From NCBI GenBank assembly GCA_003246265.1, contig QKAU01000020.1, positions 1 through 41,534 on the forward strand: a DNA stretch of 41,534 bases. The letters are read 5' to 3'. This DNA is from Kiritimatiellales bacterium. GTDB taxonomy: Bacteria; Verrucomicrobiota; Kiritimatiellia; Kiritimatiellales; Pontiellaceae. Each line of letters opens with the position of its first letter. The stretch's first letter is position 1. Of the stretch, positions 1-41,534 are shown one piece after another. The notes under the pieces were generated by a model that searched no databases, had not been told where the DNA came from, and saw only the letters and a list, made by a program, of their open reading frames with translations. Both the position numbers and the translations under genes were made by a program.

Positions 1-36
1 GCCATCGGCTAGACCCCCACCATTCCAAGAAGCGCA

Positions 37-60
37 GGGCCGCCGCTTGGCGGCCCTTTA
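37..60 (+). terminator. Rho-independent terminator of an off-window plus-strand gene
   Basis: An 8-bp perfect GC stem (37-44 with 49-56) with a GCTT loop is followed by TTTA. The bases 1-12 read in frame as three codons and a TAG stop, so they may be the last codons of a gene lying upstream. The opposite strand has no T-run after the stem. Confidence 0.65.
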
Positions 61-95
61 ACATTTCATTTGGGGAAGGATAAAGGAGGGGTACG

Positions 96-171
96 TGGAG
101 CCAATGGTCGGGATCGAACCGACGACCTGCTCATTACGAATGAGCTGCTCTACCAACTGAGCTACATTGGC
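96..171 (-). tRNA. tRNA-Thr (anticodon CGU)
   Basis: A full cloverleaf is read on the minus strand. It has a 7-bp acceptor stem (165-171 with 100-106), a D-arm with AGTTGGTA, an anticodon stem GCTCA/TGAGC with loop TTCGTAA (anticodon CGT), and a T-arm with TTCGATC. The discriminator base is U, and the CCA end is encoded (96-98). The anticodon reads ACG codons, so it is a threonine tRNA. It lies 65 bases downstream of the unknown membrane-protein gene and has its own candidate promoter. Confidence 0.96.
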
Positions 172-189
172 TTGAGGAAAGAGGGCCTG

Positions 190-218
190 TGTTTACGAAA
201 ATGCGTGGAGGGGGTCAA
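190..218 (-). promoter_or_regulatory. Candidate sigma-70 promoter for tRNA-Thr
   Basis: On the minus strand TTGACC (213-218) is followed after exactly 17 bases by TAAACA (190-195). The -35 box matches 5 of 6 consensus bases; the -10 box is weak at 3 of 6. Transcription would begin near 183, about 12 bases before the mature tRNA. The spacing and position support the call, but it is made by eye. Confidence 0.4.
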
Positions 219-235
219 TGCGCATCTGCTGTTTT

Positions 236-1048
236 TTAAGGTCCCTTGCGCACCCGCGACAGCTGGTTCAGGTGCAGGTTGAGGTCCTGCCACAGGGTCT
301 TGCTGGCAAATTCGTCGTATTTCCCGTTGCGGTCGGCCATGGCGAGGACTACGACCAGCTCCGACCCCTCGATCCGGAAGGCCTCGAGCTTGACGTCGCG
401 CAGCACCGGCCCGTTGGCCAGTTGGACCTCGCCACATTCGGCGAGCACCTGCATCGCCTTGCGATTGACGAAGCCGCCCCGCCGCAGCGTGAGACCCGCA
501 TCGAGGAGGCGGGCCTGCTCTCGCCCGTTCTCGTCGTGCCAGTAGATTTTCGCCCCCCGCAGCTGGAGCAGGGTTTTCCTGTTGATGGCATAGGATGGGA
601 AGATGGGCACCGTGCCATCGTCCGACCGGACGGGCGATAGCCCCAGCACGGCCCCCAGCCGCCGGCCGAACCCATCCAGCACGAGCGGCTCCCAGTTCCC
701 CGTGGTAGGCACCCGCTTGAGGTGGATCTCCGCATCGCGCACGCGCAGCTGCCGGACGAACGGCTGGTCCTTCGACAGGAAGGCCAGCCAATTGAAGGTG
801 AGCTTGACGTCGGGCAACGTCGCGCCCGGAAAACCCAATCCCTTGAGCCGCAGGCCCAGCAGAGGGGTGGCCCCGCATTTTTCGAGGCTGACGGGCTGCC
901 GCGTACCGTTGGAGATCTTGTCGGCAACGGCCGCCCGAGCCCCTTCGGTACGGGAGATGACGTGGATGCCGACGTAGAGCACCAGCACCACCAGTCCGGT
1001 CGCAACCAGGTTGCGCCGGATACGGTCCCATCTGCCGCCCTTAGCCAC
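236..1048 (-). CDS. Membrane-anchored protein of unknown function
   Basis: About 270 residues: a basic N-terminus, one membrane segment (about residues 15-33) and a roughly 235-residue exported domain rich in beta-strand-like stretches. The fold reminds me of AsmA-type proteins, but I see no diagnostic motif, so the function is unknown. A TTG start at 1054 is possible, but the GTG at 1048 is better because it has AAGGAG (1057-1062) about 7 bases upstream; the TTG would sit one base from it. It overlaps the end of proC by a few bases and is probably translated with it. The link to the proC/yggS pair is positional only. Confidence 0.75.
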   Translation of the reverse strand: MAKGGRWDRIRRNLVATGLVVLVLYVGIHVISRTEGARAAVADKISNGTRQPVSLEKCGATPLLGLRLKGLGFPGATLPDVKLTFNWLAFLSKDQPFVRQLRVRDAEIHLKRVPTTGNWEPLVLDGFGRRLGAVLGLSPVRSDDGTVPIFPSYAINRKTLLQLRGAKIYWHDENGREQARLLDAGLTLRRGGFVNRKAMQVLAECGEVQLANGPVLRDVKLEAFRIEGSELVVVLAMADRNGKYDEFASKTLWQDLNLHLNQLSRVRKGP

Positions 1049-1838
1049 AGGCAAGCTCCTTCGACCGCGCCTGGGCAGCCAACAAGGCCGCGACCACCGA
1101 TTTCTTGACGTCGCGCTCCTCCATCGTCCCGATGGCCGCCTCGGTCGTGCCGCCCTTGGAAGTGACCTTCCGGCGCAATACGTCGGCCGGCTCGCCCGAT
1201 TCGTCCATCAGCTTGGCGGCACCCGCCACCGTGGCAAGGGCGAGCCGCCGCGCGGTCGCGGGCTCCAGCCCCATCTGTCCGGCCGCCTCGAGCATGGCTT
1301 CCAACAGGTAGAAAACATAGGCCGGCCCGCTTCCGCTCAAGGCGGTCACGGCGTCGATCTGCTCCTCGTCCACGACCACCGCCACGCCCACGGCGCCAAG
1401 CAGGCTCTTTGCAATCTCCAGATCGGCGGCCGTGGCGAATATTCCGGCGGCGATGCCTGCCGCACCGGCACCGACCAGCGCGGGCGTATTGGGCATGACC
1501 CGCACCACCCGGAGCGGTCGCCCTCCTGCGATCTTCGCGGACGGAATCCCGGCCATGATGCTGACCACCAGGGCATCCGGTTTCAGTGCCGCGGCGATCT
1601 CCGGCCATACGGAGGGAAAGACCTGCGGCTTGACGGAAAGCACGACGACGTCCGCCTCCGCCGCCGCAGCGGAATTCCCGGAGGAGCGGCCCACGCCGTA
1701 CTGTTCGACGAAATGGGCCAAGCGGTCTTCGTCGATGTCGGTCACGCAAACCTCTCCGGGATCGACGACACCCTTTTCCACTATCCCCGCAACGATGGCC
1801 TCCGCCATGTTGCCCGCCCCGATGAATGCCAGTTTCAT
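1041..1838 (-). CDS. proC: Pyrroline-5-carboxylate reductase
   Basis: This enzyme reduces 1-pyrroline-5-carboxylate to proline with NAD(P)H, the last step of proline synthesis, in the cytoplasm. The protein of 265 residues opens with the Rossmann motif IGAGNMAEAI. It also carries SVKPQ, VRVMPNTP, the conserved ALSGSGPAY segment and a C-terminal TSKGGTTEAA signature, all typical of ProC, and the length is normal. The ATG at 1838 was chosen because it puts the nucleotide-binding strand at residue 3; the 20 residues upstream of it have no family counterpart. It lies 63 bases downstream of yggS, a pairing found in many bacteria. Confidence 0.96.
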   Translation of the reverse strand: MKLAFIGAGNMAEAIVAGIVEKGVVDPGEVCVTDIDEDRLAHFVEQYGVGRSSGNSAAAAEADVVVLSVKPQVFPSVWPEIAAALKPDALVVSIMAGIPSAKIAGGRPLRVVRVMPNTPALVGAGAAGIAAGIFATAADLEIAKSLLGAVGVAVVVDEEQIDAVTALSGSGPAYVFYLLEAMLEAAGQMGLEPATARRLALATVAGAAKLMDESGEPADVLRRKVTSKGGTTEAAIGTMEERDVKKSVVAALLAAQARSKELACG

Positions 1839-1901
1839 GCTGTTCACTGCCACGTGGTTGGTTGATTCCTGACTGGTTGACTTCCGCCCGGTGCCCATTG
1901 C

Positions 1902-2576
1902 CTATCGGGTTCCAAAAAGATCGGTGCCGATGCGCACCCAGGTGCTGCCCTCCTCGATCGCCACCTCAAGGTCGTGCGACATGCCCATGGAGAGTTCGGG
2001 CAGCGGCGTGCCGGTTTCATCCTGCAGGCGGTCGCGCAGCTCGCGCAACGCGCGGAAATGGGCACGCGCCTTTTCGGGATCGGGCGCAAAGGGTGGAATC
2101 GTCATGAGGCCACGGACCTCCACCTTCTGCAGCCGGTTGGCGGCCACCACGGCCTCCGCGACATCGGCCGGGCAAAGGCCGGATTTGGAGGCTTCGCCGG
2201 AGACATTCACCTGTAGTAGCACCGGCAACGCGGTTGCGGCGTGCGCATCCAGCGTTTCGAGCAGCCTGGCGGAATCGACCGAATGGATCATGCGGAAGAG
2301 CTGGGCGGCCACCTTCGCCTTGTTGGTCTGGAGGTGTCCGACCAGGTGCCATTCCAGGCCGAAGGGACAGAGCGGAATCTTCGCATGGGCCTCCTGCACC
2401 TTGTTCTCTCCGAAACACCGAATCCCGCACCCGGCGGCCTCGCGCACGGCCTCGGGAGGCTTGGTCTTGGAAATGGCCAGCAGCCGAACCCCATCGCGCG
2501 ACCGCCCCGCCTTACGGCACGCGGCGTCAATGCGGCGTTCAACGTTATCCAGGCGTTCTGCAAAGGTGTCGCTCAT
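1902..2576 (-). CDS. yggS: YggS/PLPBP-family pyridoxal-phosphate homeostasis protein
   Basis: A 224-residue single-domain protein with the alanine-racemase-like TIM-barrel fold, without racemase activity as known for the family. It buffers pyridoxal 5'-phosphate and affects amino-acid and keto-acid balance. Visible signatures are ISKTKP (PLP lysine about residue 37), CFGENKVQEA, WHLVGHLQTNK, VNVSGEASKSG, RGLMTIPP and the C-terminal LSMGMSHDLEVAIEEGSTWVRIG segment. It is the first gene of the minus-strand yggS-proC set and diverges from the LolA-like gene across 67 bases. No strong ribosome site is seen before the ATG. Confidence 0.95.
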   Translation of the reverse strand: MSDTFAERLDNVERRIDAACRKAGRSRDGVRLLAISKTKPPEAVREAAGCGIRCFGENKVQEAHAKIPLCPFGLEWHLVGHLQTNKAKVAAQLFRMIHSVDSARLLETLDAHAATALPVLLQVNVSGEASKSGLCPADVAEAVVAANRLQKVEVRGLMTIPPFAPDPEKARAHFRALRELRDRLQDETGTPLPELSMGMSHDLEVAIEEGSTWVRIGTDLFGTR

Positions 2577-2643
2577 GGCAGGGCGGGGTCCGTTTTCAAC
2601 TGTCGGCTTGAATGGATACCCCCATTAGGCTATCGGTTAAAGT

Positions 2644-3399
2644 ATGAAAGCGTCCAATCTCGCCCTTCCCGCCCTGCTGGCCTCCGCCCTCGCGGCCTTC
2701 GGCGGCCCCGAAGTCGACCGCCTGCTCGCGGAGTACACCAAGATCGAGACCGTCACCTGCCAGATTCGGCGCAACAAGGAGGGTGCCGAGGGAAAAGCAA
2801 TGTTCCTCAGCCGGGTCTACTGGACGAACAAGGGCCAGATCCATTCCGAGGGGATCACCCCGATACGCCGCCGCACGATCGCCGACGGCGAACGGCTCTG
2901 GCAATACATGGAGGGGGCGCCGAAGGGCTTCTCGCGGCCAATCGCGGAGCTTTCGGAACAGATGACCATCTCGCTCAAGCTCGTGCCGGGGACCGCGATG
3001 GAGCATCTGCTTCGCCTGAAGGGAATGGAGGAAGCGGAGCTTAACCCCGCCCCGGACGCCGCCAGGCGGATCGGCATCCAGACCGAGCAGAAGTACGTGG
3101 TGCTCCGCTTCGATGCCCAGGACCGCCTCGCGGGCATCGACTTCTACCGGACGGCCGACTGCACCGGCAAGCTGGCCTCCTACGAATACACGAACTTCGT
3201 CGAAGCGGTTGCCGGAACATGGGTTCCACTGACCCACCACACCACGGTCCACGACGGAACGATCGATTTCGAGGAGACGGTGAAGGTCGACCGCTTCGTG
3301 GCCAACCGGCCGGTGGCCGATTCCCTTTTCATCGCATCCAACTTCTTCGACAAGGGCATTGACTTCGTGGATGATTTCGCAAAAATCTTCCCCGAGTAG
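2644..3399 (+). CDS. LolA/RseB-like periplasmic lipoprotein-carrier-type protein
   Basis: A 251-residue protein with a short signal peptide (hydrophobic residues 5-20, AAFGG junction). The mature part reads like the LolA/RseB half-barrel superfamily: an opening helix with LLAEYTKIETVTCQIRR, then repeated strands (MFLSRVYWTNKGQIHSEG, RTIADGERLWQYMEG) and a late strand pair around GIDFYRTAD. Family members bind acyl chains or lipoproteins in the periplasm, so a role in envelope lipid or lipoprotein traffic is likely but unproven. It heads the plus-strand envelope cluster. The start has almost no Shine-Dalgarno sequence (TTAAAGT before ATG). Confidence 0.7.
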   Translation: MKASNLALPALLASALAAFGGPEVDRLLAEYTKIETVTCQIRRNKEGAEGKAMFLSRVYWTNKGQIHSEGITPIRRRTIADGERLWQYMEGAPKGFSRPIAELSEQMTISLKLVPGTAMEHLLRLKGMEEAELNPAPDAARRIGIQTEQKYVVLRFDAQDRLAGIDFYRTADCTGKLASYEYTNFVEAVAGTWVPLTHHTTVHDGTIDFEETVKVDRFVANRPVADSLFIASNFFDKGIDFVDDFAKIFPE

Positions 3400-3454
3400 C
3401 GAGGACAAGCATGCGGTCGTTGCCGCGTGCTGCAAAAGGAACAAAGGAGACAAC

Positions 3455-3748
3455 ATGAAAAAAATCGTAGCAGGAGTGCTGGTCGCCGCAATGGTCCTGA
3501 CCGTAGCCGCGCCGATCGCGCAGGCCAAAAACGCCGAGCGCGGCGGAGTCGTAGGCTTCTTCACGGGTTGCTGCCTGGGCATGCGCGCCGGCGGCGACTA
3601 CAACGAAGGCAAGAGCTCCCACTGGCGCGAATGGTGCCGCGTGATTCCGTACGTCGGCCTGATCTTCGCGATTTGGGACGGCATCGAAGGTGCCCAGGGC
3701 ATGACGACCGCCGAATACGCCGAAACCTATGGTTCGACCTACTTCTAA
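3455..3748 (+). CDS. Small secreted protein with a Gly-rich membrane-like hairpin
   Basis: A 97-residue protein starting at 3455 behind AAGGAG (3444-3449); an upstream in-frame start would add 32 unlikely residues and overlap the previous gene. It has a clear signal peptide (MKKIVAGVLVAAMVLTVAAPIAQA). The mature 73 residues hold two Gly-rich, semi-hydrophobic stretches (GGVVGFFTGCCLGMRAGG and VIPYVGLIFAIWDGIEGAQG) joined by a charged YNEGKSSHWREW loop. Two adjacent cysteines lie in the first stretch. I do not recognise a named family. The pattern suggests a small envelope membrane hairpin. A terminator follows directly (3774-3812), so it can be transcribed alone. Confidence 0.8.
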   Translation: MKKIVAGVLVAAMVLTVAAPIAQAKNAERGGVVGFFTGCCLGMRAGGDYNEGKSSHWREWCRVIPYVGLIFAIWDGIEGAQGMTTAEYAETYGSTYF

Positions 3749-3761
3749 TCGATCCGGTTTC

Positions 3762-4577
3762 GTGAGCAGATGCAACATTCCCGCAACCCTCCTTGCGGGA
3801 ATGTTCTTTTTTACCGCCTTTGTCCGGGCGGATGCGCTAGGGCTGGCCACCGAGCTCATGCGGCAGAACGAGTGGGAACTCTGCCGCCGCGAATGCCGCC
3901 GCGCGCGGATGGAGAGGGTCGGACCGGCCGAGCGCCTCCTCCTGCTCGAGACCGTGGCCTCGATCCGGATCGGGGCGGATCCGGCCGCCTGCATCCCCGT
4001 GCTCGAGGGGATCGTCTCCACCAATGCCGACCGCCAGGCCACGGCCATCGCCTCCTACGAGCTCGGACGCCTGCAGTGGCAGGCCGGGGCGCCTGCAGCG
4101 GCCCTCGACGCCTTCGAGCTGGCGTTCATGACCACCACCAACAAGACCCTCTTCCTGCATGCGTCGTGCGCGATGTTCCAGTTGCTCCAGGAGAACCGCT
4201 CCCTGAAGAAGGGGCGCGAGGACCTGGTCAGCCAGATCACCACATCGCGCGCCGAATACCATGCGGCCCTCTTTGCCGCCACGAAGAAGCCAGACCCCGC
4301 AATAGACCGGCCCGCCACCCCCAGCTGGATCATCCGCTTCTACCGTTCGCAGATCAGTCCGGCCATCGGTGACCGCTGCGTACTCCATCCAAGCTGCTCG
4401 GAATACTACACCCAGACCCGGCACAAGCACGGTCTCCTGGCCATTCCGATGATCGCCGACCGCTTCATCCGCGAACCCGACGTCAGCAACGCCAAGGCCC
4501 GCCCGGTCGTCATGCCCGGCGGGCGGATCTACTACGCCGACCCGGTCGAGGACCATGACTTCTGGATGACCCCATGA
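3762..4577 (+). CDS. Exported TPR protein with C-terminal YidD domain
   Basis: The C-terminal third (about residues 186-240) is a YidD domain: FYRSQISP, then RCVLHPSCSEYYTQTRHKHG and a later PDV segment. Plain YidD proteins are about 70-100 residues, lie at the inner face of the membrane, and help YidC/Sec insertion. Here the domain is preceded by about 150 residues of TPR-like helices and a signal peptide (h-region IPATLLAGMFFFTAF), so the protein is probably exported, which is unusual. The start is uncertain: ATG 3729 lies inside the previous gene, GTG 3762 gives the best signal peptide, and ATG 3801 gives a shorter one; none has a good ribosome site. Its stop overlaps the next start (ATGA). 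Confidence 0.8.
   Translation: MSRCNIPATLLAGMFFFTAFVRADALGLATELMRQNEWELCRRECRRARMERVGPAERLLLLETVASIRIGADPAACIPVLEGIVSTNADRQATAIASYELGRLQWQAGAPAAALDAFELAFMTTTNKTLFLHASCAMFQLLQENRSLKKGREDLVSQITTSRAEYHAALFAATKKPDPAIDRPATPSWIIRFYRSQISPAIGDRCVLHPSCSEYYTQTRHKHGLLAIPMIADRFIREPDVSNAKARPVVMPGGRIYYADPVEDHDFWMTP
3774..3812 (+). terminator. Strong terminator hairpin inside the start of the TPR-YidD gene
   Basis: A perfect 13-bp stem (3774-3786 with 3793-3805) with a 6-base CCCTCC loop is followed, after one C, by six T residues (3807-3812). It ends the transcript of the small secreted-protein gene 25 bases after its stop. It also lies within the signal-peptide codons of the next gene, so translation of that peptide would open the hairpin. 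Confidence 0.85.
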
Positions 4578-5443
4578 GAAGTTCCATTCCACTCCTCCTA
4601 CTGTTCGCCGCGCTACTGCCGCAGGCACGGGCCAGTGAAACGACCTTCTTGCTGGGCCGGGAGCTGATGGCGGAGGCCGACTATCCCCTGGCCGCCGTCG
4701 AATTCCGCCGGTTCGCCATGGAGACCCCCGACGAAGCGGGACAGGCCGCGGCCTACCTCCATGCGGGATACGCCTACCTCCGCGCCGGCCAACCGCAACT
4801 GGCCGGCGAAATGATCGCGCGCGCCGAATCGTCCGACACCGCCCTGGCGCATGCCGACGCGATCGGCCTGCTCTATGCCGAGAGCGCCCGGCTCCGGAGG
4901 GATTACGACGCGGCGCTCTACTTCTTCGATGTGCTGGCCAGCGATGCGGCGGACGATGCGTGGAAGGCGTTTGCGCTACGCCGCACCGCCGCCATCGAGC
5001 TTGGGCGGGGCAACCTCGACACCGCCCGCGCCAGCCTGGCATCGGCACCCGGCGAGGCTTCCGGAGCGGTCGCAGCCCTCGACGCCTACGCCGCAGGCAG
5101 GGACAAGAGTCCGCGCCTCGGCGGACTGCTCGGGCTGGTGCCCGGCCTTGGGTACTGGTATTCTGGCGAGTTTGCCAACGGGTTGCGCAGCCTGCTGCTC
5201 AACGGCATCTTCATCTTCGGGATGATCGAGACGGCCGACGACGACCAGTGGGGCGCCTTCACGGTCATCACCTTCTTCGAAGTCACCTGGTATTCGGGCA
5301 GCATCTATGGCGGCATCGACGCCGCCAACCGCCACAACCGCGAAAGGTTGGAACGGGCGAGCGAAGCGATCGAAGGCACCCTCTCCTACCGCCCCGACCC
5401 GGAAGTCGTCATCCCCGTGTTCAAGCTCAACATCGAATTCTGA
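4574..5443 (+). CDS. TPR protein with C-terminal membrane domain
   Basis: A 289-residue protein with a signal peptide (SIPLLLLFAALLPQARA) and TPR-like helix pairs over about residues 25-165. These include ELMAEADYPLAAVEFRRFAME, HAGYAYLRAGQPQLAGEM and YDAALYFFDVLAS. Residues about 181-254 form a Gly-rich hydrophobic pair (LLGLVPGLGYWYSGEFANG, then LLLNGIFIFGM) ending in a GSIYGGIDAANRHN segment. This resembles TM2/DUF5683-type membrane hairpins that follow repeats in Bacteroidota and PVC proteins; that resemblance is from memory. It overlaps both neighbours by ATGA, so it is probably translated in step with the TPR-YidD and DUF3108 proteins and may act with them in the envelope. Confidence 0.75.
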   Translation: MRSSIPLLLLFAALLPQARASETTFLLGRELMAEADYPLAAVEFRRFAMETPDEAGQAAAYLHAGYAYLRAGQPQLAGEMIARAESSDTALAHADAIGLLYAESARLRRDYDAALYFFDVLASDAADDAWKAFALRRTAAIELGRGNLDTARASLASAPGEASGAVAALDAYAAGRDKSPRLGGLLGLVPGLGYWYSGEFANGLRSLLLNGIFIFGMIETADDDQWGAFTVITFFEVTWYSGSIYGGIDAANRHNRERLERASEAIEGTLSYRPDPEVVIPVFKLNIEF

Positions 5444-6180
5444 TGAAACAGATCTCCATCCTCGCCGCCGGCCTGCTGCTGGCCGCCACCGCCCGGGCGG
5501 GCTACCGACTGCCGGTGGGCGAATCCGCCGTCTACAGGATCCAGTGGGGCCCCCTGCATTGTGGCACGTCAACCATCCGCTGCGAAGAGGTGGAGTTGGG
5601 CGGCGAACGGCTCGTCCGCGTCCGCGTCCGCGTGCAGAGCAACTGGCTCGTCTCCACCCTCTATCCCGTCGACGACACGGTGGACTGCTACATCGATCCG
5701 GAAACGATGCAGTCGATCCGGCTGGAGAAATGCACCAGCGAAGGCGGTTTCGTCTGTCGCGACGTGCTGGAATTCGATCGGACGAACAACGTGGCCCGGT
5801 GGACCAGCCACAGCGACAACATCAGCACGAACTATCCGATTCCGCCCGGCGCATGCGACGCCGTATCCTTCATCTACGCCTTTCGCCGGCACGCCTTCGA
5901 GGAGGCCGAATCGCGCAGCTTCCCGCTGGTGGTCGACACCCGCGTGCACGGCATCGCGGTCCGGGCCACGGAACGCGACGGGAAGAAGGTCGGGGGCATC
6001 GGCAGGGTGCCCTGCCTCCGCTACGGTGTGGAGCCCGAGCGCGACGACCTCTTCGTCCGCAAGATCCCGCAGGCCATCTGGTTGACCGACGACGACCGGA
6101 AAATCCTTGTCCGGATGGACGTGCAGGTGCCCGTGGGCCGGGCCCGCATCGTGCTCGACCAGTACACTCCGCCGGACTGA
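5443..6180 (+). CDS. DUF3108-family periplasmic protein
   Basis: A 245-residue protein with a signal peptide (QISILAAGLLLAATARA). It begins its mature part with YRLPVGESAVYRIQWGPLHCGTSTI, the layout of DUF3108 proteins, which form a beta-barrel-like sheet in the periplasm. Later typical strands include the VDCYIDPETMQSIRLEK and IWLTDDDRKILVRMDVQVPVG segments. The family's function is not established; members commonly sit beside envelope genes. The ATG at 5443 overlaps the stop of the previous gene (ATGA); reading further upstream in this frame runs antisense-like through the previous gene and is an artefact. It is the last gene of the coupled trio. Confidence 0.85.
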   Translation: MKQISILAAGLLLAATARAGYRLPVGESAVYRIQWGPLHCGTSTIRCEEVELGGERLVRVRVRVQSNWLVSTLYPVDDTVDCYIDPETMQSIRLEKCTSEGGFVCRDVLEFDRTNNVARWTSHSDNISTNYPIPPGACDAVSFIYAFRRHAFEEAESRSFPLVVDTRVHGIAVRATERDGKKVGGIGRVPCLRYGVEPERDDLFVRKIPQAIWLTDDDRKILVRMDVQVPVGRARIVLDQYTPPD

Positions 6181-6198
6181 CGGGGCGCAACAAACCTG

Positions 6199-6227
6199 TT
6201 GCATCGCCTCCCCGCACTGGCTATGCT
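6199..6227 (+). promoter_or_regulatory. Weak candidate promoter for the repeat-protein gene
   Basis: TTGCAT (6199-6204) and TATGCT (6222-6227) are separated by exactly 17 bases. The matches are 3 of 6 and 4 of 6. Transcription would start about 40 bases before the ATG at 6275, which has a good ribosome site (AGGAGG, 6261-6266). A small hairpin (6186-6201) overlaps the -35 box. Confidence 0.3.
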
Positions 6228-6274
6228 TTCGGCGCATTCAGTAGGCAACCCATAACCCACAGGAGGCAGGAGCG

Positions 6275-6832
6275 ATGAAGAAACTGATGCTTGCAGCACT
6301 TGGCGCCGTGATGGCCGGCAGCACCATGGCGGAGGACACGGCGGGATTCCAGCTCAGCCTGGTTCCGGACATCGCCATCCAGTCGCGCGACACCACCATC
6401 AAGGGCGTATCCATCGGCATCTGGAACGAAAACCCGGGCTCCCAATGGCAGTTGGGCTTCGTCAACGGAGCCACCGGCCAGAGCGCCGGGCTGCAGTGGT
6501 TCGTTTTCCTTCCGACGATCTTCAACTATGCGGAAGACTACTCGGGCGCGCAAATCGGCCTGGTCAACTATGCCTCCGGACAGCTTACCGGCCTGCAATG
6601 GGGTGCCGTCAACTACGCCGAATCGCTGACCGGCGTCCAGCTGGGCGTCGCCAACATCACCCAGAAGGTCGATGGCGGCTTCCAGTGGGGACTGGTAAAC
6701 TATGCCGCGAGCGCGCACAACCTGTTCCAGCTCGGACTGGTCAACATCATCGCGGACAACCAGTGGTTCAGCGACTTCCCGGGCGACCTGGCCCAGGGCT
6801 TCGTGTTCGTCAACTGGTCGTTCGGCGAATAG
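6275..6832 (+). CDS. LA_2272-type surface repeat protein
   Basis: A 185-residue protein with a signal peptide (KLMLAALGAVMAGSTMA). The mature part is built from tandem units of roughly 18-21 residues of the form 'G-hydrophobic-Q-hydrophobic-G-hydrophobic-V/A-N'. Visible units include GAQIGLVNYA, GLQWGAVNYA, GVQLGVANIT, GFQWGLVNYA and LFQLGLVNII. This is the pattern of the LA_2272 surface repeat family, thought to form a beta-solenoid or surface-exposed sheet; the function is unknown. AGGAGG (6261-6266) supports the ATG. It has its own weak promoter and a strong terminator (6858-6884), so it can be a separate transcript. Confidence 0.8.
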   Translation: MKKLMLAALGAVMAGSTMAEDTAGFQLSLVPDIAIQSRDTTIKGVSIGIWNENPGSQWQLGFVNGATGQSAGLQWFVFLPTIFNYAEDYSGAQIGLVNYASGQLTGLQWGAVNYAESLTGVQLGVANITQKVDGGFQWGLVNYAASAHNLFQLGLVNIIADNQWFSDFPGDLAQGFVFVNWSFGE

Positions 6833-6857
6833 GCGCCAGCCATCGACAGGGCGTCGA

Positions 6858-6884
6858 GCCGCAGGCCATCCGCCTGCGGCTTTT
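6858..6884 (+). terminator. Rho-independent terminator after the repeat-protein gene
   Basis: A perfect 8-bp stem (GCCGCAGG 6858-6865 with 6873-6880), a 7-base loop and four T residues lie 26 bases after the stop. There is no T-run on the other strand, so it does not serve the convergent holA gene. Confidence 0.85.
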
Positions 6885-6893
6885 CCGTTTCCC

Positions 6894-7991
6894 TCAGGCC
6901 CGGCGGCGGAGCGGTGCGCACAGTTTGGCTAGCAGGGTCTCGACCATCAGCTCGTGGGGAATGGCGCCTTCGGATAGCATCCGTTCGTGGGTATCCACCA
7001 CCAGGCGCTTGCCGGCGGCGAGGTGCCGTACGGCATAGGGCGCGGCCTGGCTGGCCAGCTTGCCGGCCCGGAACCAATGCATCTTGCGCGGGTCGTCGGC
7101 CACCTCCGCGAAATAGTCGTCGATCTCCGGATCGTTGCTCCACTGGATGCGGTTGCCGTTGAAGCGCAACCAGCCGGCCTCGATGTATTCCCGGAAGCGC
7201 AGCAGGTTGTGGTAGAGCCCTTCGAGCTGGATCACCAGCCCCACCGCCGTCTGTTTCTGGAAGAGCAGCTGGCGGAACAGGCGGATCGCCTCCCCCAGCC
7301 TCCGCTCCGCAACCGCATCGAAGAAATCGAACGCACCGGCCTCGGCGGAGGGCGAAGTGATGGCCTGGATGTCGGCCAGCGCAACCTGCCGGTCGCCCCC
7401 CTTGTAGAGGACCATCTTCTCGACCTCGTTCATGATCTGCCGCGTCTCGAATCCGGTGCGGTCGATGAACGCCTCGGCGGCGGCGGAGTCGATGGAAAAA
7501 CCTTCGCGCCGGAAGAGGGCGATGGCGCGCTGGAGCGCCACCGGGCGAGCTTCGTAGTCGCGCTCGGGAATATCGAAGGCCTGCACCTCGGCCAGCTCCT
7601 TGAGGGTCTTGCAGAAGGCGGAGCGCCCGTCGATACCCGGCGTCGAGACGACGAGGAACTGGTCCGGCGCCAATCCCGCCTTGAGGTCTCCGGCCAGCTC
7701 TCCGAGCCGCCGCTTCACCAGCTCGTTCTTCATTGCCACGCCGTTGCCGAGGAACCCGGCATCGCGGAACCAGACCACCTTCCTTCCGCCGAAGAGGCCG
7801 ACCGTGCGGAAAGCCGCGATGCAGGCATCGACCGCGGCGGCGGCCGCATCGACCGTCATGGCGCTTCCGTCGATCGTTTCGAGGCAAAGGGGCTGTTCGG
7901 CGGGGGGGCAGAGCTCGTCCACCTTCTTGCGGGCGTTGAGCCCGACCAGGTATTCATCGTTGCCGTGAAATAGAAATAGGTTGCCCGCCAT
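6894..7991 (-). CDS. holA: DNA polymerase III delta subunit
   Basis: A 365-residue clamp-loader subunit that opens the beta sliding clamp within the DNA polymerase III holoenzyme. The N-terminus LFLFHGNDEYL matches the HolA opening strand (no functional Walker A, as usual). It is followed by SMTVDAAAA, AFRTVGLFGGRKVVWFRD and VVSTPGIDGRSAFCKTLKE. The sensor and helical parts include FIDRTGFETRQIMNEVEKMVLY and FFDAVAERRLGEAIRLFRQLL. The ATG at 7991 has AGGAAG about 7 bases upstream; a longer in-frame start at 8021 is less likely. It diverges from the HIT gene over 73 bases. Confidence 0.9.
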   Translation of the reverse strand: MAGNLFLFHGNDEYLVGLNARKKVDELCPPAEQPLCLETIDGSAMTVDAAAAAVDACIAAFRTVGLFGGRKVVWFRDAGFLGNGVAMKNELVKRRLGELAGDLKAGLAPDQFLVVSTPGIDGRSAFCKTLKELAEVQAFDIPERDYEARPVALQRAIALFRREGFSIDSAAAEAFIDRTGFETRQIMNEVEKMVLYKGGDRQVALADIQAITSPSAEAGAFDFFDAVAERRLGEAIRLFRQLLFQKQTAVGLVIQLEGLYHNLLRFREYIEAGWLRFNGNRIQWSNDPEIDDYFAEVADDPRKMHWFRAGKLASQAAPYAVRHLAAGKRLVVDTHERMLSEGAIPHELMVETLLAKLCAPLRRRA

Positions 7992-8064
7992 GTGATTCTT
8001 CCTGTTCCAAAGCCGGTACATTATGATTTAATGCCGCTCTTTGGAAACGAAAACGGGAACCGGC

Positions 8065-8547
8065 ATGCAAAAGACGATCTGGGCACCATGGCGCATCGAA
8101 TACCTCCTGGGCGAAAAGGAGGGCGGCTGCTTCCTCTGCCGGATGTTCGCGGAGGAGCGGGACCGGGAAAACCTGCTGCTGCGGCGCGGAAGAAGCTGTG
8201 CCGTGCTGATGAACCGCTACCCCTACACCAGCGGCCACCTGATGGTCGCCCCCTACCGCCACCTCGAGCACCTCAGGGACCTCTCGACGGAGGAGCGCGC
8301 CGAAATGGCCGACCTGGCCATCGAGACGGTGGAGATCCTCAAGGCGGTGCTGAAGCCGGATGGACTCAACCTGGGCTACAACCTCGGGGCCGCCGCCGGT
8401 GCCGGGCTCAGGGACCACCTCCACCAGCACGTCGTGCCACGCTGGATCGGCGACACCAACTTCATGCCGGTCCTCGCCGACACGCGCGTCATGCCGCAGG
8501 CACTGCTGGCTCAGTACGATGTCCTGGCCCCCCACTTCGCCGCCTGA
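8065..8547 (+). CDS. HIT-family nucleotide hydrolase/phosphorylase
   Basis: A 160-residue protein with the typical opening WAPWRIEYL and a zinc-type pair CFLC (C22, C25). The catalytic HIT signature is HLHQHVVPRW, with histidines 118, 120 and 122. HIT enzymes of this length cleave dinucleoside polyphosphates such as Ap4A or adenylylated substrates; the exact substrate cannot be read from sequence. LMNRYPYTSGHLMVAPYRH and the NLGYNLGAAAGAG segment are family hallmarks. The ATG at 8065 was chosen over a TTG at 8041 because IWAPWR belongs near the N-terminus. The conserved fourth family histidine also seems present (H91-93 region). Confidence 0.92.
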   Translation: MQKTIWAPWRIEYLLGEKEGGCFLCRMFAEERDRENLLLRRGRSCAVLMNRYPYTSGHLMVAPYRHLEHLRDLSTEERAEMADLAIETVEILKAVLKPDGLNLGYNLGAAAGAGLRDHLHQHVVPRWIGDTNFMPVLADTRVMPQALLAQYDVLAPHFAA

Positions 8548-8636
8548 AGGCGTGCGGCGTCGGCAATCGATATTTTTTGAACGCTTGGTGGCCGGCGCGG
8601 TCACATCGATGGTCAATTCTTAACAAGGAGATGCGA

Positions 8637-9623
8637 ATGGCGGGAATCGAACTGATCAACCAGAAGGTGCGCGAGCAGGCCGCCTTCGTCCCCGTGCTCA
8701 AGAACGAAATCGGCAAGGTGATCGTCGGGCAGGAGTACCTGGTCGACCGTCTGATCATCGGCATGCTCTCCAACGGGCATGTGCTGCTGGAAGGCGTTCC
8801 CGGCCTGGCCAAGACGCTCACGATCAACACGCTCGCCCGGGCGCTCGACACCTCCTTCCAGCGCATCCAGTTCACCCCCGACCTCCTTCCCGCCGACCTC
8901 GTCGGCACGCTGATCTACAACCAGAAGGACGGCGCCTTCGTCATCAAGAAGGGGCCGGTCTTCGCCAACGTCATCCTCGCCGACGAAATCAACCGCGCCC
9001 CCGCGAAGGTGCAGAGCGCGCTGCTCGAGGCGATGCAGGAAAGGCAGGTGACCATCGGCGACGAGACCTTCAAGCTGCCCTCCCCCTTCCTGGTGATGGC
9101 CACCGAGAACCCGATCGAGCAGGAGGGCACCTACCCGCTGCCCGAGGCGCAGGTCGACCGCTTCATGCTCAAGCTCAAGGTCGGCTATCCGACCCTCGAG
9201 GAGGAGCGCCGCATCCTCGACCGCATGGCCCACACCACCACGGAAATCCCCGTCCATGCCGTGCTCCACCCCGATGAGATCCTCAAGGCGCGCGCCGTGG
9301 TCGACGAGATCTACCTCGACGAGAAGATCAAGGACTACATCCTCTCGATCGTCTTCGCCACCCGCGAACCGGCGAAGTACAACCTCGATCTCGCCGACTA
9401 CATCGCCTACGGTGCCTCGCCGCGCGCCACCATCCACCTCGCGATGGGCGCCCGGGCGCACGCCTTCCTCCAGGGCCGCGGCTACGTCACTCCGCAGGAC
9501 GTCAAGTCCATCGCCCCCGACGTCCTCCGCCACCGCGTCATCGTCTCCTACGAGGCGGAGGCCGAAGAGCTGGACAGCGAGCAGATCGTCGGCAAGATCC
9601 TTTCCGAAATCCCAGTGCCGTAG
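8637..9623 (+). CDS. MoxR-family AAA+ ATPase
   Basis: A 328-residue MoxR ATPase with Walker A GVPGLAKT (residues 53-60), Walker B ILADEINRAP (D116-E117), the MATENPIEQEGTYPLPEAQ sensor segment and the ASPRATIHL arginine-finger/lid region. MoxR proteins remodel or activate vWA-domain partners, which fits the DUF58 and BatA/BatB genes that follow. AAGGAG (8625-8630) lies 6 bases before the ATG at 8637; the ATG at 8631 touches it directly and is rejected. It heads the Bat operon. The 89 bases before it contain a T6 run (8572-8577) but no convincing promoter. Confidence 0.95.
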   Translation: MAGIELINQKVREQAAFVPVLKNEIGKVIVGQEYLVDRLIIGMLSNGHVLLEGVPGLAKTLTINTLARALDTSFQRIQFTPDLLPADLVGTLIYNQKDGAFVIKKGPVFANVILADEINRAPAKVQSALLEAMQERQVTIGDETFKLPSPFLVMATENPIEQEGTYPLPEAQVDRFMLKLKVGYPTLEEERRILDRMAHTTTEIPVHAVLHPDEILKARAVVDEIYLDEKIKDYILSIVFATREPAKYNLDLADYIAYGASPRATIHLAMGARAHAFLQGRGYVTPQDVKSIAPDVLRHRVIVSYEAEAEELDSEQIVGKILSEIPVP

Positions 9624-9697
9624 CGACAGGAGCCTTGCCACAAGGGCGCAACATCCTATCCTTTGAGCCCCATGCGTCTGTTCGCGGCAAATTGATC

Positions 9698-10585
9698 ATG
9701 TCATCCATCGACCATAAAGAGCTGCTGAAAAAGGTCCGCCGGATCCAGATCACGACGAAGCACGCCGTGAACGACGTCTTCGCGGGGCAGTACCACTCCA
9801 CCTTCAAGGGCCGCGGCATGGAGTTCGACGAGGTGCGCGAGTATGTGCCCGGCGACGATATCCGATCGATCGACTGGAACGTCACCGCGCGCACCGGCTC
9901 GCCGCACATCAAGAAGTTCGTCGAGGAGCGCGAGATGACAGTGATGCTGGTTGTCGACGTCAGCGCCTCGCACCTCTTCGGTAGCGGCGCGCAGATGAAG
10001 CGAGACCTCGCCGCCGAGGTCGCCGCCGTGCTGGCCTTCTCTGCCATCCACAACAACGACCGCATCGGCCTGATCCTCTTTTCGGAGGAGGTCGAGAAAT
10101 ACATCCCCCCGAAGAAGGGCACCCGCCACGTGCTGCGCCTCGTGCGCGAAATGCTCTCGCACGAACCGCACGGGCGCGGCACCAACGTCGTACCGGCCCT
10201 TGACTACCTCAACCACGTCAGCCCCCGCCGCAACGTCGCCTTCCTCATCTCCGACTTCCTGTTCAACGACGACTTCGAACAGCTGCTCAAGATCACCGCC
10301 CGCCGCCACGACCTTGTCAGCGTCGTCATCGGCGACAAGCGGGAGATCGCCTGGCCGGACATCGGCGTCGTCCAATGGCACGACGCCGAGACGGGCGAGC
10401 GCTATCTGGTCGACACCTCCAGCCGCGCCGTGCGCGAGCACTTGGCCATCGCGCAGACCCGGAGGTCCGAGGCGGTCGACGCCCTCCTCCGCAAGGCCGG
10501 GATCGACACCGTCCGCCTCTTCGCCGGCGAGCCCTACGACAAGCAGTTCATCGCGTTTTTCCGCCAGCGCGCACAGAGACGCTAG
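9698..10585 (+). CDS. DUF58 (vWA-like) protein
   Basis: A 295-residue cytoplasmic protein that always sits next to MoxR. The DUF58 signature is complete: FKGRGMEFDEVREYVPGDD followed by IRSIDWNVTARTG (residues about 37-67). A vWA-like core then follows with DVSAS (D87, S89, S91), RIGLILFSEEVE, GRGTN and ISDFLFNDDFEQLL. It is thought to be a substrate or partner of MoxR. The ATG at 9698 was chosen because the SSIDHKELLKKVRRIQI helix is the normal family start. It lies 74 bases after moxR; no terminator is visible in the gap. Confidence 0.95.
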   Translation: MSSIDHKELLKKVRRIQITTKHAVNDVFAGQYHSTFKGRGMEFDEVREYVPGDDIRSIDWNVTARTGSPHIKKFVEEREMTVMLVVDVSASHLFGSGAQMKRDLAAEVAAVLAFSAIHNNDRIGLILFSEEVEKYIPPKKGTRHVLRLVREMLSHEPHGRGTNVVPALDYLNHVSPRRNVAFLISDFLFNDDFEQLLKITARRHDLVSVVIGDKREIAWPDIGVVQWHDAETGERYLVDTSSRAVREHLAIAQTRRSEAVDALLRKAGIDTVRLFAGEPYDKQFIAFFRQRAQRR

Positions 10586-10591
10586 CCCCAG

Positions 10592-11587
10592 ATGTACACC
10601 GATAAGCACAGGTCCGGCATGGGTAGCTCCGCGTTCATCCGCGGTGTTGCAGGACTTGCCGCAGCCCTGCTCGCCGGATGCAAACAGGCAGATACGAAAT
10701 CCTGTCCGCAGGATCGCCTGACGGTGGAATATGCGATCGACCGCGACACGATCGGGATCGGCGATCCGGTTGCGCTGGTGGTGACCGCCTACTATCCGAC
10801 CAACGGTGTGCTCGAGCTTCCCGAGCTTGGCCGCGAAAAGGATGTCGTGCAGCTCCGTCGCGAGTGGCAGGCGATCCCGCGCAACGACGGCCTGGAGCAA
10901 TCGCAGGTACGCTACACCCTGACCTCCTTCCGGCTGGGGGACCACACCATTTCGACCAATGCCATCGTCTGCCGCGTCGGCGACGAGCTCTTCGCCACCC
11001 ACTTCCCCCCGGTGGTGGTGCATGTCGGAACGTCGCTGGACGAAGAGGCTTCGTCCGAGCTGGCCGACATCAAGCCGCCGCAGAAGCTGCCGGGGCGGGT
11101 GCCGCCGTGGCTGTGGATCGCCCTGGGTGCGGCACTGGCCGCCTATGCCGTTGGCCTGGCGACCTCCCGGCTATGGCGGCGCCGCGAAGCCCCCGCCCGC
11201 GCCGTTCCGTCCGTTCCGCCGCACGTGGCCGCCTTGCGCGCCCTGGAGGCGCTGCGGAACAGGGGTCTGCTCGAACGCGACGAGTGCGAGCCGTTCTACG
11301 TCGCACTCTCGCTGATCCTCCGGACCTACCTCGAAGGGCGTTTCCACCTCAATGCGCCCGACGAAACAACCGAGGAGATCGTCGAGGAGATGAGCCGTTC
11401 GCCGGAACTTTCGGGAACGCAGCGCAACATCCTCCAGGAGTTCATGCGGCAGGCCGACATGGTCAAGTTCGCCCAGGGCCATCCCGACCGCCAGGCCATG
11501 GAGAGCGCCTTCGACACCACCCGGCGGTTCGTTGAGCAGACGAAGCCGTCCGGCGAACCCACCCCGCAAACCGGCCAGCAGGAATGA
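10592..11587 (+). CDS. BatD-like lipoprotein with DUF4381-type C-terminus
   Basis: A protein of about 331 residues (322 if the ATG at 10619 is used, which gives a cleaner lipoprotein signal). The lipobox is LLAGC at residues 26-30 of the long form. A short beta domain (about residues 40-150) is followed by a membrane segment near WLWIALGAALAAYAVGLA. A helical domain then follows with FYVALSLILRTYLEGRF, ETTEEIVEEMSRS and FMRQADMVKFAQGHPD, the hallmark of BatD/DUF4381 C-termini. It overlaps batA by ATGA. A second, longer BatD is encoded at 14951, so the operon has two proteins of this design. Confidence 0.8.
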   Translation: MYTDKHRSGMGSSAFIRGVAGLAAALLAGCKQADTKSCPQDRLTVEYAIDRDTIGIGDPVALVVTAYYPTNGVLELPELGREKDVVQLRREWQAIPRNDGLEQSQVRYTLTSFRLGDHTISTNAIVCRVGDELFATHFPPVVVHVGTSLDEEASSELADIKPPQKLPGRVPPWLWIALGAALAAYAVGLATSRLWRRREAPARAVPSVPPHVAALRALEALRNRGLLERDECEPFYVALSLILRTYLEGRFHLNAPDETTEEIVEEMSRSPELSGTQRNILQEFMRQADMVKFAQGHPDRQAMESAFDTTRRFVEQTKPSGEPTPQTGQQE

Positions 11588-12546
11588 GACTCACCCATCC
11601 ATATTTTCTTCTGCTCCTGCTGCTGGTACCCCTGCTGGCCTGGCTCCGGCAATGGCTTGCACGCGGACGGTCGATGCAGTTCAGCAGCGGGAAGGCGATC
11701 GAAGGCCTGCCGCGGGGCTGGCGGGTTCGGCTGCAGCCGCTGCTGCCCCTGCTCTTTGCGGTCGGCACCTCCGCGCTTGTCGTCGCGCTTGCCCGGCCGC
11801 AACGGGGTCTGGAGGACAGCCGCGTACGCACCGAGGCCGTCGACATCATCCTGCTGGTCGACCTCTCGGAGTCGATGGACACGCCGGACTTCCAGAAATA
11901 TGGACGGCACATGAGCCGCCTCGACGCCTCCAAGGACGTCATCGAACGCTTCCTCGAAAAGCGGCCGGACGACCGGATCGGCATGGTGGGATTCGCCTCC
12001 CTGCCCTACGCCGTCGCCCCGCTCACCCTCGACCATGCGTGGCTCGTCGACCGCATGCAGGGCCTGCATACCGGGATGCTCGACGGCTCGCGCACCGCCA
12101 TCGGCGACGGCATCGCCTCGGCCGTCAACCGGTTGCGCGAGAGCGAGGCCAGGAGCAAGCTGATCATCCTGCTCACCGATGGCGCGAACAACTTCGGCAC
12201 CCTCTCGCCCGAGAATGCCGCCAGCGCCGCCGCCGCGCTGGGCATCAAGATCTACACCGTCGGCGCGGGGGGCGCGGGCACCGGCTTCTTCATGCGGGGC
12301 CAGGAGGTCGACGAGGACTCCCTGCGCAAGATCGCAAAAACCACCAGAGCCCAGTACTTCCGTGCGCGCGACCTGGAGACGCTCGACACGGTCTACACCG
12401 AGATCGACAAGCTGGAAAAGACCGAGATCGAAGTGCAGAGCTACACTCGCTACGAAGAGACCGCCGGGGGATGGATCGTGGCGGGCATCGTGCTGCTGGC
12501 CCTTGAGCAAGTGCTGAACCTGACGAAACTGGGACGGCTTCCATGA
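11584..12546 (+). CDS. batA: BatA-type membrane vWA protein
   Basis: A 320-residue aerotolerance-type protein: membrane segments about 7-20 and 52-71, a vWA domain about 85-290, and a C-terminal membrane segment near 297-315. The metal-ion-dependent adhesion site is intact, with DLSES (D93, S95, S97), a threonine in GSRTAIGDG, and TDGANN. Such vWA proteins bind partners through a metal ion and are remodelled by MoxR. RPQRG just before the domain is typical. Four-base overlaps join it to both neighbours (ATGA at 11584 and at 12543), so the operon is tightly coupled. Confidence 0.92.
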   Translation: MRLTHPYFLLLLLLVPLLAWLRQWLARGRSMQFSSGKAIEGLPRGWRVRLQPLLPLLFAVGTSALVVALARPQRGLEDSRVRTEAVDIILLVDLSESMDTPDFQKYGRHMSRLDASKDVIERFLEKRPDDRIGMVGFASLPYAVAPLTLDHAWLVDRMQGLHTGMLDGSRTAIGDGIASAVNRLRESEARSKLIILLTDGANNFGTLSPENAASAAAALGIKIYTVGAGGAGTGFFMRGQEVDEDSLRKIAKTTRAQYFRARDLETLDTVYTEIDKLEKTEIEVQSYTRYEETAGGWIVAGIVLLALEQVLNLTKLGRLP

Positions 12547-13544
12547 GGTGGCACAATCCAGACCTGCTGCTTTGGCTGGCCGCCCTGCTGCCGCTGCTGG
12601 CGACTACGGGATGGATGATCCGGAGGCGCGCGCGCCGGTTGTCGCAAATGGCCGACGAGCGCGTCTGGACCACCCTGCTGCCGGGCTACTCCCCCAGGCG
12701 GCAGCGCCTGCACAACCTGCTGCGCATCCTGGCGCTGGCCCTGGCAATCGCCGCGCTCGCCCGCCCCCAGTGGGGATTCAAGTGGGAGGCCGTCAAGCAG
12801 CGCGGCCTAGGGATCATCGTGGCGCTCGACACGTCGAAGAGCATGCTTGCCCAGGACATCAAGCCCAACCGCCTCCAGCAGGCCAAGTGGGGCGTCCGCG
12901 ACCTTGTCAAGGAGTTGACCGGCGACCGCATCGGCATCGTCGCCTTCTCCGGCGACGCCTACCTGCAGTGTCCCGCCACGATCGACTACGCCGCGTTCCT
13001 GATGATGCTCGACGACATCTATGCCGGCATCGTGCCCCTGGGCGGAACCGACCTGGAGCAGGCGCTGGAGACCGCGCTCGACAGTTTCGAGAAGGCGGGC
13101 GAGACACAGTCGGACAAGGTGGTCATCCTCATCTCCGACGGGGAGGGCACCACCGGCGATCCGCTGTCACTGCTGCCGCGGCTGAAGCAGCAGAAGATCC
13201 GCGTCTTTTCGATCGGCGTCGGCACCCGCGAAGGCGAGCTGATCCAGACCTCCGGCGGATTCGTGAAGGACAAGGCGGGCAACGTGGTCAAGAGCACCCT
13301 CCACGAGGATGCGCTGGAGCGGATCGCACTGGAGACCGGAGGCTTCTACGTCCGGTCCGCCCCCGGGGATTTCGGCTTGGAACGGGTCTACCGGCAGGGC
13401 ATCGCCGAGCTGCAACGCGAGGAGCGCGAGTCGCGGATGTCGAAGACCTGGACCGAGCGCTACCAGTGGTTCGTCGGCGCCGCGCTGCTCCTCCTTGCGC
13501 TGGAGGCGGGCCTCCGCCCTACGAAGAGAGGAGGCCGTTCATGA
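12543..13544 (+). CDS. batB: BatB-type membrane vWA protein
   Basis: A 333-residue second vWA protein with the same plan as BatA: membrane segments about 9-25 and 60-74, RPQWG, a vWA domain with a complete site (DTSKS D96/S98/S100, LGGTDLEQAL, ISDGEGT), and a C-terminal membrane segment near WFVGAALLLLALEAG. The typical FSGDAYLQCPATIDY segment is present. BatA and BatB are expected to pair in the membrane. It overlaps batC by ATGA. The batA/batB paralogy is visible directly in the shared motifs and spacing. Confidence 0.92.
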   Translation: MRWHNPDLLLWLAALLPLLATTGWMIRRRARRLSQMADERVWTTLLPGYSPRRQRLHNLLRILALALAIAALARPQWGFKWEAVKQRGLGIIVALDTSKSMLAQDIKPNRLQQAKWGVRDLVKELTGDRIGIVAFSGDAYLQCPATIDYAAFLMMLDDIYAGIVPLGGTDLEQALETALDSFEKAGETQSDKVVILISDGEGTTGDPLSLLPRLKQQKIRVFSIGVGTREGELIQTSGGFVKDKAGNVVKSTLHEDALERIALETGGFYVRSAPGDFGLERVYRQGIAELQREERESRMSKTWTERYQWFVGAALLLLALEAGLRPTKRGGRS

Positions 13545-14449
13545 TACTGCCCACCCATAGGCCCAACAGGCGCCCCACGGCCATCCTGCTGGCCCTGCTC
13601 GCCGCAATCCTGTGCGCCCGCGCGGAGGATACGCCGCGCTCCTCCATGCGCAAGGGCCTGAAGGCCTACCGGGCGGGCGACTACACCAACGCCGTCGGGC
13701 ACCTTGAAAAGACGGTCCCCGAGTTTCCGGACATCGGCAGCTACAACCTGGGGAACGCCAGATTCCGCGCCGGCGATTTCGAGGGCGCGGCCGAGGCCTA
13801 CAACGAGGCGCTGCGCTCGCAGGACCTGGCTCTCCAGGCCAAGGCCTACTTCAACCGGGGGAACGCGCTGCTGGCGCGGACGACCGGCCTCGCTGGCCCC
13901 GAACAGATCGGACTGGCTTCGGAGCTGGCCTTCCAGGCCTCGGACATGTTCGAGAAGGCCATCCTGCTGCAACCGGACGACTTGGCCGCCAAGCAGAACT
14001 ACGAGCGCGCCCGCCGGCTGTGGTTGAAGTTGGAGTTCAACCAGGGCAAGTGGTACTACGACCATGCCGAAGAGCTGCTCAAGCAGTACAAGGCCAAGGA
14101 TGCCCAGGCCCACTACCGGCTGGCGAAGAAGCAGTTTGAACACATCCTGGCCGATATCGAACCAACGGATTCGTCCGCGCGGCAGTACCTCGGCCAGGTC
14201 CGGGAACGGCTGCAAATGCTCGACCTGGCGGTCGAGGCGGCGGAACGCGACCTGGCACTGGCGCTCAAGCAGATCGAGGACTACCAGTACATGCTGGCCG
14301 CCAAGCGGTTGACAACCGGCACCGATGAGCGAAAATACGCGTTCGATCTCAAGCCGGACCTGGAGAAGCGCTACGAGGAGACGATCCAAAAGAACGAGGA
14401 CGTGCTGAAGATCATCCAGGAACTCTCCAACCTCAACATGGTGCAATGA
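13541..14449 (+). CDS. batC: BatC-type TPR protein
   Basis: A 302-residue protein with a signal peptide (TAILLALLAAILCARA) and two to three TPR units: GLKAYRAGDYTNAVGHLEK, NLGNARFRAGDFEGAAEAYNEAL and YFNRGNALLA. A long, charged helical region (about residues 150-300) with coiled-coil character follows. In Bat operons the TPR proteins are periplasmic scaffolds for the vWA proteins. The ATG at 13541 overlaps the batB stop and has GAGGAGG (13529-13535) upstream; the long upstream reading frame is a batB shadow. It ends in an ATGA overlap with the Gln-rich gene. Confidence 0.85.
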   Translation: MILPTHRPNRRPTAILLALLAAILCARAEDTPRSSMRKGLKAYRAGDYTNAVGHLEKTVPEFPDIGSYNLGNARFRAGDFEGAAEAYNEALRSQDLALQAKAYFNRGNALLARTTGLAGPEQIGLASELAFQASDMFEKAILLQPDDLAAKQNYERARRLWLKLEFNQGKWYYDHAEELLKQYKAKDAQAHYRLAKKQFEHILADIEPTDSSARQYLGQVRERLQMLDLAVEAAERDLALALKQIEDYQYMLAAKRLTTGTDERKYAFDLKPDLEKRYEETIQKNEDVLKIIQELSNLNMVQ

Positions 14450-14943
14450 AACGAATTTTGGCCATCCTTATGCTGGCGTGCGCAACGGCACGGGCCGAGA
14501 TGCCCGAGGCCGACGCCACCTATTTCCACCCCGCCGCCAGCCTCTACATCCACGGGGACACCGCGGCCGCCAGCAACCTCGTGGCCCAGGGCCTGGCGGT
14601 ATTCCCCGACGACGGCAAGCTCAAGCGCCTCAAGGAACTGATCGAGCAGCAACAGGAGCAGAAGCAGCAGGACCAGGACCGGCAACAGAACCAGGACGAG
14701 CAGCAACAGGAGCAGGACAACCAGCAGCAGGAGCAACAGCCGCCACAAGACCAGGGGGAGCAGCCACCGCAGGACCAGGGCGGACAGGACCGGCAGCCGG
14801 AGCCTGAACCCCAGAGCGCCGAGGAGATGAGCGCCGACGAGGCGCAGCAGCTGCTCGACGCGATGAAGCAGGACGAAAAGAACAAGCGGCTGCAGCTTCA
14901 CCCGGTGCTGGGAGCACCGGTCCGAGTCGACAAGGATTGGTAG
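14446..14943 (+). CDS. Secreted Gln/Asp/Pro-rich Bat-operon protein
   Basis: A 165-residue protein. A signal peptide (MKRILAILMLACATARA) is followed by a short TPR-like stretch (ASLYIHGDTAAASNLVAQGLAVFPDD). About 65 residues made almost only of Q, D, E, P, G, R and N (residues 65-125) come next, and then a conserved-looking tail with MSADEAQQLLDAMKQDEKN. That tail resembles the 'eeAeqLLdalkedE' end of BatC-type proteins in other Bat operons, so this may be a split-off BatC C-terminal module. The low-complexity region is probably an extended, acidic linker. It overlaps batC by ATGA and precedes batD by 7 bases. Confidence 0.8.
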   Translation: MKRILAILMLACATARAEMPEADATYFHPAASLYIHGDTAAASNLVAQGLAVFPDDGKLKRLKELIEQQQEQKQQDQDRQQNQDEQQQEQDNQQQEQQPPQDQGEQPPQDQGGQDRQPEPEPQSAEEMSADEAQQLLDAMKQDEKNKRLQLHPVLGAPVRVDKDW

Positions 14944-14950
14944 GAGCGTG

Positions 14951-16705
14951 ATGCGTGGATTCAACCCAGTCCTGATGGTGACGCTCGGATGCCTGCTTGC
15001 AGCCTCGGCTTTTGCGGCGGATGTGCAGATGACGATCGACCGGCAGTTGATCAGCCTGCTCGACCGTGCCGTCCTGAAAATCGAGTTCATCGAAACCCAG
15101 GGCGACGCGGTCGACATTCCGGAGATCGACGGGCTGGAGTTCCACTACCAGGGCCAGAGTTCGGAAACCCGCATCGTCAACTTCAAGAGTTCCTCCAAGA
15201 CCGTCCATACCTACGTGGTTACACCGACGAAGGTCGGCGACTACACCATCGGCCCCGTCCTCTGCAAGTTCAAGGGCGGCCAAAAGGAGGTCTCCACCCA
15301 GCTGCGCGTGATCAAGCCGGCCGACGATCCCGAGGCGCAGCAGCTCACCAGCATCATGTATTCGCGCATATCGACGGACCGGGACGCGCCCTTCGTGCAC
15401 GAGCCGTTCGGCCTCGAACTCAAGGTCTATCTCCGAGACGGCGTGCAGATCGACGGCAACTTCGGCATCCGCGGCGGCCTGCCCGAAAGCGGGCTCGACG
15501 GCGAGCTCCAGTGGCAGGTTGCCGGAAGGGCCCGCGCCGAGATCAGCGGTGCAATCTTTAACGTCTACACCCTGCGCTCCACCGCCAAGGCCCTCACGGC
15601 GGGCACCTTTACCTTCCAGCCGCAGGTGCAGCTCAACATCGTCATTCCCCGCCAGAACCGCCGTTCCTTCGGTTTCGACGACCCCTTTTTCGGCGACCTC
15701 TTCGGCCGCCAGGAAACCCGCCCCATGGTGCTCGACTGCAACCGACTCGACATCGCCGTGCGTCCGGTCCCTCTGGCCGGCCGCCCCGACAGTTTCACGG
15801 GCGGCGTTGGAAGCTTCGATTTCCAGGTCGACGTGGGTCCCAGCCGGGTCAGGGTCGGCGAGCCGGTAACCGTCAAGATGCGAATTTACGGGGAGGGAAA
15901 CCTCGAGAAGATCATGCCTCCTTCCATTGACGATGGACTCGATTTCAAGCTCTACGACGTACGCACCGTGCCCTCGCAGAACCCCGACGAAGTGCGCTTC
16001 GAACAGGTTGTCATCCCGAAGTCCGATGCCGTGACCAACCTTCCGCCCGTCACCTTTTCCTATTTCAACACCCTGACCGCCGACTTCCGGACGATCACCC
16101 GCGGCCCGTTCCCCCTGGCCGTGGAGCCCGGCCCGCAGCTTGCGGCCCAGGTGATCGCGACCGTGCCGAGCACCATCCCCCAAGCCACGCAGATACTGGG
16201 CCACGACATCGTCTATCTCAAGCCGCCGCCGAAACGCTGGATCCTGCGCGGGGACGCGGCATGGCACGAACGCCAGGCCTATCGCCTGCTGCTGGCCCTG
16301 CCGGCCCTGCTTCTGGCGGTCGGCGCCGGCCTGGCCCGGCGGCGCAGCCGGCTGGCTGGCGACGCCGCCCTGGCGCGTCGGCAGCAGGCTCCACGGGCGG
16401 CGCGCAGGCATCTGCAGCGCGCCGAACAGGCGGTCCGCAACGGCGATGCCGCCGTTTTCTACGAAGCGGCATGGGCGGCGCTGGCCGACTATTTCGGCCA
16501 CCGCCTCAACCTGCCTCCAGGGGAAGTCTCCCTGCAGGCCGTGCTCGCCCGCGTTCCGGACGGGAAGGAAGCGATCGCATCGCTGTTCGAAACCGTCGAG
16601 CAGCGGCGGTACGGCGTACGCGCCGACGCAGGCGCCAGCGAAATGAACGCCCTGCTCCGCCAACTGGCCGACACCCTCAGGCGGTGCGAAAGGATGAAGC
16701 TGTGA
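14951..16705 (+). CDS. batD: BatD-type oxygen-tolerance protein
   Basis: A 584-residue protein with a signal peptide (LMVTLGCLLAASAFA), several Ig-like beta domains, and a membrane segment near LLLALPALLLAVGAGLARRRS. The cytoplasmic helical tail carries FYEAAWAALADYFGHRLNLPPGE. The opening QMTIDRQLISLLDRAVLKIEF, the NFKSSSKTVHTYVVTPTKVGDYTIGP segment, and SRVRVGEPVTVKMRIYGEGNLEKI are standard BatD features. The ATG at 14951 has AGGAG (14942-14946) upstream; a GTG at 14948 is too close. The gene ends in a GTGA overlap with batE. It probably links periplasmic partners to the vWA proteins. Confidence 0.92.
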   Translation: MRGFNPVLMVTLGCLLAASAFAADVQMTIDRQLISLLDRAVLKIEFIETQGDAVDIPEIDGLEFHYQGQSSETRIVNFKSSSKTVHTYVVTPTKVGDYTIGPVLCKFKGGQKEVSTQLRVIKPADDPEAQQLTSIMYSRISTDRDAPFVHEPFGLELKVYLRDGVQIDGNFGIRGGLPESGLDGELQWQVAGRARAEISGAIFNVYTLRSTAKALTAGTFTFQPQVQLNIVIPRQNRRSFGFDDPFFGDLFGRQETRPMVLDCNRLDIAVRPVPLAGRPDSFTGGVGSFDFQVDVGPSRVRVGEPVTVKMRIYGEGNLEKIMPPSIDDGLDFKLYDVRTVPSQNPDEVRFEQVVIPKSDAVTNLPPVTFSYFNTLTADFRTITRGPFPLAVEPGPQLAAQVIATVPSTIPQATQILGHDIVYLKPPPKRWILRGDAAWHERQAYRLLLALPALLLAVGAGLARRRSRLAGDAALARRQQAPRAARRHLQRAEQAVRNGDAAVFYEAAWAALADYFGHRLNLPPGEVSLQAVLARVPDGKEAIASLFETVEQRRYGVRADAGASEMNALLRQLADTLRRCERMKL

Positions 16706-17433
16706 CCCTGCTGCGCTCCATACTCGTCGTACTACTCCTCGCCGCAGTGCCCTCCATGGCGCAGGAAGAGGCCTTCCGCCAAGCCGGTGCGGCCTACGAC
16801 AACGGCCACTTTGCCGAGGCCGTGCTGCTCTACCAGCAACTGCTCGACCAGGGGATCGACAACCCGGAGCTGCACTTCAATCTGGGCAATGCCTGCTTCA
16901 AGGACGGGGAGCTTCCGCAGGCCATCCTGCACTACCGCAGGGCATGGTACAAGACCCCGCGCGACCCCGATATTCAGGCCAATCTCCGCTTCGCGCTCCA
17001 TGCGGCCGGAGCCGTCGAACCGTCGTCCGGCATCACCGGGCGCGTACTGTCGAGCCTCTCCCGCGAAGAGTGGGTTCTACTGGCCGGGGCGGCATATGTA
17101 CTGGTGAGCCTGCTCCTTCTGGCCGCCTGCTTCCTGCGGCCGGCACGGCGCACGCTGCTCAAGTGGACCCTGCCGCCCCTGGCATTGCTGGCCATCTCGG
17201 CGGCCGGCTTCCACGCCTGGCGGCAGCTGGTGCGTCAGCCGGAATGCGTGGTGTTCAAGACCGGGGCAACGGCGCTGTTCGGCCCGATGGAGGGTGCGAC
17301 GGCCCATTTCCAGCTACCCCTCGGGGCGCTCGTCCGGCAGCGGGAAACCGATCCGAAAGGGTGGACGGAGGTGGAGTACGACGGCAAGCGGGGTTGGCTG
17401 AAAGACGACCTCTTTGAGCGGGTTTCCCCTTGA
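16702..17433 (+). CDS. batE: BatE-type TPR/SH3 membrane protein
   Basis: A 243-residue protein starting at GTG 16702, which overlaps the batD stop by GTGA and has AGGA 7-8 bases upstream. It has a signal peptide (LLRSILVVLLLAAVPSMA) and two TPR units (AYDNGHFAEAVLLYQQLLD and LHFNLGNACFKDGELPQAILHYRRAW). Two membrane segments follow (LLAGAAYVLVSLLLLAACFL and LPPLALLAISAAGFHAW). A C-terminal SH3-like domain (about residues 180-243) ends in WTEVEYDGKRGWLKDDLFERV. This is the normal BatE architecture. It completes the Bat operon. Confidence 0.9.
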   Translation: MTLLRSILVVLLLAAVPSMAQEEAFRQAGAAYDNGHFAEAVLLYQQLLDQGIDNPELHFNLGNACFKDGELPQAILHYRRAWYKTPRDPDIQANLRFALHAAGAVEPSSGITGRVLSSLSREEWVLLAGAAYVLVSLLLLAACFLRPARRTLLKWTLPPLALLAISAAGFHAWRQLVRQPECVVFKTGATALFGPMEGATAHFQLPLGALVRQRETDPKGWTEVEYDGKRGWLKDDLFERVSP

Positions 17434-17469
17434 ACGGGGTCCCGGGATGGTCCATAAATCGCGCTACCT

Positions 17470-17691
17470 ATGAAAAACAAAAAAGGTCCCTTCAACCCGC
17501 ATGCCTGGCTCTGGTGGGTTGCCATCATCGCACTGGCCATCTCGGGCTCCCTCTACTACTTTCTGGGAGCCCAGGCCGAAGTCGATGTCCACATCCGCCA
17601 GCAGAGGATGATCTTCCCGTTGGTCGGCATCGTCATTGCCGGGGTCTGCCTCATCGCGGGCACGGCGGGCCGTTGGTTCTATCCCAAATGA
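17470..17691 (+). CDS. Small two-helix membrane protein
   Basis: 73 residues with two clear membrane helices (WLWWVAIIALAISGSLYYFLG and IFPLVGIVIAGVCLIAGTAGRWF) joined by a short, mostly polar loop with HIRQQR. The function is unknown. It follows batE by 36 bases without a terminator and lies before two more small genes. No ribosome site is obvious before the ATG. The two-helix prediction is strong; the gene call rests on the composition and the clean start. Confidence 0.7.
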   Translation: MKNKKGPFNPHAWLWWVAIIALAISGSLYYFLGAQAEVDVHIRQQRMIFPLVGIVIAGVCLIAGTAGRWFYPK

Positions 17692-17710
17692 TCCCGCTTG
17701 GAGTCTGTGC

Positions 17711-17968
17711 GTGAAACGGGATATCGAATGGGTTGAGAAGCTGGAGGACGGCGTCAAGCGGATGGTGCGCGTCAAGTTCCCCGGCAACGGCAAGATCCGC
17801 TGGCAGTCCAAGCGGTCGGACGAACCGGAGTGGGCCTACGACTTCCCGCCCTCCCCCGGGGATTGGGACACCCTGCACGAAAAGGTCGACGCCCTCTACC
17901 ACCGGCGCCGCGCGGCCTACAAGGACCTTGAACTGGTGAGGATGATGAGGCGGGAGGCGGGGCGTTAG
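17711..17968 (+). CDS. Small basic cytoplasmic protein of unknown function
   Basis: 85 residues starting at GTG 17711, with GGAG (17700-17703) 7 bases upstream. No signal or membrane segment. It is Trp/Asp/Arg-rich: DIEWVEKLEDGVKRMVRVKF, then KIRWQSKRSDEPEWAYDFP, then a helical, Arg-rich tail. Charge and size could fit an RNA-binding or ribosome-associated protein, and the S4 gene that follows 16 bases later is RNA-binding, but that is only context. I do not recognise a family. Confidence 0.65.
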   Translation: MKRDIEWVEKLEDGVKRMVRVKFPGNGKIRWQSKRSDEPEWAYDFPPSPGDWDTLHEKVDALYHRRRAAYKDLELVRMMRREAGR

Positions 17969-17984
17969 CACCCGGGATGTCCCC

Positions 17985-18200
17985 ATGCAATTCCCCATCC
18001 GCGAGGAATACATCGAACTGTGCAGCCTGCTGAAGGCGGCCAACCTCGTCCAGTCCGGCGGCGAAGGCAAGATCGTCGTGGCGCAGGGGCTCGTCAAGGT
18101 CGATGGCCGGCTTGAAACCCGCAAGCGCTGCAAGATCCGTCCCGGTCAGACCGTCGAATTCGAAGGCAACGCCATCGAAGTGGTGTCCGCCAGGACCTGA
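17985..18200 (+). CDS. S4-domain RNA-binding protein (YaaA/YbcJ type)
   Basis: 71 residues made almost only of an S4 fold. IELCSLLKAANLVQSGGEGKIVVAQG is followed by LVKVDGRLETRKRCKIRPGQTVEFEGNAIEVV. The VDGRLETRKRCKIRPGQ segment is the RNA-facing part of the domain. Close relatives (YbcJ, YaaA) are small proteins thought to bind structured RNA; their exact role is not settled. It is the last plus-strand gene before the convergent thioesterase, with only one base between the stops and no terminator hairpin visible. Confidence 0.88.
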   Translation: MQFPIREEYIELCSLLKAANLVQSGGEGKIVVAQGLVKVDGRLETRKRCKIRPGQTVEFEGNAIEVVSART

Positions 18201-18201
18201 C

Positions 18202-18573
18202 CTAACCGGGGGCGGCCAGGTACATCGTGCCCGTCGCCTTGGCAATGAGCTCGCCGACAGCGTTCTTGATGTGACCCTCGACATAGGCGGTGCGGCGGGT
18301 GGCATTGACGAGCCATCCCGTGGCGACCAGACGGCCATCCTTGACCGCCTTCAGGTAGTTGATTTTCATTTCGAGGGTAACCCCGCGGTTCCGCTCCACC
18401 GGCAACGTGTCGAAAAAAGCCCGGGACATCGCCGTATCGAGCATTGTGAAGAGCACACCGCCATGGACATGCCCATAACGGTTCAGATGCCGTTCCTCCA
18501 CCTCCAGCCCGATCACAAACCCGTCATCCTTCAACCCCACGATCACCAGTCCGCAATGTTCGTTGAAATCCAT
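18202..18573 (-). CDS. PaaI-type hotdog thioesterase
   Basis: A 123-residue single hotdog domain that probably hydrolyses acyl-CoA thioesters in the cytoplasm. The active-site region is NRYGHVHGGVLFTMLDTAMS, followed by VTLEMKINYLKAVKDGRLVATGWL, standard for the PaaI/YdiI-like group. The ATG at 18573 has AAGGAG (18578-18583) close upstream; a GTG at 18579 is also in frame but overlaps the ribosome site. It is the last gene of the fatty-acid operon, 2 bases after the acyltransferase-hydrolase gene, so it could release CoA from products or rescue trapped acyl-CoA. Confidence 0.9.
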   Translation of the reverse strand: MDFNEHCGLVIVGLKDDGFVIGLEVEERHLNRYGHVHGGVLFTMLDTAMSRAFFDTLPVERNRGVTLEMKINYLKAVKDGRLVATGWLVNATRRTAYVEGHIKNAVGELIAKATGTMYLAAPG

Positions 18574-18575
18574 CG

Positions 18576-20753
18576 TCACTCCTTCTCCGTCCCTGTTTCG
18601 CCCGACGGGTTCGAGATGAACCGCAGCACCTCCCCGAAAACCTTCTCCCGACCTGCCCGCTGAACGAGATTGTGGAAGTCCGCCTCCACGGTCACTCGTT
18701 TCTTGATGGCGGATCCGATCTTGTTAAAAACCACCTCGGTACCGTGCGGATCAGCGACGGGATCCGCGCTGCCATGAATCATCAAGCAGGGCGTCCGTAC
18801 CGCCTTCAGGTTATCCCGGCAGACGGCGATGAGATTGCAGAGTTCGCGCACTCCTTCGAGATTGTGAACGGGATAGTTGATGTCGGGTGTTTCGGACGCG
18901 TTGGGAATGGAGGACGCCACCGTGGCGGGAATATGCATGCGGCGCATAAGCCGGTTCCATCCGAGCGCCGCCGGGGCAAGCGTGCAGGCGCGCCGGTCCA
19001 TCAGGATCAGGGGCGTATCGATGCAGAAGATCGATTCGAGGGGACCGCCCTGCTTGCGGGCCGCATTGAGCAAAACCAGCAGGGCGCCGGCGGAGAACCC
19101 GCCAAGGATGATCCGATCGCAGCAGTTGCGCAAAACGGCGTAGGCACGGTTGAAGGAGACGACCCAGTCCTTCCACGTCACGGTGCGCAGCTGTTCCGGC
19201 CCCGTGCCGAATCCTTGCAGGCGCGCACCGTAGACGGTGTATCCCTCGTCATGCAGGAACTCCCCGAGTGGCCGCATCTCTTCGGGGGCGGCCAGGTAGC
19301 CGTGGCACAACAGCACGCCGGTGGCTCCTGCGGCCGCCCGCAGGAAAAACGGCCGACCGACCGAAGGGGCCTTGGAAAGCTCCTTGTCGTAGTAGCGCCG
19401 GTAATCCTCTTCGAAGTGCGCCAGATCCAGCTCGCCCAGCCGACGGGCAAGTTCTTCGCGCAACTTGGCGGTAGATTGGTTGACGTAGTGCGCCACGGCC
19501 TGCACGGCCGGCCACAAGGGTTCGATCTCGTTGGCGATGACGCGCGTCGTTCTGCGCAACCGCAGATCGCGGAAGTTGGCCTGCTGCCGTAGGCGGTTGC
19601 GCACCACCCGGTATTCCCCGCCCTTGCGCACAACGATCCCCTCCTTTTGCGCCAAGGCGGCAATATCCTCCAACGGCGGATGGGGTTCATCGGCGATGAT
19701 CCGGATCAAATCGTTGTGCAGGGAGGCGTGGACGCGGCGGTCGGCTCCCTCGCGGATCGCAAGGGCGGAGAGGTAAAGCGCACGGTGGAAATCGTCGATA
19801 GCCATGGCATCGCCCTTCATCTCCCGCACCCCGAGGCAGAAAAGATGGTCGATGTTGACCGCGATGGTAGAGTAGATCGTCTTCATGCAGCGTTCCGTCA
19901 GCGGCCAGCGCTGGCTGGAGAGCACGATGTTTTCCCGCTGCGCCCCGGACAGCATCGGCAGCTTGCGGATGCGAGCCATCGGCCGGGAAAGATAGTCGTC
20001 CACGTCGACCGGAGGACTGAAATAGATCGTCATGTCGGTGTTGCGCAACAGGAGGCTCCCCTCGGTCATGAGCTCCTCCAGCAGGTCGTCGGGCAGATCC
20101 GGCTTGAGGCTGGTCGCGATGCGCGACACCACGTTCCGGTCGGGGCGAAGCGGATAGAAGGTGATGTTCACCGGCGTAATAACGGGTGGGGGGAAATCCT
20201 TGCACCGCCCGCGTTCGAGCCCGTAGCGCTCGCCAAGTTGAAGCAGCACCTCCTCGTCCCCCGCCTTGCAGGCCTCCAGGAAGCGTTCCCGCACCAGCGC
20301 CGCCTTCAGGGCGAGCACGGCCGCGCCGGTATGGGGCCGCCCGGCCCGCAAGGGATGGGCCACATGCAGCTTGCCGCGACGCACCACCTCCTTGCTTTTG
20401 ACCATCACCCCTTCAGGAAAGATTACCCAGTCGTGCCGTCCCGAAACGAGGTCGCCGATGATCCTCCGGTTGCGCAGGGGTGCATGGGTGGAGACCGCGC
20501 CCATGCGCCGCAGGTATTCGCCGAACACTCCCTTGAACAGCTTGGCATCGGCCAAGGCGCAAAGCTCGCGCCGGGCCTCCCGATGCAGCACGTAGGGCAC
20601 GATGAAGGTTTCCATCCGCGTGAAATGGTTCACCACGAAAAGCGTCGGGCGGTCAACCAGATTGCCGAGCCCTTCCACGTGCAGCGAAAGCCCGATGAAC
20701 CGCCGCAGCACATCCATCATCGTTGCCGTTGCCCTGAACACCCGGCTAGCCAT
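18576..20753 (-). CDS. Acyltransferase - alpha/beta-hydrolase fusion
   Basis: A 725-residue two-enzyme protein. Residues about 25-330 are a glycerol-phosphate-acyltransferase-like domain. It has NHFTRMETF (H43), FPEGVMV (112-118) and a helical C-part resembling long GPAT/plsB-type acyltransferases. Residues about 500-725 form an alpha/beta hydrolase with an oxyanion-type HGYLAAPEEM, nucleophile motif GGFSAG (Ser 554), acid in MIHGSADPVAD and a late HN. The catalytic box is HX4E rather than the usual HX4D. The ATG at 20753 has GGAGGA 7 bases upstream; the longer reading frame upstream is a shadow. It would transfer and hydrolyse acyl groups in one chain; the substrates are unknown. Confidence 0.8.
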   Translation of the reverse strand: MASRVFRATATMMDVLRRFIGLSLHVEGLGNLVDRPTLFVVNHFTRMETFIVPYVLHREARRELCALADAKLFKGVFGEYLRRMGAVSTHAPLRNRRIIGDLVSGRHDWVIFPEGVMVKSKEVVRRGKLHVAHPLRAGRPHTGAAVLALKAALVRERFLEACKAGDEEVLLQLGERYGLERGRCKDFPPPVITPVNITFYPLRPDRNVVSRIATSLKPDLPDDLLEELMTEGSLLLRNTDMTIYFSPPVDVDDYLSRPMARIRKLPMLSGAQRENIVLSSQRWPLTERCMKTIYSTIAVNIDHLFCLGVREMKGDAMAIDDFHRALYLSALAIREGADRRVHASLHNDLIRIIADEPHPPLEDIAALAQKEGIVVRKGGEYRVVRNRLRQQANFRDLRLRRTTRVIANEIEPLWPAVQAVAHYVNQSTAKLREELARRLGELDLAHFEEDYRRYYDKELSKAPSVGRPFFLRAAAGATGVLLCHGYLAAPEEMRPLGEFLHDEGYTVYGARLQGFGTGPEQLRTVTWKDWVVSFNRAYAVLRNCCDRIILGGFSAGALLVLLNAARKQGGPLESIFCIDTPLILMDRRACTLAPAALGWNRLMRRMHIPATVASSIPNASETPDINYPVHNLEGVRELCNLIAVCRDNLKAVRTPCLMIHGSADPVADPHGTEVVFNKIGSAIKKRVTVEADFHNLVQRAGREKVFGEVLRFISNPSGETGTEKE

Positions 20754-20770
20754 GCCACGTCCTCCGTTCC

Positions 20771-22666
20771 CTACTCGTCCGGCCCGATCCAGACGATTCC
20801 CTCTTCGAGCCACCGGGCCTCGCCCGCCGACACCCGTTTGGCCAAATGGTCGATGGCCCGGTTGTCGTTGCGGCGCAATGCATGGAAGTGCGCAACCATG
20901 CGCCGTTCCGCCTGTTTGCAGAACACGTCGGCCAATTCCATGCGCATGCCGCCATCCGGCCCTGCCTTGCCCGCAAGCGCATAGCTGCACGTGGCGGATA
21001 TGGCGAACAGCTCCGTACCGATATCCATCAGATGTCCAAGCACGATCTGGCGGCGGTCGAGCGAAGGTCCGTAGCGTGCCATGGCGTGCAGCAGCGCGCG
21101 CGCCAGCCGGCGCGCCGTGCGTGCGGCATAGCGGAAGTGGCGCAGCAAAGGACCCGCGTCCCGCGGAAGTTGCCGCGGCTGGAGGTTCAACCACTGCCTC
21201 GGGTACCAGACCGCATAGAAGCCCAGCAGCTTGAACGCCGTCGCCACCTTCCTCGAGGCCGGCACCCCCTTTTTCAGGAGGTCGGCGGCCATGCGCAGAT
21301 GCGGATCCATCGCTTCGCGCGCAAGGAACAGGCGCATGATTTCGGATGTACCTTCGATGATGGTGTTGATGCGCGCATCGCGCATCATGCGTTCCACCGG
21401 CCAGGGTATTTCGCCGCGCGCCGCGAGCGATGCCGCCTTTTCGTAGCCCCGCCCGCCGCGCAGCTGGAGCGTTTCGTGGACGATGCGCCAGCCGGCTTCG
21501 GTGCAGAAATACTTCGCCATCGCCGCCTCCAGCCGGATGTCGACGTTGTGCAGGTCGGCGTAGCGGGAGGTCAGCATCGTCATCGCCTCCATGGCAAAGG
21601 TGGTGGAGGCGATGAACGCGATTTTTTCGCGCCCGGCTTCATGGTGTCCGACCGGCTGGCCCCATTGTTCCCGCATGTTGCCCCACCTCCGGACGATTGA
21701 GAGGCATTGCTTGCCCATGCCCGTACACGCCGCCGGAAGCGTGAGCCGGCCAATATTGAGCGTATCGAGCGCCAGCTTCAACCCGCGGCCCTCCTCGCCC
21801 AGCCGGTTTCCCGCCGGCACGCGCACATCGGTAAACCTCAGGTTGCCGTTTTGCATACCGTTGAGCCCCATGAAATCGCACCGCTGCACCACTTCCACGC
21901 CTGGCATTCCACGCTCGACGATGAACGCCGTCACCTGCGGGCGTTCCCTGCCCCGCACGATCTTCGGCGCCGTCTTGGCCATCACCACGAAAACATCGGC
22001 CACCGGCGAGTTGGTGCACCACTGCTTCGCGCCGTTGAGGACATAGTGCGTGCCGTCTGCCGAAAGCACCGCCTCGGTCTTCATGCGCGCAGGATCGGAA
22101 CCCACTTCCGGCTCGGTGAGCGCAAATGCGGAGATCGCCCCCTCGACGAACCACGGGAAGTATTTCTTCTTCTGCTCGTCCGTGCCGAAAAGCTTGAGCG
22201 GCTGCGGCACGCCGATCGACTGGTGCGCCGAGGCCAGTACGGCGGTGGAGCCGCAATACGACGCGATCATCATCATGATGCGGTTGTAGTTGACCTGCGA
22301 AAGCCCAAGCCCGCCAAACTCCCTGGGCACTTTCAACGCGAAAACCCCCAGCTTCGCCAAACCCGACACGACCTCGTCGGGAATCTCGCGGGTGCGGTCG
22401 ACCTCGTCCGGGTCGAGATGCGCTTCCATGAACTCGCGGATCTTGCGGATATGCACGTCGCCCTCCGCCTTGTCCCCTTCCGGTTGCACCGGGAAGGGGT
22501 GGACCAGATCCGCCCGCCAACGACCCATGAACATTTCGCTGCAAAAGCTCGGATGCCTCCACTGCGTTTCCCGCGAAGCCTCCGCCACTTCCAGCGCCGC
22601 CGCCTTGCCCGCACTCATTTTCGAGGTGTCGATCACCATTTCATCGTCATGCTCGCGTGTATCCAT
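20771..22666 (-). CDS. Acyl-CoA dehydrogenase (VLCAD-like)
   Basis: A 631-residue FAD enzyme that makes the first double bond in beta-oxidation. Visible features are the FALTEPEVGSD flavin/substrate segment, HYVLNGAKQWCTNS, GLNGMQNGNLRF and the catalytic glutamate region INTIIEGTSEIMRLFLAREAMD. It is longer than a plain 380-residue ACAD because of an N-terminal extension and a C-terminal helical domain of about 180 residues, as in very-long-chain ACADs. That C-terminal domain may dock the membrane. The ATG at 22666 has AGGAGG upstream. The enzyme needs ETF to pass on electrons, and no ETF gene is in this window. Confidence 0.92.
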   Translation of the reverse strand: MDTREHDDEMVIDTSKMSAGKAAALEVAEASRETQWRHPSFCSEMFMGRWRADLVHPFPVQPEGDKAEGDVHIRKIREFMEAHLDPDEVDRTREIPDEVVSGLAKLGVFALKVPREFGGLGLSQVNYNRIMMMIASYCGSTAVLASAHQSIGVPQPLKLFGTDEQKKKYFPWFVEGAISAFALTEPEVGSDPARMKTEAVLSADGTHYVLNGAKQWCTNSPVADVFVVMAKTAPKIVRGRERPQVTAFIVERGMPGVEVVQRCDFMGLNGMQNGNLRFTDVRVPAGNRLGEEGRGLKLALDTLNIGRLTLPAACTGMGKQCLSIVRRWGNMREQWGQPVGHHEAGREKIAFIASTTFAMEAMTMLTSRYADLHNVDIRLEAAMAKYFCTEAGWRIVHETLQLRGGRGYEKAASLAARGEIPWPVERMMRDARINTIIEGTSEIMRLFLAREAMDPHLRMAADLLKKGVPASRKVATAFKLLGFYAVWYPRQWLNLQPRQLPRDAGPLLRHFRYAARTARRLARALLHAMARYGPSLDRRQIVLGHLMDIGTELFAISATCSYALAGKAGPDGGMRMELADVFCKQAERRMVAHFHALRRNDNRAIDHLAKRVSAGEARWLEEGIVWIGPDE

Positions 22667-22675
22667 GGGACCCTC

Positions 22676-24793
22676 CTAACCGCCGTAGAACGTCCTTCCC
22701 TCCTCCATCATCCGCCTCAGCAGGCCACACGGCCTGAAACGTGCGCCGCGTTGCTGTTCCAATGCCTCCATCGCCTGCACGATGCCTGAAAGTCCCCGAT
22801 CATCGGCATACCGCAGCAACCCTCCGCGGAAGGGAGGGAAGCCGATGCCGGCCACCAGCGCCATGTCGAGATAGTCCGCGCGCCCTATGACCTCCTCTTC
22901 CAGGCACATGGCGGCCTCGTTGAGCATCGTCAGTACGAGCCGGTCGACGATCTCCCCGTCGCTCCAGTCCCCTCCCCGGATGTGCTCCAGCAACCGGACC
23001 GCTTCCGGATTGGGCATGCGTTTCCGCCCTTCATACCGATAGAATCCACCGCCGGACTTCCGGCCGAGCAATCCGGCCTGGATGAACCGGTCCAAAACCG
23101 GCGCGGCTTGCAGGCGCGGTGAAAATGCCGCCTCCAACTCCTGGATCACCTTGTAGCCGACATCGATGCCTGTTTCATCGGCCAGCGCAAACGGCCCCAT
23201 CGGCATGCCGAATGCCTCGACCAGCCGGTCGATCCGCTCGAAACCAACCCCTTCCTGCAACAGCACTCCCGCTTCGTTGAGATACGGAATCAAGATCCGG
23301 TTCACCAGGAAGCCGGGACGGTCCTTCACAACCACCGTCGTCTTCTTCAGGGCATGCGCCAAGGCCACCACCGACGCCACGGTTCCGGGCGATGTCGCCT
23401 CGCCGGCGATCACCTCGACAAGCGGCATCCGGTTGACCGGATTGAAGAAGTGGAGCCCCACGAAACGTTCAGGATGTTCGAGCACCGACGCCATGCCAGA
23501 GACTGGAAGCGCGGAAGTGTTGGTGCAAATGACCGCATCGGGCCGCACGGCTTTTTCAACCTCCGCCAGCACCGCCTTCTTCACCGGCATCGTTTCCACG
23601 ACCGCCTCGACCACGACATCGGCGGAAGCAAAGCCGGAATAGTCGAGCGTGCCGGAGATGCGGTGCATGTGCAACGAAACCTCGTGCGGCTTCAACTTGT
23701 GGAGCTTGACGAGCTGGCCGTAATAGTCCGCCGCCTGCGCAAACCCCTTCGCCACGGCTTCCCATGCAATATCCTTCATGCGCACCGGATAGCCATGCCG
23801 GCTAAGGAGCCAGGCGATTCCGCCACCCATCACCCCTGCGCCGAGCACCGCCGCAGTCCGCAACTCCCGCACCTCCGCACCCGTACCGCGCTCCTTCTTC
23901 AGCGCCTGGCCAATATGGAACAGGCCGATCAGGTTGCGGCATACGGATGTTGCGGCCACCTGCGAAAAGGCGCGCGCTTCGCGTTCCAACCCCTGCTCCA
24001 GCCGCCCGCGACCCGTCGACTCCATCAGCGAGAGGATGGCTTCGACGGCAGGATAGTGCCCTTTGCTGCGCCGCCGGGCGTGTTCGCCCGCCTTGCGCAG
24101 GATGAGTGTGCGAACCGGCCAGATGCGGCCGGCCAGGTGGCGGCCGCGCCGCTTGCACAGCCGGGCCCGCCCCTTGCGCGTCATGCAGCGCCCCGTGAAC
24201 TCGCGCACCCTTTCCGCCATGAACTCATGCGGAACCAGTGCATCGACCAAACCGATCTCCTCCGCCTTGGCCCCTGAAACCGGTTTGCCGGAAAGGATCA
24301 TCTCCAGCGCTTGCGCCAATCCAATCAAGCGTGGCAGCCGCTGCGTACCGCCCCACCCCGGCAAGATGCCGAGTGTGGCTTCGGGCAATCCCAGCCTTGT
24401 CTTTTCGTGGTCGGTGGCCACGCGGAAGGCGCAGGCCAACGCCCACTCAAGCCCCCCGCCAAGGCAGGCGCCATCGATGGCGGCAATGGTCGGATAGGGC
24501 AGTGCCGCGAACCGCGAAAAGAGCGCCTGCCCTTGCCGCGACTTTCCGTAGGCATCGTCGGGATTCAGGATGGCTTCGATCTCGCCGATATCCGCACCGG
24601 CAACAAAGACGCCAGGTTTCTTGCTGACCACGACCAGCGCGCGAATGGACGGGTTCTGCAGACCGCCATGAAGCAGCGCGTCGAGTTCGGCCATGACCGA
24701 GGCCGAAAGCGTATTGACCGCCTCGCCCGGCAGGTCGATTTCCAGATAGGCGATACCCGCTTCGTCGGGCGGCAAAAGGGCCAGGGCATTCAT
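22676..24793 (-). CDS. fadJ: Enoyl-CoA hydratase / 3-hydroxyacyl-CoA dehydrogenase
   Basis: A 705-residue bifunctional beta-oxidation enzyme. The N-terminal hydratase (about 1-190) has GADIGEIEAIL, ACLGGGLEWALAC and GLPEATLGILPGWGGTQRLPRL with the two catalytic glutamates. The dehydrogenase begins with the NAD fold AAVLGAGVMGGGIAWLLSRHG and has CTNTSALPVS, HFFNPVNRMPLVEVI and FLVNRILIPYLNEA. A second C-terminal HCDH domain follows with ADYLDMALVAGIGFPPFRGG. Length equals FadJ (about 714). The second ATG (24793) is favoured over 24796 because GGAGG is 7 bases away. The start overlaps the thiolase stop. Confidence 0.93.
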   Translation of the reverse strand: MNALALLPPDEAGIAYLEIDLPGEAVNTLSASVMAELDALLHGGLQNPSIRALVVVSKKPGVFVAGADIGEIEAILNPDDAYGKSRQGQALFSRFAALPYPTIAAIDGACLGGGLEWALACAFRVATDHEKTRLGLPEATLGILPGWGGTQRLPRLIGLAQALEMILSGKPVSGAKAEEIGLVDALVPHEFMAERVREFTGRCMTRKGRARLCKRRGRHLAGRIWPVRTLILRKAGEHARRRSKGHYPAVEAILSLMESTGRGRLEQGLEREARAFSQVAATSVCRNLIGLFHIGQALKKERGTGAEVRELRTAAVLGAGVMGGGIAWLLSRHGYPVRMKDIAWEAVAKGFAQAADYYGQLVKLHKLKPHEVSLHMHRISGTLDYSGFASADVVVEAVVETMPVKKAVLAEVEKAVRPDAVICTNTSALPVSGMASVLEHPERFVGLHFFNPVNRMPLVEVIAGEATSPGTVASVVALAHALKKTTVVVKDRPGFLVNRILIPYLNEAGVLLQEGVGFERIDRLVEAFGMPMGPFALADETGIDVGYKVIQELEAAFSPRLQAAPVLDRFIQAGLLGRKSGGGFYRYEGRKRMPNPEAVRLLEHIRGGDWSDGEIVDRLVLTMLNEAAMCLEEEVIGRADYLDMALVAGIGFPPFRGGLLRYADDRGLSGIVQAMEALEQQRGARFRPCGLLRRMMEEGRTFYGG

Positions 24794-26082
24794 CATTCCA
24801 CCTCCAACACCAGCGCGGCCCCTTGGCCGCCGCCCACGCAAAGCGTCGCCAATCCCCGTCCCAGCCCGCGCCGCCGCAGCTCCTTGAGAAGCGTTACGAC
24901 AAGGCGTGCACCGGTGGCTCCGACCGGATGCCCAAGCGCGATGGCCCCCCCGTTGACATTGAGCTTGTCGGGATCAAGCTCGCCCAGCGCCTTGTCGCGC
25001 CCGAGGCATTTTTGCGCGAACACACTCGACGCGAACGCGTGTTCGCATGCCAGCACCTGCGCGGCAAAGGCCTCGTTGAGCTCGATGAGGTCGAAGTCGT
25101 CCAGCCCGAGACCGGTTTGGGCAAAGAGTCTTGCGCACGCGAAAGCGGGCCCGAGTCCCATGCGCGCACCGTCGAGGGCGGCATAGGCGTACCCGGCCAT
25201 GTATCCCAGCGGCCGGAGACCCCGTTCGCGTGCCTGCTGCTCGGACATGACCAGCGCCGCGACGGCTCCGTCGGTGACCTGCGAGGCATTCCCCACCGTC
25301 ACCGTTCCGGTCTTGCGATCGAAGTAGGGCTTGAGTTTCTGCAGGTCCTCCATGGTCTGTTGCGGGCGCGGTCCTTCGTCGGCCTGCTGGATGGCGGCAT
25401 AGGCCGGGGGGACGGGAATCGGCGCAATCTCTTCGGCCAGCTTGCCGGATTCGATGGCGCGGGTGGCGCGCCGGTGGCTTTCGAGGGCGTAGCGGTCCTG
25501 CTGCTCCCGGGTGATGCCGAATTCGCGCGAGAGCCGTTCGGCCGTCAGCCCCATGATCAAACCGCAGACAGGATCGGTAAGCCCCTGTTCAAGCGCAACG
25601 ACCGGCTTGAGATGCCCCGGGCGAAAAGCGGATAATGCCTTGGCCTTTTGCGCGAAGGTCTTGGCCTTGGAAAGCCGCTGGAACAGGGCTGTCATTTCGG
25701 GACCATAGAGCAGCGGAATGTTGCTCATCGACTCGGTGCCGCCCACCACCAATATCGAGGCGTCGCCGGCGGCAATCATCTGGGCCGCGGAGGTGAAGGC
25801 CTGCATGCCCGAAGCACAGTTCCGGTGCACGGTGTAGGCGGCAACGGATTCGGGAACGCCTGCCTTGAGCGCGAGCACCCGCGCGATATTGGCGGCATGG
25901 TTCGGCTGGGCCACATTGCCAAACACCACCTCGTCGATTTCGCCGGGAGGAATGCCGGTGCGGGCAAGCAGTTCCCGGATGGCAAAGGCCCCGAGATCGT
26001 CGGCGGGCACGCTCTTGAGCTTGCCGCCCGCCTTGCAGAACGGCGTGCGGATGCCATCAACAATGGCCAATCGCGATTGCAT
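24793..26082 (-). CDS. Acetyl-CoA acyltransferase (3-ketoacyl-CoA thiolase)
   Basis: A 429-residue thiolase that releases acetyl-CoA in the last step of beta-oxidation. The nucleophilic cysteine lies in HRNCASGMQAF, a substrate-binding histidine in NEAFAAQ context and NGGAIALGHPVGATGAR, and the second catalytic cysteine in TLCVGGGQGAA. The ATG at 26082 has GGAGG 6-7 bases upstream; the longer start at 26124 is not needed. It overlaps the end of the acyl-CoA ligase gene by 26 bases and the FadJ start by 1-4, so these proteins are probably made in step and may form a trifunctional complex (FadI-FadJ type). Confidence 0.94.
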   Translation of the reverse strand: MQSRLAIVDGIRTPFCKAGGKLKSVPADDLGAFAIRELLARTGIPPGEIDEVVFGNVAQPNHAANIARVLALKAGVPESVAAYTVHRNCASGMQAFTSAAQMIAAGDASILVVGGTESMSNIPLLYGPEMTALFQRLSKAKTFAQKAKALSAFRPGHLKPVVALEQGLTDPVCGLIMGLTAERLSREFGITREQQDRYALESHRRATRAIESGKLAEEIAPIPVPPAYAAIQQADEGPRPQQTMEDLQKLKPYFDRKTGTVTVGNASQVTDGAVAALVMSEQQARERGLRPLGYMAGYAYAALDGARMGLGPAFACARLFAQTGLGLDDFDLIELNEAFAAQVLACEHAFASSVFAQKCLGRDKALGELDPDKLNVNGGAIALGHPVGATGARLVVTLLKELRRRGLGRGLATLCVGGGQGAALVLEVE

Positions 26083-27856
26083 GGGAATCCTCCGTTTCCG
26101 GCTTGCCGGCATATAGCCGATCAATCAGTTCCTTGTAATGCTCCCCGACCACGTGGCGCCGCAGTTTGAGCGTAGGGGTCAGCTCACCGTTCTCCACCGA
26201 CGGGGCTTCGGCCAGCAGGGCATAGGCACGGATCTGCTCCCAGTGGTCGAGACCTGAATTGACTTCCGCCACCAATTGGTCGATTGCCCGGCGAACGGTG
26301 TCCGATCGGAGAAACTCCGCATCGGTTTCGTGCATGGCGCCACCCCGCCGCTTGAGGCGGTCGAGTTCGGAACGGTTCGGGAATAGGAGACAGGCGGCGA
26401 ACTTGCGTCCTTCGGCCAGAACGCAGGCGTTTTCCACCAGGCCGGAGCGGCACAGCGCCCGTTCTATGGGACGGGGGGCGACAATCTCGCCGGTCGAGGT
26501 CTTGAACATCTCCTTGCTACGGGCACGGATGGTCAGGTAGCCGCCAGCATCGATGGAGCCGAGATCGCCGGTATGCAGCCATCCGTCGATATCGACGGCG
26601 CGTGCGGTCTCTTCGGGCAGGTTGTGGTAGCCGCGCATGACACTGGGACCGCGCACAAGTACTTCTCCGTCGGCAGCGAGTCGAACCTGTACGCTTTTAA
26701 GCGGCGGGCCCACGGTACCGGGCCTGCGGTGGCCGGGATGGTTGGTGCAAACGACCGGGGAGGCCTCGGTCAGGCCATAGCCTTCGTAGAGGGGCACGCC
26801 CATGCGAAGGTAAAAGCGGTTGAGGTCGTCGGGCATGTGCGCACCGCCGACCACCATCGTACGCAGTCTGCCGCCAAGCGCCTTGCGAACCTGCCAGCCG
26901 ACGAACCAGTCGGCCATCCGGTCGGCCGCCGATACCGATCCTTCCTGCCGCGACGCATGTCGCCACGTCCAGCGGGCCAGCCCCCCAGGAGGACCGAAGA
27001 CCATTTCCGACTTTTCAGCAATCCGTTCATAGGTTCTTTCCAGCAAGCGAGGTACCACCGTCATCATCGTGGGCCGCACTTCGCGAATCAATGGACCAAG
27101 CTGATCGATGGAGTCGACAAAGTAAACGGACATGCCGGTCGCGAGATAGAGGTAGGCCACGATGCGCTCGAAGCCGTGGGCCAGGGGTAGCAGGCTAAGG
27201 GCCCGGTCCCGGCCCGGCCGCACAGGGAACAGCCCCTCGATATCATGCAGCTGCGCCACCAGGTTGGCGTGCGTGAGTTCCACCCCCTTGGGCATGCCGG
27301 TCGAGCCACTGGTATAGACAATGGCCGCAAGGTCGGTTGGCCGAAGGCGTGCCAACATCCGCTCCACCAGTTCGGGCTCCCCGTTCAACCGCTCCTCCCC
27401 TTCAGCCATCAAATGGCCGAGGGAGATTGCCGACGCCATGCCGGCGCAGGGTTGGTCGGTGAAAATCCGTTCGGCCAGCCCAGCCATCGGTTGGAACCGG
27501 GACCCGACCGCTGGTCCAAGCACGATAATGGAACGGATGTCCGAGTCGGTGATCTTATGCCGGAAATGCGCTTCGGAAAAATCGGTGAAGAACGGGACCG
27601 CCACATGCCCAGCGAGCATAATGGCGATATCCGCCACCAGCCAATGGGCCGACGGCTCCGACAATAGGCCGATGCAGCTTCCAGGGTTGGGTAGCCGCGC
27701 ATGCAAGGCGGCTGCAATACAGGTGGTTCGCCTCACCAGTTCGTCCATCGCAAGCGGTTGCCAGGCACCCGCCACCCGGTCGTTGAGCGCCCGCCGATTG
27801 GCATGGCGCGCGGCATGGTGGAGAAGCATGTCCGGGATTGTACGGTACACGTCCAT
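26057..27856 (-). CDS. Long-chain acyl-CoA synthetase (AMP-binding)
   Basis: A 599-residue adenylate-forming enzyme that activates a fatty acid to acyl-CoA using ATP. The P-loop signature AIVYTSGSTGMPKGVELTH is complete. Other hallmarks are GYGLTEASPVVC, DGWLHTGDLGSIDAGGYLTIRARSKEMFKTSTGE and a C-terminal lysine region around LTPTLKLRR. It belongs to the long-chain FACS group found in eubacteria (DUF/LC_FACS-like). ATG 27856 has GGAGGGG 5 bases upstream. It is the first gene of the six-gene operon; the promoter (27885-27913) and an inverted repeat (27868-27883) lie just ahead. Confidence 0.92.
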   Translation of the reverse strand: MDVYRTIPDMLLHHAARHANRRALNDRVAGAWQPLAMDELVRRTTCIAAALHARLPNPGSCIGLLSEPSAHWLVADIAIMLAGHVAVPFFTDFSEAHFRHKITDSDIRSIIVLGPAVGSRFQPMAGLAERIFTDQPCAGMASAISLGHLMAEGEERLNGEPELVERMLARLRPTDLAAIVYTSGSTGMPKGVELTHANLVAQLHDIEGLFPVRPGRDRALSLLPLAHGFERIVAYLYLATGMSVYFVDSIDQLGPLIREVRPTMMTVVPRLLERTYERIAEKSEMVFGPPGGLARWTWRHASRQEGSVSAADRMADWFVGWQVRKALGGRLRTMVVGGAHMPDDLNRFYLRMGVPLYEGYGLTEASPVVCTNHPGHRRPGTVGPPLKSVQVRLAADGEVLVRGPSVMRGYHNLPEETARAVDIDGWLHTGDLGSIDAGGYLTIRARSKEMFKTSTGEIVAPRPIERALCRSGLVENACVLAEGRKFAACLLFPNRSELDRLKRRGGAMHETDAEFLRSDTVRRAIDQLVAEVNSGLDHWEQIRAYALLAEAPSVENGELTPTLKLRRHVVGEHYKELIDRLYAGKPETEDSHAIAIGHC

Positions 27857-27867
27857 CCAGCCCCTCC

Positions 27868-27883
27868 GTTCTCGCGACAGAAC
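27868..27883. repeat. Inverted repeat GTTCT-N6-AGAAC ahead of the fatty-acid operon
   Basis: Perfect 5-bp half-sites separated by 6 bases lie between the -10 box (27885-27890) and the ribosome site of the acyl-CoA synthetase gene, that is, at the expected transcription start. The size and place fit a repressor site of the FadR/TetR kind. It is a short match, so chance is possible. Confidence 0.35.
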
Positions 27884-27884
27884 C

Positions 27885-27913
27885 ACTTTAGTCGGCTCCG
27901 ACCCCAGCGTCAA
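27885..27913 (-). promoter_or_regulatory. Sigma-70 promoter of the fatty-acid operon
   Basis: On the minus strand TTGACG (27908-27913), a 17-base spacer and TAAAGT (27885-27890) match 5 of 6 and 4 of 6 consensus bases. Transcription would start near 27878, leaving a leader of about 22 bases before the synthetase ATG. The rest of the gap up to 28080 holds nothing else I can name. Confidence 0.5.
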
Positions 27914-28086
27914 GCCGGGCACGCCTTCAAGGGTGGAAAACCTAGCAAAGCTCTTCACGCCAGAGCAAAAGACAGGAAACCGGCATGAAACGCTCATCAC
28001 CTGGTTAGAAGAGAAAAGCGCAGGTGCTGAACGGTTCGTTAGGGAGCCTGCGGCCCTGAAGCCCTCGCCTCCGATGACTCAAAACG

Positions 28087-28114
28087 AAAAAGGGCTTCCG
28101 TTTCGGAAACCCTT
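28087..28114 (-). terminator. Rho-independent terminator after ugd
   Basis: On the minus strand a stem of about 11 bp with one mismatch (28104-28114 with 28091-28100) and a 3-base loop is followed by a T-run (28087-28091). It lies 26 bases after the stop of the UDP-glucose dehydrogenase gene. Confidence 0.75.
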
Positions 28115-28139
28115 GCGCCTTGCCGTCAAACGGCGGAAG

Positions 28140-29510
28140 CTATTTCAGGTGGGACTTGCGGCCCCGGCCGATGGCGTAGACCTCGAAGCCGATGCCGTAG
28201 AGCGCATCGTGGTCGAGCAGGTTGCGTCCATCGAACAGGAAGGCGGGCTTGACCATGGAATCGTAGATGCGCTGGTAGTCGAGCTGCTTGTACTCCTTCC
28301 ATTCGGTGAGCACGGCGATGGCATGCGCCCCGGCGGCAGCCTTGTAGGGATCGGGCTCGAACTCGATCTGGTCGGCGAGTTCCGGCATCTCGAGCCGGGC
28401 GTTGTCGAGGGCCTTTGGATCGGACACGACCAGCTTGGCGTGTTCGCCGGCAAGTTCGCGGCAGACCTTGATGGCGGGGCTTTCGCGGGTGTCGCCCGTA
28501 TCGGCCTTGAAGGCGAAACCCAGGATGGCGATGCGCTTGTTGGCGATGGTGTTGAACATGCTGCGCAGCATGGTCTTCACGAACCGGGCCTCCTGGTACT
28601 CGTTCATTGCGACCACTGAACGCCAATAGTTGGCGGGTTCCTGCAGGCCGTAGCTCTCGCAGAGGTAGACGAGGTTGAGGATGTCCTTCTTGAAGCACGA
28701 ACCGCCAAAGCCGATACTGGCCTTGAGGAACTTCGGCCCAATGCGGCTGTCCGTGCCGATGGCGTGGGCAACGTCCGTCACGTTCGCGCCGGTGGCCTCG
28801 CAGAGGGCGGAGATGGCGTTGATCGAGCTCACACGCTGGGCCAGGAAGGCGTTGGCGGTGAGCTTGGACAGTTCCGAAGACCATACGTTGGTGGTGAGAA
28901 TCCGCTCGCGCGGAATCCACGTGGCGTAGATGTCTACCAGCGTCTGCAGCGCCTTCTGCCCACTCGCGGTTTCATGGCCGCCGATAAGAACACGATCCGG
29001 GTTTTCGAGGTCGGCAATGGCGGTGCCTTCGGCGAGGAACTCGGGATTGGAAAGCACTTCGAAATGGATGGGGTTGTCGCCGGCGTGCAGCACCCGCTCC
29101 ATGGCTTCGGCCGTACGGACCGGCAGCGTGCTCTTCTCGACGATGATCTTGTCGGAGGTGGAGACCTCCTTGATGCGCCGCGCGCACAGCTCCCAGTATT
29201 GCAGGTCGGAGGCGCAACCGGCCCCTTCGCCGAAGGTCTTGGTCGGGGTGTTGACGCTCACGAAGACGATGTCGGCGTCGCGGATGCCCTGGTCGACATC
29301 GGTGGAGAAGAACAGGTTGCGGCCACGCGCCTCCCTGACCACCTCCAGCAGGCCGGGCTCGTAGATCGGCAGGTCGTCCGTCTTCCACGCCGCGATGCGC
29401 CGTTCGTTGATGTCGACGACCGTCACACGGACATCGGGGCACTGCTTGGCGATCATCGCCATGGTGGGCCCGCCAACATAGCCGGCGCCGATGCAGCAGA
29501 TCTTGGTCAT
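28140..29510 (-). CDS. ugd: UDP-glucose 6-dehydrogenase, animal-like type
   Basis: A 456-residue NAD enzyme oxidising UDP-glucose to UDP-glucuronate, a sugar donor for capsule or exopolysaccharide. It starts with the Rossmann motif [12 protein letters not shown] and has [38 protein letters not shown] and the catalytic cysteine in [10 protein letters not shown] (C272). Many segments match the vertebrate enzyme as I remember it nearly word for word, such as [17 protein letters not shown]. That puts it in the long eukaryote-type clade rather than the shorter E. coli Ugd type; this is from memory. The ATG at 29510 lies 14 bases after the DUF4404 stop. Confidence 0.96.
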
Positions 29511-29523
29511 AGGGGCGTCTCCG

Positions 29524-29775
29524 TTAGATTCCGAGGTTGCTGAGCGCAGTCATCACCTGGTTGATCAGGGCGGTGATGCGGGGGTGGTCGACCTCGAATA
29601 CGCCGGCTTCGCGCCGAAGGGTTTCGACCAGGTCCTGCACGGCTTCGGGGGTGTAGCGCTCGATCCCCTCCCTCGCCTGCCCGAGCAACTCCTCGAGCCG
29701 CCCGGTCTCCCGGGGCGTCTCCTGTAGCCGGGCCTTGAGTTCGTCGATCTTCTTCTGCACTTCGCGGTGCGGCAT
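29524..29775 (-). CDS. DUF4404-family small protein
   Basis: An 83-residue helical protein. An amphipathic opening ([36 protein letters not shown]) is followed by the family end [24 protein letters not shown]. The function of DUF4404 is unknown. The ATG at 29775 has AGGGGG about 7 bases upstream. It sits between a GT4 glycosyltransferase gene (88 bases upstream on the same strand) and ugd (13 bases downstream), so it may be co-transcribed with polysaccharide genes; whether it acts there is open. Confidence 0.85.
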
Positions 29776-29863
29776 GCGTACCCCCTGCTTCAAAGAGTGG
29801 GAATATGGCCGAAAACGACGCTTAGCTCCAGTTTTTAGCACTGTTTTTACGCCATCTCCCGGC

Positions 29864-31108
29864 TCATCCGTTTCCAATCGCCTTCTCATAAACGGCCTGG
29901 ATACGGTCGGCGATACGGTCCCACCCGTAATGGGTCGATACCGCAGCGAAGGCGCTGGACGCCAGCGATGCCCGCAAGACCGGTTCGTCGGCCAGCTCCC
30001 CCATCCGCGCCGCCAGTCCGGCCTCGTCCCCCGCTTCGGCCAGCAGGCCGTTCTCCCGGTCGCGGACGAATCCGGGGAGGCCACCGATCCGGCTGGCCAC
30101 GACGGGAACGCCCGCCGCCCAGGCCTCGAGAACCACCATGCCAAACGGTTCGTGGAGGCTCGGCAGCACGAAGAGTTGGGCCGCCCTGTAGGCTCCGGGA
30201 AGCAGCGGATCGCCGGGCTCAAGCCCCTCCACCAGCCGTACCCGCCCATCCAATCCCAGGCGGACCACCTCCTCCAGCAGCTCATCCCGGTACGCCTCGA
30301 CCGTGACCGGGCCAACGAGCACCAGCCGGTGGCCTGGATGGCGCTCTGCAAACCGCGCAAACGCGCGCACCAGGCCCAGCTGGTTCTTCTGGTAGTCGAT
30401 GCGCGACACGCACAGGACGAGCGGTTCCCCGGGGGCAAGGCCGAAGGCGGCGCGGAATGCCGCCCCATCGCCGGCAGCGAACCGCGCGACGTCGACACCG
30501 TTGGGCACGAGGTGGACCACCTTGCCGGGATGGCGACGACGCACCTCCTCGTATTCGTCCTGCCCGACGCAGATGATCGCCGCGGCATCATCCAGCACGC
30601 GCCGCGAACCGAACAACCAGCCGAAGACCTTCCCCCACTCCGGCCTGCCGCGGAACGGATCCATCATCCGCGCGTGCTGGTCTGGCGGCACGGCGTAGCA
30701 TCCGCCATGCAGGCTCACGACGTAGGGAATGCCCCTGAGCCGGGCCGCAGTGCGCGCCATGCCGCCCAGCCGGCGCTGGACATGGGCGTGGATCAGCGAG
30801 AGCTCCTTTTCGCGCAACAGGCCGAAGAAGAGCGGAAGCGACAGGGGGCTGCCCCCCTTGAGGCGCAGCTGTTCCCGGGCGCTCCAGGAGAGTCCGAACC
30901 AGGGCAGCACATACCGGAAGCGGCGCACCCGGACTCCATCGACCACGCCGTCGCCCGCCCGGCTGAACATGGAGGTGCAGAAGACGACGCCCCCGACGCC
31001 GCGGCGTTCGAGCGCCTGCGCAACGTGCAGGATCATGTTTTCGGTCCCGCCCCACTTGGCGGGCGAAAACCGGCGCGCCACATGGGCCACTTTGATTGTT
31101 CCAACCAT
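29864..31108 (-). CDS. Group 4 glycosyltransferase (GT4)
   Basis: A 414-residue GT-B enzyme that transfers a sugar from a nucleotide donor, probably for a surface glycan. The N-terminal half starts VAHVARRFSPAKWGGTENM and has HAHVQRRLGGMARTAA and YVVSLHGGCYAVP. The C-terminal half has VPNGVDVARFA, CVSRIDYQKNQLGLVRAFA, LVLVGP and the EX7E-type site EPFGMVVLEAWAAGVPVVAS. The target cannot be told. The ATG at 31108 leaves 120 bases to the divergent sensor-kinase gene. With ugd close by, UDP-glucuronate could be a donor, but this is inference. Confidence 0.93.
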   Translation of the reverse strand: MVGTIKVAHVARRFSPAKWGGTENMILHVAQALERRGVGGVVFCTSMFSRAGDGVVDGVRVRRFRYVLPWFGLSWSAREQLRLKGGSPLSLPLFFGLLREKELSLIHAHVQRRLGGMARTAARLRGIPYVVSLHGGCYAVPPDQHARMMDPFRGRPEWGKVFGWLFGSRRVLDDAAAIICVGQDEYEEVRRRHPGKVVHLVPNGVDVARFAAGDGAAFRAAFGLAPGEPLVLCVSRIDYQKNQLGLVRAFARFAERHPGHRLVLVGPVTVEAYRDELLEEVVRLGLDGRVRLVEGLEPGDPLLPGAYRAAQLFVLPSLHEPFGMVVLEAWAAGVPVVASRIGGLPGFVRDRENGLLAEAGDEAGLAARMGELADEPVLRASLASSAFAAVSTHYGWDRIADRIQAVYEKAIGNG

Positions 31109-31174
31109 ACTGTAGCGATCCTAGCGCAACGCCATGCGACAGGAAAGCCTAAGCGCGCGGGCCCATGATTTTGT

Positions 31175-31203
31175 TTTACCGGTTCGTCGGCTGCGCGTAT
31201 AGT
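31175..31203 (+). promoter_or_regulatory. Candidate promoter of the hybrid sensor-kinase gene
   Basis: TTTACC (31175-31180), a 17-base spacer and TATAGT (31198-31203) lie before the ATG at 31229. The -10 box matches 5 of 6, the -35 box 4 of 6. The gap also carries the divergent start of the glycosyltransferase gene. Confidence 0.4.
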
Positions 31204-31228
31204 CTCGCAACACATTCCGGATTTCCAT

Positions 31229-33709
<2,481 letters not shown>

Positions 33710-33711
33710 CC

Positions 33712-34146
33712 ATGGACCGGTTCTGGGAACGTAAGACGCTCGGGGAGCTGTCCCGCGATGAATGGGAGGCCCTTTGCGACGGCTGTGCCAAGTGCTGCGT
33801 GCACAAGTTCGAGGTCGAGGAGACGGGGGAGGTGCTCTATACCTGCGTAGCCTGCCGGCTGCTGGACACGGCCACCTGCCGGTGCACCGCCTACGGCCAG
33901 CGCCACGAGCTGGTGCCGGACTGCGCCGTCCTTTCCGCCGAACGCCCGGAATACCTCGCCTGGATGCCGGAGAGCTGCGCCTACCGGCGGCTACACGAAG
34001 GGAAGCCCCTTCCCGAATGGCATCCGCTCCTCACCGGAGATCCGGGCTCGGTCCACGCCCACGGGGCGTCGGCCCGGAAGCGGCTCATCCCCGAATTCCT
34101 CGCCGACGAGGCGCGCCTCGAAAAATACATCGTCTACGACTCGTAG
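33712..34146 (+). CDS. YcgN/UPF0260 cysteine-cluster protein
   Basis: A 144-residue protein with many cysteines in the YcgN pattern: CDGCAKCCVHKFEVEETGE, TCVACRLLDTATCRC, VPDC and ESCAYRRL. It also carries WHPLLTGDP and the end segment GASARKRLIPEF that the family shares. The cysteines are thought to bind zinc or an iron-sulfur centre; no function is settled. The ATG at 33712 comes 2 bases after the sensor-kinase stop, so the two are on one message. It ends in a 13-base overlap with the convergent pterin dehydratase gene. Confidence 0.93.
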   Translation: MDRFWERKTLGELSRDEWEALCDGCAKCCVHKFEVEETGEVLYTCVACRLLDTATCRCTAYGQRHELVPDCAVLSAERPEYLAWMPESCAYRRLHEGKPLPEWHPLLTGDPGSVHAHGASARKRLIPEFLADEARLEKYIVYDS

Positions 34147-34469
34147 AGCGCATCGATCCTGGCGGCACAGATGAAGTCGTTCTCCGACAGGCCTCCGATG
34201 GCGTGGGTGGAGTAGGTGACGGTGCATTCTTTGTAGGTGACCAGCAGATCGGGATGATGGTCCTCGGCATGGGCCACATAGGCCACGGCATTCACGAAGG
34301 CCATGGTCCGGAAGTAGTTCTTGAAGGCGAAGGTTTTCATGATGCGGCCCCCGTCGCGTACCCAGCCCGGCAGCTGCGCGAGCAGGGTATCGGCCTGTTC
34401 GGCCGACAGCGGCGGCATGCCGCCTTCGCACGGCTTGCAATGCCTCGCCCCGAGATTGCATCTGTCCAT
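34134..34469 (-). CDS. phhB: Pterin-4a-carbinolamine dehydratase
   Basis: A 111-residue PCD/DCoH enzyme that recycles 4a-hydroxytetrahydrobiopterin. The catalytic segment AHAEDHHPDLLVTYKECTVTYSTHAIGG is complete (two adjacent histidines, proline, aspartate, later histidine). ATG 34469 has GGAGG 6 bases upstream. It follows the NtrC-like regulator on the same strand by 33 bases. No phenylalanine hydroxylase gene is in this window, so the partner of the enzyme is not visible. Confidence 0.93.
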   Translation of the reverse strand: MDRCNLGARHCKPCEGGMPPLSAEQADTLLAQLPGWVRDGGRIMKTFAFKNYFRTMAFVNAVAYVAHAEDHHPDLLVTYKECTVTYSTHAIGGLSENDFICAARIDALYES

Positions 34470-34502
34470 ATCAACCTCCCATGCTGTGCGAATGATAGCC
34501 GC

Positions 34503-35850
<1,348 letters not shown>

Positions 35851-35858
<8 letters not shown>

Positions 35859-37035
35859 GGGCAACCTCCCTTCCCGGGGCGTTCAGCAGATAGAGCCGGG
35901 CGTCCTCGCGGGGGAAGCGCAGGGTAAGCCGGGTTCCGCGGCCGGGCTCGGAATTGATTTCGATCTCCCCGCCATGGTCGCGCATGATGCGCTGGACAAT
36001 CATCATGCCCAGTCCCGTTCCCTCGGCCTTGGTGGTGTGGTACGGCTCGTAGATCGCCCCCAGCTTTTCAGGGTCGATGCCCGGTCCGTTGTCTTCGAAG
36101 ACGGCGCTGACGAACCGGTCCGATCCCTGGACCCAGATCTTCAGGATGCCGCCATCGTCCATCGCCTGCAGGGCATTCTTGATGACGTTGAAGAAGACCT
36201 GCTTGACCTGCGTCTCGTCGACCGGCACCGGCGGCACCGGATCGGGGTATTCCGTTTCGACCAGCATGCGCCGGTCCCGGATCTCGTGCCGCATCACCTC
36301 CAGGATCTCGTCGATGAGGGCCGAAAGGTCGTTGGGCCGCCTTTCGGGCATCGACGGCCGCAGCGCCTTGAGGAACTGCCTGATGATGGCATCCAGCCGG
36401 GACACCTCCTTGCGGGAGACCTCGACCAACTCCTTGAGTTCGTCCCGGACCAACGCGTCGGAGAGGTAGCCGATTTCGCGGTCGAGCAGCTGCAGATGGA
36501 TATTGATCGAGTTGAGCGGGTTGCCGATCTCGTGCGCGACCCCGGCCGCCAGCAGGCTCAAGGCTTGCAGCCGCTCCGATTCGATCGATTCCGCCGTGCT
36601 TTCGCGCTCGCGGGTCACGTCGCGGAAGATGACCACCGCCCCCTCCTCCGCTTCGTCCACCGCCTTGAGCGGCACGACGTAGAACTCCATGAAGCGGTGC
36701 TGGGGGTAGGTGATTTCGATCTCGCGGCGCGCCAGCTGGCTCCACTCGTATTCGTCCAGCTCCAGCACCAGGTCCCAGTGGATCTCCTTCAGGTATCGCC
36801 GGATAGGCACTCCCTGCGCCGTCTCGAGCCGAAAGCCGAGAAAGCGCTCCGCCGCCCGGTTGGCATAGCTGATCTGCGCCTCTGGATCGAGGACGATGAT
36901 TCCCTCCTCGAGGGCCTGGAAAATGGTCTCCATCAACCCTTTTTCCTTGGCGAGGCGCAGGAAGTAGGATTGGAGGCTTCCCTTGTCGAGATGGTCGAGC
37001 CGATCGACCAGCTTGTCGAAGAATCCTGGTTTCAT
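35851..37035 (-). CDS. PAS-domain sensor histidine kinase (NtrB type)
   Basis: A 394-residue soluble kinase that pairs with the NtrC-like regulator. No membrane segment. An N-terminal helical part (1-40) leads to a PAS domain (about 40-145, ALEEGIIVLDPEAQISYANRAAE). Then come the HisKA with H168 (AGVAHEIGNPLNS) and an ATPase domain with NVIKNALQAM, EDNGPGIDPE, TTKAEGTGLGM. The signal is likely cytoplasmic. The ATG at 37035 is kept; 132 bases separate it from the CcsA stop, and this gap holds the 38-bp palindrome. Confidence 0.94.
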
Positions 37036-37105
37036 TCCGTTCTATGTGCCACAAAGACGCACATTCTGCAACATTGATCTTTCCCCGCTGTCATGGGCCA
37101 GCTTG

Positions 37106-37143
37106 TCCCCATTCTCACACTTCATGAAGTGTGAGAATGGGGA
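37106..37143. repeat. Perfect 38-bp palindrome
   Basis: Two 19-base halves are exact reverse complements about a centre between 37124 and 37125, with TTCATGAA in the middle. Outer pairs are TCCCC and GGGGA. It lies between the ccsA stop (37168) and the sensor-kinase start (37035), both minus strand. No T-run follows on either strand, so it is not a normal terminator. It could be a protein-binding site or a REP-like element of the 'TGTCCCC' kind. Confidence 0.85.
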
Positions 37144-37167
37144 TTGTCGGATCTTGGCGGCGGATCG

Positions 37168-38928
37168 CTAGGCGCGGCTCTTCCAGTGGCGTTCGGGTAT
37201 GGCCCCGGCAGCGCAGATCACCAGCTGGGAAGCCGCGAAGAGCAGTAGCCAGAAGCTGGCGGAATCGGTGAATCCATAGGAGTGGAGCCCCACTCCCAAC
37301 TGGTTGACGCCGAACCAGGACCAGGCGGTTACGACATTGCCGAACACGGCCATGATCGCAAAACCCCGGTCATGGACCATCTTCCCGTAGCAGGCGTGCA
37401 GCATGATGGCATTCCAGATCACGATGAGGAGCGCGCCGTTCTCCTTGGGATCCCAGCCCCAGAAACGACCCCATGAGTCGTCGGCCCACAATCCGCCCAG
37501 CACCGTTCCGACAAAGCTGAAGAGCAGGGCGAAGCAGGTGGTGCCGTACATCATGCGGTACATGCCGTCGCGGGTGGTGGCGTCGAGGCGGCGGGTCAGC
37601 AGCCCCGACAGGACGAAGAAGATGGCGATGGCACCCGCCACAAAGGTGGCCATATAGCCAAGATTGATGGTGATGACGTGGGTGGCCAGCCAAAAGCGAG
37701 TATCGAGCACGGCGCGCATCTGCTCCATGGTGTCGCCGTCGCCAGCCAGGAAGTGCGCGATGAGCAGCGTGGCGAAGCCCGCGATGCCGGCCACCAGGTT
37801 GCCGATTCCTTCCGCGCGCCGCCGGAACGCGTATTCGATGATGATGCCCGAGGCGACGGCCCCCCATCCGATGAAGATGGCGGTCGAATAAAGGTTGGTG
37901 ATGGGCGGATAGCCGGAGAGGAAAACGCGGGCGACAATGGCGAAGGTATGAGGAACAAAGGCACAGACCATCAGGGTCCGGGCGGCGGCCAGCATCGCCT
38001 CCTTGCGGAACAGCCAGCCGAAGCAGCTGACGACGAAGACCAGCAGGTAAACCTGGGCGGCCTTGATGAAGGCTCCGAGCCGGTTGTAGAAAACCTCGAA
38101 CGAGAGCTTGTCCAGCACCTCTGGATTCGCGGCACGGAGGTCGGCGACATAGGCGTCGAGTTCCCTGTTGAACGTGGCGGCGTCCCCTTCGCGGTAGGCG
38201 GCCAGCATGCCGCCGAAGCGGCCCGCCAGCGGGTCGGCCTCCATTCCGTGCCCCGCAGCCTGCATGGAGGGATGCCCGGCAAGCAGGGCGCTCATGAGCG
38301 GCCGCCAGCGGGGGTTGCCCTCGGTGGGGGGCACGACCAGCGGCAAGGAGTAGCTTTCGAGCTGCATGTAGCGCTGGGCGGTGGCCATGAGCTGCTCGGA
38401 GGGAATGTCGCGGGGATCCTCGAACGAGGAGAGGATGTTCTGGTAGAGGTAGAGCTTGTTGGCGGTCTTGATGACCTGCCGGTCGTAGAGGTCGCGGCGG
38501 GCGCTCTCCTTGCCGAAGGCCGAACGGGCGGCGGCGTCGAGCCGTCCGAGCGCCGGCAGGATTTCGCGGTAGGAGTAGCGGAAGTGGTTCTGCTCCTCCA
38601 GGCCGAGATCGGAGAGGAGATCGATGCTCTCGATGCGGACCACGGGATAGTCGAGCGCCTCGGGCCGCCCCGCCAGGTTGTCGAGGAGCCATTTCACGGC
38701 CGACACCCGCTCCCCGTCCAGCTTCGTGGTCTGCTTGCCGGAGAGAACAGTCAGCTGGTTGCGCGCCAAGGTATCGATCGGCTTCTTGCGGCCGTCGAAC
38801 TTGACGGGAAGGCGGCCGAAGGCGTCGAGGTGGAACTCGCCTGGCGCCTCCCTGGGCGGCGTGGTTCCCGCCATGAAGAACCAGGCGGCGAAGAGGACGG
38901 TGGCGGCATGGAGCAGGGTGCGGCGCAT
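37168..38928 (-). CDS. ccsA: CcsA/CcsB-type cytochrome c biogenesis protein with N-terminal domain
   Basis: A 586-residue System II haem-handling membrane protein. After a signal-like helix (residues 4-20) there is a periplasmic domain of about 260 residues, and then about eight membrane helices from residue 290. The WWD haem-binding motif is WGRFWGWDPKENGALL (about 485-500), with external histidines in FATH/HVITINLGY and LHSYGFT. Plain CcsA is about 320 residues, so the N-terminal part is extra, as in several PVC and Bacteroidota members. ATG 38928 overlaps the ResB stop (ATGA); the longer upstream frame is a shadow of resB. Confidence 0.92.
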   Translation of the reverse strand: MRRTLLHAATVLFAAWFFMAGTTPPREAPGEFHLDAFGRLPVKFDGRKKPIDTLARNQLTVLSGKQTTKLDGERVSAVKWLLDNLAGRPEALDYPVVRIESIDLLSDLGLEEQNHFRYSYREILPALGRLDAAARSAFGKESARRDLYDRQVIKTANKLYLYQNILSSFEDPRDIPSEQLMATAQRYMQLESYSLPLVVPPTEGNPRWRPLMSALLAGHPSMQAAGHGMEADPLAGRFGGMLAAYREGDAATFNRELDAYVADLRAANPEVLDKLSFEVFYNRLGAFIKAAQVYLLVFVVSCFGWLFRKEAMLAAARTLMVCAFVPHTFAIVARVFLSGYPPITNLYSTAIFIGWGAVASGIIIEYAFRRRAEGIGNLVAGIAGFATLLIAHFLAGDGDTMEQMRAVLDTRFWLATHVITINLGYMATFVAGAIAIFFVLSGLLTRRLDATTRDGMYRMMYGTTCFALLFSFVGTVLGGLWADDSWGRFWGWDPKENGALLIVIWNAIMLHACYGKMVHDRGFAIMAVFGNVVTAWSWFGVNQLGVGLHSYGFTDSASFWLLLFAASQLVICAAGAIPERHWKSRA

Positions 38929-40346
38929 CAGGCATCCCTCCGGCGATAGCGGTTGAACGACTGCACGAACTGGGCGGCCATGCCGACGAAGACGATCATG
39001 CAGGAGAGGTAGGGAATCATCCAGGTGTCGTTGCGCACGACCTGGAGGATGGTTCCGCTGTCGTCGGGCATGTAGCCCGACTGGTAGAAGGTGCGGCGGG
39101 CGTAGCGCAGGGGGTTGTTCATCCAGATGCGCAGTTCGCGCTCGATCCCTTCGCCCTCGTTGACCAGCAGGATGCGGCTGGAGAAATCCTTGGGGACCTG
39201 CGTGCCTTCGTACTTCTCGTGGACGAAATCGAGCAGCTTGATGGAGAACGGGCTGCCGCCGGGGGAGCGCAGGTATTCGCGCCGGTAGCGGAAGTAGGCG
39301 GTGAGCTCCTTGCCGCCAGCCATGATGCGCGTAGGCATGTCCCACTGCTGGTTGACGAAATTGGGGTAGAACCAGAGCGACAGGATGTAGCGGCCGTGGG
39401 ATTGGCCCGACGACCGGTCGAACAACTCGACGTCGACCGACGGGGCGTTGCGCGCGCTGGTCGTCCCGCTCACCTCGCGCTGCTCGGCGACGTAGAGGCG
39501 CGACCCATACCCCTCATAGGCGGGATAGGCCTTGCGCAGCGCCTCGGGAAGTCCGTCCAGCGGCCGGGGGCTGTTGGAGTTGACCATGTAGCGGTGGACC
39601 TTGATGGTGAACGGCAGGGTTTCGACATCGATGGTAGCGTCGTCCTCCAGCTTGTGCTGCGGAATCACCGTCACCACGTCGCGGTTTGGGTCCGATGCAT
39701 CGATGAAGGCCAGCTCCAGCTGCTGCGAGCGGTCGACGTAGTTGACGGTCTCGCCCTCCTTGATGGTCATGGTGGCCTCGACCGCAAACAGGGCCGTCAG
39801 GAATTCGCCGACCAGCAGGAAGAGGATGCCGCCATGCAGCAGCACCAGCCCCGCCCGCTTGCGGTAGAGCAGGACGCATGCGGCATAGAGCACAACGGCG
39901 GCCAGGGTTCCGCGGCCCAGCCGGAAGAAGACCCGCCAGAAGGCGTCGTCCTCGGTGGCGGCCACCTGGGCGGTGCCCCAGCCCAGCATGACGCCGGCGA
40001 CCACCAGCACGCCAAGGCCCAGCAGCGCCAGGCCGGCCAGCAGCCGCCCCCCGGACGCGTTGACCTTGAACGAGGCCCAGTGGACGGCGATCAGGTTGGC
40101 CACCAGCAGCGTGCCGATCAGGAAGCCGCCGGGAAAGGGGATGCGGATACCGGGGATGTCCCATGCGCGCGGGAAGAGCACCGGCAGGTCGATCATGGCG
40201 ACGAAGCAGCGGAAATACTGGTCCATCACCGTCCAGATGCCCTTGTCGACCTGCGCCAGGGTGCCGACGAACACCAGCACCATGCTCAACGCCAACAGGA
40301 CCACGGTCAGCTTAAGCGAGAGGAAAAAATCGAGGACCTTCTTCAT
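38928..40346 (-). CDS. resB: ResB/Ccs1-like cytochrome c biogenesis protein
   Basis: A 472-residue System II partner of CcsA. It has four membrane helices: LKLTVVLLALSMVLVFVGTLAQ, FLIGTLLVANLIAVHWASF, LALLGLGVLVVAGVML, and a late YLSCMIVFVGMAAQFVQSF. A large periplasmic beta domain lies between. The opening DKGIW... and a FYQSGYMPDDSGTILQVVRND segment before the last helix are ResB features. The ATG at 40346 has GGGAG 5 bases upstream (a GTG at 40352 is weaker). It follows the lipoprotein gene by 48 bases. Confidence 0.9.
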   Translation of the reverse strand: MKKVLDFFLSLKLTVVLLALSMVLVFVGTLAQVDKGIWTVMDQYFRCFVAMIDLPVLFPRAWDIPGIRIPFPGGFLIGTLLVANLIAVHWASFKVNASGGRLLAGLALLGLGVLVVAGVMLGWGTAQVAATEDDAFWRVFFRLGRGTLAAVVLYAACVLLYRKRAGLVLLHGGILFLLVGEFLTALFAVEATMTIKEGETVNYVDRSQQLELAFIDASDPNRDVVTVIPQHKLEDDATIDVETLPFTIKVHRYMVNSNSPRPLDGLPEALRKAYPAYEGYGSRLYVAEQREVSGTTSARNAPSVDVELFDRSSGQSHGRYILSLWFYPNFVNQQWDMPTRIMAGGKELTAYFRYRREYLRSPGGSPFSIKLLDFVHEKYEGTQVPKDFSSRILLVNEGEGIERELRIWMNNPLRYARRTFYQSGYMPDDSGTILQVVRNDTWMIPYLSCMIVFVGMAAQFVQSFNRYRRRDA

Positions 40347-40394
40347 CGGCACTCCCTATCGATCGTGCAACGACCACGCCCACGGCGCAGTCGT

Positions 40395-40994
40395 TCAATG
40401 GATTTGAAGGGATTCGATGAATGCCCGGATACCGGAGGCATTCGCCTTCAGTTCGTCGACCGATCCCTTGGCGGTGAAATACCAATACTTCGGTGCCAGG
40501 TCGACAATGGCGGCGATGATCCCCTTGCCCGTTTCGTCGTTGTAGATCTCGATGTAGCTCACCGGGTGGCCATCCGCCTCGAATTGGGCAACCTGCGCGG
40601 CGATCTCCTCTTCGGGCGCGGGCGACAACCCGACCTGGCCGCGCCAGCGGTTCACGTTGCTCGGAAGATCGCCCATGGCGAGCGAGATCAGGTAGAAGTC
40701 GATCGAAGTGCCATCGATGCCGTAGCTTGCCATGCGCATGCCCGAAGCCGGCTTTTCCGTCCATCCAGCGGGCAGCTTGGCCTGGAAGCCGGAATCGGGC
40801 AGTTGCGCAGACATGGCGGCGTGGGCGGCCTGGATGGCGGCCATGTCGGAAGCCGACCCCATGGCCTGCGACGCCGGCGGTTCGGCCGCAGGGGCGGGGC
40901 CGGTCTGCTTGGGGACTTCGTAGGTGGTCGCGTTGTTCCTGCCGCAACCCGCGAGCAGAAGCATGGATAGAGGGACGATCAACATCGGTTTCAT
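40395..40994 (-). CDS. Lipoprotein upstream of resB-ccsA
   Basis: A 199-residue lipoprotein: signal with lipobox LLAGC (residues 13-17), then a low-complexity Ala/Pro linker, then a compact domain with LPAGWTEKP, a basic NVNRWRGQVGLSP motif and a late AIVDLAPKYWYFTAKG. I recall proteins with an NVNRWRGQ motif beside cytochrome biogenesis genes in PVC bacteria, but cannot check. The start is likely ATG 40994 (AGGA 8 bases upstream) rather than 41000. It leads the ResB-CcsA operon and may hold or deliver haem or thiols; that is a guess from position only. Confidence 0.82.
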   Translation of the reverse strand: MKPMLIVPLSMLLLAGCGRNNATTYEVPKQTGPAPAAEPPASQAMGSASDMAAIQAAHAAMSAQLPDSGFQAKLPAGWTEKPASGMRMASYGIDGTSIDFYLISLAMGDLPSNVNRWRGQVGLSPAPEEEIAAQVAQFEADGHPVSYIEIYNDETGKGIIAAIVDLAPKYWYFTAKGSVDELKANASGIRAFIESLQIH

Positions 40995-41024
40995 GCGCAT
41001 TTTCCTATGATTTGAAATTGCCGG

Positions 41025-41053
41025 ACTATAGGTACCCCCCTCCGCGATGTCTA
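41025..41053 (-). promoter_or_regulatory. Sigma-70 promoter of the lipoprotein-resB-ccsA operon
   Basis: On the minus strand TAGACA (41048-41053), a 17-base spacer and TATAGT (41025-41030) match 5 of 6 bases each. Transcription would start near 41018, 24 bases before the lipoprotein ATG at 40994. Confidence 0.55.
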
Positions 41054-41093
41054 CGAATATCATCATCTTAAAGGCATATGAATGGAGCGGCGC

Positions 41094-41122
41094 TTGACGC
41101 CACCGGGCTGCTACCACATATT
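41094..41122 (+). promoter_or_regulatory. Candidate promoter before the small membrane peptide
   Basis: TTGACG (41094-41099), a 17-base spacer and CATATT (41117-41122) match 5 of 6 and 4 of 6 bases. The transcription start would fall at about the ATG (41130), so the message would be nearly leaderless. The alternative TATTCT box gives a 19-base spacer. Confidence 0.3.
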
Positions 41123-41129
41123 CTCCCGC

Positions 41130-41261
41130 ATGGAAAACCAACCCCCGTCCCCGCCAAACCACTCCGCAAGAAGACCCTCGCTTGGAACCCATGGCGCAAC
41201 CGTCGTCATGTTCCTGATCGTCGTCTTCCTCTGGCGCGACCACGCGACCAGACTCGCATGA
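41130..41261 (+). CDS. 43-residue membrane peptide ahead of a coiled-coil gene
   Basis: A short reading frame: a Pro/Ser/Asn/Arg-rich cytoplasmic-like start and one short hydrophobic stretch (ATVVMFLIVVFLW) followed by a charged end. Its TGA overlaps the ATG of the next frame (ATGA). Together the two look like one bitopic protein (short cytoplasmic end, membrane helix, periplasmic coiled coil) split in two. It may be a real coupled gene or the 5' part of a gene broken by a one-base shift. No ribosome site is seen. Confidence 0.4.
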   Translation: MENQPPSPPNHSARRPSLGTHGATVVMFLIVVFLWRDHATRLA

Positions 41262-41534
41262 AACGGGAGATCGGCCGGCTCGCGTCCCGCAACGCATCGC
41301 TTTCCACCGAACTGGCCGGCAGCCAGGCGAAACTGGCCGAGAAGGTCAAGGAACTGGAGTTCTACACGACCGGCGACTTCGCCCGGAAGAGCCCCGCGGC
41401 CGAGGCGAAACCAAAACCTTCCGCACCGGTCGTTGCCGAGGAGCAGGAGACCTTCAAACTCCTGCCCCCGACCGTGGTTCCAACCGAAACGGGACTTATG
41501 GTCCGCTTCCGCTTCCAGCCCGTTGGGGACACCC
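41258..41534 (+). CDS. Coiled-coil protein, partial at window end
   Basis: Starts at ATG 41258 inside the previous stop and has no stop before the window ends (92 residues seen). Heptad-like helices (REIGRLASRNASLSTELAG, AKLAEKVKELEF) predict a coiled coil; an Ala/Pro/Lys linker and a beta-like segment (TFKLLPPTVVPTETGLMVRF) follow. There is no signal peptide of its own, so membrane targeting would come from the upstream peptide if the two were joined. Family not recognised. Confidence 0.6.
   Translation, partial: MKREIGRLASRNASLSTELAGSQAKLAEKVKELEFYTTGDFARKSPAAEAKPKPSAPVVAEEQETFKLLPPTVVPTETGLMVRFRFQPVGDT

Follow-up and report, generated by a model that had tools for sequence, protein, structure and literature searches.

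The 38-bp perfect palindrome at positions 37106-37143 of the window, as we call the whole 41,534-nucleotide stretch of DNA analysed here, is very probably an operator-type site of a family of regulators that carry two winged-helix (wHTH) domains in tandem. The evidence in hand consists of a family of related palindromes, their adjacency to regulator genes, covariation between regulator residues and site bases, and the rewriting of the site upstream of ntrB among congeners. The regulator family is undescribed and, among the genomes sampled, occurs almost exclusively in a single class of Verrucomicrobiota.

A sequence-only reading of the window had described a perfect palindrome with error-free 19-base halves, far beyond chance, placed between ccsA and an NtrB/NtrC pair about 70 bases before the kinase gene, and this description was confirmed throughout. 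The two 19-base arms, TCCCCATTCTCACACTTCA and TGAAGTGTGAGAATGGGGA, abut without a spacer, and about 7e-7 perfect palindromes with a half-length of at least 19 are expected by chance in the whole window (64% GC), in which the runner-up has a half-length of 8. The palindrome lies 24 bp past the stop codon of ccsA and 70 bp before the start codon of ntrB. All three neighbouring genes are on the minus strand and were assigned from their open-reading frames with Pfam support: the cytochrome c assembly gene ccsA (37168-39345, start codon uncertain; Cytochrom_C_asm), which is upstream on the strand of ntrB, the ntrB-like sensor kinase gene proposed as the target (35851-37035; PAS, HisKA/HATPase_c), and the ntrC-like gene for a sigma-54 response regulator (34503-35864; Response_reg, Sigma54_activat and HTH_8). 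Within the 38-mer, which was recognized by inspection and the chance calculation and, like the two features nested in it, has no assigned strand, the proposed operator of the tandem-wHTH regulator is the 32-bp CCATTCTCACACTTCATGAAGTGTGAGAATGG (37109-37140), the consensus of single sites in the host genome as obtained from copy alignment and positional pairing; the three base pairs at either end of the 38-mer are private to the window copy and fall outside this consensus. The 18-bp core CACACTTCATGAAGTGTG (37116-37133) was defined by genome count. When pairing within a copy's own arms was compared to pairing between copies, dyad symmetry exceeding sequence conservation reached about +/-16 bp, a span that would suit a two-headed protein binding as a dimer.

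Folded as RNA, the palindrome reaches -40.4 kcal/mol (z -6.0), and such stability just past the ccsA stop codon, together with the existence of sites between convergent genes elsewhere, would suit an mRNA hairpin after ccsA that serves as a terminator or 3'-end protector. The hairpin lacks a T-run, however, on either strand, and a scan for intrinsic terminators did not report 37106-37143, bearing out the earlier judgement that a normal terminator was unlikely here. The conserved bases match a DNA-binding protein, also where the sites lie in 5' regions and within the dus reading frame, and the symmetry stops at a distance that corresponds to a protein-sized footprint. An extended RNA hairpin formed by the outer arms was likewise rejected, since own-arm pairing above the between-copy level ends at about +/-16 bp. 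A hairpin function is therefore an improbable account of the palindrome; mRNA 3'-end protection, as proposed earlier, may hold as a side effect, but the match to a regulator is not predicted by it.

The genome-wide count of the half-site proposed in the sequence-only reading was run, and the palindrome recurs rather than being the lone copy named there as the adverse outcome. The core is present in 7 exact copies plus three variants in the genome of the window (G000; 3.0 Mb, 81 contigs), in which a reversed control pattern occurs 0 times. Across 346 genomes of the class, the copies belong to a family of the form CACACTT-NNNN-AAGTGTG with fixed spacing and a centre that is typical of the genome: CATG in G000, CCGG in G002, CGCG and TGCA in G144 (114 copies in a 2.7-Mb genome), TGCA and CTAG in G064 (34 copies), and TCGA and CYGG in G061 (25 copies). 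The CGCG subfamily of G144 (75 copies of a 26-30 bp version) makes up the bulk of the palindromes in that genome (L042-L056, L231-L250). An exact scan of named genomes produced one further carrier, the Verrucomicrobiota MAG JAUXCB010000004.1, which its identical flanks equate with a relative from the same order (G041). In the host genome, sites are found ~70-92 bp before ntrB, a PAD_porph (agmatine deiminase-like) gene and an unknown gene, as well as before the regulator gene, a placement that fits operators, and none of the convergent-gene intervals of this genome holds a site.

Palindromes that are dispersed and mostly intergenic, at up to 114 per genome, in genomes where Y1 transposase genes also occur, recall the second explanation offered earlier, in which a Y1/RAYT transposase spreads a mobile, REP-like palindrome. 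In REP/RAYT (TnpA-REP) systems, dispersed palindromes of 20-40 bp form genome-specific families and copies of each family flank its cognate gene (PMC2817692, PMC3733652), and both features are found here. The cognate gene in the present system, however, encodes a wHTH DNA-binding protein and not a Y1 transposase, and 29 of 30 Y1 loci have no palindrome within ~1.5 kb. The GTAG/CGTC tag is not enriched: 10 of 105 sites have it at one end of the palindrome, fewer than the ~21% seen with shuffled flanks. Paired copies conserve their spacing and not their spacer, which copying would preserve (compare PMC3733652), and orthologous sites hold their position while their bases change. This explanation did not hold up, and we consider it highly improbable. 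An origin of the paired copies as MITE or REPIN elements was rejected for the same constant spacing with unrelated spacers.

Copies of the palindrome immediately precede genes encoding a ~190-aa protein (PTLWRTCRVLANxxRL...LTAFTHPRR) that defines a regulator family with the signature PTLWRTCRVLAN and two ArsR-like winged-helix domains per chain. Both halves of the protein are recognized by wHTH models of the ArsR/MarR type (HTH_5/HTH_20/MarR; PF01022), the model NF033788 matches two stretches per chain in 5/5 proteins scanned, and no metal-sensor equivalog model scored above its own cut-off on the scanned regulators. The host-genome member (G000:C8:22223-22768), recognized by the family signature and the winged-helix models, is unlinked to the window and has two sites of its own upstream, 59 bp apart, with the same CATG centre as the window copy. 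An AlphaFold model of this 183-aa protein (pLDDT 95.8) contains two winged-helix domains, whose recognition helices span residues 46-58 and 141-153; the first wing connects strands 63-67 and 70-74. No structural match over the full length was found, and solved relatives, among them ArsR structures, align over one domain with a best TM to the query of ~0.40. The family was detected in 103 of 346 class genomes (~30%) by a search limited to scoring the ~9 top candidates of each genome, which makes absences soft. When genomes were drawn evenly from the phylum, only two carriers turned up outside the class, and both of these also have an upstream palindrome, one of them imperfect. Plasmids gave weak ArsR matches only and phages gave none. 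A specific curated model for the family was not found, and the literature on Kiritimatiellia/Verrucomicrobia palindromes and on tandem ArsR proteins contained nothing on it.

The association between regulator and palindrome extends across the family. Upstream DNA (300 bp) was taken from 102 regulators and submitted to a combined test of symmetry and consensus, which in its lax form detected a palindrome upstream of 94 regulators, compared to 37 of 510 shuffles and 3 of 102 coding stretches, and in its strict form upstream of 63 regulators, compared to 0 of 510 shuffles and 0 of 102 coding stretches. The general form of the operator is n3-CANACNT-nnnn-ANGTNTG-n3, with variants that include CATACATTGCAATGTATG, CATACCTCTAGAGGTATG, CAGACTTTTAAAAGTCTG and TTACACGTTTAAACGTGTAA, and many of the regulator-associated palindromes abut or overlap the start codon. 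Where a genome holds several subfamilies, these tend to have regulators of their own: each of the three dispersed subfamilies of G064 has a regulator paralog with the same subfamily upstream, both subfamilies of G061 pair with their own regulators, and the TGCA subfamily of G144 matches the C61 regulator. No cognate regulator was detected for the 75-copy CGCG subfamily of G144 among the best ~9 candidates scored per genome.

Setting the protein alignment against the bases of the half-site, numbered from position 1 next to the dyad centre, revealed covariation that is concentrated at putative DNA-contacting residues. The strongest link is between position 7 and the tip of the first wing (permutation z 13.8, uncorrected for relatedness), where a wing Arg accompanies C in 41 of 46 proteins and a wing Met or Leu accompanies T in 13 of 14. 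Position 4 covaries mainly with residues in or beside helix 1 (permutation z up to 11, again uncorrected for relatedness) and position 10 with the N-terminus of helix 2 (z 9.9, relatedness uncorrected), with the pairs Pro-T, Ser-C and Trp/Asp/Glu-G; a helix-2 Arg accompanies G at position 11 in 7 of 8 cases. In the AlphaFold model, the covarying residues are the N-termini of both recognition helices and the wing tip. Independent contrasts for position 7, drawn on a tree built without the covarying columns, are few: 4.4 were in the same direction and 0.0 opposite of 6 on average (p ~0.06). Several marks of an ArsR-type autoregulated operator are present: a cognate wHTH protein of the ArsR superfamily, a dyad in the gene's own 5' region and residue-base covariation. 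Since sequence alone suffices to match each regulator with its own site, the family provides natural data from which a protein-DNA recognition code could be derived, with wing Arg-C and wing Met/Leu-T at position 7 and helix-2 Arg-G at position 11 as candidate rules.

The site upstream of ntrB was compared across the genus, in which 26 of 28 genomes have an ntrB ortholog. A palindrome is located 76-90 bp upstream of ntrB in G000, G005, G023, G024 and G027, five of ~20 readable congeners, with a second palindrome further up in G027. Its bases differ between genomes in the manner of the genome's own regulator site: CACACCTTTAAAGGTGTG in G005 has a core identical to that of its regulator L230, CATACATTGCAATGTGTG in G023 is identical to its regulator site L141, CATACATTATAATGTGTG in G024 has one mismatch compared to L132, and CATACATTGCAATGTATG in G027 is identical to L130. 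In a 24-bp comparison, the regulator of the same genome ranked first, sometimes tied, in four of the five genomes, and fifth in G005. An ntrB site was found in 5 of 11 genomes with a regulator and in 0 of 9 readable genomes without a detected one.

The location 70 bp upstream of ntrB had also prompted the suggestion of an enhancer-like site for the sigma-54 activator next door, an NtrC-type protein. Of that proposal, the idea of a regulator binding site is retained, but the regulator is most plausibly the unlinked tandem winged-helix protein (G000:C8), which has two copies of the site in its own upstream region, and not the adjacent NtrC. A separate NtrC-like dyad is present at the start of ntrB. 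This dyad, TGTGCGTCTTTGTGGCACA (37045-37063, minus strand), has the form TGYGCC-N4-GGCACA, which we take to resemble an NtrC site, and is located just before the start codon of ntrB in nearly all congeners, with and without the palindrome. Of the two elements, this dyad is the more plausible target of the adjacent sigma-54 activator, as a putative NtrC autoregulatory site. The palindrome, in contrast, is absent from most congeners with the same ntrB, and copies elsewhere adjoin unrelated genes and the tandem-wHTH gene, making an enhancer role for it extremely improbable. The NtrC enhancer reading is thus disfavoured, as are the REP/RAYT and terminator readings.

A second orthologous site lies inside the reading frame of dus, encoding tRNA-dihydrouridine synthase, where a palindrome with genome-specific bases occupies equivalent codons in about nine congeners (L005:1500-1526 on G000:C54 in the host genome; congener loci L299-L313). 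Peptides encoded by the site include SHFMKC; in G020 two sites stand in tandem, and G009 has a perfect site with no regulator detected among the best ~9 candidates scored per genome. Conservation of the coding sequence (SHFxKC) was rejected as the origin of the dus copy. It appears that DNA rather than peptide is under selection here, because the peptide varies or is absent in other congeners while the bases track the palindrome type of the genome. Together, the ntrB and dus sites are a clear example of regulator and sites shifting specificity in concert at orthologous places.

In the mechanism that we propose, a regulator homodimer would sit on the dyad with the domain 1 recognition helix reading half-site position 4, the domain 1 wing tip reading position 7 and the domain 2 recognition helix reading positions 10-11 in the outer arm, resulting in a symmetric footprint of ~28-32 bp. 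Binding and this dimer geometry are both putative. From the position of the sites, we infer that the regulator would repress its own gene through the palindromes upstream of, and often overlapping, its start codon, and that it would modulate the ntrBC pair through the site located 70 bp before ntrB. A change of specificity in the protein would then be followed by changes in the bases of its sites at orthologous loci.

The same protein might instead bind these sites in order to organise the chromosome, in the manner of MatP/matS, ParB/parS or nucleoid proteins, with any effects on transcription being incidental. The layout of sites in some genomes is consistent with this. Pooled over five genomes and with genes called by a home-made gene caller, ~28 sites are at divergent promoters, ~42 between tandem genes and ~24 between convergent genes, so that convergent-gene sites are as frequent as those at divergent promoters; among intergenic sites of G027, the same caller placed ~7 between convergent genes and 3 at divergent promoters. 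The dispersed sites of G027, G144 and G064 show no promoter bias, several pairs lie between convergent genes, and some sites, such as that in dus, are intragenic. Of the 33 sites in G027, 24 occur in pairs 58-60 bp apart whose spacers are unrelated, which suggests protein-protein contacts of fixed geometry. Such pairs, 58-60 bp from centre to centre with AT-rich, unrelated spacers, are found at L334-L353 (G027) and L006 (G000), and the pair spacing in other clades is about 82, 87 or 100 bp. Against this explanation, several sites in G000 are within ~100 bp of gene starts (ntrB, the PAD_porph gene, the unknown gene and the regulator) with 0 in convergent intervals, a site precedes 94 of 102 regulators, as it does for autoregulators, and in the single-contig genome G024 the sites are not clustered in one domain. 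We consider chromosome organisation unlikely as the primary role, and the operator-type site is preferred, though a chromosome-organising role, or regulation independent of promoters, may apply to some members. A broader formulation is tentative and somewhat doubtful: an undescribed Verrucomicrobiota protein-palindrome system in which each tandem-wHTH protein would mark its genome with a handful to more than 100 near-exact palindromes, often as 59-bp pairs, in promoter and convergent regions, the sites following changes of specificity, and which may organise the chromosome besides regulating.

As operators of winged-helix proteins, the sites resemble those of the ArsR/SmtB repressors (HlyU, SmtB, CzrA, BigR, NolR), which share a wHTH per half and a palindromic operator beside the repressor's own gene. 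The present regulators differ in having two wHTH domains in one chain and an operator of ~28-32 bp, of which domain 2 apparently reads the outer arm. MatP/matS and ParB/parS each consist of a single protein with near-exact palindromic sites across the chromosome that are not tied to promoters; here, in contrast, the fold is wHTH, the sites are mostly upstream of the regulator's own gene and no clustering is seen in G024. Paralogs with private operators are also known from LacI-family repressors, each of which has its own operator that can be distinguished by comparing relatives (PMC2329647). In contrast to these, the present family has a different fold, two DNA-reading domains per chain and a distribution almost confined to one class of Verrucomicrobiota among the genomes sampled.

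Two further observations were made in the course of this work. Positions 3774-3805 of the window hold an inverted repeat with perfect 13-bp arms around a 6-base loop (AACATTCCCGCAA/TTGCGGGAATGTT) that has no relation to the palindrome family. One site of the host genome adjoins a multihaem cytochrome gene (L007:807-1775; Cytochrome_C7, MtrC/MtrF-like), which suggests extracellular electron transfer in this organism.
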